Source: Blepharisma japonicum
Lineage: Eukaryota; Ciliophora; Heterotrichea; Heterotrichida; Blepharismidae
NCBI GenBank assembly: GCA_949751835.1
Contig: CATKHK010000076.1
Location: 62,001-126,000 of the forward strand
Length of the DNA: 64,000 bases
Direction: 5' to 3'
The notes under the pieces: model-generated
Database searches by the model: none
Seen by the model: only the letters and a program-made list of their open reading frames with translations
What the model was told of the DNA's origin: nothing
Shown: positions 1 to 64,000 of the stretch, one piece after another
Position numbering within the stretch: the first letter of the stretch is position 1
Layout of the letters: each line of letters begins with the position of its first letter
Translations under genes and position numbers: made by a program

Positions 1-2701
1 TCTGATCTTATAGGAAAAGATCAATCAAATATTATGAAAGTAAGCTTAACAGGATCAAGCTATAGTTGGTCTAATGTAACAATAGTAGAAGATGAAAATT
101 GAAGCATGATTCCTCGAGACTCTTATGCATTTTTTAGTAACAGCAGCGGTGTTGTTTATATATTTGGAGGCTATAGTTCAAGCTATAATGTAACGATTAT
201 GAACAATTTAATTAAACTTGATCTAACTAGCTCAAAAATCAAATATACAATTTTAAGCTATGAATTTACAAGCCCTAGCCCTAGGAAAAGTCATTCATTG
301 TGTTCCTCTGAAGCGGCATTATACTTATTCGGAGGCCAAAATGGAAATAACTATTATAATGATGTATGGATGCTGGACCCAGAAAATCCGAATTCATGGC
401 AATCAATTCTGACTAATGGTGATATTCCATCTGCAAGATCAGGGCATGCTTCTGATTCTCAAGGCGACATAGTCGTCATATTTGGCGGATATGACGGAAC
501 CTCATATTTGAATGACTTGTATTATTTAAACCTGATAACTAATAGCTGAAGTAAAGTCATCGCAAGCTCTACAGATTTGCCTGCAGGCCGGCTTGAAGCC
601 TGTATGAAGGTTTACTTGCCTTATGTTTTCATTTTTGGAGGAAAAACTGAATCTGGAATTACCAATGACTTGTGGCTATATAATACAGGGACAAATGTTT
701 ATACACTTTTATATGAAGTTGCCTTAGGGAATCGTCCTTTGCCAGTTTACGGGCATACGTGTGAGTTAACAGCTGATATATATGGGAATATCCTTTTTTA
801 TACAATGCTAGGATCAACTGATGGAGAGCAACCTATTGGCAGTGTTGATGTTTATAATATGACTTTGAAACATTGGGTGAATTTGCATCTTGACGAAGGC
901 GGTATCAATGCAAGAGCCAACGCTGCAGTGAAGCTTAATAAATATAACGAAGTTGGTGTCCTAGGTGGACAAGCATGAGGAACAGATCTAATGCCTAGCA
1001 TCTATGTTCTTAATCTAGATACGAATACGATTACTTCTCAAAACTCCATGCAAGACTATTTCTACTCATCTGCATCTACTTACTATAAGAAAAGCTTTTA
1101 TATTCAAGGAGGAGGGTCGGCTGCTGGGGAAGCAATGAGAGCATTTTTGGCACAAAGCAGCTTCATAAAAGTTGAGCTTGCTTGTGATACGTCCACAAAT
1201 ACTTCATGTCACTGGACTTGCAGCCCTGGAACTTATATTCAAAATAATGCTTGTGTGCCATGCCCTGAAGGAACCTATAACCCTACCTATGGCGCCACTT
1301 CTTGCATCAACTGTCCATCAGGAACATTTAATCCTGTAAAAGGTGCGAATACAGCTTATCAATGCTATCCGTGTGATTCAAGTACTTACAATTCATTTGA
1401 AGGCTCAGCTTCATGTCGAGCATGCCCTGTTAATAAATACTGCCCCGTTGGAAGTTCGAATCCTATTGAGACTGACTCATTCAGCACATATTCCTCAACT
1501 CAGCCATCATTATTTGATACCTCTTCTTATAACTCTGACTCTGATGAAGCTGTTAACGCTATGATAATTGCAGTTTGCTTGCTTTTCTTCATTATTTTTA
1601 TTCTATTTCAGTCCATCGCTATTTTTAGGGACAAGCTGGAAGGACTCGATCTCTACAAAGAAGAGCACAACTATCAACTTTTCCAAGTTATGATAAGAGT
1701 TGGCACCAAACTTGGAGGGACTTTTACAATATTTTTCCTGGTTGCTGCAGTTATTTTAATTTGCGATGCATGAATTGTGTATGCCAAAAATAACATATAT
1801 GAAGACAAATCGCTTGTGCCACTTGTAGCTTTGGAAAATGAGCTGACTGATTTCCCTGCAACAGTGAATATCGAAGCTGTTTTGTATAGATATGGAGGAA
1901 ACTGTGTGGATAACGGTAAGTGTGAGTCTTCGCTGCTTAAAACGCTTAATGAGATCTCTTATACTTGGATGGAAATGAAGTGCAGTTTATCTCAAGGAGA
2001 TTGTCACATTTCATTTTCTTTTTTAAACTGTATTATTAATACTGGAGCATATATTGAATTAGACCTGCAGGAAAAGCAGAGCTATACTTCTGCCATAACT
2101 ATCAGTTTGAATTCATCTTCTTCAATTCCGAACCAATTCAGCAGCCTTTCTCAATCACTTCTACCTCAAAAAAATCAGGTTTTCAGAGGAGCTAATCCGA
2201 GTAAATTTTACTTCTCAATGATTCCTTCACTTTTTCGGTCCTATGTGTCTGATTGGCCAAGCAAACTTACAGGCTATCATGTCTCCTACAACACTCCGCC
2301 TGAAGCTGGATCTCAATATGAAATTAAAAAGTAATATTTATCATAGTTTGCCTTTTACTTCAAACTTAAAGCTGATGATAATGCTAAACAGAGATTTAAA
2401 TAGTGTGTATACACAAAGGTTCGAAAAGCAAGGTTGGTTCACTGTGCTAAGCGCACTTTTAGGATCAGTCTTTGGAGCCATGGGAGCTGTGAGTGGGGTG
2501 ATGAGGGTCGTGGAAAAAAATTATAAAAGTTGAAAAGCAGCCAGGGAAACCAAAATGACAGGGGAGGATATTATAGAAAGAGGCGACATAATTCAAGATA
2601 TGCTGAATTTATATGATAAAGGTGAAGGAATGCCTAATCCAACAAAATATGATAATACAAAAACTGAATCAGCAGACATGGAACTCAAGCTTATGATATA
2701 G
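1..2701 (+). CDS. Kelch-repeat, Cys-rich multipass membrane protein (5' partial)
   Basis: The open frame enters from the window's left edge, so the N-terminus is missing; 894 residues are visible, ending at TAG 2699-2701. Five in-frame TGA codons read as Trp. The first ~330 residues carry kelch-type blades (repeated FGG followed by NDLW/NDVW/NDLY, e.g. IFGGYDGTSYLNDLY). Around residues 400-480 is a Cys-rich segment of the ephrin-receptor-like/GCC2-GCC3 kind (CPEGTYNP...CINCPSGTFNP). Hydrophobic segments lie near residues 518-540, 573-595 and 808-830. A 16-nt intron at 2331-2346 joins the frame to a short C-terminal tail. Large kelch plus Cys-rich membrane proteins are common in ciliates and are probably surface proteins. 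Specific function is unknown. Family call is firm, role is inference. Confidence 0.85.
2331..2346 (+). other. 16-nt intron
   Basis: GTAATATTTATCATAG, phase 2. Without removal the frame stops at a TAA inside it; with removal the frame continues 118 codons through another hydrophobic segment to TAG. Confidence 0.85.
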
Positions 2702-2759
2702 TGAAAGCTAATAATAGAATTAATGAGTAATTTAAATTCAAAAAATATAAGCAATATAA

Positions 2760-4139
2760 ATGGAATTTCTGCATCCAGAGCATTCTCCTCAGAAAATAGT
2801 CCCACTTTTACGTATCCTTCAATCTTTTTCTCTTCAGCAACACGCTCAAAAACTCATGGAGCTTGGCTATGCGTATGATCTCAAAATTCTGGCAACCTCC
2901 ACAAAAGAGCAAATCCAAAATATCACTGAACGTTTAAATCTAACTCCAGCTGATGCGATGAAATTCAATGACATGATTGAAATAATGCGCTTTTTGATGC
3001 CAGAAAACACAAGAACCCACAAGCGCAGCACATCAACTATAAAAGGTGCAGAAGAATCCCATAAGCGAGAGAGGCGAAACTCATTTGCTGAACAAAAAGA
3101 AAGCGAGGATCAACGCGAAGACTATGGAAAGCTAACTAATATGATAGAACAATATAATGATAAAATTGACCAAGAACGAAAAGAAGAAGAAAAGCAAATC
3201 AAGCTCAAAAGAGAATTGGAAGAAGCCAAAAATAAAATAAATAAGCTCACAAATGAGCTAAACCAGCAAAAAGAAGCACTCAGCAAGAAGCCACAAGCCG
3301 CAGACTCAGTGGGAAATGATCCATTGCCTACTATTGATATTCGAAGAAAAGAAGTAGGAGTTTCATATGATTCTTTTCGAATGAGATCAACCCTAGCACA
3401 TCTAGATATTGAAGAAATGTGTAGATGCCTGTCAAAAGCATTGAGGCTGCATATAGAACATTCTTTGGAGATCTCTCGAAGCCGTGAGGATATTTCCCCA
3501 CTGAAGCTTTCAATAAGTTCGCTTCCAAATTTCTTTCAAGAATTGAATGTCCCAGAAGACAATTCCAGGATTGACGAAGGACCTAAAGTTCCTGGCGCTG
3601 TAATAGCCCTGTTCAGACAAGAGTTTGACGACCCTCAGGCCCAATCTAAGCGTGCACCCTTAGAAAAAGATATTTATTACTTTTGCAAGAATATCATTTT
3701 TAGGTCAAAAATGGAAAAAGAATGCTCAATAATTTCTTTGATATACATTGAAAGAATGATAAATAAGTCTGGACTGTATGTGAATGAGAAAAATTGGAAA
3801 AAATTAATATTAATTTCTCTGATTATTGCAAGTAAAGTGTGGGATGACGAGTCATATGAAAACATTCACTTTGCAAAAGTTTTCACAAAATTCAGTTTGA
3901 AAGAAATCAATTCTATGGAAAGGCTCTTCCTGACCCTTGTAGATTATGATGTAGGGATTAAAAAAAGCGAATATGCAAAATATTACTTCATTTTGAGAAC
4001 TTATGCAGAGAAAAATAGAAGAAGCTTCCCTCTCAAGGCATTGGACGTTGATACAGTAAGGAAATTGCAAACTAATGCAAACCGCGCTGAGGAAAGATTC
4101 AAGAATATTCATTCAGAGTCTTTATTTAAAACAGCTTAG
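2760..4139 (+). CDS. Cyclin Y-like protein
   Basis: 459 residues, ATG to TAG, no TGA needed. Residues ~300-435 form a cyclin box of the cyclin Y (CCNY) type: a CCNY-like core KLILISLIIASKVWDDES, then an FLTLVDYDVGI segment and SEYAKYYFILRTYAE, which match the CCNY family better than mitotic or PHO80 cyclins. CCNY proteins bind and activate membrane CDKs (CDK14/16 type). Residues 1-80 look like a small helical, SAM-like bundle (LHPEHSPQKIVPLLRILQSF); residues ~95-185 are charged coiled coil. The start lies 58 nt after the stop of the gene before, and a small gene follows 21 nt after the stop. The CDK partner is not visible here. The N-terminal domain assignment is tentative. Confidence 0.85.
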   Translation: MEFLHPEHSPQKIVPLLRILQSFSLQQHAQKLMELGYAYDLKILATSTKEQIQNITERLNLTPADAMKFNDMIEIMRFLMPENTRTHKRSTSTIKGAEESHKRERRNSFAEQKESEDQREDYGKLTNMIEQYNDKIDQERKEEEKQIKLKRELEEAKNKINKLTNELNQQKEALSKKPQAADSVGNDPLPTIDIRRKEVGVSYDSFRMRSTLAHLDIEEMCRCLSKALRLHIEHSLEISRSREDISPLKLSISSLPNFFQELNVPEDNSRIDEGPKVPGAVIALFRQEFDDPQAQSKRAPLEKDIYYFCKNIIFRSKMEKECSIISLIYIERMINKSGLYVNEKNWKKLILISLIIASKVWDDESYENIHFAKVFTKFSLKEINSMERLFLTLVDYDVGIKKSEYAKYYFILRTYAEKNRRSFPLKALDVDTVRKLQTNANRAEERFKNIHSESLFKTA

Positions 4140-4160
4140 TTTAATTCATAGCTTATATAA

Positions 4161-4457
4161 ATGTCTGACGAAAGGCTAGATAAGCAAGCGAAAATAGAGA
4201 TAAGGGAAAAAGTTAAAAGAGATATAGCTGAAGAGGATAGGAAGGTAAGAAAGCAGCTCAAAAAAGAATATTGGAAAGAAGTGAGGTATGTCACATATTT
4301 AAAATCAAAGGAATATGGGTTATATGCAGCAGGAATAAGCCTAGCTATGGTGCCTCTACTAAGATCAGTGGCAATTTTTCCGGTTGCAATGACAGGGTAT
4401 GTAGGTGTCCAAGCCATCAATGCATGGTGGAGTGTACCAAAACCTTCTGGTGTTTAA
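4161..4457 (+). CDS. Small membrane protein, unknown
   Basis: 98 residues, ATG to TAA. The first half is highly charged (MSDERLDKQAKIEIREKV then many Lys/Glu); the second half has one or two hydrophobic stretches (LYAAGISLAMVPLLRSVAIF and VAMTGYVGVQAINAWW). It starts 21 nt downstream of the cyclin Y-like gene, on the same strand. The layout of a charged amphipathic N-terminus followed by a hydrophobic hairpin would suit a small mitochondrial or ER membrane protein, but I do not recognise a family. Confidence 0.6.
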   Translation: MSDERLDKQAKIEIREKVKRDIAEEDRKVRKQLKKEYWKEVRYVTYLKSKEYGLYAAGISLAMVPLLRSVAIFPVAMTGYVGVQAINAWWSVPKPSGV

Positions 4458-4835
4458 TCTTAATGCAGCTAAATAAGTGAGCTTGCAGCTTTTATGATAA
4501 GTAATCCAATAGTTATAGCAAACACAACACCGAGTTCATAATACACTTTTTAGCTATTAATTAGCTAATCACCTTTTCATTTAATATAATTAAATTTCAT
4601 TCTTTCATAAGCTTAACAAGTAGAATGATTTACCTTAATTTTCTAATAATAAAAAATTATATTGCTCAATCAAGATTAGTATTTTTCTTTTGACAAAAGT
4701 AACATTTATAAATATTACAAGCTTATATATTATAAAGCCATTTCATCTTCTCAAACAAATATTATGAAAATTAATTTTTCCTCTAAATGAATATCCTTAT
4801 TATTAAATTACAGTAAAAATGTTGCTTATATTTAA
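4458..4835. other. Intergenic, AT-rich
   Basis: No coding frame or RNA gene seen. Very AT-rich; presumably holds the 3' end of the small gene and the promoter of the K+ channel. Confidence 0.6.
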
Positions 4836-7820
4836 ATGAGTATAATTAGCACACGGATTAAGCGAGTAAATGAAGAAGCAGAAGACAGATTGAGAAGGGT
4901 ATGAGATGAAATAGAAAAATATCAATTAAAAGGTCCATTTATTGATCCCTACACATGTGAAGTACTTAACAATTGTAATGCTCCCGAAAAGATCATTAAA
5001 TCTTATAAAAAACATATAAAGCATATGAGGAAAGAGTTTACAATAAAAAGTGCAAAATACAAATACATGAAAAAAGTGCTCGGACTATTTGGAGCTGGCT
5101 TTGATATTTGCCTAACAATTTTCGCATGTATTTTATATATTTTGGAAACCTATTATGATGATAATTATCACTCAGATTTTCGGATTCTAGACTTGATTAT
5201 AGTAAGCTTTTTTTTAGCTGATTGGATTTATAGATTCTTTTATACACAAAGAAAATATGATTTTGTCGTTTCATCAGCAACATTAATTGATGCGTTAACG
5301 ATTATCCCTATTTATGCAGATTTAATTTTTGGAACTTTATCAAGCAGTTTTAATTTTTTCAGAATTTTGAGAGTACTAAGAATTATTCGATTTACCCAAG
5401 CTTTTAAAGTCCTTCGGGGAGACTACGAAGATAATGAAATAGAAGTTTTATCTTCAACCACTGGGTTTTCAGCTGTTGTAAAGCAGCTTTCAATTCTGGT
5501 TGTCACGCTTTTTAGTGTGTTATTTATAGGTGCAGGGCTTTTAAATGCTCTAAATGCAACTAATAAAAATTCATTTTATGTGAACAAAGGAGATTTTGAT
5601 TTTCTGACAGCTTTTTACTATACTATTGTGACTACTGCAACAGTAGGATATGGAGATGTCTATCCTATCGCAACTAGTTCAAGAATCATTGTTGTGCTTA
5701 TGATTTTAACAATGCTCTATGTAATTAGTGATCAACTGTCTAAGCTATCACAGCTGGTTGGGAATTATTCGAAATATGACACAAAGTATAATTTAGCTGA
5801 TCATATAATTGTAATGGGATATTATACTCCTGCAAGCTTGTCAAGGTTCTTGAGCCAATTCTATCATTTGGACCATGGAAAAACAAAGAACAATTGTGTA
5901 GTTATTGGAAATGGCTATCCAAATGAAGAATTGCTGAAATTATTTAAAGGAAAATATAAAGGGAAAGTCAAATATCTTGAAGGGGATCCAGTGCTTCCAA
6001 TAACATTAGAAAAAGCTAATGCATATATGGCGGATTCAATTTTTATTCTTACTAATCAGCATGATAAGCATCCTGAAAGCAAAGATATCAGTGCAATCAT
6101 GATAACTAAAATGGCTCAGCATTTTTCACCTTATACTCAGACCTATTTGCAATTAGTAAGGCCATTTCCTGACACAATAGCAAAATTTGCACCATGGCAC
6201 ACTGTTTTATCAATCCAAAATATTAAAATGAGCATTTTAGGGCTCTCGGTTTATAACCAAGGATTTTCGACTCTTATAACTTCGCTTTATACAACTAATG
6301 ATCTTAAGCTCCCCAACCATTTTAATTATGACTGACTTTTACTTGCAGCTCAAGGGCTCAGCCAAGAAATTTACTGTGTGGCAGCTCCAAAAGAATTTGC
6401 AAATAAGCCGTTTATAGATATAGTAAAAGAAGTTTATTTAAATTCACATGGCGTTCTAGTGTTTGGAGTTAAAGCATCAAACACCAAATCTGGAAATAAA
6501 TTGGTATTAATAAATCCTTGCCAATATACAGTTCAGTTTGGAGACAAGCTTTTTGTAATAGCAGAAGACCAAGAAACAGCTGATAAGTTATCTACATATG
6601 TCTCTACTCCTAATGATGAAAAAAGTCCAAATCGCCTTCAGTCAACCCAGAGCCATGTTGAGCAAGCTTTTATTAAGGCTCAACAAATAAATAACTCGTA
6701 TCAATGCAACCTTACAAAGGGAAGAATTTATCATTTATGAAAAGATGATTTAAATGGGGAAATTTCGAATCACATCATTATATTTGGAGAAATTGAAGGG
6801 CTCTCTACTCTAATCAGAGCCTTAAGATCTTATTCACTACAGCCAATTTGCTTTGTCAATGAAGCAGATCCTTCTAGCGAATGAATAAAACTTGCTGAAC
6901 AATATCAAAATCTTTTCTTCTTCAAGGGTAGCTTAAGAAGCCACCAAGAAATGTACAAATCAGCTGTTTGTGAATGCAAAGCTGTTATAATCTTAGCATC
7001 TGCTAATAAAAACGATTTTTCTCCAGATTCTGATGCAATTTTGGTTTCAAGGTTGATTGAAATGAGCTTTCCACATATAAATGTTTATGTCGAACTTTCA
7101 GATGAGGCTTATATAAGATTCTTAGGGAACCGGCCCAAAGGTAAGTGTCAAGAATTGCCACATCTGCTATGACCTCAGCATTTATCAGGAAAATGCTTTT
7201 TTTCATGTTATTTGGACTCCTTGATATGCCAAATCTACTACAATCAAGACTTGATTGACATATTGAGTAAGGTTACAGCAATAGATCAACTAGAAGGAGA
7301 AATTTTAGAAAATTCAAAAATCCATACAATTAAAATACCATCAATTTATTTTTCTGAAAGTATTCCTACTTATAAAATCTTATTTTTTGATTTTTTATCC
7401 ATGCAATTTCCAATTATTCCTATTGGAGTAATGTCAAGAAAGATCCAGCAGCACGATTACAGGCCAAATGAAGCTATCTTAATCAATCCGCTCCCCTCAA
7501 CAGTGTTGAACCCTAATGACTCTATCATTTGTATAGGAAACATTCACAATGAGTCCAGAAGAACTTCCAAAAGAACTCTTGCAAGTTCTTCATATGAATC
7601 TTCAGAGGCCGCAAACCGAATTTCTAGCATTTCTACAGAGTCTGATATTTCTGAAGACCTTGATGCAATGGCCTCAATTTTATCTTCTTTGAAATCTCGC
7701 ATAACTTCTCGTTCAAAGCTATCTGCGAAGATCGACAAGAAAAATGAATTAATACAGAATTTAAATAAAGAAGTAGAGGAATTGAAAGAAGAGCTTTCAA
7801 ATCAAGACACTTTATATTAA
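4836..7820 (+). CDS. BK/SLO-type Ca2+-activated K+ channel alpha subunit
   Basis: 994 residues, ATG 4836 to TAA 7818-7820. In-frame TGA Trp codons occur near 4905, 6333, 6738, 6882 and 7170. A six-helix voltage-sensor/pore unit: S1 from residue ~80 (FDICLTIFACILYIL), an Arg-rich S4 (FFRILRVLRIIRF, ~175), pore helix and filter TIVTTATVGYGDVYP (~265-277), then S6. From residue ~320 two RCK-type nucleotide-fold domains follow (DHIIVMGYYTP; later NHIIIFGEIEG), as in SLO channels, which are gated by Ca2+ or other cytosolic ions. The C-terminal ~100 residues are Ser-rich then coiled coil. The first Met is supported by an open 63-codon extension before the next Met. The stop lies 1 nt from the stop of the opposite-strand gene. 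Plasma or ciliary membrane location is inferred. Confidence 0.9.
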
Positions 7821-7821
7821 T

Positions 7822-10128
7822 CTATAATTTTCGTAACCCTAAAAACCCTTCAACTTCTAAATCTCCTGAATAGACTATAGATATGCGAGCTCTCGCTGGC
7901 AAAGCTATAAAGTCTTTTATGGTATATCCGATAATATTGCCGTCTGGATGCCTTCCCCAGATTTTTCCTTCGTTTTGGCATTCAGTCAGCACAGGCTGGC
8001 CGTTAACCAGTAGTTGTACAATTGGTCTGACTCTGCTGAAAAACCCGTAAATTACTTCATAAAGTCCTGGGGCTATGGTCAAAACGCTGGTCTTTTCTTT
8101 TTCCCATAAGAAATTGTCAGGACATGTATTGACACTTTGAATTTCCCAAGGTATTGAATTTCCAGCTCTAAGGTCACCAGATTTTCATATTCATCTTGCT
8201 ACACAATTTTCTGCACATAGTAGTTCATTAAGAATTGACTGCTCATTGATATGGACATTAAGTTCATCATTTGTAGCTTTAGAGTCTAATTCTCTATGGA
8301 TTCCTTGGACAATTTTATTTACTTCATCAGAATTTGCCTTGAGGTCCAATAGAGAATAAATTTCCTTTATGTTAGAACGAGCCACAAACTCTTTGCTAAT
8401 ATGATCTATAACTTTTTGAAGGTCTCTGATCTTGGAATCCAAATCTATTCCTTGGGATCGCGAGTAGGTTTTCAATGACTCTAAATCTTCAGATTTTATT
8501 TTTTGAAGCAAATTCTCTGATTTTTCATACACAAAAGAGCTTACATCATTTAAAGAAGCCTTTTTGCCAATAGTAGCTGCAAGGTCTCTTTCCTTACGGA
8601 GAATCAAGTTAGTTACTTCATCTTTGTTGTCTCTAATTTCTCTAATGGATTCTTTGTAGAGCTTATCAAGAGACTCTTGAAGTTGTTTAACATCAGCTTT
8701 TGACTCAAGATATTTCAAAGTTTCAGCTTTATCTGTCTTTCTGGCATGCAATTCTTCCACATCTCTTTGGACAGCAGCTATTTCATGTCTGAGGACTTTA
8801 ATATCTTCATTTTTAATAGAAGCTAGTACGTTTTGTACATATTTCATGCTTTCATCAAGATCAGCTTTACCTTGACTGCTTGAAGTTTGAGAAATTGCCT
8901 TTACTTTTCCAATTTCTTCTTCCAGAATTTTCCCATTCATTCCAAGTTTTTCAGTTTTATCGGTAAAATATTCTTCAATCCTGCGGCTCTCATACTTAAG
9001 CTGCGATTGAAGACCATTTATTAAGTCCAAAACTTCTGCTTTAAGGCTCCCCAATGCTGCTCCAACGTTTTCTGAATCAGATTTTTTCCCAACCAATTGG
9101 CTCAGCTTATCAAAATCTCTGACGTCGCTTTTCCTTGCCAAAGCAGCTGAAATGCTTGCCTGCATTTTATCATATTCTGTTTTCAGGTTGCTCAAATATT
9201 GCTCTACCTCTAAGAACTTTTGGCTTGTTTTTGACTCTGTATCTTTTTTAGAGCTGCTAAGGCTTCCTAATACTCCGTCAATTTCTGTTTTTTCAGCTTT
9301 TTTCGAAAGCTCATAGGTGATGAATTTAGTGATTTCAGCTCTGTCTCCTTTTAGCTCAACTTCTCTTGCTAATAAATCAAAGTTGCTGATGTCTGCTTTC
9401 GTATCTACAACCCTTTCTAAATTTTTCAGCTCAATGAGTTCTGCCTTTTTACTTAGCAGTGCGTCAACATCAACTCTATTAGCTTTCCTGTGCAGAGCAT
9501 TAGCAACAGACTCTTTATTGGCTTTTTCTTGTAGTGCTTCATTTACATCTGAAATATTTGCTTTGATTTCCAGTTGTTTTTCGATATTTTGGATATCTCT
9601 AACATTAGCACACTGCTGAAGCTTTCTATACGTTTCTTCATGCATTTCTTCCATTGCAGCACGCAATGCTCTGACTTCTGACTGAATTTCTCTTAAATCA
9701 GCCTTGGCGTCGAGTGCAGTTCTAAGCTCTTCATAGCTTACTTTATTGCCTAGCAAGTATTGAAGATCACTGCGCGAGACCTTGTCCTCCACCAAAGGAT
9801 AAACATCATCAAGGGTCGCTTTTGAGTCCAAAGAACTGCGCAGTTCCGAAAAAGTGCGAGATATATCAGAAATATTGGCTTTCATAGCCAGTCCTGAATT
9901 TAGCTCAGCTTTCGATGCTTTTGAAGGCATCTGAAGTTCAAGATCCTTAATGCTGCCACCTTGGGATTTAACTACATCTGATAATGCTTTGAAAGTCAGT
10001 CTTATGATGTCTTGAACACTTCGTCACTCATTAAGGCCGCTCAGTAAATCGTCAACAATCATCGGTGAATATGTCTCAGTCTCAATTCTTGACCGAGAAA
10101 GTGGGTAATCTCTTGTTGGACTACTCAT
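7822..10128 (-). CDS. Long coiled-coil protein with C-terminal globular domain
   Basis: 768 residues on the minus strand, from ATG 10128 to TAG 7824-7822, through TGA Trp codons including one at ~10022 and one near 8188. Residues ~60-640 are almost wholly coiled coil with a recurring motif of the form K-A-(D/N)-x-x-(D/E)-(L/V) (KADLREIQ, KANISDVNE, RKANRVDVD, KADVKQLQ), spaced irregularly. The last ~120 residues change character: Gly/Pro-containing, beta-rich (TIAPGLYEVIYGFFSRVRP, VQLLVNGQPVL, SIVYSGDLEVEGFLGLRKL), reminiscent of a C1q/TNF-like sandwich. Such rods with a C-terminal head are common among ciliate cytoskeleton or basal-body proteins, but no named orthologue is claimed. Confidence 0.8.
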
Positions 10129-10173
10129 CCGTTAGTAATTTAAATATGGAAATGAATTAGCATAAATTAAAAT

Positions 10174-11223
10174 TTATGATTTCACCAAAAAGGCTTGCAT
10201 ACATGACTGAGTCCCTTTTTTGCACCCAAGTATTTGTGTTGGCTTTAGTCTTGGCTCTGGGTCAGTTATAGCGACTATTTGGTCTTCTACCACGTCTTCG
10301 GTGACGAGGTAGCCTTTGTCATTTATGAATGTCTTTGAAACCACTGTTTTTACGTGCTTTATTCTTGGACCTTCTGGCATTGGAATTGGTGTTGGCTGCT
10401 GCAGCTCCAGTTTTACTTTTTTATTGTCTTTTTCTTCAATTTTTAGCTTCCTCTTTAGTGATGTTTCGAGTTTTGGCTCTTCGTCAATGTCCATTCGGTC
10501 TTCTTCTTCAGCTGTATAAATACTGCTTGATAAAATCTCATTAAGTCCACTTTTCTTTTTTTGCTTTGGCTTGGGCTCTTCTTTAGGGATTTGCTCAATG
10601 ATTTCTTGGTTTTCTTGGGCTTTGGGGAAAACGATTTTATTCTGGACTGGCTGAGGAGGCTTGATTATTTTTTCTGGGGTTTCAAAATTTTGAGGGGCCT
10701 TTGCGAATGAAATTTGGCTTTGGGAAGGACCTTTAAGGATGTTTGGCTTAATTTGGTCATTTGGTTTATTTTTTTCAGAATTAAGATTTACTGTTGTTAA
10801 TGCTTTTTCTGCAGGCTTTTCTATTACTACTGGAGATACTTGTGCTTCTGTATTTATGCTTGGTTTTTCAAACTCTCTTCTAACTTGTAGATAAGGGCCA
10901 ATTTTGCATGGCGGATAAACAAGATTTGGAGATCTCATTGCAGTTCTTTGCTGAGAATATTCTATATTAAAAGAGCTTTGATGAGGACTTGGCTGAGAAA
11001 TAGCAAATAATGTGGCACCATCAGTGCTTGATGGATTTTTTACTAATTTTACTCCTGATGGGTCGTAAATAGAATAAATTGCAGATATTTCAGGGAATTG
11101 AAGCATTTCTAATAATAAGCTTGAAGCAATATCAATACTTATATTGAGTGCCTTGGCTGCTGCGCTTACAGATAAAAACCCGCGCTCTGTGAAGAGTTGA
11201 TAAAGATATTGCCGGTTTTCCAT
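10174..11223 (-). CDS. POLD3: DNA polymerase delta subunit 3 (POLD3/Cdc27)
   Basis: 349 residues, ATG 11223 to TAA, uninterrupted. The N-terminal ~60 residues are a winged-helix-like module (QYLYQLFTERGFLSVSAAAK, then ALNISIDIASSLLLEML), as in Cdc27/p66. The middle is low-complexity, Lys/Pro/Glu-rich. Near the C-terminus is the conserved Cdc27 motif (TFINDKGYLVTEDVVEDQ), and the extreme C-terminus carries a PCNA-interacting box QSCMQAFL. The order helix domain, disordered linker, DKGYLVTE motif, PIP box is diagnostic. The subunit tethers polymerase delta to PCNA in the nucleus. It lies 45 nt upstream of the coiled-coil gene on the same strand. Confidence 0.85.
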   Translation of the reverse strand: MENRQYLYQLFTERGFLSVSAAAKALNISIDIASSLLLEMLQFPEISAIYSIYDPSGVKLVKNPSSTDGATLFAISQPSPHQSSFNIEYSQQRTAMRSPNLVYPPCKIGPYLQVRREFEKPSINTEAQVSPVVIEKPAEKALTTVNLNSEKNKPNDQIKPNILKGPSQSQISFAKAPQNFETPEKIIKPPQPVQNKIVFPKAQENQEIIEQIPKEEPKPKQKKKSGLNEILSSSIYTAEEEDRMDIDEEPKLETSLKRKLKIEEKDNKKVKLELQQPTPIPMPEGPRIKHVKTVVSKTFINDKGYLVTEDVVEDQIVAITDPEPRLKPTQILGCKKGTQSCMQAFLVKS

Positions 11224-11509
11224 ATTTCGGGGATTCTAATTATTTTCTAACTTAAAATTGTTATAATTTTCTTCCTCTATAAGTATTGTGATTTTAAAAA
11301 TATAATTATTTATTCAGGATCATCTTTATAGAAAATTAAAGTCAGCTTAATTTAATAATTTATTGAGTTTCAATATATATAATTTGAGATAAGTTTGTTT
11401 AAAAATATAATAAAATCTATGCAAAAAATTGTAAATTCCAATGGCTGCTGCATGATTATACTATTTTTGATAAATTTCACCAAAATGTAACTAATATTTA
11501 ATAGATATT

Positions 11510-11743
11510 ATGAATTTACTCTGCGATTGCTGCTCAAGATCACATAAAACACCGAGAAATGAAGATATTTCGATAAATTCTTTACCTATCAATTACAGAG
11601 GTTGGTTGAATTCAAAATACGAGTCCCCTCAGGTTGAAAAAATGAAGAAGTCAATAATGAGGAATCGTGATAATAACAGGAGTTTAAAATTACCCAAAAC
11701 TCATGGCTTTGGGGTTGGTGAATACGAGTCTGTCGATGTTTAA
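11510..11743 (+). CDS. Small Cys-headed protein, unknown
   Basis: 77 residues, ATG to TAA. Begins MNLLCDCCSRSHK, a Cys cluster of the kind often palmitoylated, followed by a basic, disordered-looking tail with Tyr/Gly near the end (HGFGVGEYESV). No family recognised. The ~285 nt before it (11224-11509) hold nothing I can identify. Could be a chance frame, but composition and codon use look normal for this genome. Confidence 0.5.
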   Translation: MNLLCDCCSRSHKTPRNEDISINSLPINYRGWLNSKYESPQVEKMKKSIMRNRDNNRSLKLPKTHGFGVGEYESVDV

Positions 11744-11818
11744 AAGATTATTCCAATTCGTTTAATTATTTTATCGTAAATTCTTACTTAAAACTCTTGA
11801 TAGCCTTAAATTAGTAAA

Positions 11819-12510
11819 TATGAATGAAGACATAAATTAGAGGTGGTTATTGACAGTTTGAGTATTTATAGCTTTCATTGTAAGAACTGGCTATTTGATT
11901 TATGGACTTTTTCCTCGATTTTCTGGGAATTTTGTGTTTGTTTGATTAACTATTTACTAATTAAATGACTTCATGCTTGGGCTAAACTTCAAAAACTGGT
12001 ACAGGAATAACTGAACCTTAATATTAGCAATTTGCTTAGGTAAATCAAAATCTTTGCATCTATGTATATATATATAGATATCTCATATATTTATGTCTCA
12101 GAAAAAATATGATGAAAAGCTAGGAAAATTAAGAAATAACTAAGGCCAGCTTCTTCACATATCTTCATCACTTAGCTATACTTGCATTTTTCAACACCAG
12201 GCTTCTGTACCACTATACCCAAGCTACTTGGATGTATTCGCATTAGAGACCATTGACGACAAGTGCTCTCCTTGCATCAACTGCGAAGCACAAACACCAT
12301 CTTGGCCAAAAACCCATCTAGTCACTCTTGATGGGATTGTTGTATGATATGACTATAGGCTTCCCTTGATCTTCCAACCTAATAATTATGCTCAAGGGGT
12401 TCTCTGCCAAGGATTAATCTAGCCTATACCATACACAATGGCATTGTTTTCCCTTGGCTAAGGTTGATACTCTCTTAGTCTGGCTCATATTTGTTCCCAT
12501 CGCCAGCAAT
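11819..12510 (+). pseudogene. Possible relic of one or more protein genes
   Basis: Between two clear genes lie protein-like frames that use TGA as Trp but are interrupted. At ~11840-11950 a hydrophobic stretch reads RWLLTVWVFIAFIVRTGYL; at ~11945-12010 another frame gives a Trp-rich helix (LLIKWLHAWAKLQKLVQE). At ~12142-12420 a longer frame, flanked by TAA and TAG and lacking an ATG, contains CSPCINCEAQTPSWPKTH and LDGIVVWYDYRLPLIFQ; just beyond its TAG another frame continues in similar style (HNGIVFPWLRLIL). GC is higher than in the surrounding spacer from ~12150 to 12510. No 15/16-nt intron that reconnects the pieces was found. Best read as a decayed host gene of unknown family; a non-coding RNA cannot be excluded. 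Confidence 0.35.
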
Positions 12511-12619
12511 AACGATGATAAAAAGTTAAAAAGTTTCAAATCATAAAATGAGTAGAAATTATTATGGGCTTTCTTTAATCAAGCCAGAACTGTAAAATAA
12601 TTTTTTTATTTATGGTATA

Positions 12620-13369
12620 ATGAATATGCTAAAAGTTAGCACTTTTAACATATTCAATACTTTTCTCTCCTATCCAATTCGAAGCCGTCTAATAGCTCAA
12701 GCCTTAGATTCTATGGGCAGCTCTATAGTTGGATTTCAAGAAGTGAATTTCGAAGGAAACCGCGATATTTACACAAGAGCTGGCTTTAATTTTATTTTTT
12801 CTCCTCTTCCAGAGCCAATGTTTTGGAATGATCCAACTTTTCGCATTGATGGGAATGGAATTTTGATTAAATCTGACATAAAGGTTATATCTGAAAGCTA
12901 TTTCACCTATCATTCAAGTATTCGCGTAGCTCAACTTATGAAAATTCGCATAGAAAACAAAGAGATTTATATAGTGAACACTCATTTGGACCATATTTTA
13001 GAGGATACAAGACTTAGCCAAGCCTCTCAGCTATTGGAATGAATTAGAAATTATATGGGATTTCCTATTATTCTCCTGGGGGATTTCAATTGTATTCCTG
13101 ATTCACCAACTTACAATTTATTGGCAAGGCACTTTAGGTCAGCTATGAAAACAGTACATGGAAAAGAACCAGTTGTAACCTGGCCAACAGAGCTTTTGGG
13201 ATCAAAAGAGGTTTGGGGGCAATACGGAGAGGCTGATTGCTATGACTATATTTGGTTTAAGAATATCAATGTAAAATCCGCAAATATAATTACTGATATA
13301 AAAGATGGTAATATTTGTCCTAGTGACCACTATCCATTAGAAGCAGTTTTTGATTTAAATTTTGATTAA
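12620..13369 (+). CDS. EEP-family (endonuclease/exonuclease/phosphatase) hydrolase, copy 1
   Basis: 249 residues from ATG 12620 (ATG 12626 is equally possible, since the neighbouring paralogue begins at the equivalent MLKVS). One TGA Trp near 13040. EEP signatures in order: KVSTFNI at the N-terminus, GFQEVN (metal-binding Glu), NTHLDH, GDFNCIPDS and the C-terminal SDHYPLEA His. All expected catalytic residues are present. The length fits single-domain Mg2+-dependent EEP phosphodiesterases or phosphatases. The substrate (nucleic acid, phosphoinositide or sphingomyelin) cannot be assigned. It lies 104 nt upstream of a close paralogue. Confidence 0.85.
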
Positions 13370-13473
13370 AATAAATTATAGCGAGACTTTGTAAAAAAAA
13401 ATTAAGTTAGCTTATAATATTTCATTTTAAAGTGATATAATTTTATGCCATAAGCTAAATAATTACTATAAAA

Positions 13474-14229
13474 ATGCTGAAAGTCAGCACTTTTAATATT
13501 TTGAACTCCTGCTTATATTATGAGCATAGAAGTCCGCTTATTAAGAGAACAATTGATGAAATGGACAGTGACATTGTTGGACTTCAAGAAATTGATTATA
13601 ATGGAAATAAAGATATTTACAATCATCCAGGCTACAAGTTCATTTACTCCCCAGCACCTATACCTTTGATGTGAACCGAACTAGGATCAATAAACTTAAA
13701 AATTGATGGAAATGGCATCCTAATCAAAAATGAAATAAAAATCCTTGCAGAAGGTTACTTGACTTATAAATCAAACACAAGAGTGGCTCAAAGAATGAAA
13801 ATAAGGATTAATGGCAGAGAAATATGGGTAATTAACACACATTTAGACCACATTACAGAAGAAGAAAGACTTGAGCAAGCAATGAAGCTAATCGATTGGC
13901 TGAGACCTATGATGAATTCTGCTATAATTGTCATGGGAGATTTTAATTGTGTTCCTGAATCTGAAACTTATGAGCTTTTCAGTAGACATTTTAAATCTTC
14001 AATGAAAGAATTGCATGGAAAAGAGCCTGATGTAACATGGCCCACAGAGATGCTTGGGAGTAGAGAAAACTGGGAAAGGTTTGGGGAAGTTGGATGCTAT
14101 GATTATATTTGGTTCAAAAACCTCAACGTTGTTGACGGTAGAGTCCTCACACATATAAAAGATGGACAGTTTTACCCAAGCGATCATTATCCAGTTCAAG
14201 CTATATTTGATTTAAGCATTCCTAGTTAA
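13474..14229 (+). CDS. EEP-family hydrolase, copy 2
   Basis: 251 residues, ATG to TAA, with one TGA Trp at 13672. Same architecture as the upstream gene and clearly its tandem duplicate: MLKVSTFNILN, GLQEIDYNGNKDIY, NTHLDHITEE, GDFNCVPES, ATWP-like VTWPTEMLGS, CYDYIWFKN and SDHYPVQA. All catalytic motifs are intact in both copies, so both are probably active. Divergence is moderate across the whole length rather than confined to one region, so the duplication is not recent. Substrate unknown. Confidence 0.85.
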
Positions 14230-14686
14230 AGTAGACTTATTGCATATAACTAAAATAATCACTAAAGCTATATTTTATCTCCATCAAACATATACAAATT
14301 AAATCTTAATTTAATGATTACCAATATAAATATACTTAATCATCAAGCAATTTAGATGCAATAACTTTAATACAATAAGCTACAATATTTATATAAGAAA
14401 AATTATTTAAGATCATAACAGTTAAAACTCATACTTCATTTAATAAATCAAATTAAGCAAATTATTAAAACCATAACAGTTAACACTTATACTTCATTTA
14501 AATTAAATTTATAAACTTAAGTCATAGTAAAATTGAAAATTCAAAGAAGCCATTCCTTAAGGATATTCTGCCTTTTGAGTATATCTTATTATACTTTTTT
14601 GCCAAGATTACTTAGGAGAGCAGATTCGTACTACTAAAGAGAGATTAATATCAAAATACCTGGTAAAGAGCCTCTTAAAGTTAAGT
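14230..14686. other. Convergent intergenic spacer
   Basis: AT-rich 3'-3' spacer between the second EEP gene and the dynein light chain. It holds an imperfect direct repeat but no coding frame I can support. Confidence 0.6.
14403..14505. repeat. Imperfect direct repeat, two copies
   Basis: Two ~45-nt copies with a period of ~59 nt, each containing CATAACAGTTAA and TACTTCATTTAA. Non-coding; probably a local slippage duplication. Confidence 0.6.
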
Positions 14687-15016
14687 TTAGAATGCAATGC
14701 CATAAATATTGACAATGCAATGCATTGAGTTATTTTCCCATTTGATCGCTACACTTCCATCAAGATTGCTATCCCAAAAGCAGGTAGAACTCATGTGCAT
14801 TCCAGCATCTCCTTTTTGAAGAATTACACACGACACACAATACTTGAAGCTACTGCTGAGGTCTTTCAAAGCTTTTACAATGTCCTCAGAAAGATGAGCA
14901 GTCCACTGCGGCACTTCTTCTTGGTTGTATTCTTTATTGCCTAAGAGATTGTTAATAATCTGTTGAGCTCTGGAATTGACTTCATTTTTGAAGGTGCTAA
15001 AGCTATCCTGCTGCAT
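14687..15016 (-). CDS. Tctex1-type dynein light chain
   Basis: 109 residues, ATG 15016 to TAA, uninterrupted. It matches the Tctex1/DYNLT fold over its full length: VPQWTAHLSEDIVKALKDL, KYCVSCVILQKGDAGMHMSS, CFWDSNLDGSVAIKWENN and the C-terminal CIVNIYGIAF. The length equals that of the family. The protein binds dynein intermediate chains and cargo in cytoplasmic, ciliary outer-arm or inner-arm dyneins; which one cannot be told from sequence alone. Confidence 0.93.
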   Translation of the reverse strand: MQQDSFSTFKNEVNSRAQQIINNLLGNKEYNQEEVPQWTAHLSEDIVKALKDLSSSFKYCVSCVILQKGDAGMHMSSTCFWDSNLDGSVAIKWENNSMHCIVNIYGIAF

Positions 15017-15252
15017 CTAATTTTTACCATTTCTATTCGTAAGCTGAAAAATCACAGAATTTATATGAAAAGCGGTTTATTAAAATTTGCAAATTAAAAT
15101 CGTTTGTATGAAAAATGCAATCTAACAGCATGATATTATTTTGCTGGAAGTCTAATATCCTCTCTATTTGATTTATATTAATTTTTATGTTATTCAGAGA
15201 AGAAAATATTCTCCTTTCTTAAATAAATGCCATATTATGAATAAATTTAACC

Positions 15253-15987
15253 ATGGATAGTAATTCCAATTCTAACATCTCAATTAATGGTTTCAGCCAC
15301 TCAGGCCTCTCTGAAGCCCGACAACAAAGAAAGCAAGCTGAAGAAGATTCTCGACTTCTTGCAAATCGAATCGCCCTTCTTCGCCAAGAAGAAGCAAAAG
15401 CATTAAAAAAGATCGAAGAGACTAGAAAACGAGCTCAAGAAATACTTGCTGCGCGAGCCAAAAACGAAGAAAATCAACAGCAGCAAAGGCAAGCTCAGCT
15501 TGAAAAAGAGATGGAAAATAAAAAAAAGGCAGAAGAATTCAAAAAGCAAAAAGAGTTTGAAAAAAAGAAAAGAACTGCCCTCAGAAGTCAAATGCAGTTA
15601 AGGGCACAAAAAGACGCTCTAAGCTTAAAAGAAGAGAATAAAAGAAGAAAAGCAGCAAAAGAAGCCCAGATGCAAGAAGAAAACATGCAAAAAATATCGT
15701 TGAGAGACCAAATAAAGGAACAACAAAGGGAGGCTGAAGAGAGAAGGAGATTAATAGAGGAAGAAAGAAGAGCCAAACTGAAGAAGGAAATTGCGAAGAA
15801 AATTGAAGAAGAAAATCAGGCGAGGATTGAAAAAGAGCAGGAAATAGAAAGAATGGAGCAGTTAGAACTGGAACTTATTCAAAGGCTGCAAAATACGCAG
15901 TTTATGCAGAGAAGTGCTTATGAAGATTTGGAAAATGCATTGAGCGGAAATATTGATGAAAATCTCAGTGCGAAATATAGGGATTAA
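15253..15987 (+). CDS. Charged coiled-coil protein, unknown
   Basis: 244 residues, ATG to TAA, no TGA needed. After a Ser/Asn-rich leader (MDSNSNSNISINGFSHSG) the protein is a nearly continuous Glu/Lys/Arg/Gln helix (KKIEETRKRAQEILAARAK; RREAEERRRLIEEE-like) to residue ~215, ending in a short tail. It is a single long coiled coil of trichohyalin-like composition. No specific family; a cytoskeletal or scaffolding role is an inference from composition only. Confidence 0.75.
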   Translation: MDSNSNSNISINGFSHSGLSEARQQRKQAEEDSRLLANRIALLRQEEAKALKKIEETRKRAQEILAARAKNEENQQQQRQAQLEKEMENKKKAEEFKKQKEFEKKKRTALRSQMQLRAQKDALSLKEENKRRKAAKEAQMQEENMQKISLRDQIKEQQREAEERRRLIEEERRAKLKKEIAKKIEEENQARIEKEQEIERMEQLELELIQRLQNTQFMQRSAYEDLENALSGNIDENLSAKYRD

Positions 15988-16154
15988 TGTAACGAATAAG
16001 AATAATATTCACCTAATAATGATGCACGTTAAAGGATGCTGCTTTGTATTAATTTATCAATTTAAAGGTTATTTAAAGTAAAAGCCGGCTTTTGAAATTA
16101 GCCAAATTGTTAAATTATAAAACTTTTGGATGCTATAAAATAACTGATATAAAG

Positions 16155-16724
16155 ATGTTTGAAGAATGGGATGGAGAGCGATCACAAAAGTTTAAAGGGG
16201 GAATAAAAGCACTTCAACCAAGCTACCAGACAGATTTCAGCTTGTGGGGGAAAGGAGTAATGGGAGAAACTTCTACAGGGATCGAGCTTTTGAAAAGTAA
16301 AAAACACTTTCCTCCAAGATATGGGAAGGTACTTCCTGATTGGAAACCTTGCTTCAAACTCGTCCCACCTCCTCAGAGAGAAGCGAATATGAAAAAATTA
16401 ACAGACCTGCCTTGTACAGTCCACCCAAGAAAAGGAATGAAATTTTTAACAAAAAATCGGAGAACTGCTACTGCTCCTATGATTACATATAAAAGCAAAA
16501 CACATTGATACGAAACTGCAGATAAATTGAAGCACGAAGAAGAAAATGAAGTGAGAAACCTGGAAGGATGGGAAAATACGGTACTAAAGAAAGCATTAGA
16601 GCCTCCTAAACCTCTTAATTCAAGGATGTCAAGCATTAGACAGTCTTTGAGGAACTCATTTTATTCAAGCAAAGATGGATCTCAAAAGCACCCTAGCTTA
16701 ATTAGTTCTTCTGGGAACGCATAG
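16155..16724 (+). CDS. Basic protein, unknown
   Basis: 189 residues from the first in-frame ATG (16155) to TAG; a TGA at 16506 reads as Trp (KSKTHWYETADK). The frame is open upstream to ~16092 but without ATG. The N-terminal half is Lys/Gly/Pro-rich with aromatic clusters (DFSLWGKGVMGETSTG, HFPPRYGKVLPDWKP); the C-terminal half has a short Glu-rich helix and a Ser-rich tail. Not recognised. The Pro/aromatic-rich short repeats recall axonemal microtubule inner proteins, but that is only an impression. Confidence 0.65.
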
Positions 16725-16814
16725 ACTTCTGGAAAATAATATAAACTTTTAAAATTATTCTCTTAGTAATAAAATTTTTTCGAATCAGAACAGATACCCC
16801 CTTAAATTAAATTT

Positions 16815-19070
16815 ATGGATTCGCGCCCAATATTGAAGAAACTCAAGCCAAATCCACCTCTGGACTCCCAAATTTATCCAAGTTTTTCAAGTATTTTGTC
16901 TCAGAGTTTTTATATTGAAGGTGACAGAAATATCGGTTTCTTATATCGAGTGCGTACAGCGCCTGATTATGGAATAATCCTTCCTTTTGAGCCCATTCCA
17001 TTTCCATCCTACCTTCTTGAACCCTTAGGCATGTGCCGTTTTAGCTTCAGTACCCTAGCTGATATTCAGAATTTTCAGCATGAATTTTGGACAGACTTAA
17101 TTAGAACATCAAAAATCAGGGAAGAGAGTATTTCAAATACAAACTACTTAATAGTGCCTTTACTTAAAAATTCCATTGATTGAGACGTTATAAGCTCTCT
17201 TCTCGGAAAAAAAATTTCTATCGAAATCCATAAACTTCCCCAAAGCCAAAGAAAAGATATTATTGTAAAATCTTTGACAGGCAAGAATATGACTTGACAG
17301 AGCATTTCTTGTTTTGATGACAGCATGCCTGCTGAGGAATTTTTATCAAAACTCCTTGGCAGTGATCATCCTGATTTGCAAGCTTTTAAGGATCATTATC
17401 ATACTTATAGCGCTCTTGATGTGCTTTTTGACGATAGATTTAATATTGAATCCGTTAATGAATTTAGGAAGCATTTTTTTTCTGGCCTTGTTTACCCGAT
17501 ATCAACTGATAGCATCTTGATTTTTGCAAAACAAACTAAATCAGCGAGACATGTAGAAAATGGCAGTGATTCAGATAAGCCTAAGGTCTATAAAAACGGA
17601 ACCCCAATTCTGCATTCAAATAACGTTGAAGTTTATCCTATTAAAGCTTCAACTTGGTTTCAGTGCACTAGCTTGCTAAGCTCTTTAGTAGAGCTAGAAG
17701 CTATATCATATATTTTTGAGTTTGCGGATAATTTTAGATATGAAGGCTGCTTTAAATACTTAAAAGATGCCTGCACCAGCCCTTGCTTGGATAATGTAAA
17801 CAATTATGATTACTTAGAAAATCTGGGAGACACTGTGCTTAAGATCATTTCAACGATCCACATTTTCTATCGTTATCCTAAGTCAAATGAGCATCAACTT
17901 ACAGTAGCAAGATGCAGAAAAATCAGCAATTGATACTTGAGCGCTGTAGGACAGAAAATAGAGCTTCAAAGATACCTTAAAACAAATTCATTGAAGTTTT
18001 CGAAATTTAGGCCTCCTTATTATGCCTCTAAAATACTTGAGTGTGAAAGCTGCGAAATCGAGCATAAAATCAGCGATAAAATGATTGCAGACTTTGTTGA
18101 AGCTTTAATTGGTGCGTTTTACCTAGGAGTAGGACTGAGAGATGCTGCTGGATTCATTTATTCAATTGGGATACTACCAGATGAAGAAATATCAGGAGAA
18201 ACCATGAGGCTTACAAGCAACGATAATTATAATATTTTGAAAGCCCGAAACATCAGCTATTTCAGTGAAAAAGTATTTAAACTGCGTGAATTGCTACCAG
18301 TCTTATATGATAATTCAATAAAAACACTTAATGGCTTAGAAATAGCAATACAGTATCTTTTCAATAATAAGGATCTTTTGACTCAAGCACTTACCCACAA
18401 ATCGATTAATCCAGAAATGAATTATGAGAGATTAGAATTTCTTGGAGATGCCATCATAGATTTTATAGTTCTTTCAAATATTTTTGTTTTTGGGCAATTT
18501 TCTGCAGAAGAACTAACTACTTTTAGGCATATTTTGGTTGGAAACTCCTTCTTAGGAAAATTAGCTATGTCAATCGGCCTTGATAAGCACATCAAAGCCA
18601 CTACAGAATTTACAGATGAAATTACAAGGTTTGCTGAATGCTCTCGTTGGGATGATGACTTATTAGATTTTGGAGTTCACACTGATGACCCGCCTAAAAT
18701 CTTAAATGATGTTTTTGAAGCATTAGTCGGAGCTGTGTTTATAGACAGTGGATCATTAAATATCACATGTGAAATCTTTGGGGAACTTTTTGCACCAGCT
18801 ATCATGTATTTGGTGAAAAATAGAAGCAAATGTCAAAAAAATATATGCTCAAGATTGATTGAATATGGTCAGCATCATGGGATAAAGATAGTATTTGAAG
18901 AAATTGTTGATAAAGACAAAAATTCTTTGGGAATAGGTGTAATTGTGAATGATAAGCCATACCTTAAAAGAGAAGCTAATACCTTGTGGCTTGCAAAGAA
19001 GATTGCTGCAATAGATGCATATAATCAGCTTACAAAAGTAGAGGAAGTTTCTAGCAATGAATCAAACTAA
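16815..19070 (+). CDS. Dicer-like protein: two RNase III domains, dsRBD, no helicase
   Basis: 751 residues, ATG to TAA, with TGA Trp codons near 17180, 17295 and 17934. RNase IIIa: NYDYLENLGDTVLK (~332-345) and DFVEALIGAFYL (~425). RNase IIIb: NYERLEFLGDAIIDF (~535) and LNDVFEALVGAVFIDSG (~628). Each has both Glu/Asp metal-binding pairs, so both sites look active. A dsRNA-binding domain follows (~675-740; CSRLIEYGQHHGIKIVFEE). The first 330 residues show no DExD helicase motif; a divergent platform/PAZ-like region could be there but is not proven. In Tetrahymena and Paramecium, small helicase-less Dicer-like enzymes make the scan RNAs that guide DNA elimination during development. That role here is an inference. 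Developmental expression is expected. Confidence 0.9.
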
Positions 19071-19334
19071 TTTATCTAGATTATATTAAATGACACATCT
19101 TCTCTTTATTCCTGTAAAAATATTAGCTTTAGATATGTATAATATTTTGTTAGCATTTTTTGAAAGTAAGGTTTTAATTACTGAAAATTCTACTATTCAA
19201 AATCACTTTTAGTGATTTCCTTAAATTCAAAGCATTTGATTAAACGATTTCTCCTCTTTTTAATCTTAGTTAAATTCAAATTTGTTTTCAATCCCCATTT
19301 TATTTGTTTTAGAAATTTAACGAACATAAAATAA
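19071..19334. other. Intergenic, AT-rich
   Basis: No coding frame or RNA gene seen; presumed 3' end of the Dicer-like gene and promoter of the next. Confidence 0.5.
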
Positions 19335-20894
19335 ATGTTAGGCACAGTTCATCACAATATATCTGTTATATCAAGTACATACGAAGAATTTGTAAAATCT
19401 GGTACAAATAACATAGGCTCAACGCTTTACAAAGAAAATATTTCCTCGGATTCCAAACGATATGTTTGGCTCGATCCAAAATCTCAAGAGCTACGATGGA
19501 TAAACAAAAAATCAAGTTCGAAATCAAAATATAATAGAATATCATTAAATCATATACACCAAATAATGGATCTCGAAGAAGATCAAAACTATGGATTTCA
19601 ATTGAATACAAATAAACACAGCGTTTCATTTTGGGCACAATCTAAAGAAGACCGAGACATATGGACTCAAATTATTAATGATATTATTGCAGACTCAACA
19701 GGACAAAAAAACTGCAATGAAAATATATCCTTAAATAAATCTGATTTTTTACCGAAATTTGAGAAAAAATCTCCAATGGGCTTTGAGGAAATCCTTGCAA
19801 ATTTAGCACAATTATTGGGAATTTATTCTTATAATGAATTATCTGAAAAAATTAAAAATCAGTTAGATCAAGATGAACTCATGATTTCTATGCTACACAA
19901 TCAAAAATCCGAAATAAATGAGTCTTCTGAGACTGCTTCATTAATAAATCAAATTGAAATGCTGCAAGAAAAAGCTGTTGAACTCGAAGTAAAAAAGCAA
20001 AAATTTGATACTCAAGCTTATACAATTCAAAACCTTCAAGATTTGTTACAATATGAAAGAAAAGAAATCCAAGAAAAAACAAATAAATTAGAAGAAGAGA
20101 CTTGAAAAAGAGATCAAGCTATTGCTGACTGCGGAACGTATAAATCTGAGCTTGATTTTGTTAAACTAAGAAACTATCAAGTAGAGGTTTTCTTAAAAAT
20201 GTTAAAAGAGGCGAATCAGCATAATATTGAGCTGTTACAAGGAGTTCAAGGCAAAGTAAAATACCACAAGGAGTATGAAGATAGAACTATTTTTGTTTCA
20301 GAAAATTTTGAAAAGTTAATTTTCAGGCCTTCTTCTGGTTTTTCTACTCTTAAAGAAGTCATTTATTTTAGCGAGATACTAAATATTTCTGTACCTCAGA
20401 AGCCAGATCTCCATTTATACGTGACAATGCAATTAAATTGTATAGGATCGAGAACAAGTATTTCAGTACCTCAAGAAAATGCCAGAATTCTTGGAATCAT
20501 TTCTAATTTATATAATGAGTCCAAAAGTGTAAAGCCAAAAAGCGCTGAAGAAGAAACAGTGGTGAAATTCAGAGAGAATTGCTCTCTCATTGATTTGCAA
20601 TTGAGGATAATAGAGAAATTTATCAAGTATTATAAATCAACACTTACCAGCTCAATTTTTGATGTGAAAAATGGATTAAGTCCTACACAATCTATGCTTG
20701 CAAGCGAGATTGCTGTTTTAGGAGATATAACAAATACAATTGTACCGAGTGTAGTTTCACAAGAGTGTGCTGATTATCTTAATAAAGATAGAGTTGAAAT
20801 ACTTGAGAAAATAAATGAGCTTAATCTTTCAATTGCAAACTGCAATAGAGAAGCTGAAGAAATACTAGATGGTAAAATGCTGATAGATAAATAA
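19335..20894 (+). CDS. PH-domain coiled-coil protein
   Basis: 519 residues, ATG to TAA, with TGA Trp at 20103. Residues ~20-125 resemble a PH fold: GSTLYKENISSDSKRYVWLD, a basic patch KSSSKSKYNRISLN, and the closing helix with its characteristic Trp (SVSFWAQSKEDRDIWTQII). Residues ~175-330 are coiled coil. The C-terminal ~190 residues are helical without a recognised domain. PH domains usually bind phosphoinositides or act as protein docks. The pairing of a PH head with a coiled coil suggests a membrane-cytoskeleton or trafficking adaptor (inference). Confidence 0.7.
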
Positions 20895-21329
20895 ATTCTT
20901 TTATTTTAATCCTTAGATTGAAGTTTAATGATTTTCTTATTTTATTTTAAATCAAAATGATATTGATTTTTTAAAATTAATTGGTTATAATAATATTTGA
21001 TTTAAAATTCAAATTTATATAAAGATGCTACTGATAAATAAGATTCTCTATTGCATTTAGCTGTTAGCATTTTAATTAACATAATTTATTCAAATATAAA
21101 GGCTGCACCTTTGAAATTTGTCAGTACTGAAGCAAAAGAAAATTATCATCAGATACATTAAAAATTTTTAAGCAATAAATTCTTATCATATTATATTATT
21201 TAACACAAGGTTTTATGCTCTCCTCTCCTCTAGCATTATTTTTCTCCTCGAAAGATATAATTGATTATTAAGTTAGATCAAATTGTTTTTAAAAATATGT
21301 TGGTTATTGCTTCATAAAATTCCATAGAC
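20895..21329. other. Intergenic, very AT-rich
   Basis: No coding frame, RNA gene or notable repeat seen in this ~435-nt spacer. Confidence 0.6.
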
Positions 21330-22235
21330 ATGGCAACAGAAAGTCTTCTAAGCGATGAGTATGTAATAATTGAATCAGTAAACAATGAGTTCACAAAAGA
21401 AGATTGGATCTCCTTGCTTGAGAAAAATGATCTACACCACACATGCCCCAAACGAATTCGTAAAAGCCTACTATTTGGGATTCCAGATAGTTTAAGAGGT
21501 CAAATATGGCCTTTCTTGGCTCGTGCAACCCATATGGACTCTTCAACCTATAAAACCCTTTCTCAAAGAAAGGACACAATTTTCGAACCATTAATTCAAA
21601 AAGATCTTGCTCGGACATTTCCCGATCATGAAATGTATAAAGACACAAAAGGAATCGGACAATCTGGGATCCTGAGAATCTTAAGAGCCTATGCCCAGTT
21701 CGATAACGAGATAGGCTACTGCCAAGGGATGGCTTTTATAGTCGGTCTTCTATTAATCCACATAAAATCAGAAGAACTGACTTTTTGGACTTTTGTCTCA
21801 ATCATGTGGGACAAAAATTGGCGAGAAGTTTTCAAGACAGGAACCCCAAAGCTTGTAGGGATGCTTGACTCTTTTTCAAACAAGCTGCAATCCTTGCTGC
21901 CTGAAGTGCACTGCCACTTGCAGACAGAAAACTTAGAAATCACGTGCTTTTCTCCTTTTTTTATCACAATATTTGGATGTAAGGCACCAATTCAGAATGC
22001 AATGCGAGTGATCGACATGTTCCTTTATGAAGGCGAACAAGTGCTACATACCCTTCTTCTCAATATGCTGACCTTAAAACGGGGGAAAATTTTGCGGATG
22101 ACTTTTGAAGAGCTTTTTAGGTATTTCAATAACGAAATGGCTAAAGAGTGCTTTGACGAGTATAACTTAGAGATGCTGCTGAGCCCTCTAACGAAGTATG
22201 TTGAAAGTGTAGATGACGATTACGACATGCTGTAA
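21330..22235 (+). CDS. TBC-domain Rab GTPase-activating protein
   Basis: 301 residues, ATG to TAA, no TGA. The TBC domain fills most of the protein: PDSLRGQIWPFLARA (~60), the Arg-finger motif region IQKDLARTFPDH (IxxDxxR present), then the Gln finger in IGYCQGMAFIVGLLL. Both catalytic fingers (Arg and Gln) are intact, so dual-finger GAP activity toward a Rab is expected. Nothing else is fused to it. The gene converges with the next gene with only 13 nt between stop codons. Confidence 0.92.
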   Translation: MATESLLSDEYVIIESVNNEFTKEDWISLLEKNDLHHTCPKRIRKSLLFGIPDSLRGQIWPFLARATHMDSSTYKTLSQRKDTIFEPLIQKDLARTFPDHEMYKDTKGIGQSGILRILRAYAQFDNEIGYCQGMAFIVGLLLIHIKSEELTFWTFVSIMWDKNWREVFKTGTPKLVGMLDSFSNKLQSLLPEVHCHLQTENLEITCFSPFFITIFGCKAPIQNAMRVIDMFLYEGEQVLHTLLLNMLTLKRGKILRMTFEELFRYFNNEMAKECFDEYNLEMLLSPLTKYVESVDDDYDML

Positions 22236-22248
22236 AGGCTAATTTATT

Positions 22249-23935
22249 CTAGTTATTGGTTATATAATCTATTTTGATCTCATAGCAGTCCTTGACTACT
22301 CCATCCTGCTGGATAATTAAATAAGTCGTTTTCTGGCAAGGCTCGTCAATTGGCTTAAAGACTAATTGGATTTTCCCTTTGCCGTTTGGAGGCAGGGAAA
22401 TATCTTGCTCCTTTATTTCGATGAGCTCGGGATTGGTAATTTCGATGTGGTATTGCTGCTCCTCATCAGAGTCATTTGAAATAGAAATTTTCTTCTGTTT
22501 GGTTTCGCCGACAAGGATGTCTGCAGCAATATTGCTAGTTAGAGGATAAGGAGGCTCTGTAATAGGCTCTTGCTTTTCAGCTTCATAAGCTTCATTCTAA
22601 TATAAAAATTACTTCATAAGAGTTTTCTTCAGCATTTTCTGGATTTTCTTGAGGTTCTTCATGGTTAGACTCTGCCTCTTCACCTTTTTGAGAGCCTTCT
22701 TCATAGTCGCCAGAGTATGACTGCTTTTCAGGCTCTCCGTGGTCACTTTCATGGAATTCTTCAGTGTAGTGCTCAGAACGTGAAGGGTCTTCCTGCTCCT
22801 TAGCAGGAGTTTCATGATGTGATGGAGTTTGCTGGGCAGAACTGGCATGAGATTGGCTATAATGGGATGGGGTCTGATGGGCTGAAGAGTTGTGGGATGG
22901 TTCCTCTTGTGCGAAAGATTTTTGGGAAGGAGCTTCATGGTAAGACTGGTTCGAAGGAGTTTGTTGGTAGGAAGGCTGATGAGAAGGATCTTCATGCTGG
23001 CTTTCATGTAAACTCTTGTGTTCTTCATGATATGACTCTTCCTGATATGATGGGTCTTGGCGGCTTTGGGCTTCACTATAATGAGGCTCATCTTGTGGAT
23101 TTTGCTGGAGTTCAGGATGGATATGAGATTCATGACTGACTTCTTCATGCGTTTCTGCGTGCTCACTATGAAAAGATTGGTGAACCTCATGCACCGCTTC
23201 AATCGGTTTCGCTTCATGTTTTGGCTCTTCATGATGTGGAGGCTGTTCTTTAATAACTTCATGCTTTTCTTCTTTCATTGAGTGAGCTTCATGCTCTTCA
23301 TAAGGTTGCTGGACAGGAGACCTTGGCATTGAGTCATTTTCAAAATTGTAATCATACTCAGGGCTATGTATTTTTTTAGGCTGCTCTATTTTAGGCTCTT
23401 CTGCTTTTCTAGCTTCCTCACTACCTCTACTGACAGATTGCTTTGCTTGTGCAGGCTTTGCAGGTGCTTGTTTGGGCTTTTGGGAGGTTTGAACAGCTCT
23501 TGGTGGTGAGGGATTATTTTTTCGAGGATTAAAATCGTTTTGAGTTTTTGCTTGGCGGGGTTGCTGGACGCCATCTAAAATTTCTCGAATTTTGTTTGCA
23601 ACTGCACCTGGGTGTGGCCAAACACCAGACTGAAGCTTCGATGAAATTGTTTGTCCGCGAAAATGAACTTCAAATGAGCCCATCCTTGGAAATGAAGGCT
23701 TTGGGAAAGGGCTTCGTTTTGAACTAGCTTCTAAAATTTGACGTATCATTGGGTGCTCGTAGTTTTCATGAACAACAACTTCTGGACATTGAGACTCAAT
23801 CTCCGCTTTGGTCTTCTCATAAAATAAAGTATATTTTGCCTCTTCATGTTTCGTGCACCAATCATGGGCCTTACAATTTTTACTAAGTAACTGTTACCAG
23901 TGCTCGATCACTACATCATTTTGCCCTGATTCCAT
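22249..23935 (-). CDS. SelW/Rdx-like redox domain fused to NPHP4-like C-terminal domain
   Basis: 551 residues in three exons (23935-23898, 23882-22613, 22596-22249), ATG to TAG. Residues 1-115 match the Rdx/selenoprotein W thioredoxin-like family: VVIEHCKNCKAHDWC with CXXC, then GSFEVHFRGQTISSKLQSG and WPHPGAVANKIREIL. No selenocysteine codon is needed. Residues ~120-430 are low-complexity His/Glu/Ser/Gln. The last ~110 residues form a beta-rich domain (KQKKISISNDSDEEQQYHIE, ITNPELIEIKEQDISLPPNG, KIQLVFKPIDEP) that resembles the C-terminal Ig/MSP-like domain of nephrocystin-4, a ciliary transition-zone protein. The first intron splits the codon for the first Cys of CXXC. The NPHP4 link is a motif-level judgement. 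Confidence 0.8.
22597..22612 (-). other. 16-nt intron
   Basis: GTAATTTTTATATTAG on the minus strand, phase 0. Removal joins the His/Glu-rich region to the C-terminal beta domain; retention leads to a frame full of TGA and an early stop. Confidence 0.88.
23883..23897 (-). other. 15-nt intron
   Basis: GTAACAGTTACTTAG on the minus strand, phase 2. It contains an in-frame TAA if retained; removal creates the CKNC redox motif. Confidence 0.9.
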
Positions 23936-24000
23936 TTTAGTATTATTAAGCGAATAGCAATCACTTAGCAATAATAAAACTCCATTCAAAATTTAAATCA
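23936..24000. promoter_or_regulatory. 65-nt divergent promoter region
   Basis: The whole space between the start codons of the Rdx/NPHP4-like gene and the DHHC gene. It must hold both 5' UTRs and any shared promoter; no box motif is recognised. Confidence 0.5.
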
Positions 24001-25005
24001 ATGGAACTCTACAAGTCCTGACAAGGAAAAAACAAATTTTGTTGCAAAGGAAAGCTTATGCTAGGCCCAGACTGATATCGAGGAGTCCTATCAGCGACTT
24101 TGATCACCTTTTTAGTTATTATCAGCATAATATACCCTTGTAACTTTTTTCTTGAAAAAGATAACCCAGCCCCAATGATAATTCAAATAATATTATTAGT
24201 CTTGACAATTTGTGCACAATTTAAAGTAGCAACTTCTGACCCTGGATATATCCCAAAACAGATTCCTCCTTATATCTCAAAAACTAATGCAGCATTAAAC
24301 GAACTTATCGGCATGCCAAAACCGATTATTTTTCATCACAACGGGAATATGGTTAAGATGAAATTTTGTCGAACTTGCTTGATTTTTCGGCCTCCAAGGT
24401 CTTCTCACTGCTCACTATGCAATTTGTGTGTAGAGAAATTTGATCATCACTGCCCATATATCGGAAACTGCATAGGCAAGAGAAACTACAAATATTTTAT
24501 GACCTACCTTTCTATTGCAACTTGCCTAGATTTTTCTTCTTTCGGGGTAAGCCTGGCGCATATATTGGAGAAAGAAGTAAATGGGGAGTTTGACAATGAA
24601 ATAATTCCTTCAATTATTGTTATTATTTTTGCATTTATTGCAATGTGAATTGTTTTTGGACTGTATAGTTTTCATATATATTTACTTTTTGTCAATATGA
24701 CAACTAATGAAAAAATCAAAAATCTGTGGCCGATTAAACGGTTTGGGCCTTATCATAGGGGATCTTGCATGAAAAATATTTTATATTGGATGAGATCGGA
24801 AAGAGGAAGCTGTCAGTTTAAGCCGCATAAGATTATGAGCCAATATGAAGATGATAGCCCAAATTCTTTAATAAGAGGAGTCAAGTTTGTAAATAAATTA
24901 ATGCAAAATGAAGAACTCTCAGAGAAAAAATTGACAAATACAATCATGGCTGGGCAAACTAGCAGAGATAATAGCTTTAATATGGAAGTTAATAGAATTG
25001 ATTAA
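24001..25005 (+). CDS. DHHC palmitoyltransferase
   Basis: 334 residues, ATG to TAA, with TGA Trp codons near 24019, 24083 and 24646. Two hydrophobic helices (~33-80), then the Cys-rich DHHC domain: MKFCRTCLIFRPPRSSHCSL, CNLCVEKFDHHCPYIGNCIG, RNYKYF. The catalytic tetrad is DHHC, followed by PY rather than the more frequent PW. Two further helices follow, giving the usual four-pass topology, and a TTxE-like motif (MTTNEKIKN) after the last one is typical of the family. The enzyme S-acylates cytosolic Cys residues at Golgi or plasma membrane; targets unknown. Confidence 0.95.
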
Positions 25006-25069
25006 ATAATTAATAATTTTTTACTTGCATAGTTATTTTCATTAAATTGCTAATACATGCAAAACAATA

Positions 25070-26218
25070 ATGGCTACTTTCTTAATTGCTTTTTCTCTTC
25101 TTATTCTCCCTCAAGCCATTTTCTCCTACAGTTATTCTATTGAAGACAATAAGGCATCTGCTCCCTCATGTCCTTCTTTTGCATGCAGAAATTCTTCCCA
25201 AACCTTTGAGCAAGGTCAATGCGCTTATTATGATGAATCAGATTACACCTATTATGTAAGTCCTTGTACTCAATCTACAGAGTCATGCATGTTGAAAGAT
25301 GAAAATCCAGGAAACTATACCTGCCAAGTTCCTCCGAAAAAGCTAAACTGGCCTGGAGAAAAATGCACCCAAACTTCAGACTGCGATCCTACTTATTCTA
25401 CTGCATGCACAAATGGAATCTGTGTAGGACTTTCAGCTGGCTCTACATGCACCGATAGTAATTATTGCAACCCAGGATTGTCTTGTCAAGGAACTCCAGG
25501 ATCTATGAAATGCGCCCCTTTAATTGAGGCTGGAAGCAAAGGCTGCCAAGCTGACTTTGATTGTGTGCCTTATGCTGGCTGCAATCTTACTTCTACTACT
25601 GATTCTTCTGAGAACTCTTGTGTCCAATACTGGTCAATAAAAAAGGATGAATTTGTTGCAATATGTGTAGATCATCAAAGTACGCTCTGCAAATATGATC
25701 TTTGTCATGAGAAAGATGGAGGCTTCAAATGCAGTAAAGAGTTTGAAAATACTCATATAATTCCATGACCATGCGATCCGAATGCTAAAACTACAGACTG
25801 CAATTTTACTCACCATGGGTTTAATTTTTTGCCTGAATGTGTATGTGGACTAAATCCTACTGGAGCTGCTTATTGTAGTTTGATCCCTGGAGATGGGCCT
25901 GCATTAGAATATGAAGATGCCCTCAAATCATGGCTATTCAGTAATGCAAGTAGTCAATGCAATACATTAAGAAGATTTGAGTCCCAATGCATTTTAGATT
26001 ATTGGGGCAATGAAAAAGGTATTTATGCATTAATGTATTGATATTTATATATGAGCTATTATCCACAAATTCAAGAAACTCAAGACTGTGTACTTAATAC
26101 ATTCTATCCTAGTTATGTTTCATACAAAGAACTATACAAAAAGTATGATGACCAAGATGATGGAGCAGCAATGCTTGGACTCGTCTTTTTCACTTACATT
26201 CTAGCTATTTCTAATTAA
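25070..26218 (+). CDS. Secreted Cys-rich protein, probably GPI-anchored
   Basis: 382 residues, ATG to TAA, with TGA Trp codons at 25766 and 26039. An N-terminal signal peptide (MATFLIAFSLLILPQAIFSY) is followed by ~300 residues with about 35 Cys, in EGF/dickkopf-like spacing (CTQTSDCDPTYSTACTNGIC; GLSAGSTCTDSNYCNPGLSC). The C-terminus ends in a hydrophobic stretch with no charged tail (GAAMLGLVFFTYILAIS), the form of a GPI-attachment signal. Probably a cell-surface protein. Two genes downstream is PIG-O, an enzyme of GPI-anchor synthesis, though gene neighbourhood carries little weight in ciliates. No named family. Confidence 0.8.
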
Positions 26219-26296
26219 AACTTTTATATAAACTCAGCCATTTATTATTAAATCATTTCTCTAAGCCATCTTTAGAGCGGTATAAAGATATTATAA

Positions 26297-27448
26297 ATGA
26301 AAGGAAACACAATATCTATTTCTAAGGCTGCCACACCTATAAAGATCACAAATAAGTCAGCTAAGTTCCACTTTTCCATCACAAAGACCCGAGAAGTCTC
26401 TTATGTCGATTTATTCGAAGCCAACATGACTCAAAAAACCAACGAAACGAGCTCAACCTCAACAGAGTCAAAATACTCTTACCATGCTATGATGAGAAAC
26501 ATGCTTTACAGGCTTGAACATTTCGGTGATCTTAACAATCTCGAAAATACAGTTCAAAAGCGCAAAAAAACGAAGCGAGAGCCTGAAACTTCTAGCTCAG
26601 AAAGTGAGCAGCTTAGCCAGTTTTATGACTTAAAGGATGAGTTTATCGATGATTCTGAAATAAAAGATAATTCGTTTGAAGACGAAACTCTATATGAAAA
26701 AGCTGTAAAAGAAGGATTCTTTGTGGAATATCCAGAAGAAATTTCAAGTGTAGAAAGTGTCCTTGATTGTGAGTTTAAAAGGAAAAGAGTAAGCTTTGGG
26801 TCTCATAATGATTTGGTATATGAGCATTTAAATGAATTACAAAAAAAATGCAAAAATATCAAGGGAAATAATCCACCAATCCCAAAAGAAGCTTTCCCAG
26901 TTTTGCTGAATTTAGGAGAATTTACGCTAAAACATGAGCATATTGATACTCAAAACTTATATGAAATTGTAGGGAAAATCCTTCATGTGAATACTAACAT
27001 AGCAGAAAAAGCTGTAGAAAAGCTTTTAAAGCAAAAAGAAAGCACAGAGCAAACCAAAAAAGTGGCGAAAATGCTAAAATCGCTCAAAGAAAAGCTTACG
27101 AGTGAATCTAAAAGTGATGATTTTCAATTAAACGTAGATATCAAAAATGAGTTTAATAAGCTTTTAGATGCAATAGAAAAACTCGTTGCAATGAAAAACT
27201 CGTTCAATGAGAAATTCATGAAATATAAGAAAAAGATGACCTACAAAGAAGAAGAAGCCAAAATAATTCCCCAATTAAATCTTGCATGCAATAATAAAAT
27301 CGACTTCAAAGACCTATCACTTAAAGAAAGCTGCAAGCAAACGAATGGATATGGAACTATAAGAGTCCCATTGAAAGGAAGATATTCCTCTGGAAATGAT
27401 AGATTTTTTGACTCTTTTGTAAAAGTGAAATGCGAAGAAGTTGATTAA
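26297..27448 (+). CDS. Unknown protein with RVxF-type motif
   Basis: 383 residues, ATG to TAA, no TGA. The protein is charged, Lys/Glu-rich and mostly helical or disordered. A clear match to the protein phosphatase 1 docking motif occurs mid-protein (KRKRVSFGSHND), preceded by an acidic, Ser-rich stretch. Residues ~195-300 form a predicted helical region (EAFPVLLNLGEFTLKHEHID). It has no recognised domain. It could be a PP1 regulatory subunit, but a short motif alone is weak evidence. The next gene begins 22 nt after its stop. Confidence 0.7.
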   Translation: MKGNTISISKAATPIKITNKSAKFHFSITKTREVSYVDLFEANMTQKTNETSSTSTESKYSYHAMMRNMLYRLEHFGDLNNLENTVQKRKKTKREPETSSSESEQLSQFYDLKDEFIDDSEIKDNSFEDETLYEKAVKEGFFVEYPEEISSVESVLDCEFKRKRVSFGSHNDLVYEHLNELQKKCKNIKGNNPPIPKEAFPVLLNLGEFTLKHEHIDTQNLYEIVGKILHVNTNIAEKAVEKLLKQKESTEQTKKVAKMLKSLKEKLTSESKSDDFQLNVDIKNEFNKLLDAIEKLVAMKNSFNEKFMKYKKKMTYKEEEAKIIPQLNLACNNKIDFKDLSLKESCKQTNGYGTIRVPLKGRYSSGNDRFFDSFVKVKCEEVD

Positions 27449-27470
27449 ATAATTTTAGTTCATCTAATAA

Positions 27471-28544
27471 ATGGCAGACCCATTCTTTCACCAAACCTAT
27501 CACAAATCCTCCACAAAAAAATTAGCCTTTTGCATCTTTGGAGTCCTAACAATTGCTGGAATTTTTGCTTTATCTACCAAGTTGCGTCCAGCCCAGCCTT
27601 CAAAATTCGCATTTCAAGCATTTGAACTGCTTGAAGAAGAATTCCAAGATTTCATCAATAAATATCATAAAAATTACTCAAGTGAAGAAGAATACCAACA
27701 AAGATTGGTCATCTACAAAGAAAACTCTGAATTAGTAAGGGCTCATAATTCTCTAAATCTAGAATGGACGTTAGGAATTAACGAGTTTTCAGACATGACT
27801 TTTGAAGAATTCAAAGAACTTTACTTGTCAAGCTACTATGGATATACAAGAAATACAGAAATAGAAGAAGAAAACTTTTCTGATATTCCAACAGCTGTTG
27901 ATTGGAGGAAAAAAGGTGCAGTAACACCAGTTCAAACCCAAGGGCCATGTGAGAGCGGATATGCATTTGCTTCAGTTGGCGCTATTGAAGGTGTTTGGTT
28001 TTTGGCAGGACACTCATTAATAGCTTGCTCTGCACAAGAAGTCCTAGATTGTTCAAAATCATATGGAAATCACCAATGTGCTGGAGGATTCAATGATTTT
28101 GCTTTTAATTTTGCTATAAAGTATGGATTAGTTACAGAACAAAAATACCCATATACGGCTACAAATAGCACTTGCAAGTCTGCAGTAATTGCTAGTGCTG
28201 ATGTTTACGTATCTAAGCTTATTAATGTAAAAGCTAACACTCCTTCAGCATTACTGACAGCTGTTGCGAAGCAGCCAGTTGCAATTGCAGTGGAGGCTAA
28301 TGAAGTAGCATGAAAAAATTACCGATCAGGGATCATAACGAGAAACTGTGGAACAGAGCTGGACCACAGCGTACTAATAGTTGGGTATTCTAATACCACC
28401 AGCAACCCTTACTGGATTATTAAAAACTCATGGGGTCCAGACTGGGGTGAAAAAGGGTACATAAGGATTGCAATAACAAGTGGACAAGGAGTTTGTGGAG
28501 TCAACATGGTTCCTTCTTATCCAGTTGCTGGCACTCCTCCTTAA
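27471..28544 (+). CDS. Papain-family (cathepsin L-like) protein lacking the catalytic Cys
   Basis: 357 residues, ATG to TAA, with TGA Trp at 28311. A membrane-anchor/signal helix (LAFCIFGVLTIAGIFALST, ~20-38) precedes an I29-type propeptide (FINKYHKNYSSEEEYQQRLV; LGINEFSDMTFEEF) and a C1A peptidase domain from AVDWRKKGAVTPVQ. The usual QGxCGSCWAF reads QGPCESGYAF: the nucleophilic Cys is Gly (codon GGA) and the next Trp is Tyr. The oxyanion Gln, the His (LDHSVLIVGY) and the Asn (YWIIKNSWGPDWGE) remain. The protein is therefore predicted to be catalytically dead, like soybean P34, which also has Gly here. The rest is intact, so it is not a decaying gene. Confidence 0.92.
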
Positions 28545-28568
28545 ATTCTAGTAATTACCTTCATAATA

Positions 28569-31046
28569 ATGGAAAGCAAATGTAATAGAATTGCTGCTTT
28601 GGCATTTATTTGCTTTATTTCTTTAGTCGGCTCCTATTATTACAGCTTAGGATTTTTTCTTACCAGGTATGAAATAAAAGAAAAGTCAGCAAAACACCCC
28701 TTGCAGCCAGTCCCGCAATTTAAAAGAGCAGTTCTTTTATTAGTGGATGCGCTAAGGTATGACTTTGCCTATAAGTCAAATGTCACTACAAATTACGCAA
28801 ATCAGCTGACTGTTTTTGAAGATATTTTGGAATCTCAGAGAAATAATAGCTGACTTTTTGAGTTTGTTGCTGATCCACCTACTGTGACAATGCAGAGGAT
28901 CAAAGGGATTACAACAGGATCTTTGCCAACTTTTATTGATTTTAGAGATAATTTCCACAGCAATAATGTAGATGAGGATAATTTGCTAACCCAAATTCAG
29001 CTGCAGAATAAGACATCAATTTTCATGGGAGATGACACATGAATTGGGCTGTATCCCAAAGCTTTTCATAGAGAATTTCCATTTGATAGTTTTAATGTCA
29101 AAGACTTGCATACAGTAGATCAAGGAGTTATTAAGCATCTGCTAGAAGAGTTAAATAATGATGACTGAACACTCATAATTGGGCATATGCTGGGCGTTGA
29201 CCATGTTGGGCACACTTATTATGCTAACCATCCTACTATGGTACAAAAATTGAAACAAATTGACGAGTTTATTAGGAAAATAATAAAAAATATTGATGAG
29301 GACACTTTGCTACTAGTTTTTGGAGACCATGGAATGACTGATGATGGTAATCATGGAGGCACATCAAGAAAAGAGACAAATTCAGCACTTTTCGCATACT
29401 CTAAAAAGCCATTTTATTATAGATCACATGATCTTCCTATTGGATCTAGAAATACACTGAACCAAATTGATATTGTTCCTACATTAAGTATATTATTGGG
29501 AATTGGGATTCCTTTTAATAATTTAGGTGCTATTATCCCTGAGTTATTTTTAAATGGCACAAGTATTTTAGATGCGCTTTATATCAATTCTTGACAAATA
29601 AATAATTATTTAAGTATTTATGACACAAAAATAAAGAAATTACCAGAGCCGCACTATGAGAATTTATTGCATGATTTTGAGATATTGGATTTTAATTTTA
29701 AGAGCCAAAAACAAGTTGATGTTAGTGATTTTCTTAGGTTTATAAATAATGCTGCTGGGATGTGTAGGATGATTTGAACTGAATTTGATATTTGGTATAT
29801 GGCAACTGGGGGTGTTATTATTAGTTTCTCATTTATTTGCATAATTTTATTAGTCACACAAGACGTTGATTTGCATAGAATATGGATTATTATAATTATA
29901 TCAGGTTTATGCTGCTTTATTCATCCAATTGTTATGGCAGCTTTATTTTTAGCCTACCTTGTTATGTATATCAAAATTTGGAAAAAACCAGGTAAAGATT
30001 TTTGGATTATATTTATATTCCAATGTCTCCATGGCTATTGCTTATTTTCTAATTCTTATATTGTCAAAGAAGATCAAGTTCTTCGATTCCTACTGCAAAT
30101 ATTTTTGCTTTATTTTTCAAAAGAGAAGTCCTCTAATAAGCAGTGATTGATAATCTGCGCAGCTTGTATACGACTTTCTACTGTCCTAGACATTGTTTCC
30201 CAAAAAGAGGTAATTTCAATATAGAGCATGAAATTCACAATTTTTGATCATATCATTATGAACCCTCTATTTATGGTCTATATCCCAATTTTTCTTTTCT
30301 TTTATCTATTTTGGCGTTTATTAAGAGAGAAAAAGATAAGTTTGATTTTAGTTGAGGCCAATTTATTTTCTGTTCTTTCCTATTGATTTTTACAAGATTT
30401 TAATTTGATTACTCCTGACTCATCAATACTGATAAAAAGTTATTTGCCAAGACTCAGCTATATATTGTGTGGGATAAGTATAATTACAATTGATCCATTA
30501 AAACTGATTTGTGGACTCACTCCAAGTCTGATTTTGATTTTAGGGTACTCTTCACCAATAGTAATACTTACATTCTATATACAAATATACGCATTTTATA
30601 AATCAAGCTCTAAGAGTAACCCAGCACTACTAAGCCTTTTCTTGTCTTTTACAGCTTCACAGTACTTTTATTCTACAGGTCATCGCTGCAATTTTCCTTC
30701 TTTGCAAATTGCATCAGCATTCACAGGTTTTGAGATATTCAATATTTATGTATCAGGAGCTTTGTTAACTCTTAACACATTAGGAAGCTTTTTGTGTATT
30801 TTTTCAGTATTTTTATTATGAAAAAATAATTCCTTTCAGACAATTTCATATATAGTTGCCTATTTTCTAGTTGCAATGCTTTTGACAACGCTAAACACAG
30901 CTGTCAATAGAAGGCATTTGATGGTTTGGCCTATTTTTGCTCCTAAATATATATTTGACATTGTTACAACTGGATTTGTATTTGTAATATGTCTCATAGG
31001 ACTTATTGCATATTGGAAGCCAGTTGAAATTACAAAAAAAGAATAA
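28569..31046 (+). CDS. PIGO: GPI ethanolamine-phosphate transferase 3 (PIG-O)
   Basis: 820 residues in two exons (28569-30209 and 30225-31046), ATG to TAA, with many TGA Trp codons. An N-terminal anchor helix is followed by the luminal alkaline-phosphatase-fold domain: LLVDALRYDF, PPTVTMQRIKGITTGSLPTF (Thr nucleophile), GDDTW, LGVDHVGHTYY and FGDHGMTDDGNHGG, so all metal ligands are present. The C-terminal half is multipass membrane with PIG-O signatures FYSTGHRCNFPSLQ and AVNRRHLMVWPIFAPKYIF. It adds ethanolamine phosphate to the third mannose of GPI precursors in the ER, the bridge to protein. It is shorter than the human enzyme (about 1089 residues). Confidence 0.95.
30210..30224 (+). other. 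15-nt intron
   Basis: GTAATTTCAATATAG, phase 0. If kept it ends the PIG-O frame with TAG; removal restores the conserved C-terminal membrane domain. Confidence 0.93.
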
Positions 31047-31199
31047 TTAATCTAATGATCTATTTTCTGAATAGTCATTCTTTATTTAAATTAAAAAGGC
31101 GGTTACCTTCATTTTTTTTGAAAATCTGTTATCAATTCAAAAACTCTATAACGCTTTAAAAGCCAGATTATTATAATTTATATTTAAAATAGAATATTC

Positions 31200-32306
31200 T
31201 TAGCTAAACAAGCCTACAGCATGATTTTTTACAAGAGCTTTCATCTTTTGCACTGTTCTCATATCTGTATAACTTCTCAGGCGTGGGTTATCCAGTATCA
31301 ATTTAATAATCCGGCGTTTTATTGTATTTTCATTTATCGCGTTTTCTTGTTTTGCGGTCTTAAGAAACTCATCCATTTCTGTATTTACAAGTTTCTCTAC
31401 AAAACTCTTCAATTCAGGACTGCATGGTTGGGCAACTGCGACTTCGTTTTCTTTTGTGTTTAGTTTCCTCAGTCTTTTTCTCGGGACCGAAGTTTGAATT
31501 GGGCTTTCCCTTTGCCGTTTTTTGGGCATACTTCCAAAGATCATCCATGCTTCTTCTTGTGAGTCTTCACCAGAGTAATCTGGTTTAAGGAACTCTTTGA
31601 TGAACTTTTTTCTTTCATTAGAGTTCATTGTCTCTATAAACCTGTTTTTTAAGACTTCTTCTTCATGGTCACTTTGAGGCTCATATTCAGCGTCTGGGTC
31701 GCTTACTAAATCTTCTTCATATTCTTCTGCGCTTTCACTGGTTTCTGATTCAGCCTGTTCTTCTTCAGAGGCACTTGAGCTTGAAAGCTCTTCACTTTCT
31801 TCATTTTCTGGCTCTTCTTCAAAGTCTTCTGATGAGCAGACGCTTCCAGAGTCGTAGCCAGCTTTTTCTTCTTCCATTGATTGGCATTCTGGGCAAAGCC
31901 AAGTTGTCGGCTTTTCTGGGAGGCCCAAACAGGAGAAATGATAGACTTTATCACATTCTCCTTCTAGCCCATCACACATAATTAATTCTTCATCTCTTTC
32001 ATTGATGCCACAAATTTGGCATACAACCCCATAATCTCCATCGCTGTATTCGTTTTCTGAAAAACTATCATCGGTATTTGATCGGGCTCTGACCAGTACC
32101 TTTTTGACAAATTTAGTGCCTTTGTAATACTTTATCTCTCGGAATGGTTCCCTGCATGTTGGACAATGATTGGAAATTTTGGACCATCTAAGAATGCATT
32201 TGAAATGAAAGTGATGGGAGCAAGAGTTGATTTTGCCTGAGCTTAGGACCTTTTCTAAACAAATGCCTGGCTAGGAAATACCGCATGTACCGCCTTCGTT
32301 TTCCAT
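31200..32306 (-). CDS. RING-PHD finger protein (PHRF1/Asr1-like)
   Basis: 363 residues in two exons (32306-32282 and 32266-31200), ATG to TAA. After splicing, a C3H2C3-type RING starts at residue 8 (CGICLEKVLSSG; HHFHFKCILRW; CPTCREPF). A C4HC3 PHD finger follows (VVCQICGINERDEELIMCDG; VYHFSCLGLPEKPTTWLCPE). Then an acidic Ser/Glu-rich stretch and a basic C-terminal region with a helical end (LILDNPRLRSYTDMRTVQKM). A RING directly followed by a PHD is the PHRF1/Asr1 layout: ubiquitin ligases that bind modified histone or the RNA polymerase II CTD. The nuclear role is inferred from this. Confidence 0.88.
32267..32281 (-). other. 15-nt intron ending in CAG
   Basis: GTATTTCCTAGCCAG on the minus strand, phase 1. 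Retained, it keeps frame but inserts an in-frame TAG and destroys the RING; removed, it gives the CGICL start of the RING. The only one of the eight introns here with CAG instead of TAG. Confidence 0.85.
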
Positions 32307-33265
32307 TAAATTATTATAAGGAATTATGAGATTTTTTATTTAAGATACTTTTAGCAGTGAGTTTAAAAAAGCCATATGCTTTTAGGCAAATTTTTTGGAA
32401 AAAATAATTATCAAAAATTTAGAAGATGATAATAGATCAAGATGAAAGAAATAAGAAAAAAACCTAATAAAGATGATAAATCTTTTGATTAAATTCAATA
32501 AATAAATTTATAAAGATAATAAGCTACTTGCCTCAAAAGAAAATTTAAATGGCATGAGCAATAAGAAGAAGTGACTTAAAGATATTTTATGGATGAGTTT
32601 TATATTAGTTTGAGCGATTATAAAAAGCTGCAAGCTAATAATTTTACATTTATATAATATGGGGTGCAGCTATTTAACAGAAATTGAATATGAGTTTTAT
32701 AGTTTTTAAGATGTCGGTGAAAATTATAATTTAAAAATTTTTGCATAAAGTGTATATAAAAATTATACTTTAAAATTTATTTTGATTTAAATAATCAAAA
32801 ATAACCTAATTTTCGTAATAGAAAGCATTTGCTAAGCCATTATAGAAATGGATCTTGCTAAAAAAAATTTTCATTTTAGCATAATTTAATTTAGTCAGCT
32901 ATTTTCCTTTATTTCTATTGCTGAGTGTAGCTGATAGCTATAATGTGCAGCTGGTGTAGTTAATCATCGATTTACCTATTTCATTATTCTTGTAATTCCT
33001 AAACTTTAGCGCTAGAGAATGACTTCCTAAAACTATTGTCAGTAATGTATACAAACTAACTACCATTCTTGCATCTAGAAATTACTCTTCTACTCCTGGC
33101 AGCTTATTCGATCCTTTTTTAACTGGATAAAACTATTATTATAAAATATGAAAATGTGACTGATTAATATATTTTATAAAAATTCAAAGACTCATACAAT
33201 ATAAATTAAATTTATTATTAACTCCTTTGATCTTTTAAGCTACTTAATTATTGAAATTACCTTAA
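32307..33265. other. Large AT-rich intergenic region
   Basis: About 960 nt between two divergent genes with no convincing gene. One 51-codon frame that uses TGA as Trp (32554-32709) is listed separately. Otherwise only A/T runs are seen. Confidence 0.55.
32554..32709 (+). CDS. Doubtful small ORF, hydrophobic
   Basis: ATG to TAA, 51 residues, with two TGA read as Trp. Starts MSNKKKWLKDILWMSF and is hydrophobic and basic, like a single-pass small membrane protein. A frame of this size is expected by chance in AT-rich DNA with only two stop codons, so this is weak. Confidence 0.2.
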
Positions 33266-36200
33266 ATGGATGCAATCATTGAATTTCTTGCAAGTCCTGT
33301 ATTAAACCACCGCAAAAGTGCTCTGAATCAGCTCCTTAACGAGTCCATCAAAACTAATGTAGCCTTTTTAGTTCCAAACCCCGCAAGATTCTTTTTAATC
33401 TTAAAAGACAGATTATCAGATGAAGATCCTTTGATTACTCAACAAGTTCTTCAATTAATTGATATTATGATTCCAGTATTTTTCATATAGGAATTTGGGC
33501 CTGATTTAGAATCAAATTTCGCTGCTCTTTTTCCTGGATTGATTTTGCTGTTCCATGATCAACGACCTGGGATATCAAAGCTTGCTTTTAAAGTGATATG
33601 CACTTATGCGACAACAACCAGAAATTTAGAAACAACTATGAGCTATATAATAAGGCATGGGTTAAGCCATGATGATTGGAAACTAAAAAACCAAACCTTA
33701 CAGTATATTCCTCTACTACTAAAATTAGATTTAAGCTACACAGCAAATATACCTGAAATGAGAAAATTATTCGAAAAAATAATTTCGCTATTAAAAGATT
33801 CATCGTCAATTGTTGCTGAAACTTCAATAGAAATTTGTAAGGAACTGAAAAAAATTATTTTTGACTTTCCAAGTGTTTTTTCAAAACTTTCACATGGGGT
33901 TCAACAAGTTTATAGAGAAAAATGTGGAGAAGTTATAAACAATGAGCCAACTATGTATAGATCATCAATTTCTCCTATAAAATCAATACTAGAACGCCCA
34001 GAGAAACGTACAAGTACATATGCGTTTAGTAATTCCACAATTTCTTCGATTGCAAATTCGCTCACGAGCGTCAATAATTCCAATTTTTTAAAAGAGAGTG
34101 CTAAAAATGGCTTAATATATGGCTTTATACCACCGAATCTAATCTCTCAGCTAGAAGATACAGAAAATTGGAGAGCAAGAGTAAATGCAATTCACGAAAT
34201 TGAAAATTTAGTTAGTTCTTTGCAGAACTATTCAGATATTTATCCATATATTGCAGTATTTTTTCGATTTTTAAATAATTTATTAGAAGACTCAAATTTT
34301 AAGGTGATGCTTTCAGCATTAACAATTATTTATTATATAGTCTCAATTCCTGGAATTTCACAGCATGCGAATACATCCCAAATAATCCCAAGCTGCTTAA
34401 AAAAGCTTGGTGACAACAAAATTGCGATTCGACAAGGCGCTTTTAAAGTTTTCAAAGCCTTAACTAAAGAAATCAAGCCCCGTGTGCTGTTTCCCCAGCT
34501 AATTGATGCGCTAGGCAGTAACAATTGGCATGTTCGCCACGAAACTTTAAACGTTATTATTGCATCAATTTTATTAGCAAAAGAAAATTATGACTATGAT
34601 TTTTTATCAATAATTCAGCCTCTAGCAAAGCTTCTAGATGACCCTAAAACGAAAATCCGCTTTGTCACTATGGAGGTTTTTGCAGTTTTAGCCCAAAAAT
34701 ACGGAATCGATGAAATTGATAGCCATTTAGAGCCAATCGTAGATAATATCGCACTTGATTCATTACATAAGAGATATAAACATAAAGCCTTACCAATAGT
34801 AAGAGATGACTATGTGGAATATCCAAGAACCGTTCCTAGCTCTGCACCTTTAATTTCCAGCCCATATTTGAGGCATTCAGAATTTAAACAAGTGCCTGTA
34901 AGCCAACGAATTTTCGAAAGCGATGTGCATTCACCATTAATGCCCAGAGAAATACCTCGAATTTCAAATCAAAGCATTAAAAGATTGAGATCTAGCTCTG
35001 AAATAGATGAAAGATTACCGAATATTTCGAACACAGTCAGCTTTGACGACTCTTTTCACGTCAAAAAGAACCCTAAAAGAATTTTTAATACAATGCCGGA
35101 AACTCAAATAAAGCCCATAAAATTAAATTTTCCAGAAAGGCAAAATTTGAGGGCAAATTTTGACGTTTCTCCAATAAAACCGTTGAGAGCCCATAAGCGA
35201 GAGAATTCTCAGAGCGAAGAAATAAATAGTGCTTCAAGATCATCACCTCTTTTACTAAAAACGAGAGGGTTTATTATAAAGGATTTTGGAAATTCAGAAA
35301 TGAATTATTCTGCTCATGAAGATATTGAGCCTCTGGCAGATCCGGAAAATGCGTTAAAAGAATTTTCGATGTCAACAAGAACCGATAATTGATCTTCACA
35401 ATTTGAAGGTTTAACGAAACTTAGATCAATATTAAAATACAACCCAGAGCTCTTTATCAGCCAAGTCACACTTCATAATGTATTTCTTGAAGTTATAAAA
35501 CTAGCAGAATCACTAAGATCCTCCTTATCAAAAAATGGATTAATTGTACTAGGAGAAATGTGTGAATTTCTAGGTAAAAATATGGATAATGAGCTGCCAG
35601 AACTTCTCAAAATCCTATTTAAAAAAGCACTTGACACAAATACGTTTTTGTCAGAGCAGGCACAAAATTCGATATTTTTGATGTGTAGGTTTTCAAATGA
35701 AAATAAATTATCACAAGCTTTATTATTAAAGCTTCAAACAGCTAAAAATCCAGTAGAAAGAGCTACGATTGCTTTATGTTTTGGGTATATTTTTGAAAAA
35801 GCGAAAAGTTCATTGATTAGAATGAGAGATATTGATAAAATAGTCCAAGCACTTGGAAATTTAATTGTAGATGCATCTTCAGATGTGAGAGACTCAGCTA
35901 GACGAGCATTTACAAGTTTTGAGTTATCGATTCCAAGTCAAGTTGAAAGAGAAAAGATTTTATCCAGAAGTTTGTCAGAAAATATTCAAAAAAAACTTAA
36001 AGAGCCAGGAAAAGCTCGAGATAGGGCTGAATCACCGTTTACCAAGAGAAAAACTCAAGGCGAGTTTAAAACAAATTCTGAACTTGAAGTCATTACTCCT
36101 TCGATTCCACAAGACATTTATCCGATTGAAAATGAAATTTCAGAACCTGAAACTCCAATAGAAATCCTCAGGCTGTCAGAAGAAATTAATCAAAAAGAAT

Positions 36201-36805
36201 GAAAATCAAGATATGATGCTATAGGGAAGATTCCTGATTTATTAGAATTTATGACGACAAATATGTATAATTTAACGAGTATTGTGGGAATCTTATCAAA
36301 AGGATTGTGTGACCAGAACCTAAAGGTTCAAATACATTCATTAAATGCTCTGATAAAAATAATTCCGAGTTTGAAAAGAATTTTAGAGCCTCACTTAGAA
36401 ATAATAATACAATCCTTGATTTTAGCACTTGGGTCTGCAAATAGCTCTATTAGAGAAATTGCAAAGGATGCTGTGAATCTGATTCTTAAGAATTGTGAAC
36501 ACTATGCTATAATTCTTCCTTTAGCTAATCAGATTTCAAGCGGAAATCCAAGGGCAAAAGTGGTAATGATAAATTTCATAATCGAGACAATACCGAGCAC
36601 ACATAAAATGAGGCCAGAAATATTAATTAAATATATAGCACCACTAGGATTGAAACTATTGGATGATGTTAAAGAAGATGTAAAGGCTGAAAGCTGTAAA
36701 CTAATCAAAAAACTGTATGAAGTGATGGGAAATGAGATTTTTGAAGTAGGTGAAAGTAATTTTTCTCAAAGAATTATGGAAATATTAAATGAGCAAAGCT
36801 CTTAA
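33266..36805 (+). CDS. TOG/HEAT-repeat microtubule-associated protein (CLASP/TOGARAM-like)
   Basis: 1174 residues in two exons (33266-33475 and 33491-36805), ATG to TAA, with TGA Trp at 35390 and 36200. HEAT-type helical repeats make up TOG-like arrays: residues 1-220 (ILKDRLSDEDPLITQQVLQL; HDQRPGISKLAFKVICTYAT), ~300-500 (WRARVNAIHEIENLVSS; NWHVRHETLNVIIASILLAK) and a C-terminal set from ~720 to 1165 (LNALIKIIPSLKRILEP; DDVKEDVKAESCKLIKKLYE). Ser-rich basic linkers separate them. Several TOG domains with linkers fit CLASP or TOGARAM1/crescerin; the latter acts in ciliary microtubules. Which of the two is not settled from sequence alone. Confidence 0.85.
33476..33490 (+). other. 15-nt intron
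   Basis: GTATTTTTCATATAG, phase 0. If kept, the frame ends in TAG after 74 codons; removal continues the first TOG domain. Confidence 0.92.
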
Positions 36806-37856
36806 TAATTGCGTTATTAAAATTAAATGCCATATAAAGTGTTTATTTTTCATAAAATAAAAATAGGGTGGTCTCCTCTAGAAATTTTTATATACTTATT
36901 AATAATATTGATATCACCTTGATGGAAATGATAAGGGGTAGTACGTAATTTATATTTACAGAATTTGTTTAAAACACTATAAATATTAATATTTGTGACA
37001 TTGAAGTAATTGCGGACTTTGTTTATAAAATAAAATACTCTTAATTTCTAAATGCAGGGCTAATAGCACATAAGTATTAGTGGACATCTTGAAAAGACGG
37101 ATTTGTTAAAAACTAGAGTTACTAAAGTCAATATGCATGCAAGTTAAAGCCCTTCAATATAAATAAACCACATATGAGATTCACTCCAAAATTTTAAATA
37201 GACGAAATTATGAATGTATAGCCAAATATAAAAGCAGTTTTTCATCGAATTTTAATTAGATTATCCAAAATCTGAGGGCTTGAAAAATTAGCAAAATTTT
37301 ATTGTTTTAATACTCAAATCTGTATAATTTTAGCTTGATATCGGCTGTAAAAAGAACGTAGCCACTTATAAAAGTTTTCCTCAAGTCTTCAATCTTTAAG
37401 AGCAAGCTATTTGCTAAATAAAAGTATTTTTACCTTTTATAATAACAATAAACCACAAATTTTGTAAAGATAAATTACTGATATAAAAAACTTTCCTTTA
37501 AATCCTAGAAAGTAGAATTCATCTTGATTAATTAAACTAATTAAGGACATTTTTCTATTAAGAATCATGAAGATTTGAAAGTTTAGCGTGTCAAAAATAA
37601 TAAATAATGCAATAACCATTAAAATAAATTATAGCCCTTAATTAGAAATAAAATCATGAAACTAAAAGAAAGATATTTTTTTTATATCTTAGGAAGATCC
37701 TGGAAGTCTTTTCATTCATCTAGTGAAAAGGTAGCTTTAAAAGCACACAAGAAAATAGATTAATATAAAAATTTTAAACACTCTCATTGGAAAACGGCTA
37801 ATCCGCCATTTTTTCAAGGATAAAACGTATAGTGTATTTCTAAGTTATAAAAATTC
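36806..37856. other. Large AT-rich intergenic region
   Basis: About 1050 nt with dense stops in all frames. No RNA gene or clear repeat seen. It precedes the acidic repeat gene, so it may hold an extended promoter. Confidence 0.55.
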
Positions 37857-40800
37857 ATGGGAAGAAAACTTATTCTACTCTTCATGCTTGTCTCTTTAAG
37901 CTTGGGCTTAGGCTCAACAGCTAAGCAAATAACGATGGAATCAACAACTATTGAAGATGAATCTTCTACAATGGGCGCACCTGAAGAAACTGAGCCAGCT
38001 GCAGAAGAGTTAACCATCGAGGAATCAACAACTACAGCTGAACCAGATATGGAACCTGAAACCACTGAAGAATCCAGTGAAGAAACAACTTATGAATATC
38101 CAACATTAGATTATGTGTATGTACCTGAGGAATCAGAAGAGTCTACAGAAGAAAGCACTCTCGAGTTAGACGAAATGACTCTGACTGCTACTGCTCCTGC
38201 TGAAACTACTGAAGAATCAAGTGAAAGCTCAGTAGAAGAAGAAGAAATTTTAATCACTGATTACGTATATGAACCTGAAGCTACTTATACATTGACTGCT
38301 GTTCCTGAAGAAACCACTGAGGAATCAACTGATAGCTCAGTAGAAGAAGAAGATTTAATCACTGATTACGTATATGAGCCAGAAGCTACTTATACATTGA
38401 CTGCTCTTCCTGAAGAAACCACTGAGGAATCCACTGATAGCTCAGTAGAAGAAGAAGAATTAATTACTGATTACGTATATGAGCCAGAAGCTACTTATAC
38501 ATTGACTGCTGCTCCTGAAGAAACCACTGAGGAATCAACTGATAGCTTAGTAGAAGAAGAAGATTTAATCACTGATTACGTATATGAGCCAGAAGCTACT
38601 TATACATTGACTGCTGCTCCTGAAGAAACCACTGAAGAAGAGTCAATCGAAAGCTCAGAAGAATATGTGATTGAAGATTACGTATATGAGCCTGAAGTTA
38701 TGTATACATTAGATGCTGCTCCTGAAGAAACCACTGAGGAAGAGTCAATCGAAAGCTCAGAAGAATATGTGATTGAAGATTACGTATATGAGCCTGAAGT
38801 TATGTATACATTAGATGCTGCTCCTGAAGAAACCACTGAGGAATCCACTGAGGACTCAGAAGAATATTTAATCACTGACTACGTTTATGTGCCTGAAGTT
38901 TCAATAGAAGCTGTTCCTGAAGAAACCTCAGATGATGAAGCAGAAGAAAGCGATATAGTTTACATGGCTGCTCCAGAAGAAATGGAAGTAGAATCTTCAG
39001 AAGAAAGCGATATAGTTTACATGGCTGCTCCAGAAGAAATGGAAGTAGAATCTTCAGAAGAAAGTGAAATTGTTTACATGGCTGCTCCAGAAGAAACCGA
39101 AGTAGAATCTTCAGAAGAAAGTGAAATAGTTTACATGGCTGCTCCAGAAGAAATGGAAGTAGAATCTTCAGAAGAAAGTGAAATTGTTTACATGGCTGCT
39201 CCAGAAGAAACCATGGAAATTGAAGCTACATCTGATCCAGAAGAAATGGATACCACTGAAGAAGAGCCAGAAATAATGTCATTCGGACCTGCTCCAGAAA
39301 CCGAAACTGTAGAACTTGTAGTTACAGTTGATCAAGAAGACGGCACTGTTTGTGTAAGCTGCATTTCAACCGAAGATGCTGAAGCAGTTATATCAGGAGA
39401 AGCTGAGCTTGAAGTTGTTGTAGATGTTGTAGGAGGTGAGGAAGAAGGCCAAACTGAAGAGTCTTCAGAAGAAACTCCTGCAGAAGAAACAACCCCTGCT
39501 GAAGAAACAACTCCTGCTGAAGAAACAACCCCTGCTGAGGAAACAACCCCTGCTGAAGAAACAACCCCTGCTGAAGAAACTACCCCTGTTGAAGAACAAA
39601 TTGCTGAAGAGCAAACTGAAGAAGAGCAACAAATAGCTGAAGAGGCTAGCGAATCAAGCGAAACAACAGAAGAAATTATTGAGGAACAAACTCCTGAAGA
39701 ACAACAACATGCAGAAGAAGTCGAAGAATCTGAAACTTCTGAAGAGCATATTGAAGAAATCGCTGAAGAGCAAACCCCAGAAGAGCAACAAGAAGCTGAA
39801 CAAAACGCTGAAGAAGTTGCTGAGCAAGAAACTGAAGAAGAGGAAATCATTGATACTATCAATGAACAATTAACACCAGAAGAACAAGCTGAAGCAGAAG
39901 CTAACGAAGAAGCTGAAGAAGAAGCAGCAGCAGAAGAGACAGTTGAAGAAGCAACCCCTGCTGAAGAAACCACCCCTGCTGAAGAAACCACCCCTGCTGA
40001 AGAAACAACCCCTGCTGAAGAAGCAACCCCTGCTGAGGAAACAACCCCAGCTGAAGAAACCACCCCTGCTGAGGAAACAACCCCTGCTGAAGAAACAACT
40101 CCTGCTGAAGAAACAACCCCTGCTGAAGAAACAATTCCTGCTGAAGAAACAACCCCTGTTGAAGAAGAGTCCTCTTCTGAACAAATTGCTGAAGAGCAAA
40201 CTGAAGAAGAGCAACAAATAGCTGAAGAGGCTAGCGAATCAAGCGAAACAACAGAAGAAATTATTGAGGAACAAACTCCTGAAGAGCAACAACATGCAGA
40301 AGAAGTCGAAGAATCTGAAACTTCTGAAGAGCATATTGAAGAAATCGCTGAAGAGCAAACCCCAGAAGAACAGCAAGAAGCTGAACAAAACGCTGAAGAA
40401 GTTGCTGAGCAAGAAACTGAAGAAGAGGAAATCATTGATACTATCAATGAACAATTAACACCAGAAGAACAAGCTGAAGCAGAAGCTAACGAAGAAGCTG
40501 AAGAAGAAGCAGCAGCAGAAGAGACAGTTGAAGAAACAATCCCTGCTGAAGAAGCCACCCCTGCTGAAGAAGCCACCCCTGCTGAAGAAACCACCCCTGC
40601 TGAGGAAACAACCCCTGCTGAGGAAACAACCCCAGTTGAAGAAACCACCCCAGCTGAAGAAACCACCCCAGCTGAGGAAACAACCCCTGTTGAAGAAACC
40701 ACTCCTAGTGAAGAACAGCCAGCAGAAGAGACCCCAGCTGAAGAGCAACCAGCAGAAGAGACCCCAGCTGAAGAGACTCCAGTTGAAGAGCAAATTGCTG

Positions 40801-41723
40801 AAGAACAAACTGAAGAAGAGCAGCAAATAGCTGAAGAGGCTAGCGAATCAAGCGAAACAACAGAAGAAATTGTTGAGGAGCAAACTCCTGAAGAACAACA
40901 ACATGCAGAAGAAGTCGAAGAATCTGAAACTTCTGAAGAGCATATTGAAGAAATCGCTGAAGAGCAAACCCCAGAAGAGCAGCAAGAAGCTGAACAAAAC
41001 GCTGAAGAAGTTGCTGAACAAGAAACTGAAGAAGAAGAAATCATTGATACTATCAATGAACAATTAACACCAGAAGAACAAGCTGAAGCAGAAGCTAACG
41101 AAGAAGCTGAAGAAGAAGCAGCAGCAGAAGAGACAGTTGAAGAAACAATCCCTGCTGAAGAAACCACCCCTGCTGAGGAAACAACCCCTGCTGAGGAAAC
41201 AGTTCCTGCTGAAGAAACCACCCCTGCTGAAGAAACAATCCCTGCTGAGGAAACAACCCCTGCTGAGGAAACAACCCCTGCTGAAGAAACAACCCCAGCT
41301 GAAGAAACCACCCCTGCTGAGGAAACAATCCCTGCTGAAGAAACCACCCCTGCTGAAGAAACAACCCCTGTTGAGGAAACCACCCCTGCTGAGGAAACAA
41401 TCCCTGGTGAAGAAACAACCCCTGCAGAAGAAACAACCCCTGGTGAAGAAACAACCCCTGCAGAAGAAACAACCCCTGGTGAAGAAACCAAACCTTGTGA
41501 AGAAGAACAAGGAGGCTCAACTTCAACCGAAGTTAATATTCAAACAGACGGTAGCTACACCATTGTAACATCAGGAGAAGGATCATCTGATTGTGATGGA
41601 TGCGATGTCGATGTTACCATTGAAATCAACGGAGAAGAAGTAGCAACACTTTGCAACGATGCATCATGTGACACAGAAGCTGTTATCATTATCGAATGCG
41701 AATCTGATTGCGACATTCAATAA
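37857..41723 (+). CDS. Secreted, extremely acidic repeat protein (1288 residues)
   Basis: ATG to TAA, one exon, no TGA. A signal peptide (KLILLFMLVSLSLGLGSTA) is followed almost wholly by repeats. Block A (~38253-38930): seven copies of a ~35-residue unit around DYVYEPEATYTLTA and PEETTEEST. Block B (~38940-39220): five copies of a 19-residue unit with IVYMAAPEE and EVESSEES. A short non-repeat segment contains TVCVSCISTEDAEAV. Block C: hexapeptide TPAEET arrays alternating with three near-identical 118-residue Glu-rich units. The C-terminus is a small Cys-rich domain (SSDCDGCDVDV, TLCNDASCDTEA, IIECESDCDIQ). The composition is dominated by Glu and Thr with almost no Lys/Arg. It could be a Ca2+-binding granule matrix, cyst-wall or surface protein; function unknown. 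Confidence 0.88.
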   Translation: MGRKLILLFMLVSLSLGLGSTAKQITMESTTIEDESSTMGAPEETEPAAEELTIEESTTTAEPDMEPETTEESSEETTYEYPTLDYVYVPEESEESTEESTLELDEMTLTATAPAETTEESSESSVEEEEILITDYVYEPEATYTLTAVPEETTEESTDSSVEEEDLITDYVYEPEATYTLTALPEETTEESTDSSVEEEELITDYVYEPEATYTLTAAPEETTEESTDSLVEEEDLITDYVYEPEATYTLTAAPEETTEEESIESSEEYVIEDYVYEPEVMYTLDAAPEETTEEESIESSEEYVIEDYVYEPEVMYTLDAAPEETTEESTEDSEEYLITDYVYVPEVSIEAVPEETSDDEAEESDIVYMAAPEEMEVESSEESDIVYMAAPEEMEVESSEESEIVYMAAPEETEVESSEESEIVYMAAPEEMEVESSEESEIVYMAAPEETMEIEATSDPEEMDTTEEEPEIMSFGPAPETETVELVVTVDQEDGTVCVSCISTEDAEAVISGEAELEVVVDVVGGEEEGQTEESSEETPAEETTPAEETTPAEETTPAEETTPAEETTPAEETTPVEEQIAEEQTEEEQQIAEEASESSETTEEIIEEQTPEEQQHAEEVEESETSEEHIEEIAEEQTPEEQQEAEQNAEEVAEQETEEEEIIDTINEQLTPEEQAEAEANEEAEEEAAAEETVEEATPAEETTPAEETTPAEETTPAEEATPAEETTPAEETTPAEETTPAEETTPAEETTPAEETIPAEETTPVEEESSSEQIAEEQTEEEQQIAEEASESSETTEEIIEEQTPEEQQHAEEVEESETSEEHIEEIAEEQTPEEQQEAEQNAEEVAEQETEEEEIIDTINEQLTPEEQAEAEANEEAEEEAAAEETVEETIPAEEATPAEEATPAEETTPAEETTPAEETTPVEETTPAEETTPAEETTPVEETTPSEEQPAEETPAEEQPAEETPAEETPVEEQIAEEQTEEEQQIAEEASESSETTEEIVEEQTPEEQQHAEEVEESETSEEHIEEIAEEQTPEEQQEAEQNAEEVAEQETEEEEIIDTINEQLTPEEQAEAEANEEAEEEAAAEETVEETIPAEETTPAEETTPAEETVPAEETTPAEETIPAEETTPAEETTPAEETTPAEETTPAEETIPAEETTPAEETTPVEETTPAEETIPGEETTPAEETTPGEETTPAEETTPGEETKPCEEEQGGSTSTEVNIQTDGSYTIVTSGEGSSDCDGCDVDVTIEINGEEVATLCNDASCDTEAVIIIECESDCDIQ
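38253..38930 (+). repeat. Coding tandem repeat, ~105-nt unit, 7 copies
   Basis: Successive copies start near 38253, 38358, 38463 and 38568, each 105 nt apart, then continue with slightly shorter units. Encodes the Tyr-containing acidic unit DYVYEPEATYTLTA. Confidence 0.85.
38940..39220 (+). repeat. Coding tandem repeat, 57-nt unit, 5 copies
   Basis: Encodes IVYMAAPEE plus EVESSEES units of 19 residues. Copies differ at only a few bases (for example Met or Thr in EEMEV/EETEV). Confidence 0.85.
39480..41490 (+). repeat. 18-nt hexapeptide arrays with three 354-nt units
   Basis: Three 354-nt units at 39597-39950, 40182-40535 and 40791-41144 are exactly equal in length and nearly identical in sequence. 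Between and after them are arrays of 18-nt repeats encoding TPAEET with variants IPAEET, TPVEET and TPGEET. The codons alternate (cct/cca, gaa/gag), so these are old enough for synonymous drift, while the long units look homogenised. Confidence 0.9.
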
Positions 41724-42294
41724 TCAAAAACATAAATTTTAATTAATAATTTTACTTTTAACTTGTGCTTAAATTAATTTAGTTTTGTTACCAATGCTTT
41801 ATATCCTTTAATATCGTCATAGAATCTCTTGATAATAAACTGAAGATAATGATATTGATTATAAGGTTTTTAATGTATAAATTAAAATAAAGTCCTTATC
41901 TTGATGAAAGATGCTAATAGTAATGAATAATTAAAATATTATAGTATGCAAAAAATTCAAATTCAATTTTGAGAATGGTTAAAGACATATTGACAGCTTC
42001 ATATTTTGCTAAAATTAAATTTTTATATATAAATTATATATAAATCAAATTTATAACTTAATAGAATTAAAAGATTTTAATGCAGTTATATCAATAGTCT
42101 ATTTATTTTAGTGCAGCAATCTGTCATTTATTAAATAGCATATATAATTATAAGTTTAGTTGGCTATAATTTTTATTCCATATCAATTATCCAGAAAGAA
42201 AATATAGATATGTTAAAAATCAGTTTAATGCTAATAAGGCTGAAGCAAAACTAAAAAGAGGATAAAGATTTGGTTTTAGTGACCAATAATTAAA
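41724..42294. other. Intergenic, AT-rich
   Basis: About 570 nt with no coding frame, RNA gene or strong repeat recognised. Confidence 0.55.
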
Positions 42295-42615
42295 ATGGTG
42301 GAAAGCTATGCGACTGCTTTATCAGGAGTTCTAAGCGCTTTGCAAGGAACTTGCAGAGACGAAGATAGTGGTGCTAGAAAAGAATGCAAACGTCAACAGA
42401 GAGAATTGCTTTTGACACTAGAAGTTCTCCATGCAGGAACCGCAGAATATCGTGAGAAAGAAAAAGCAATATTAAATTCAGCTCAAAGTTGCTATGATAG
42501 ATGCAAAATTATCGGGAAAAACAAAGTTAAAGAATGCAACTCAAGATGCCTGAACATTATTTCTCAAGATATTTGGAAAGATTTATGGGTTGCTTCAGAA
42601 AAAGCTAAAGAATAA
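42295..42615 (+). CDS. Small twin-CX3C protein
   Basis: 106 residues, ATG to TAA. Helical and charged, with two CX3C motifs in the C-terminal half (CYDRC and ECNSRC, separated by ten residues) and an earlier Cys pair (TCRDEDSGARKEC). Twin CX3C hairpins are the mark of small TIM chaperones and related mitochondrial intermembrane-space proteins, where the spacing is usually 11-16, so this is near but outside the canonical range. No transmembrane segment. Family is unproven. Confidence 0.6.
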   Translation: MVESYATALSGVLSALQGTCRDEDSGARKECKRQQRELLLTLEVLHAGTAEYREKEKAILNSAQSCYDRCKIIGKNKVKECNSRCLNIISQDIWKDLWVASEKAKE

Positions 42616-42704
42616 ACCTAAGAAGTAAAATTTATACTTCGAATTATTTTTCAAGATTTTCATATTAAATCATCAAACAGAATACAATTATATCAAAAAT
42701 TATT

Positions 42705-43394
42705 TTAATCTGCTGGCTCCAGTTTTGCTTCATCCTTAATCTGCAAGCTTCTATTTTTAGATTGCCTAATTGCTTCCCTTTCTTCTTCTGTTCTTCTTGT
42801 GTACTTCCTTGGCTTATGAAAGAACTCTTCGTCATCAAAACCTTTTCTCTTTTTCCTCTTTGGTGGCTTTTCAGGCTCAATATCAAAAGTATTATCTTTA
42901 AGATCAGTAGGAATCATCAACAGTAACTTCCCGTATTCCCCATTTAGTTTTATACGAGTTCAATAATCTTTATTGTCTTTTCTTGCCTTAATATTGTACT
43001 TATTCATGAGCTTTTTAATAAACCCGTTATCTAGATATTCGATAAGTTTCATAGTATAATCTCTATTAACAGGGACATCTGGCATATACTCTCTAAGTTT
43101 TTCATTATCATAGCAGTATGTCTGCAGCCTGTCTTTTGAAATGCAAACGACGTCTTCAAAACAAATGTCTTCGACCTTGTCTTTCTTTAAAGCTTTTTTT
43201 TGACCTGCCATAAGCTGGACGAGATATTTTAAATCGATGTATTTTGCTTCAGGCAAAAATAAGCCTAAAGTTTTGGTGAAAAACTCATAGATCATTTTTT
43301 TGTTACCTAAGATCTGGGTGAACTCTTGGGCACACTCTTCATCTTCTTGGTTTAATTGTTGAAGATCAGGTTCTGCTTGCACGAGGGGGTTCAT
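42705..43394 (-). CDS. Unknown nuclear-type protein
   Basis: 229 residues, ATG 43394 to TAA, with a TGA Trp at ~42959 (DNKDYWTRIKLNG). The N-terminal 145 residues look globular and helical (KKMIYEFFTKTLGLFLPEAK; DIKYLVQLMAG-like). The C-terminal 80 residues are basic and contain a strong nuclear-localisation-like cluster (EKPPKRKKRKGFDDEEFF) and many Arg/Glu. Not recognised. Nuclear location is inferred from the basic cluster. Confidence 0.7.
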
Positions 43395-43440
43395 TTTTAA
43401 ATACTAATTATGAGTTAAAACCAGAGTGGTTTAGAATTTC

Positions 43441-44262
43441 TTAAAGAGTGATAAATATCTTCTTATTAACTTTCTTGGGGTCGATAAACACAATTTTCTC
43501 ATAGACACCTTTGCAGTTGATTTCAGCCCATAGGTCATAGAATAAGAAAGGATGTGTGCAGAAATATTTTTGATCGCTCCAAGGCATTGTTTTGAAATGG
43601 ATAGTCATTCTTGCATCACTTTGTAGGTCGCACATCTTCAAAAATCCGGTCGTTGTATTGCAATCTACGTTGAAAAATCTTGCTAGCTTGCTAGTAGAAT
43701 ATTCAGGGAATTCTTCAATGTTGAATTTATCATATTCTTGATATTGATCAATGACATAGGAACTTTGATCATTAAAATACTTCTTCACTGTCTCATTGCT
43801 GTACAGCAAATCCTTAATCCCCAATTCATCAAACTCTGGGTGTGAACACTTATCTCTAAGCCTATAATAAAGAACCGCTGTTGACACCAAAGAATACATA
43901 TAAAGTGGCTTAAAAACAGCTGCTCCCAATACCGCAAAAGTTGCTATCCCAATAGGTGCAAGGGCCATTGTGCAGTAGTCCATCGCTCTTAAATATCTAT
44001 AAGTGAAAAAGTCCCACTGTCCAGCTATATTGATCTTGAACCAAAACATTGCAGTGTCCCAAGGTCTATGAATCTTATAGTCTTTTTCCGTATGCGTATA
44101 AGTGTGCTCTTTACCTTCTCTGCCATAGGTTTGATGCTGCTGCCAGAAGTCTTTATAGCGAGTATTGTATTTATGCCCACCAGCCACGTACAGATTGCGA
44201 TTGGGGTAATATTCTCCCCAGGTAAAACCTCTATAAAGGACTTTGCTATTTCTAGACAGCAT
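43441..44262 (-). CDS. Probable mitochondrial membrane protein, unknown
   Basis: 273 residues, ATG 44262 to TAA, no TGA. The N-terminus (MLSRNSKVLYRGFTWGEYY) is basic and Ser/Arg-rich like a mitochondrial presequence. Two hydrophobic segments lie mid-protein (MALAPIGIATFAVLGAAVF; MYSLVSTAVLYY). The rest is rich in Tyr, Phe, Trp and His (HRPWDTAMFWFKINIAGQWD). It shares a 20-nt divergent spacer with VPS29. The profile suits a ciliate-specific subunit of a respiratory or ATP-synthase complex; this is only inference. Confidence 0.7.
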   Translation of the reverse strand: MLSRNSKVLYRGFTWGEYYPNRNLYVAGGHKYNTRYKDFWQQHQTYGREGKEHTYTHTEKDYKIHRPWDTAMFWFKINIAGQWDFFTYRYLRAMDYCTMALAPIGIATFAVLGAAVFKPLYMYSLVSTAVLYYRLRDKCSHPEFDELGIKDLLYSNETVKKYFNDQSSYVIDQYQEYDKFNIEEFPEYSTSKLARFFNVDCNTTTGFLKMCDLQSDARMTIHFKTMPWSDQKYFCTHPFLFYDLWAEINCKGVYEKIVFIDPKKVNKKIFITL

Positions 44263-44282
44263 TTTTATGCCAATCAATAAAT
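44263..44282. promoter_or_regulatory. 20-nt divergent start-to-start spacer
   Basis: Only 20 nt separate the start codons of the minus-strand membrane protein and VPS29. Promoter elements must therefore lie inside the genes, or transcripts have nearly no 5' UTR. Confidence 0.5.
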
Positions 44283-44846
44283 ATGAGCCAGTTTGGAGAG
44301 CTTGTGCTGCTTATAGGGGACCTCCATATCCCACAACGAGCTGTGGACTTACCTGAAAAATTCAAAGAACTGCTGGTGCCAGGCAAAGTGCAGCACATTT
44401 TTTGTACCGGGAATATCGGCAGCCGTGAGTATTCAGATTGGCTTAAAGGATTAGCTTCCAATGTGCATATAACAAGAGGCGATTTTGACGAAGGAACTGC
44501 ATTATTGGAAAGCAAAGTGGTAAGTATAGGTGACTGGAAAATCGGACTTATACATGGACATCAAGTTATACCATGGGGAGATAAAGAAGCACTAGGGAAC
44601 TTACAGAGGCAGCTTGACTGTGATATTTTGGTGTCAGGACACACTCATGCTTTATCTATTGAAAGCTTAGATGGAAAATATTTTATTAATCCTGGAAGTG
44701 CAACTGGAGCTTATTCAGCTATTACAGCTGAAGTTAAACCAAGCTTTATTATAATGGCTTTCCAAGGGAATGAGGCAACTTTATTTATTTATGAACTTAT
44801 TGATGGAAATATTTCAGTGAATAAAGCACAGTTCTCTAAAAGCTAA
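44283..44846 (+). CDS. VPS29: Retromer subunit VPS29
   Basis: 187 residues, ATG to TAA, no TGA. It matches VPS29 along its length: LVLLIGDLHIPQRAVDLP, KVQHIFCTGNIGSREYSDWL, VHITRGDFDE, IGLIHGHQVIPWGD, CDILVSGHTHA and KYFINPGSATGAY. The metallophosphatase fold serves as a scaffold in retromer, which retrieves cargo from endosomes. The length equals the family's usual length (about 182-190). Confidence 0.97.
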   Translation: MSQFGELVLLIGDLHIPQRAVDLPEKFKELLVPGKVQHIFCTGNIGSREYSDWLKGLASNVHITRGDFDEGTALLESKVVSIGDWKIGLIHGHQVIPWGDKEALGNLQRQLDCDILVSGHTHALSIESLDGKYFINPGSATGAYSAITAEVKPSFIIMAFQGNEATLFIYELIDGNISVNKAQFSKS

Positions 44847-44875
44847 GCACAATTTAAGAAAATTAGTGAAATTAA

Positions 44876-45604
44876 TTAAATGGAATTTGTGTAAATTTTG
44901 TAGCAAATGGCTTTTAAATTTGTGAAGGGTTTTAAAGATTTTATGATATACGGCAAAGAGAAGGCTGGCTGCAAGGATTTAGGGAGTTGTGCTTTAAGCG
45001 ATGATATATCAATCTCTTTTGGCATAAGTAAGGATTGATTCATAGTAGTGGAGCTGCTATTTTCATAAAAGTTTTTCTTTATTCGATTCGCTCTACTGTC
45101 TCCTTTTGTTATTATGTCTGGAAAAATCAATGAATCTTGTGGGGAAAGCAAAGCATTTATTTTTTCGGGTGTAGTCAGGTTGTTGAAAGACAACTTTATG
45201 GTATTATCAATTACTCCCGAAAAATCTATTTTATTGTTCTCTTCTAATTTTAAGTTTATCTCTTCTTGAATTTTTTTGATATCATTGATATCAATAGCTA
45301 TATCATTATTTTCTTCTTTTTCGAAGGAAATTTTTGAAAATCTTTTCTTTATTTTAAGAGTGTCTTCAATTTTTGTCAATTGGTCAATGGTCTTTTCTGA
45401 CAGAGTATCAGCAATTTCAACACGCTTATTTGGATTTGTGAAAATTTCATCCAATTCTTTCAAGAAAAACTCAATATCCAAAATAAAATGATTATCTTTG
45501 CATATTCGTTTGGTTGGCTGGGCTAAATCTAGCTTAGAACTTCGTTTCGAAGGTAATAAATCTTCAGAGTCTGAGCTTTCTGTGCATAATTTTTTATATT
45601 GCAT
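44876..45604 (-). CDS. Unknown protein
   Basis: 242 residues, ATG 45604 to TAA, no TGA. Begins acidic/Ser-rich (CTESSDSEDLLPSKRSSK), then mostly Asp/Glu/Lys/Asn-rich and helical, with a more hydrophobic and basic C-terminus (LPYIIKSLKPFTNLKAICYK). No motif recognised. The gene converges on VPS29 with 29 nt between stops. Confidence 0.65.
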   Translation of the reverse strand: MQYKKLCTESSDSEDLLPSKRSSKLDLAQPTKRICKDNHFILDIEFFLKELDEIFTNPNKRVEIADTLSEKTIDQLTKIEDTLKIKKRFSKISFEKEENNDIAIDINDIKKIQEEINLKLEENNKIDFSGVIDNTIKLSFNNLTTPEKINALLSPQDSLIFPDIITKGDSRANRIKKNFYENSSSTTMNQSLLMPKEIDISSLKAQLPKSLQPAFSLPYIIKSLKPFTNLKAICYKIYTNSI

Positions 45605-45759
45605 TTTTATTTAAAATTGCAATTTGAGGGCTTAACTCACTTTACATTATTTAAATATGGAACTTTGAGGATTTAAGACTCTAAATTAGTCCAGATCTTT
45701 TTACAAAAAATCAAATAAATATGAATATTATAGGTTTAACTTTATTTTGTTGCAATAAA

Positions 45760-47418
45760 TTATTGACTTAATGCAACAGCAACTATTACAGTTGTATCGT
45801 CAAGCTTTCCTCCAATATATTTCTTCCCAGCTCTGCCTGCATTTCTTGCAAATGGTGATTTATATAACTGGTCCCATCCTTTTTGGATTGCCCTCTCTAC
45901 AAGAGTCTTTGCCAGTACATCTGCAATTTGCTGGGCCTTATCATAAGTCTGTATAACCTTCTCAGCAATTTTAATGATATCACTATCATACATATTATCA
46001 AATAACCCATCAGTCCCTGCAACTATAATGTCTCCATTTTTTAATGGTATCATTCCACTTTCAGCATCAAAAACAGAGTCATTCATATTCTGTGATGTTC
46101 TTTTCAATAGTGCAATTAAAGTAGAAAACCCTTTGTCTATAAGCTCATGAAATTTGTTTTGTTTAGGCAAATTTGCTAGTTGATATGGACAATTAAATGA
46201 ATGCTGCTGTTCTACAGACCTGTAAACTGCTGATAACGATTTGCAGCCATCTCGAGGTCTTAATACAATAAAGCTAGAATCTCCTAATGATAAAGAATGA
46301 AGAAAAGAATCTCTACAAATCGCTAAAAGAATAGTGCTACTCCCATAAGAGACTATTTTTCTGTAAGCTTCAAATACAACTTGTTCAAGCAAGTCACAAT
46401 ATTCGGTGGAAGATCATTCTGATTTTAAAGTTTCAGCAAGGACTTGCTCACAATATCTTATAAGCTCTTTGGAAAATCGAGATGCATCAAGCCCGTAGGT
46501 GGACCATTCGCCAACCCCATCTGCTATCCCGAAGGATTGGATTTCTTCATTAAGAAAATAAGCATCAGCGCTGCCTTGAGGAGTAAGTGGGGCGGATTTC
46601 TTATTGGATTTGGCGGCCATGGATCCACTCATGAGTAGAGTTATTGAAGATTTAGATTTTTTTTCATCGAAAACTCCAAAAGCTCTTGGAGAGCCCATGC
46701 TTTCGCTTAAAGATTTTGCTAGGATTATTGGAGATTGAGCATCTTGAGTTACTATATGTTTTGAAAGCTCATTATCAGCAGCTTCTATACCTATAAAAGA
46801 TCTAAAACTGATAGACCGTGATAGTTTTTTTGTGTCATCGCTTACTCCGATTACATTATTATAATTTCCTAAAGAATCTTGAGAAACTGCTAAGTCGCCG
46901 TTGCATATCATGACCCCATCTATTATAAATTTAATGCAATATGTGCCAGCTTTTATTTGTCTGTCGTATAGTATGGTGCTTATAAATTCATCAAGATACT
47001 TCGTATGTCTTAAATGAATTTCTTCCTGTCATGGAGGTATAGTAAAATTGCCAATTATCCTGACATCTTTGCCACTATGTCGCCATATAATAAGCATTTT
47101 TTGGTCAACTCCTTTTAAGAATTTTAAATCTTTGCGAACAAGCCAACCTCTAATATATTTTTGAATCACTTTTGCAGCTGTTTTTCTAGCTTTCGTTAGT
47201 CTTAAAACCATTGAATTAAACTTTGTACACTTTTTCATTCGCCTAAGTCTGTATTGGACTTGAATAAAAGTTGCTGCATTTTTACGAATCTCTAAAAGGG
47301 ATTGCACTTTTTCATTAAAATCTAAGAAGTTTCTCGGGACTGGCTTAGAGGTTTTTGATGTGTATTTTTCAATATTTTGTTTTGCTACATTATACATTTT
47401 TAAGTTAATTATAATCAT
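45760..47418 (-). CDS. IQ-motif + CBM48 glycogen-binding + PTC7-type PP2C phosphatase
   Basis: 552 residues, ATG 47418 to TAA, with TGA Trp codons near 47030 and 46413. Residues ~49-97 hold two IQ-like calmodulin-binding motifs (FIQVQYRLRRMKK; VIQKYIRGWLVRK). Residues ~108-192 match the AMPK-beta/CBM48 glycogen-binding module: IIWRHSGKDVRIIGNFTIPP, KAGTYCIKFIIDG, DSLGNYNNVIGV. Residues ~265-552 are a PPM/PP2C domain of the PTC7 type: DAYFLNEE, FGIADGVGEWSTYG, GSSTILLAI, SLGDSSFIVLR, VAGTDGLFDN and GGKLDDTTVIV, with all metal-binding Asp residues. The combination suggests a Ca2+/calmodulin-responsive phosphatase held on glycogen or another alpha-glucan. The role is inference. Confidence 0.88.
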
Positions 47419-47815
47419 TGATTTATTAAATAATTATAAATTAGCAGTACCTCTGTCCGAATTAATTTATAATAAAAATCGAGCAAATTTACATAAATTT
47501 AAAAACTTATACTCATTAGGAGAATTTTTGTGAAATCCATTAATTTTCTAGAATTCTAATTTTTACTATTAAATATCGCCCTATTGGCAATGCTCTTATA
47601 TAATGAGTTGAGCCAGAAAGATAGAAATAATACAACATTTCAACAATTTTTCTTATATATACAGATTTTAAATTTAAATTCAAACACTTCTAATAATAAT
47701 ACTAGATAAGTAAGGTTTCTTTTACATGCCTTAAGTGTTAAAATAACTTTGCATTGAATAAAATTTAATATGGCTTATAAAATGAATATATTTTTAAAAT
47801 TATTTATTATGCTAA
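47419..47815. other. Intergenic, AT-rich
   Basis: About 400 nt between the phosphatase start and the meckelin stop. Nothing recognised. Confidence 0.55.
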
Positions 47816-50800
47816 TTATATCAAGAACCTTTTATCAACCAAAGTTTTCCTTGACAAATTAAACTCCCCGAATGATGCTCTTGCATATGATATCATTTTC
47901 GAAAAAATATATGTTATAAACGCTGCTAAATAAAGATTATTGTGTCGAAAATCAATAAGGTTAAACACTAGCACATCCATCAAAAGTATCGAAAACTCTT
48001 TTCCCATAAAAAATATACTTTCGAAATTCATCCCAGGGTCTTTATAAAAAAATGGTGATCCTTCAAGATCTTCCATTCTTGTTGGTGGAATATTTAAAAA
48101 TCTTTGTAAAGCGCTTTTACTCAAAATATTTGTTTTACAGTCCTTGATAACGGTTGATATATAAGTTTTAAACCTATTATTCAGCTCTGATCTTACATCT
48201 TCCAGCCTTTCAAAATCAATTTCTTTTGGAATTGCAGGAGTTTTAACCCACAATTTAGATGCTTGACTTTGGATTTTAGATTTCTTATACTCCCCAACTT
48301 CTGCTTCGACAGGGTCTGGGCCTAAGTTATCATAAGTTTGCCTCATTTTTCATGGGATATAAATCTCATATGTCTGCAAGCCAGATGATTCTTCAGGTAA
48401 AATCCCTCTTGGCCTCGCTTTGCCAGCTTCTTCTTGAGATAAAGCTTTAATAAGGTCACTTAAGCCTACATCAGCCATTCCTGTTGGGGAAACTCCATGG
48501 ATATAATACCCATGCAAGCTTTGATCAAGAATAAAGATAGATACATTGGAAATTGAGCATAAATCCACAAAATTCTGTATCGCAGTTGGGAACCAAAGGC
48601 TGAAAATTTTTTTTATAAGATACTGTGCATAGCCAATTACTAATAATACAAAAGTTACTACAAAAAAGCGAAGAACCATATTTGTAGGACTATTTGTTTC
48701 ATGATTTACATTTACATGCATATTAGGTTTAGCCGTACCAAGCTGCTCCCATCCTAAACCTCCTAAAAAGAACAGCATAAAAATAAGTGTAAATTCCAAG
48801 TTAACATATCTTTTTGATTGTAGTTCGTTGAATTCATTAGCTATGAATAAAGATCTTCAAGCACTTGTGCTTAATTTATAGTAGTCTGAACTTATATTTT
48901 CAGCCCTTGCTTCGTTATAGAGGGCATTTATTTCGTCATGTCCTGGCTTTATGACCCTATTAGGGGTTTCCCAATCAATAAATAAAATATCAATGTTCGA
49001 TTGAGTTCGAATTATATCAAAAACTGTAAGCAGTTGGCAAGAAACCACAAGTCCAAATACAATTTCAAAAGCCAAATAATTATCATGCCATGTATTATTG
49101 GGTGGAACTAGCACGTAAACTTGATACTGCATTTTATAAAATACAAACCAATAAGCAGAGCTTACAAAAATAAACCAGAAATTGAAAAACGCCCAAGTGC
49201 TAATAAAACAAATCACTGCTTTTCCAAGCATCCAAAGTGTATAAGTTTCTCTGGAGTGTTTAGGAGGGTTATTTTTGGTCCATACATACATCCTAGTTAC
49301 ACAAGCGAGAATTGCAACTACATTTGTTGCAATATAAACCCCTTCAGTAACTTTCCAATAATCAGTCGTGTCCATTGTATATTCACTTACAAAATCAATA
49401 GAAGCTTTTTTATTGTTTTGCAAATAATCATATTGTCTTTGCCTGTACTCCAAAACTAAATAAGGAATATATATCATTTCATCATGGTCAGCTCTTAAAG
49501 TAACAACAAGCTTTGCACTTTTCAAATAAGAAAGGACAGTAGTGACTTCGCCATTCGCGTAAGCATCGGTCCCAACCTTCCCACTTACGTTGTCATATAT
49601 AAAAAATCTTCTAAACAGCTGCCATTGAGATTTGCTTGACCCTTCATTAGGTGATGTATCATCCTTATCTCTGAAATTTTTTATTAAAACAGGAACATCT
49701 ATTAGATTCCCATCAGAATCTAGTACATAAGGATCATAAAAAATAGTTTCGTCGCTGGTCAAATAAGGAGTTAAATCAAAACTACAGTCATATTCTGTAT
49801 TAGTCCCAAATTCTCGATATGTGATTGAATCCTGTGAAGAGTGAGGACAAATTAATAGCTGGTCTGCCAACGTCACAAAGCCTAGAAAAGTGCCATCAAG
49901 CTTATATTGAGCAGCTTTAAACGTAAGTTTGTGAAACTTCGTATCATCGCCTGTGTCAAAAGTAACCTTTATATTTACACTGCTATCTTTAAGGACATTA
50001 GATGCAGTTCTTCCATAATAAAGCCAGCCCACTTCTTTTATTCAGCCTGAATCTGATGGCATCTGCTCTTTTCCTTTTCCCAATTGTTGGTACATCTGGC
50101 AAGCATTAGTCTTCAAGTTATACATCTGTAGCACACACAAGTTTGCAAGGGCTTGGCAGGCTTTTATATAGCCATTCTTGCAGTCTCTAGCTGAGTGTAA
50201 ATAGAAATAGCTAAAAGTGTCACTTTGGGTTAATGAGACTGTGCCAATTCCTGATTTGGACTCAACATAATTATAAACGACAGTATAAGAGTCTTCTCCA
50301 GTCAGCCCACTTGGCAGTAAACTTACCTGCCCAGCAGATACACAATAATCTCCTGATTGTGTATATTCAGTGCTTATACATTGGCATTTATAAGTTTGGG
50401 CATTTCTTGTCATTGCTATTATATCAGAGCATGCCTCGCATTTATAGGTACCTGGCCCTGGATAATAATTTGCTGCACAAGCAACACACTCTTTTATTTC
50501 CAAATAAGAACCGTCTGCACTTATTTCATTAATTACTTGTGAAGATGCAGCTGAACATTGACAATCTCCTGAAGAAGTACTGATTCCAGAGGGGCAGGCA
50601 ATACATTGGTAATCGTTTTCAGTAGGAGCACTGGAACCACATGAAGTACACTCGAAAACAGGATAATCACGAGTTGTTGCAGTTTTTGAGTAGCCAGGGG
50701 AGCATTCACAGCCTAAACCATCTGAGGTTGCGACTTGATTTGTACCGCAAGCAGTGCATTCCATTAGAGATGTATCAAAATATTCAGTTGAATGAGGACA

Positions 50801-50860
50801 AGTAGTGTTTAATTCAGCTGCTAAGGCGAGAGGGATAAAGAGAATTTGAAAAGCCCGCAT
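47816..50860 (-). CDS. TMEM67: Meckelin (TMEM67)
   Basis: 1014 residues, ATG 50860 to TAA, one exon, with TGA Trp codons near 50041, 48856 and 48349. A signal peptide (MRAFQILFIPLALAA) is followed by a Cys-rich luminal domain (~20-170; ECTACGTNQVATSDGLGCEC; CPSGISTSSGDCQC), a beta-rich domain, then several membrane helices. The diagnostic meckelin C-terminal segment is present: FVDLCSISNVSIFILDQS and LHGYYIHGVSP. The length is close to human meckelin (995). It is a Frizzled-like receptor of the ciliary transition zone, mutated in Meckel and Joubert syndromes, and builds the diffusion barrier with NPHP4/MKS partners. Confidence 0.95.
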
Positions 50861-51304
50861 TTATGGATTATTGCAAATAAAAATAGATTTATTTTAAATT
50901 AAATAGGCTGAGAAAATAAATCAAAAAGATCAGAGGCTCATCTTTAAATTAAGGTGAAATAATATTTAAAAATCATAATAATTATTTTCATATAAAGATT
51001 TAGAAACAATCTAAACTAGTTTATGCTATTTTAAAACAAAGCAATCCTAAAGTTATGAGAAATAATTAACCAAAATTGCCATTACACGGTAAAATTAAAC
51101 TAATTTTCAAGATAAGGTTTAAATTATATAAAAATCAGCTTATTAAAATCAGTTAAAATAAGATGATAAATTTTAACTCCATAAATTAAGCTAAAATGAA
51201 ATAAATGCACCTAACTAAAATGGCAATAAATTACCTTAACTTCAACGATATCTATTCATCAAGAAATTTAATAATAAATCTTCAGCTCGCCGATTTAAAT
51301 ATAA
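50861..51304. other. Divergent intergenic region
   Basis: About 440 nt, very AT-rich, no gene seen. Separates the starts of meckelin and the next gene. Confidence 0.55.
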
Positions 51305-52051
51305 ATGTCCAACCACTCTTCAGGGTGTTTTACTTCATTTTTCAGGTGCTGCAAATCCAAATCGCATAGAAATGCAATAAGTGCCGATAATCATGCATCT
51401 TTACACAATTCCCAAGAAATAATCAGCCAGAATCCCAGTATTCAAACCACTCACTCTTTGCCTCAGAACTTGCGGGCTTCCACACAAAGTTTAGCAGATC
51501 TCAATAAACCAGCATCACACAAGCCAAGCATTGCTGTTAAGAAAGGCGATGCATTTGAGCCACAAGCTTTAGATCGTAGTGAGATAATTTTGAAAAATAA
51601 CTGAATGAGAACTTTTGATCTCAGATCGTCGGTAAGCTCTTTACCTTCCGATTTCAACGAATCTATACACGAAAGTGCAAATAACACAAATTTATTATCA
51701 ACACAGACGTTTAGGCAGATTTTTAACTCTACTGAAGAAATATCTTGGAGAAAAACTTTTTCAAAAATAAACCCTTTACCCAACCCTTTTGTATTTGATA
51801 CAAAATTGCTGAAGCCAAAATTAGTTCCTATAACTCCAGCACACTTCACAAGAAGAAGAACAGTTGCTGTAAAAGATAAGGCAAAAAACCAAGACAACAG
51901 CACAATACTAAGAAGATCAACGCTTAAGACAACTCAAAGCAAAGATATTCCTAAAATAAATAGACGATATACAGCTATCAGAGAAAATGACGAAAATCTA
52001 TGTGAGAAGTTTGAAAACAGCAACCAAGTAATTGGAAAAATTCAAATATAA
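51305..52051 (+). CDS. Disordered Ser/Asn-rich protein, unknown
   Basis: 248 residues, ATG to TAA, with one TGA Trp at 51602. Ser/Asn/Thr-rich and probably disordered, with scattered basic clusters (HFTRRRTVAVKDKAK; TILRRSTLKT). The N-terminus is Cys/basic-rich (CFTSFFRCCKSKSHR), which could be S-acylated. RRxS/T-like sites suggest phosphorylation. No domain recognised. Confidence 0.6.
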
Positions 52052-52234
52052 CTAAATTTTTGTATAATCACTCTCTTATTTGAGCCTTTTATTTAAGATG
52101 ATAAATAATTTAACAAATTTATTGAAATTAGCCAAATAATTATTAATTTGATATTATAAAAAAGGATAAGGAGTAACAGTTTATTAGATAATTGATGACA
52201 TTTTAATAAAGTTTAAACTTCAACAACTTTTAAT

Positions 52235-53923
52235 ATGGAAATTACAGAACTCCGGCCAAAAAGAAGATCGAAAAAAGTAGGGGTGTCCTTAAATTATGAC
52301 CGAACTCGACGGTCATCAAGCAATCAAGAAACTCTGTTTACCGAGCTTCCATCAATTCCTAATATAATGATCTCTAGACGTAGAGAAACTCCAAATCCTA
52401 CTAAAATTCCAAAATATAAAGAAATCGATCCCAAATCATTTCAAGTCAGCAATATAAACAAGGATCTATTAAATTTGGCCAAAAAAGAACTGAAATTTGA
52501 TGATACGATTCTAGCCCTTATAGCGGTCACGATAATCATGATCTCATATATGGAGAACGAAATTTTTTTTGCAAATGGAAATAAAAGTACCTACCTGTGC
52601 ACGTATTTAAGAGTTATGGAAATGGCCATGGCATTATTCAGCGTTATGTGAATTGTCAGGCGATACTATAACATCTTAACGATAAAGATAGTAAGTTTTG
52701 AAGAATCCATATATACTACACTATCCTCATCATCTCTAGTTAAGCCCATGATAATTGAAATTTTGATCAATATATGATTTTCTCCTCCTGGCTATGATAA
52801 ATTATTTACAGTGTCAATGATGGGTTACGATATGACCTATTCTTGGAACTCTGTTTTCGCCTTCATCATCCTTCTTAGGATGTATCTGTGTATAAGACTT
52901 TTCGGACACTATAGCTTCTACACAAAACCTAAAGCTGAAAGAGTCTGTGAAATGAACGGGGAGAAAGCATCTTCGCTATTTGCATTAAAATGCTTTATGC
53001 AAGATGCCTCTCATTTTGGCATTGCACTTGTATTTATTATTATTTCTCTTTACTGGGCATTATTAATGAGACTAGCCGAAAGAAATAATAGGATTTATTC
53101 CGATAATGTAGACACAGAAAGCCGTCTTGTAACATTAGCTGACAACCTTTGGCTTGTTTTTGTAACTACCACAACAGTTGGTTATGGAGACATTTTCCCC
53201 GTAACTCATCCTGGAAGATGTATCGCAGTCATTGCTTGTATCATTGGAAACGTGTATTTAGGGATGTTAGTTGTAAGCCTAAGGAAAGAACTCGAACACT
53301 CCAAAGAGCAGCATTTAGCATATGCCTGGATAACCAGAAAAGGGATTGCTGAAGACATAAAAAAAGCTGCCGCTGTTGCAATTAGAAAAGCATTTACTTT
53401 ATACATGCTTCATATTAAATGAGGAAGCCATTGCGTGTCCCCAATCAAGCCGAACCCAAGAGTTGTATATAAAGGAAGAGAAGTCCCAAATGACCAAGAA
53501 GCTTTAGGAGATTCCAAATATAATAAAAAATTCAGCCTCTATAAAGAGATGAAAGCAAGTCTGCATCATATGAAAGTCCTGGTGAAAAAATCAAGAGAAG
53601 TCGGTGAGACGGATAATGATATTATTATGAACTTAGCTGATATTGCACTTGTAGATTTATATGATATTGAAGGAAAATTAAAAAGCGTTATAAATGAATC
53701 AAGATTGCTAGAGGCTTCAAGTAGCATTGGGGTCCAGAGACAAATCGAAAATAAAACGGCAGCTATTAGAGATATGTCGAGATTGATAAGGAGAAGACTA
53801 GTTGGAAATAGAAGAGGGACTGTGTCGCCTGATACGTCTCCTAAAAGGATTGTTGATGACTATTTCTCTGTCGCGGCGAACGATTTTAGTATAAAACTTG
53901 AAAAGGAAGAAAATCAAAATTAA
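52235..53923 (+). CDS. SK-type small-conductance Ca2+-activated K+ channel
   Basis: 562 residues, ATG to TAA, with TGA Trp codons near 52649, 52774 and 53420. Six hydrophobic helices (~85-350), no Arg-rich S4, and a pore with filter VTTTTVGYGDIFPVTHPG (~308-325). After S6 comes a stretch close to the SK calmodulin-binding domain (AEDIKKAAAVAIRKAFTLYM, matching the IKxAAxxxLRxxW pattern). The C-terminal ~100 residues are helical and end in a basic stretch (RRRLVGNRRGTVSP). SK channels bind calmodulin constitutively and open on Ca2+. The stop is 7 nt from the stop of the opposite gene. The second K+ channel of the window. Confidence 0.88.
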
Positions 53924-53930
53924 AGTGTAT

Positions 53931-54692
53931 TTAAATAATTCGATTATTTATTTTTACATTAATTTGCCCAAGTGATCATTTAAGCCTATTTCTAACTTGA
54001 AAAGGTAAATCTTTCATATCATTTTCATCTATTTTGTCAGCCACTTTTCTTATTCTTTTACTTATATTCACATTCATCATTACATATCCTCACAAAATTT
54101 TGCTATAATCTTCAAGATTTCATCTATTTTTCATCATCAATTCGTCAGTTAATCTCACAACATGCAAATAAAAATTCTTATTCCCTTCATTCATACTTGC
54201 AAAAGTCTCTATCAAATTTCCAAGCTCTTCTACAGAAATAAACTCATGTTTTTCTGTTTTCTTGAAATATGCGTCAATTCTGTCCACAAACTGGGTTTCT
54301 ATATGCTGAAATACTTCTTGGTGAGAAATTGGCAAACTTTCAGGGACTAAGGCAAAGCCTTGGGAAGTTCTTATTAGCCCTATTGGATTCATTAGTGATG
54401 TGATATCAGTTCTTGCAATCTGCATTTCTAAAACGTATCATAAATCAGCTTCAAAGTATTTTATTAATGCTGAGTAGTATGTTATTGCTGCAAGATGGTT
54501 AGCATCTATTCTTCTAATTGCTGATTTTGTGTAGGAAAAAAGTGATTTAAACCATTCTTCGTCTTTATAGAAAAATGAGTCGCTATCTTTGCACTTTGAT
54601 AGGCTATATAATGTTTCAGCTACCTTTAGCCCAGTTAAATTTGTCCCAGTAAGTTGTTTTCCTATAGAACAAAAACAATTAATTCCTTTCAT
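53931..54692 (-). CDS. Helical protein, unknown
   Basis: 253 residues from ATG 54692 to TAA, with four TGA Trp codons (near 54435, 54117, 54084 and 53988). It is helical with repeated short hydrophobic helices (LKVAETLYSLSKC; DANHLAAITYYSALIKYF; EELGNLIETFASM), reminiscent of alpha-solenoid (FASTK or pentatricopeptide-like) mitochondrial RNA proteins. That is only a resemblance in style; no motif is diagnostic. It may have further 5' coding sequence, since no other start is obvious. Confidence 0.65.
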
Positions 54693-54814
54693 TTGCAACT
54701 TATAATAGGGCTATTATACTCATAAAACTTATAGTCACAGCTTTCTCATAAGATATTTAAGGTTTATTAAATATTTAGCACATTGATACATTAAAGATGT
54801 ATATAAAAATTAAT

Positions 54815-56521
54815 TTAATCTATTAAGACAACCTTCGCATTCCAATTTCCAAAGCTATTTCCTGTATATTCTGTTAATATTCCTTTAAAGTCTGCTACGT
54901 AAACTTTAATTATAACACCAAGTGGCTCTATCCAACTGACTGCATCAGTAAGACAGCCCCTGGCAGTGAAAGTTCCTATAGACCACTTAAATCCGTTCCA
55001 AACATATTCTATAATATTTCCTCTTTCAGATCCTACATAAACTCTTATTCCTCCATCCAAAGAAGTCGCAGAGACTGCGTATCCTTCAGCTGAAAATTCT
55101 CCTATGTACCATTCAGAACCTCCATCTTTACATTTTTCAATGATTTTTCCGTCTATAACTTGATAAAGTCTTACATGTCGTATAAAAGGAGTTGTTCAAG
55201 TGATTGCAGACATAGAAATTTTGGTACACGATGAGGAATTGTCACTTTCAGATTCGTCGATATCACTGCTGGTTGTTTCACTTTCACTTGTGGTGGTTTC
55301 TGTTATTGTGACTTCGCTCTCAGTAGTTGTGGAGTCACTTTCAGAGCTTTCAGAGCTTTCTGAATCTTCAGATTCTTCAGTGGAAGATACAGGGATTACT
55401 TCATCGGACTCTTCAGCAGCACTTTCTGATTCACTAGTGGTTTCTGTTATTGTGACTTCGCTCTCAGTAGTTGTGGAGTCACTTCCAGAGCTTTCATTGC
55501 TTTCTGAATTTTCAGATTCTTCAGTGGAAGATGCAGGGATTACTTCATCGGACTCTTCAGCAGCACTTTCTGATTCACTAGTGGTTTCTGTTATTGTGAC
55601 TTCGCTCTCAGTAGTTGTGGAGTCACTTTCAGAGCTTTCATTGCTTTCTAAATCTTCAGATTCTTCAGTGGAAGATGCAGGGATTACTTCATCGGACTCT
55701 TCAGCAGCACTTTCTGATTCACTAGTGGTTTCTGTTATTGTGACTTCGCTCTCAGTAGTTGTGGATTTACTTCCAGAGCTTTCTGAATCTTCAGATTCTT
55801 CAGTGGAAGATACAGGGATTACTTCATCGAATTCTTCAGCAGCACTTTCTGATTCACTAGTGGTTTCTGTTATTGTGACTTCGCTCTCAGTAGTTGTGGA
55901 GTCACTTCCAGAGCTTTCTGAATCTTCAGATTCTTCAGTGGAAGATACAGGGATTACTTCATCGAATTCTTCAGCAGCACTTTCTGATTCACTAGTGGTT
56001 TCTGTTATTGTGACTTCGCTCTCAGTAGTTGTGGAGTCACTTCCAGAGCTTTCTGAATCTTCAGATTCTTCAGTGGAAGATGCAGGGATTACTTCATCGG
56101 ATTCTTCAACAGCACTTTCTGATTCACTAGTGGTTTCTGATGTTTGGAGTTCCTCTGGAGCGCCTTCAACGGTTACATCACGTGTTTCACTTGATTCATT
56201 AGTATCAACTTCTACAGTGACAGTAGGAGATTCGTTACGATCTTTTTCACTTTCCGTGCCTCCCCTTTTTACCTCAATTTCTACTTCTACTTGAGCATCT
56301 GGCTTATTACTATGAGTATTAGTAGTTGAAGTGCTTGTGCTTTCAATTTCTTTCGAAGCATTGCTATTAGATGATCCCCCTTTGTTTGTTGAGATTTGCT
56401 CGATTTGAGTAAATGCTGTATTTTGAGCTATATCAATTGTGTTAATTATTGATTGGTCATTTCTGGCTCTGAGAGAGATTAATGATGTTAACATCAACAA
56501 TAGAAGTCATATCTTTTGCAT
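54815..56521 (-). CDS. Secreted stalk protein with fucose-lectin-like C-terminal domain
   Basis: 568 residues, ATG 56521 to TAA, with TGA Trp at ~56507 (inside the signal peptide MQKIWLLLLMLTSLISLRA) and ~55194. Residues ~125-420 are six tandem Ser/Thr/Glu-rich units of 45-48 residues (TTSESESAAEESDEVIP; SSTEESEDSESS), a mucin-like acidic stalk. Residues ~435-568 are three repeats of the AAL/RSL fucose-specific lectin type: HVRLYQVIDGKIIEKC..., IRVYVGSERGNIIEYVWNG, IIKVYVADFKGILTEY. Each blade follows the pattern (I/V)(R/K)(V/L)Y, G-I-x-E, W-x-x-G-x-F. The family binds fucose at interfaces between blades. An extracellular glycan-binding or adhesin role is inferred. Confidence 0.85.
55270..56140 (-). 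repeat. Coding tandem repeat, 135-144-nt unit, 6 copies
   Basis: Six near-identical units encode the acidic Ser/Thr stalk (TTSESESAAEE... then TTTESEVTITE). Units differ mainly by short indels of three codons. Confidence 0.85.
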
Positions 56522-56600
56522 TTTTATTTTATAAAATTTTCTAAATATGGCTTAAATCTATCCGTTTTCGAAGAATTAAGCGATTAGAATAAACTGATGG

Positions 56601-56622
56601 AACGCTTTATGAATTAAGCGTT
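56601..56622. other. Short inverted repeat upstream of the stalk-lectin gene
   Basis: AACGCTT (56601-56607) and AAGCGTT (56616-56622) form a 7-bp stem with an 8-nt loop; the AAGCG word recurs at 56578 and 56649. Could be a chance palindrome or a regulatory site about 80 nt upstream of the start codon. Confidence 0.25.
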
Positions 56623-57021
56623 TTGTGGTAATTATGAAAAAATATAAAGCGTTTAGTGATTTTTAATGATTGTCCTAAATTGTATTTGCTACTTAAAAGA
56701 AAATTAGTCTTTTTTCTTTATAGAAAAGTCCCTCATACAAAAGACTATTAGATAGCTTAGCTGCTATATATACTGCAAGTAAAATGAAAAGTTGGTAGAT
56801 GAAGTTTTACTTGAAGAAGAGCAAAGAGCTTATAAAGTCATAAGAGCGTTAGCTTACTAATACTTAAAGAACACCGCAGATCTTTAAGCGAGGGCGCCAA
56901 GTCTCTAAGGTAAAACAGTATATATCAAATCTTTAAGTAGTTTCGTTATATTTTATATTGATCTCAAGCTCGTTAGACTTTAACATCTGCCTTAAGCTAG
57001 AAAAATGTTAAATAAGTAATA

Positions 57022-57438
57022 ATGTGCAAACCAAAAATCAACGAGTGAGATTACAATTATTGGCGAACTCAAATACATTATGAGCTAGCTACGAAAATTA
57101 TACTGAAAATAATCGCAGTTAAAAATATCCAATTAGTAGATGAAGAACTGCGCCTAATAGGTAGCCATTACCCCTACATTGGTCAAATATGGTTTACGGC
57201 GCGGTACCGTATAGAACTCATAGCTCGTAGAGTATCATTGCAGATCAACCCAAATGAAACAACGCATTCAACATTTTACAATAGTTTTAAACAGAAAATT
57301 GATGAATGTCTAACCTTACCATATCTATTTAGCAGTAAACATAGCAGAGAAGAAGTGCATGCTAATAGAAATGATATATGTGAAGTTGCAGAGCTTGTTG
57401 AACTTATTGATACTCACCTATCAGACATTCTGTCTTAA
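57022..57438 (+). CDS. Unknown 138-residue protein between the lectin genes
   Basis: ATG to TAA, one TGA read as Trp near the start (INEWDYNYWRTQ). The product is mixed alpha-helical with aromatic residues (QLVDEELRLIGSHYPYIGQI; WFTARYRIELIARRVSL) and an acidic C-terminus (DICEVAELVELIDTHLSDIL). No signal peptide. It uses codons rare elsewhere in the window (GCG, CGG, CGC, ACG clustered at 57194-57210). Not recognised. It lies on the opposite strand to both flanking lectin genes. Confidence 0.6.
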
Positions 57439-57525
57439 TCGTGGCAAAGCAATAACATATTGAATTTCTTCTATTAAATTTCTTTTTAAATAAAACTTGT
57501 TTACAATAAATAAGGAAATTCATTA

Positions 57526-57939
57526 TTAAATCCCTAAATCATTACTTAGTTCCCATTCATTTCCATTTTGATAAGAATACTCTGATATTGATCTGTCTTC
57601 ATCACTCACATAAACTTTAATTTTTGGGATTCCATCATCCAGCCAGCTTACAGCTGTTGATGAAATCCCTTCTGCTGTAAAGGATCCTTGATACCATTCT
57701 TCTCCATCCCAGCAATATTCATTAATAAACGAGCCGATTCCTACATAAACTCTAATGCAAACTCTATCTCCCATAGTTCATGAGGTAGCTGATACAGTCT
57801 CTCCTGGAAATGAAAATGCTCCTGGATACCAGTAACCATCTCAGCATTTTTCTTCAATGTTTCCATTTCTAGAGTAATAAACTCTGATATGATTTTCATT
57901 TGCGCTATCTCTCCAAGAAATAGCTGAGGTAGAAGCCAT
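57526..57939 (-). CDS. RSL/AAL-like fucose-specific lectin
   Basis: 137 residues, ATG 57939 to TAA, with TGA Trp at two sites (EKCWDGYWYPGAF and SATSWTMGD). No signal peptide. The sequence follows the bacterial Ralstonia lectin RSL closely: HIRVYYSRNGNIEEKCWDG, WYPGAFSFPGETVSATSW, CIRVYVGIGSFINEYCWDG, EEWYQGSFTAEG, then a third, shorter blade IKVYVSDEDRSISEY. RSL-type blades bind L-fucose through Arg, Glu and Trp, and those residues (R in IRVY, E in IEE/INE, W in CWDG) are kept in blades 1 and 2. Six-bladed propellers form by oligomerisation (RSL: two blades x three chains), so three blades may dimerise. The binding itself is inferred. Confidence 0.9.
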
Positions 57940-58138
57940 TATGGATTCTTTATATATCAGCTTTCTTAAAAATATTTACTATATTTTTATATTTTCAGAT
58001 CTTTTGCATGCAGATCAATGTGATTAAATATGCTTTTAAAACAAAATTCCGCTTTTCCAGATTACAGTGAATTTATTCTGATTATCTTTATCAATTTAAT
58101 TAAATGAGAAACAAGTTTTTTATGCTTTATAATAAAAT

Positions 58139-59227
58139 TTAAGTCAAAAGTAATCTAATCACTATGAACTGCATATAAAATGCCACAAAATTCTTAGTTC
58201 CTATATCACTGCTATTAAAAGAACCTGACGGTCCTGAAAATGACATGCATAGAGTAGCAACATATGCTAACATAAGCACAAATCCTTCAGTTAATAGCCA
58301 AGGAGAAGCTAAAAGATAATCTAAAATAACGTAAGTTCAATATAAAAAAACAGTCAAGATTAATAGTCCAAAAAATCCAAGTAATTCAGATAGTGCAAAA
58401 TTCTCAATTTGTTGAAGATTTTTGCCTTTGGGTCTGCGAGCATATGAATTTCCATGGATATAATCTGCAAAAAGACTGAATAGTAGAGCATAAATCATAA
58501 CTATTATATAGAGTATAATATATTCAGTAAATATCCCAAATAACCACTTCATGATTTCAAGTATTCCAGTTGATAGGCTTCCATAGTATATCTTGGAAAA
58601 TAAGATAACTCAAAAAGTAAATAATAAAAAATGATTCATGCCTAGTGCAGTATTTAGAGATGACTTACTTGATGAGTTAATTAAAGGGCTTCTTTTTCAG
58701 TATATCAAATAAGATGCTATTACATGTAAAACTGGGTATACAGAAGGAAATATTTTGCCATATTGAGAATTTTCATCAAGAGTAGCAGAGTAAATATACA
58801 AAATATTCCAATTTAACAGGAAGAGGACAGTAGATACTTTTTTATCTATGCTTTGCAGTGGATTGATTCAGAGTAAAATTGGGACTAGTAAGCTTAAATT
58901 ATAAGTTGATCTGCTATACCCTATATAAGCAAATATATCATATATTTTAGTAATATACCTTATGATAAAAAAATTTGAAAGTGAGTCTTCAAGTTTTAAT
59001 ACCTCATCTGAGATTCCAGCAATTTCTAAAATATTAAATATATATTCATTTCAGCCAAAAAACCTAAAAATATAGTAGTTTATAATAAGTCATAGAAGTA
59101 ATCTAAGCAATGACTTTAGACAATTTCTGTTATTTTGTAGTCAAGATAATAAAATGCATGCATCACAACAAAATAGGCACCCATAAAAGCATCCATAAAA
59201 GCATATTGCACCTGCGATACTTGACAT
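58139..59227 (-). CDS. Multipass membrane protein, unknown
   Basis: 362 residues, ATG 59227 to TAA 58141-58139, with seven TGA read as Trp; without that reading it would be broken into fragments. About eight to nine hydrophobic helices. The N-terminus is Cys/Phe-rich (MSSIAGAICFYGCFYGCLFC); a polar loop (NSYARRPKGKNLQQIENFA) sits between helices near the C-terminal third; the last helix is VAFYMQFIVIRLLL. No family recognised. It may be a transporter, scramblase or sensor, but I assign no function. Confidence 0.75.
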
Positions 59228-59686
59228 TTTAATAATCACCTTTAAATCAATTTGAACCTATTAGAATATTCAGCACAAAAAGAGAATAAAGGAGCCATTA
59301 GCAGCATGATGAATGATTATATAACTTATAATTATAAAATACAAAAACTATTATCTTGCTAACCTTAATCAATTTAAATTAAGGCTACACTAGTTTTATA
59401 TGATTTTATACATTTTTAAACACTTTTAGTTCTGAATTTTGCTTGGAAATCTAAATTGATAAAGAAATTCATACGTTCTCAAGCAATAGATTTGCCATTT
59501 ATTTATGAACCTCCTAAAAAATCATCTATCTATTAGAGGCCGCTTATTTTAATACTTACTTTATACTTATCATCACCAATCATTGCAGGCTCCATCATTC
59601 TCCTTACTTATCTTTATTATTTACTCTTCAATTTTTTGTTTTTTGTTCGGCATCCCAACATCTGTGTGTATCACCCTTCATAATTC
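59228..59686. other. Intergenic
   Basis: Nothing convincing in ~460 nt. One short frame near 59583-59768 (plus strand) is a shadow partly overlapping the 3' end of the bromodomain gene. Confidence 0.5.
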
Positions 59687-60290
59687 TTACTCTTTCAATT
59701 TATCGAACGTAGCTTTATTAATCATGTCAAGAGAAATCATGACCCTTTCTTTATCTAACTGTGTATAAGCTTGAGGACATTCATTTTCCACAATGGTCAC
59801 GATATGCGCCAATGCATCATGGCTTACTTTTTTAACCAGCTCAGAAAGCTCTGTTTTTTCTTCGACAGGAATCACTGGCTCTCTTGGTCTTCTTATAGGT
59901 GAAGGCTGAGGGATATTGTGTTCTGTGCAATAGTCGTGCATGAACTGCTCGCATTTTGATGCTTCTTCAGCAACAACCTAGTTTAAAAAATACTGATCCA
60001 GCAGGGTTATAAGTTTTACAGTTGTCCCAGATTAATTGGACGTCAAAAATGAACTCATCTAAATTTTGGTATTCGTTATTCACAAGACGTTTTCTGACTG
60101 TTGATAAGTCCATAGGCTCCTTGATAATTTCTGGATAATCTGTGAGACCTAACCCTACATAGTCGACAGGTAAGCGAAACCAATGAGCTCCTGGCTGTCT
60201 GCTGAGTGCTTTCAGGAGACCTTGAGCTCGAATGCACTCGTCTCTTGTAAGAAGCAATTTTGGTGGCCCTTGCTTTGATGTGGAACTCAT
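59687..60290 (-). CDS. Minimal BET protein: one bromodomain plus NET domain
   Basis: 195 residues in two exons (60290-59994 and 59977-59687), ATG to TAA. Residues ~10-115 form a bromodomain: LLKALSRQPGAHWFRLPVDY, DYPEIIKEPMDLSTVRKRL, DVQLIWDNCKTYNPAGSVVA, with the acetyl-lysine-binding Asn of NCKTYN. Residues ~140-195 match the NET (extra-terminal) domain of BET proteins (LSELVKKVSHDALAHIVTIV; VMISLDMINKATFDKL). BET proteins read acetylated histones and recruit transcription factors via NET. One bromodomain plus NET is the plant GTE layout, and much smaller than animal BET proteins. Confidence 0.9.
59978..59993 (-). other. 16-nt intron
   Basis: GTATTTTTTAAACTAG on the minus strand, phase 0. 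Retained, it shifts the frame so that the bromodomain gene ends prematurely; removed, it restores the end of the bromodomain (GSVVAEEASKCEQF) and the NET domain. Confidence 0.92.
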
Positions 60291-60832
60291 ATGATTTGAT
60301 AAAAATGGAAAATTGTGCTGAAGATTAAAATATCGGTATTATTTTAATTCTTTAGGTTCAAATATTAACATTATGAGCTTATATATTATGATATTTTCGA
60401 AAGAAATTTTCAATTGAAAAAGACTTTATTATTTGATGGAAATAATAATGATTGTGCTGAGAGTCACCAGAATTAATGAACTAGTCTATTAAGATTTAAA
60501 ATATTATCAGAGCTAAAATAAAAGTTTGGCAAATTTAATATCAGAATTTTTAAATAATTATCAAATCGAATAATGCCATGTTGTTTTTAAAGTTAAAATC
60601 TATTGGGTTTTAGGGCAAGGGGATATATATGATAATGTTACTGAAAATTAGGCAGAAATATATTTTTGATTTATTAAATGAAGTAAGGATTATGCAAGTA
60701 TTACTTAAAATATATTCTAATTTTAGGAAAAAGAAAATGCACCAAAAACACCTTTAAAGTCATTGCATTTATAAAATTCTGATAATTTTATGATTTTCTA
60801 AAATTGCTGAGTCGAAATATATTATTAAAATA
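60291..60832. other. Divergent intergenic region
   Basis: About 540 nt, AT-rich. One 39-codon frame with TGA as Trp (60373-60492) is likely chance. No RNA gene recognised. Confidence 0.5.
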
Positions 60833-61984
60833 ATGATACATCATATTTCCAAACGCTTCTTCACAGCAGATGTACCAGTTTTAAGCAAGTATACTAGACA
60901 TCTATGTCACGTCAAGCTTAACAGGCCTAAAGTCTTGAACTCTTTAAACGTAGAAATGTTTGACCATCTGATGTTAAATCTAAAAGATTGGAATCAAGAT
61001 ATGGACACCTGCGCCGTCCTTATGACTGGAGAAGGAGACAAAGCTTTCTCAGCAGGGGGAGATATCAAAGCCCTCTACGAGGCCAAGAAAAAAGACTCTT
61101 CATCCACCCTTCCAACACTTTTCTTTAGAAAGGAGTATGTCACTGATTATGGGTTTGCCAGAATGAGGCCAATACAGATCAGCATATGGAATGGAATTAC
61201 AATGGGCGGAGGTGCAGGGATATCAATGCATTCACCAATAAGAATTGCTACAGAAAAATCTGTCTTTGCCATGCCTGAGTGTGGTATCGGGTTATATCCA
61301 GATGTGGGGTCTAGCTATTTCCTATCAAGACTTCCAGGAAGCTTAGGTTTATATTTAGCTGTGACTGGATCTAGACTGTCTTCAACTGAATTAGTTCAAG
61401 CTGGAGTTGCCACTCATTATGTTCCACAAGCTCGCATAGGTGAACTTATCGAGCAACTCAAAGAAAAAATCAACCCACACACAAACGTCGTCGGGGTCAG
61501 TAAAATTGTCGAAAAATTCTCTGAAAAGGTCGAACCAAATACAAGTTTTTATGAAGAGGTCGAAAAGCACTTTGGAGGCGTGTCAAGTGTTGAAGAAATC
61601 CATACAAGATGTGCAGCTTCTCAGTCAAGTTTTGGTAAAAAGATTTATCAAGAATTGCAGAAATTGAACCCTCTGTCACAGAGAGTTACATTTGAGCAGA
61701 TGAGAAGAGGGCTGCAGATGAACTTAGAAGAAGCGTTTACAATGGAATTTAGATTATCAATGAATTTTGTAGCTGGAACTGATGTGTATGAAGGAGTCAG
61801 AGCTGCATTGGTAGACAAAGATAAAAACCCTAAATGGAGCTATAAAAGTGTTTTTGAAGTTCCTGATAGTGTGGTGATGGAATATTTTGAAAGACCTTTG
61901 GCCAAGGATTTTAAAGATTTATATGTAAGATCCGCCCTGACAAAGCTTTTGGAAGTTAAAAGAGATAATATAATTACGACTTAA
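60833..61984 (+). CDS. HIBCH: 3-hydroxyisobutyryl-CoA hydrolase (HIBCH)
   Basis: 383 residues, ATG to TAA, no TGA. The basic N-terminus (MIHHISKRFF) suits mitochondrial import. Crotonase-fold signatures specific to HIBCH: LNRPKVLNSLNVEMFDHL, FSAGGDIKALYEA, TMGGGAGISMHSPIRIA, FAMPECGIGLYPDVGSSYFL and LSRLPGSLGLYLAVTGSRL, with the catalytic Glu and Asp. The length matches the family (about 385). It acts in valine catabolism in the mitochondrial matrix, freeing 3-hydroxyisobutyrate from its CoA ester. Confidence 0.95.
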   Translation: MIHHISKRFFTADVPVLSKYTRHLCHVKLNRPKVLNSLNVEMFDHLMLNLKDWNQDMDTCAVLMTGEGDKAFSAGGDIKALYEAKKKDSSSTLPTLFFRKEYVTDYGFARMRPIQISIWNGITMGGGAGISMHSPIRIATEKSVFAMPECGIGLYPDVGSSYFLSRLPGSLGLYLAVTGSRLSSTELVQAGVATHYVPQARIGELIEQLKEKINPHTNVVGVSKIVEKFSEKVEPNTSFYEEVEKHFGGVSSVEEIHTRCAASQSSFGKKIYQELQKLNPLSQRVTFEQMRRGLQMNLEEAFTMEFRLSMNFVAGTDVYEGVRAALVDKDKNPKWSYKSVFEVPDSVVMEYFERPLAKDFKDLYVRSALTKLLEVKRDNIITT

Positions 61985-62010
61985 TAACGTTTAAAATGAT
62001 TTTATTTATA

Positions 62011-62892
62011 TTAAACATTTTTTTCTGACATTGCATGCTTGATGATCCATTTCCACTTTTGAAGGTCATTTAAGCTGTTGTGGCACAGAATTAGGCGCTC
62101 TTCTGCCATATACATTTCTTTTTCTCGGACAGTTCAGGAGTTTTTTTTCTCTTTAACCCTTCCTGTGTAAAATTTTCGAAAATTTGGAGGAGTTATGGTC
62201 ATTAAATGCCTTTCGGTTGGCGATTGTTCTCTATTTTTAGGAGGTGCAAGTTGAAAAGGTTTTTTCATCAGATGGCCTTTTTCTATACCTGGAGAATCCG
62301 GTGCGGAAAATCCTGTATGGGACATAGAGACGCTAATGGAAAAAGGTGAAGGGCTTCTTGAATTAAATGCTATAGGTTTGTTGTCTATTGTAAGAATTTC
62401 CATACAGAAATAATTAGATAAATTTTGGATCCTAAATGGCGTTTACTTTTCAATTTTCAAAATTTGATATAAAGGAATTGATAATAATGGCTTGCAACCG
62501 TTTATATTTGCTACATGGCTTTTATAATAGTGAAATGAATCATGTGTTAGCTCGCATCATCTTGAAATAAATCTATCTTTCGCTGATGGCTTGTAACGAA
62601 AGAGCTCTCCTTCATAGATGATTTCATTACTTGTGCTGAGCTCTGAGATAAAATTATCTTTTACGAATTTTTTTTTGGCCTTTATTTGTTCAATTTCATA
62701 GCTTGGCTTGCTTGAAGGCGAGGAATGAGTGCTAGCTTTTGGTAAATTAATTTCTCGAGACCCTTCATCAATGTTTGCCGATTCATCTAAAAATGAGTTT
62801 TTTGGACAAGCTTCAATTTTGGCTTCTATGTCTTGCCTTATCATTTCCATAGGCTCTTCTTTTTGGGCAGTAGTGCAGAGTTTTGAACCCAT
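62011..62892 (-). CDS. PH-domain protein with split PH and myristoylation-like N-terminus
   Basis: 288 residues in two exons (62892-62447 and 62431-62011), ATG to TAA, with two TGA read as Trp (ISRWCELTHDSF; KNSWTVREKEM). The PH fold starts at ~95 (IIYEGELFRYKPSAKDRFIS), continues through LLSIPLYQILKIEK and NYFCMEILTIDN, is interrupted by a ~75-residue disordered insert rich in Ser/Pro, and closes with the C-terminal helix (EERLILCHNSLNDLQKWKWI). The N-terminus MGSKLC could be N-myristoylated and acylated. A phosphoinositide-binding role is inferred. The gap to HIBCH is only 26 nt. Confidence 0.8.
62432..62446 (-). other. 15-nt intron
   Basis: GTAAACGCCATTTAG on the minus strand, phase 2. 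Retained, it reads TAA at once; removed, it joins the two halves of the PH domain. Confidence 0.9.
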
Positions 62893-63002
62893 TTATTAAT
62901 ATTTACTTGCTAGGCAAATCTTATTATTTCAATAATAAATAATGCACTCTTATTTACCCAACCATAACATTTTGTTTAGACTTCTTAAATAACTAATAAA
63001 AT

Positions 63003-63281
63003 ATGAAAATATTTTTACTAATTTTAACGTTAGTAAATTCATTAGAGAGATACACAAGTAAAATCGATATAAGAGAGAGTGAAAATATTAGCTGTGAAGA
63101 ACTTGGCTGTGATTATTGCTGTTTAGCGACAAATATCTGTGGGAGTGAAGAAGCTTGTGAGCAGAGAAAATACCCATTGATGATTATAAATTTATTTTAC
63201 ATAACTTGTGTCCTTGTTTGCACTGGAATGGTGCTATGGCATGTCTTAAATCGAGGAAAAGGTATAAATACTAAAGATTAA
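63003..63281 (+). CDS. Small secreted-type/type I membrane Cys-rich protein
   Basis: 92 residues, ATG to TAA. Signal peptide (MKIFLLILTLVNSLE), a short Cys-rich domain (CEELGCDYCCLATNICG, then SEEAC), one transmembrane helix (INLFYITCVLVCTGMVLWHV) and a short basic tail. The compact cluster of Cys next to the membrane suggests a disulfide-knotted ectodomain. Family unknown. Confidence 0.75.
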   Translation: MKIFLLILTLVNSLERYTSKIDIRESENISCEELGCDYCCLATNICGSEEACEQRKYPLMIINLFYITCVLVCTGMVLWHVLNRGKGINTKD

Positions 63282-63373
63282 ATTGTTATAATATCAAAAA
63301 TTTAGATTTAATCCTTTTAAAAACAGCACAATATTTCCTTTATCTTTAAATACTTGAATATCTCTTTTCATTT

Positions 63374-64000
63374 TTAATTAAACAAATTTCTCGGTTTATT
63401 TAAAGGTGTTTTAGACCGATCATTATTTAGTTTTGTTTTGGCCAAAAATTCTTCAAGTGTATGTGAAATATTTGCAAATTTCCAAAATTCGGATTTCAAT
63501 GATGTCGGCGACCGAGGTGCGGATCTTGGTGAGGTTGCTGCGCTTTCATTCATAAAATATCGAAGCTCTGAGATTACCTGCTGGCTTGGCTTAATTCTAT
63601 ACGGTGTATTTATTTCTTTTTCTGCATGATGAAAGTTTCGGATTTTTAATGGAATTTTCTTTATATCATTTCTATCTCTGTGAGAAGTAATAGAAAATCT
63701 TCTTTTAGTTGATGCATCAGCACCAGAGTCTTCATATTTGATAACAGTTATTCTTGGACTTATAGGACTTTCTCTATTTGAATTTACGTTTTGTGAACAA
63801 TTTCTAAAATGTTTAGGTGTCTGTTTGGCTTTAAGAATTCTTATGCTTGTAGGAATGCTATAAGTTATAACTGTATCTATATGAGGCTTGATTTCTGGTT
63901 TAACTGTTTTTGGGTGAGGCAGGTTATGCTGGACTATTGCAAGAGAATCCAATTTTAATTTTTCATATAAACTAGATCTCCTATATGAGCTTTTTAATTT
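63374..64000 (-). CDS. Unknown basic protein (5' partial)
   Basis: At least 208 residues on the minus strand; the frame enters from the window's right edge and ends at TAA 63374. The visible part is basic, Ser/Pro/Arg-rich and probably disordered (SPRITVIKYEDSGADASTK; TKRRFSITSHRDRNDIKK; SAATSPRSAPRSPTSLKSEF). Several RxxS/SP sites suggest phosphorylation. No domain recognised; the N-terminal part lies outside the window. Confidence 0.6.
   Translation of the reverse strand, partial: KLKSSYRRSSLYEKLKLDSLAIVQHNLPHPKTVKPEIKPHIDTVITYSIPTSIRILKAKQTPKHFRNCSQNVNSNRESPISPRITVIKYEDSGADASTKRRFSITSHRDRNDIKKIPLKIRNFHHAEKEINTPYRIKPSQQVISELRYFMNESAATSPRSAPRSPTSLKSEFWKFANISHTLEEFLAKTKLNNDRSKTPLNKPRNLFN

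Follow-up and report, generated by a model that had tools for sequence, protein, structure and literature searches.

Lectin domains carried on stalks are known from yeast flocculins and mucin-like adhesins, in which an N-terminal lectin is joined to a long Ser/Thr-rich stalk and the protein ends in a GPI signal, and from type II membrane lectins, in which an anchor and a stalk precede a C-terminal head. Mucins are defined by Pro-Thr-Ser-rich, O-glycosylated repeats, and acidic Ser/Glu repeats occur in surface and wall proteins too. The fungal lectins of PF07938 have six blades in one chain, as described for Aspergillus FleA (PMC9764287) and, by the title of PDB entry 1ofz, for Aleuria AAL. RSL (from Ralstonia) and BambL (from Burkholderia) are described as trimerising, and the 12 bacterial relatives that we fetched have 87-92 residues and two blades. 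The fucose lectin of Kordia zhangzhouensis, a single chain of 143 residues, stands in its PDB entry (6htn) as a free bacterial lectin with no acidic stalk. In ciliates, granule cargo is described as acidic and calcium-binding (PMC4978903, PMC9159632), with low-affinity binding and aggregation (PMC4978903); the descriptions of Grl and Grt/Igr cargo drawn on here mention no lectin head.

The first-pass annotation of a locus in Blepharisma japonicum had proposed a secreted protein that joins repeats to a fucose-lectin-like head, and our analysis supports this proposal: the protein, P0001, has a signal-like start, six repeats and a lectin head (Table 1). The window that we analysed is a stretch of 64,000 nucleotides (C76:62001-126000) from a 45.2-Mb genome in 224 contigs, with a mean GC content of 34%. 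The interval and strand first assigned to the gene are correct, as they hold one continuous frame of 568 aa. This frame contains TGA at residues 5 and 442 (W5 and W442). In the head alignment, the column of residue 442 holds Trp in five of the six other heads and Tyr in the lectin of contig C34; because this TGA sits on a Trp column, we read TGA as Trp here. In Blepharisma stoltei, whose genome has 41 Mbp and 66% AT, UGA likewise encodes Trp (PMC9942806).

An Rfam search of window positions 52000-60000 at gathering scores gave no match, and runs of CCCTAACA were absent, as read by eye, from the outermost 70 bases of eight contig ends. Elsewhere in the window, two adjacent and similar ORFs of 249 and 251 aa (12620-13369 and 13474-14229, both on the + strand) look by eye like endonuclease/exonuclease/phosphatase-type enzymes that arose by a local duplication.

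Table 1. Features of the window (positions count from its first nucleotide)
Feature	Position	Strand	Basis or remark
Stalked lectin gene P0001, 568 aa, TGA = Trp	54815..56521	-	Single ORF, code 4
Signal-peptide-like N terminus of P0001, about residues 1-19	56465..56521	-	Sequence and hydropathy; cleavage site inferred
Ser/Thr/Asn/Glu-containing non-repeat linker, residues 20-130	56132..56464	-	No Cys; unmatched in CxxC module search
Tandem array of six acidic Ser/Thr/Glu units, 45-48 aa each, residues 131-409	55295..56131	-	DNA and protein repeats
Three-blade lectin head, residues 435-568	54818..55219	-	PF07938, structure match, AlphaFold model, site alignment
Free three-blade lectin P0002, 137 aa, no signal peptide found	57526..57939	-	PF07938 match, model
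1288-aa secreted-type protein, acidic repeats, Cys-containing tail	37857..41723	+	CxxC module in common with stalked lectins of C33 and C111
Shared module, about [IV]D[EQ]ExGTVCxxCI	39294..39419	+	Genome search; 4 places in genome

The lectin was the sole match of P0001 in Pfam at E up to 1, its head scoring 25.7 bits against PF07938 (Fungal_lectin, cut-off 25.3); the neighbouring P0002 scored 60.5 bits (E=2.3e-16). The P0001 head matched the RSL structure 4csd with E=2.8e-23 (phmmer), and against NCBIfam NF052355 (Ralst_lectin, cut-off 100) P0002 lay above the cut-off (134.9 bits) and P0001 below it (65.8 bits). AlphaFold modelled the P0001 head confidently, with 12 strands making up three blades, and P0002 (pLDDT 92.3, pTM 0.88) also has three blades per chain; in both window lectins the blades are four-stranded, as in the propeller fold.

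Judged by sequence similarity, the ciliate heads group with the bacterial RSL/BambL-type lectins. They differ from these in having three blades instead of two, in the replacement of the blade-3 Arg by Lys and, in four genes, in the presence of a signal and a stalk. The blade type and the family model are common to AAL and FleA, but the ciliate heads match these six-bladed proteins less strongly than they match RSL. The three-blade model matches the Kordia chain end to end, although that lectin lacks the stalk of P0001. Among bacteria, one plasmid record of Burkholderia arboris was matched, and its lectin then retrieved the 12 loci mentioned above. No relatives of P0002 were found in viral contigs, and none of the lectins in phage records and PHROGs; a search with alignment A4 returned 197 + 129 pattern matches in bacterial/archaeal genomes and viral contigs, of which 0 were confirmed.

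The sugar site of RSL is made of Arg17, Glu28, Trp76 and Trp81, with Ala40 (PMC3466270), and we mapped these residues onto the ciliate heads through an alignment of our own. Site 1 (the blade-1 Arg and Glu and both blade-2 Trp) is complete in four of seven heads, namely P0001, P0002 and the two from contig C33. In the two heads from contig C111, Tyr replaces the stacking Trp and the blade-1 Gly has become Thr or Ala, while in the C34 head the Arg is replaced by His and the Trp by Tyr; the title of entry 6t99 reports a crystal structure, with methylfucoside, of an RSL in which Tyr takes both stacking positions. In blade 3, six of the seven heads, P0001 included, have Lys in place of Arg. Since the stacking residues at the other sites of P0001 are Lys (blade 1) and Gly (blade 3), only its site 1 looks complete; with the second and third sites damaged, the avidity may be low. 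Sixteen columns are invariant in all seven heads and six of them fall among the 12 site columns (hypergeometric P=0.0006); leaving out C34, nine of the 12 site columns are among 32 invariant ones (P=0.0001). This enrichment points to a kept sugar site but is suggestive only, as some of the Trp may be structural. The heads are predicted, from the aligned site residues, to bind fucose-type glycans.

Searching the whole genome with PF07938, P0001, P0002 and NF052355, we found at least seven intact-frame lectin genes on four contigs, besides two decayed copies on C33; these counts are lower bounds, the searches having been made in six frames with introns disregarded. Four of the seven have a signal, an acidic stalk and a C-terminal head: P0001, a protein of 520 aa on C33 and two, of 285 and 340 aa, on C111. 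The first-pass annotation knew of no described protein with this layout. That statement agrees with the literature (titles and abstract starts), where no paper on such a ciliate protein was among the matches listed, but it does not extend to the genome itself, in which four of seven lectins are so built. The layout is that of a family and is not unique in its own genome; the head is of a known kind, the layout is a new variation, and its occurrence is more than chance.

C33 also encodes a free lectin of 173 aa, which has a signal without a stalk. The two decayed lectins (L025:5875-7279) lie downstream of this free lectin and the stalked one, the whole forming a tandem array with pseudogenes. 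The C34 lectin (L027:2419-3198; 259 aa) scored 23.2 bits against PF07938, under the cut-off, and consists of a signal-like start, an N-terminal domain of ~100 residues with no Pfam match and three divergent blades, with Arg kept in blade 3 but not in blades 1 and 2. Its NGYAW motif resembles chagasin, but a chagasin-like reading of the N-terminal part was rejected, the lectin being the sole Pfam match at E up to 1.

The six repeat units of P0001 are 45, 45, 45, 48, 48 and 48 aa long and each starts with TSESES. Between units, the pooled pN/pS was 1.14 at a pS of 0.032 (15 pairs), that is, there is no constraint between them; the array is young, so that six is the current count and not a conserved number. 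Most of the stalk has a pLDDT under 50, and AlphaFold predicts no stable structure for it. Its composition differs widely from that of the C33 stalk, with Ser at 25% vs 1.1% and Pro at 2.2% vs 18%. The stalk sequences differ among the three loci, and what they have in common is a strong negative charge (-111 over 412 residues in P0001, -133 over 365 in C33, and -42 over 132 and -66 over 185 in the C111 pair). Since charge, and not Ser/Thr, is shared, the label "mucin-like" given at first should go. Conserved repeats rich in Pro, Thr and Ser are not what these stalks contain, Pro being so scarce in P0001 and Ser in C33.

Among 53 non-nested ORFs of at least 130 aa, taken from the window and from three fetched loci, 13 had a hydrophobic N terminus, seven an acidic stretch and five both, in a non-random sample, as the three loci had been picked for their lectins and the 13 include membrane proteins. 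The five with both were the four stalked lectins and the 1288-aa protein of Table 1.

Purifying selection on the heads was clearest in two paralogue pairs, with a dN/dS of about 0.16 for the C33 pair and 0.20 for the C111 pair. The stalked and free C33 heads are close duplicates (dN 0.068, dS 0.435), so a stalk was gained or lost in the course of a duplication of fairly recent date; of the 15 head pairs, the remaining 13 had a dS of 0.72 to 1.57. Constraint also reaches the part before the head in the C111 genes (pN 0.124, pS 0.488; 149 codons), and hence not every stalk drifts freely. For the five pairs that involve the P0001 head, dN/dS was about 0.37-0.58 at a dS of 1.08-1.55, and constraint on this head itself is not well shown.

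The weak evidence of purifying selection in the P0001 pairs, together with an opposite-strand (+) ORF at 55200-56294 that is open for 364 aa, is what could be cited for the stalk and head lying on separate transcripts, or for the repeat ORF being a compositional artefact. Such an explanation is very improbable, given the continuous frame of P0001, the 9-nt length differences between its units, which keep the frame, the three further genes of the same layout and the two paralogue head pairs that are under purifying selection.

P0001 had been noted as lying next to a free lectin, and P0002 does belong to the same family and lies on the same strand, 1 kb apart. However, it appears leaderless and is no obvious extracellular partner. 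(The stored P0002 sequence used in several searches has one extra residue ahead of Met.) When we looked for a hidden signal exon, considering GT-AG introns of 14-17 nt and the ATGs in the 350 bases upstream, with none, one or two of the 7 candidate introns removed, only the plain start survived; as this stretch yields no signal peptide that can be joined to P0002, we take the protein to be leaderless. Upstream of it (57995-58009, -), the P0001 start (ATGCAAAAGAT.TGA) recurs in 14 of its 15 bases, as noticed by eye, in a frame that hits a stop after 19 codons; this may be a chance resemblance or what is left of a lost signal. Between the two lectins, on the opposite strand, lies an ORF of 138 aa (57022-57438).

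The apparent lack of a signal in P0002 would suit a family of defence lectins, whose heads agglutinate bacteria or bind algal or fungal glycans and whose leaderless member acts in the cytosol or the food vacuole. The closest relatives found, which are bacterial lectins (witness the NF052355 score of P0002), and the small, varied family with its decayed copies are also consistent with defence, but the acidic stalk is left unexplained, and we consider this reading quite improbable.

P0001 begins with MQKIWLLLLMLTSLISLRAR, whose hydrophobic core has a mean Kyte-Doolittle value of 2.45 over 11 residues; the signal call was made from sequence and hydropathy. No membrane segment was found at the C terminus of P0001 or inside it, the top later 19-residue mean hydropathy being 1.29, and the C terminus is lectin, not a GPI or other hydrophobic anchor. 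P0001 thus has a lectin and a long stalk in common with the yeast flocculins, but its lectin is C-terminal and it has no GPI signal.

The N-terminal stretch might alternatively be a type II signal anchor, left uncleaved, so that the stalk would hold the head off the cell surface, as in an adhesin or a receptor for food or mating glycans. P0001 does have an N-terminal hydrophobic segment, and its C-terminal head is preceded by a long stalk of low model confidence. However, the hydrophobic core spans only about 14 residues, and a start of this kind is also seen in the C33 free lectin, where no stalk follows it, as expected of a cleaved signal; an anchored form is a possible alternative, though an unlikely one. 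As a membrane segment is lacking at the C terminus and inside the protein, the better fit is a soluble polyanion whose glycan-binding head is probably dimeric, and the initial suggestion of an adhesin or receptor is not favoured.

Our main reading, to which we assign a probability of roughly 0.4, is that P0001 is a secreted, soluble polyanion ending in a glycan-binding head, which would serve as granule cargo and as a dimeric cross-linker. Its signal peptide, as deduced from the sequence, would route it into the secretory pathway. There, by analogy with the granule cargo of other ciliates, the acidic, disordered stalk would bind Ca2+ weakly and aid packing in dense regulated granules (the cortical extrusomes). 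Two three-blade heads would pair into a closed propeller of six blades, and the resulting dimer would carry two tails, as may be expected from the fold and from the solved lectin of the same size; the Kordia zhangzhouensis lectin 6htn reportedly dimerises. In the P0001 head the alignment shows one putative fucose-type site, from blades 1 and 2, to be kept. Once released, the dimer would cross-link or coat fucose-like or related glycans of the cell's own mucus, of bacteria or of prey, and the stalk would swell in water. Stalk length and sequence would change fast, with charge and head retained.

The granule-cargo fit is non-specific, as many extracellular polyanions would fit too; the likeness to the secreted, acidic, calcium-binding Grl and Grt/Igr cargo of Tetrahymena and Paramecium dense-core granules is one of description, and P0001 has a lectin head. 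One such polyanion could be a constitutively secreted constituent of the matrix or cyst wall (or of oral mucus), whose head binds a wall glycan and whose charge holds water and Ca2+. The signal-like start, acidic stalk and lectin head suit this, and the C33 paralogue has extensin-like PTVEE repeats, but their Extensin_1 match (85.6 bits, below the cut-off of 105) is probably compositional. We hold a matrix or wall constituent to be rather unlikely; an extrusome form is favoured over the cyst-wall idea.

The soluble-polyanion reading can be set beside a further feature of the genome. The C33 stalked lectin, both C111 genes and the 1288-aa protein share a CxxC module, which a genome search at E up to 1 found in these four places only (weakest E=2.0e-6). 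P0001 was unmatched in this search, and its lack of the module that the three other stalked members share speaks against our main reading. A signal-like start was also seen in the 1288-aa protein, whose net charge is -448 over 1195 residues; a genome search with its Cys-containing tail (E up to 1) matched no other place. Its repeats include many 18-nt PAEETT units. Tentatively, these proteins may form a modular secretory family, a glycan-linking granule or matrix kit of heterotrichs, in which an N-terminal unit is followed by a polyanionic stalk that changes fast and by one of two interchangeable heads at the C terminus. The N-terminal unit would comprise the signal, followed in four genes by the CxxC module, and the heads would be either the RSL-type three-blade lectin, perhaps acquired from bacteria, or the Cys tail.

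If this modular family is real, charge and head would be under stronger selection than the sequence of the stalk. In the stalked lectins a lectin of bacterial type follows a polyelectrolyte tail, and their definable head, sugar site and shared N-terminal module would offer direct probes for the discharge or the coat of heterotrichs.
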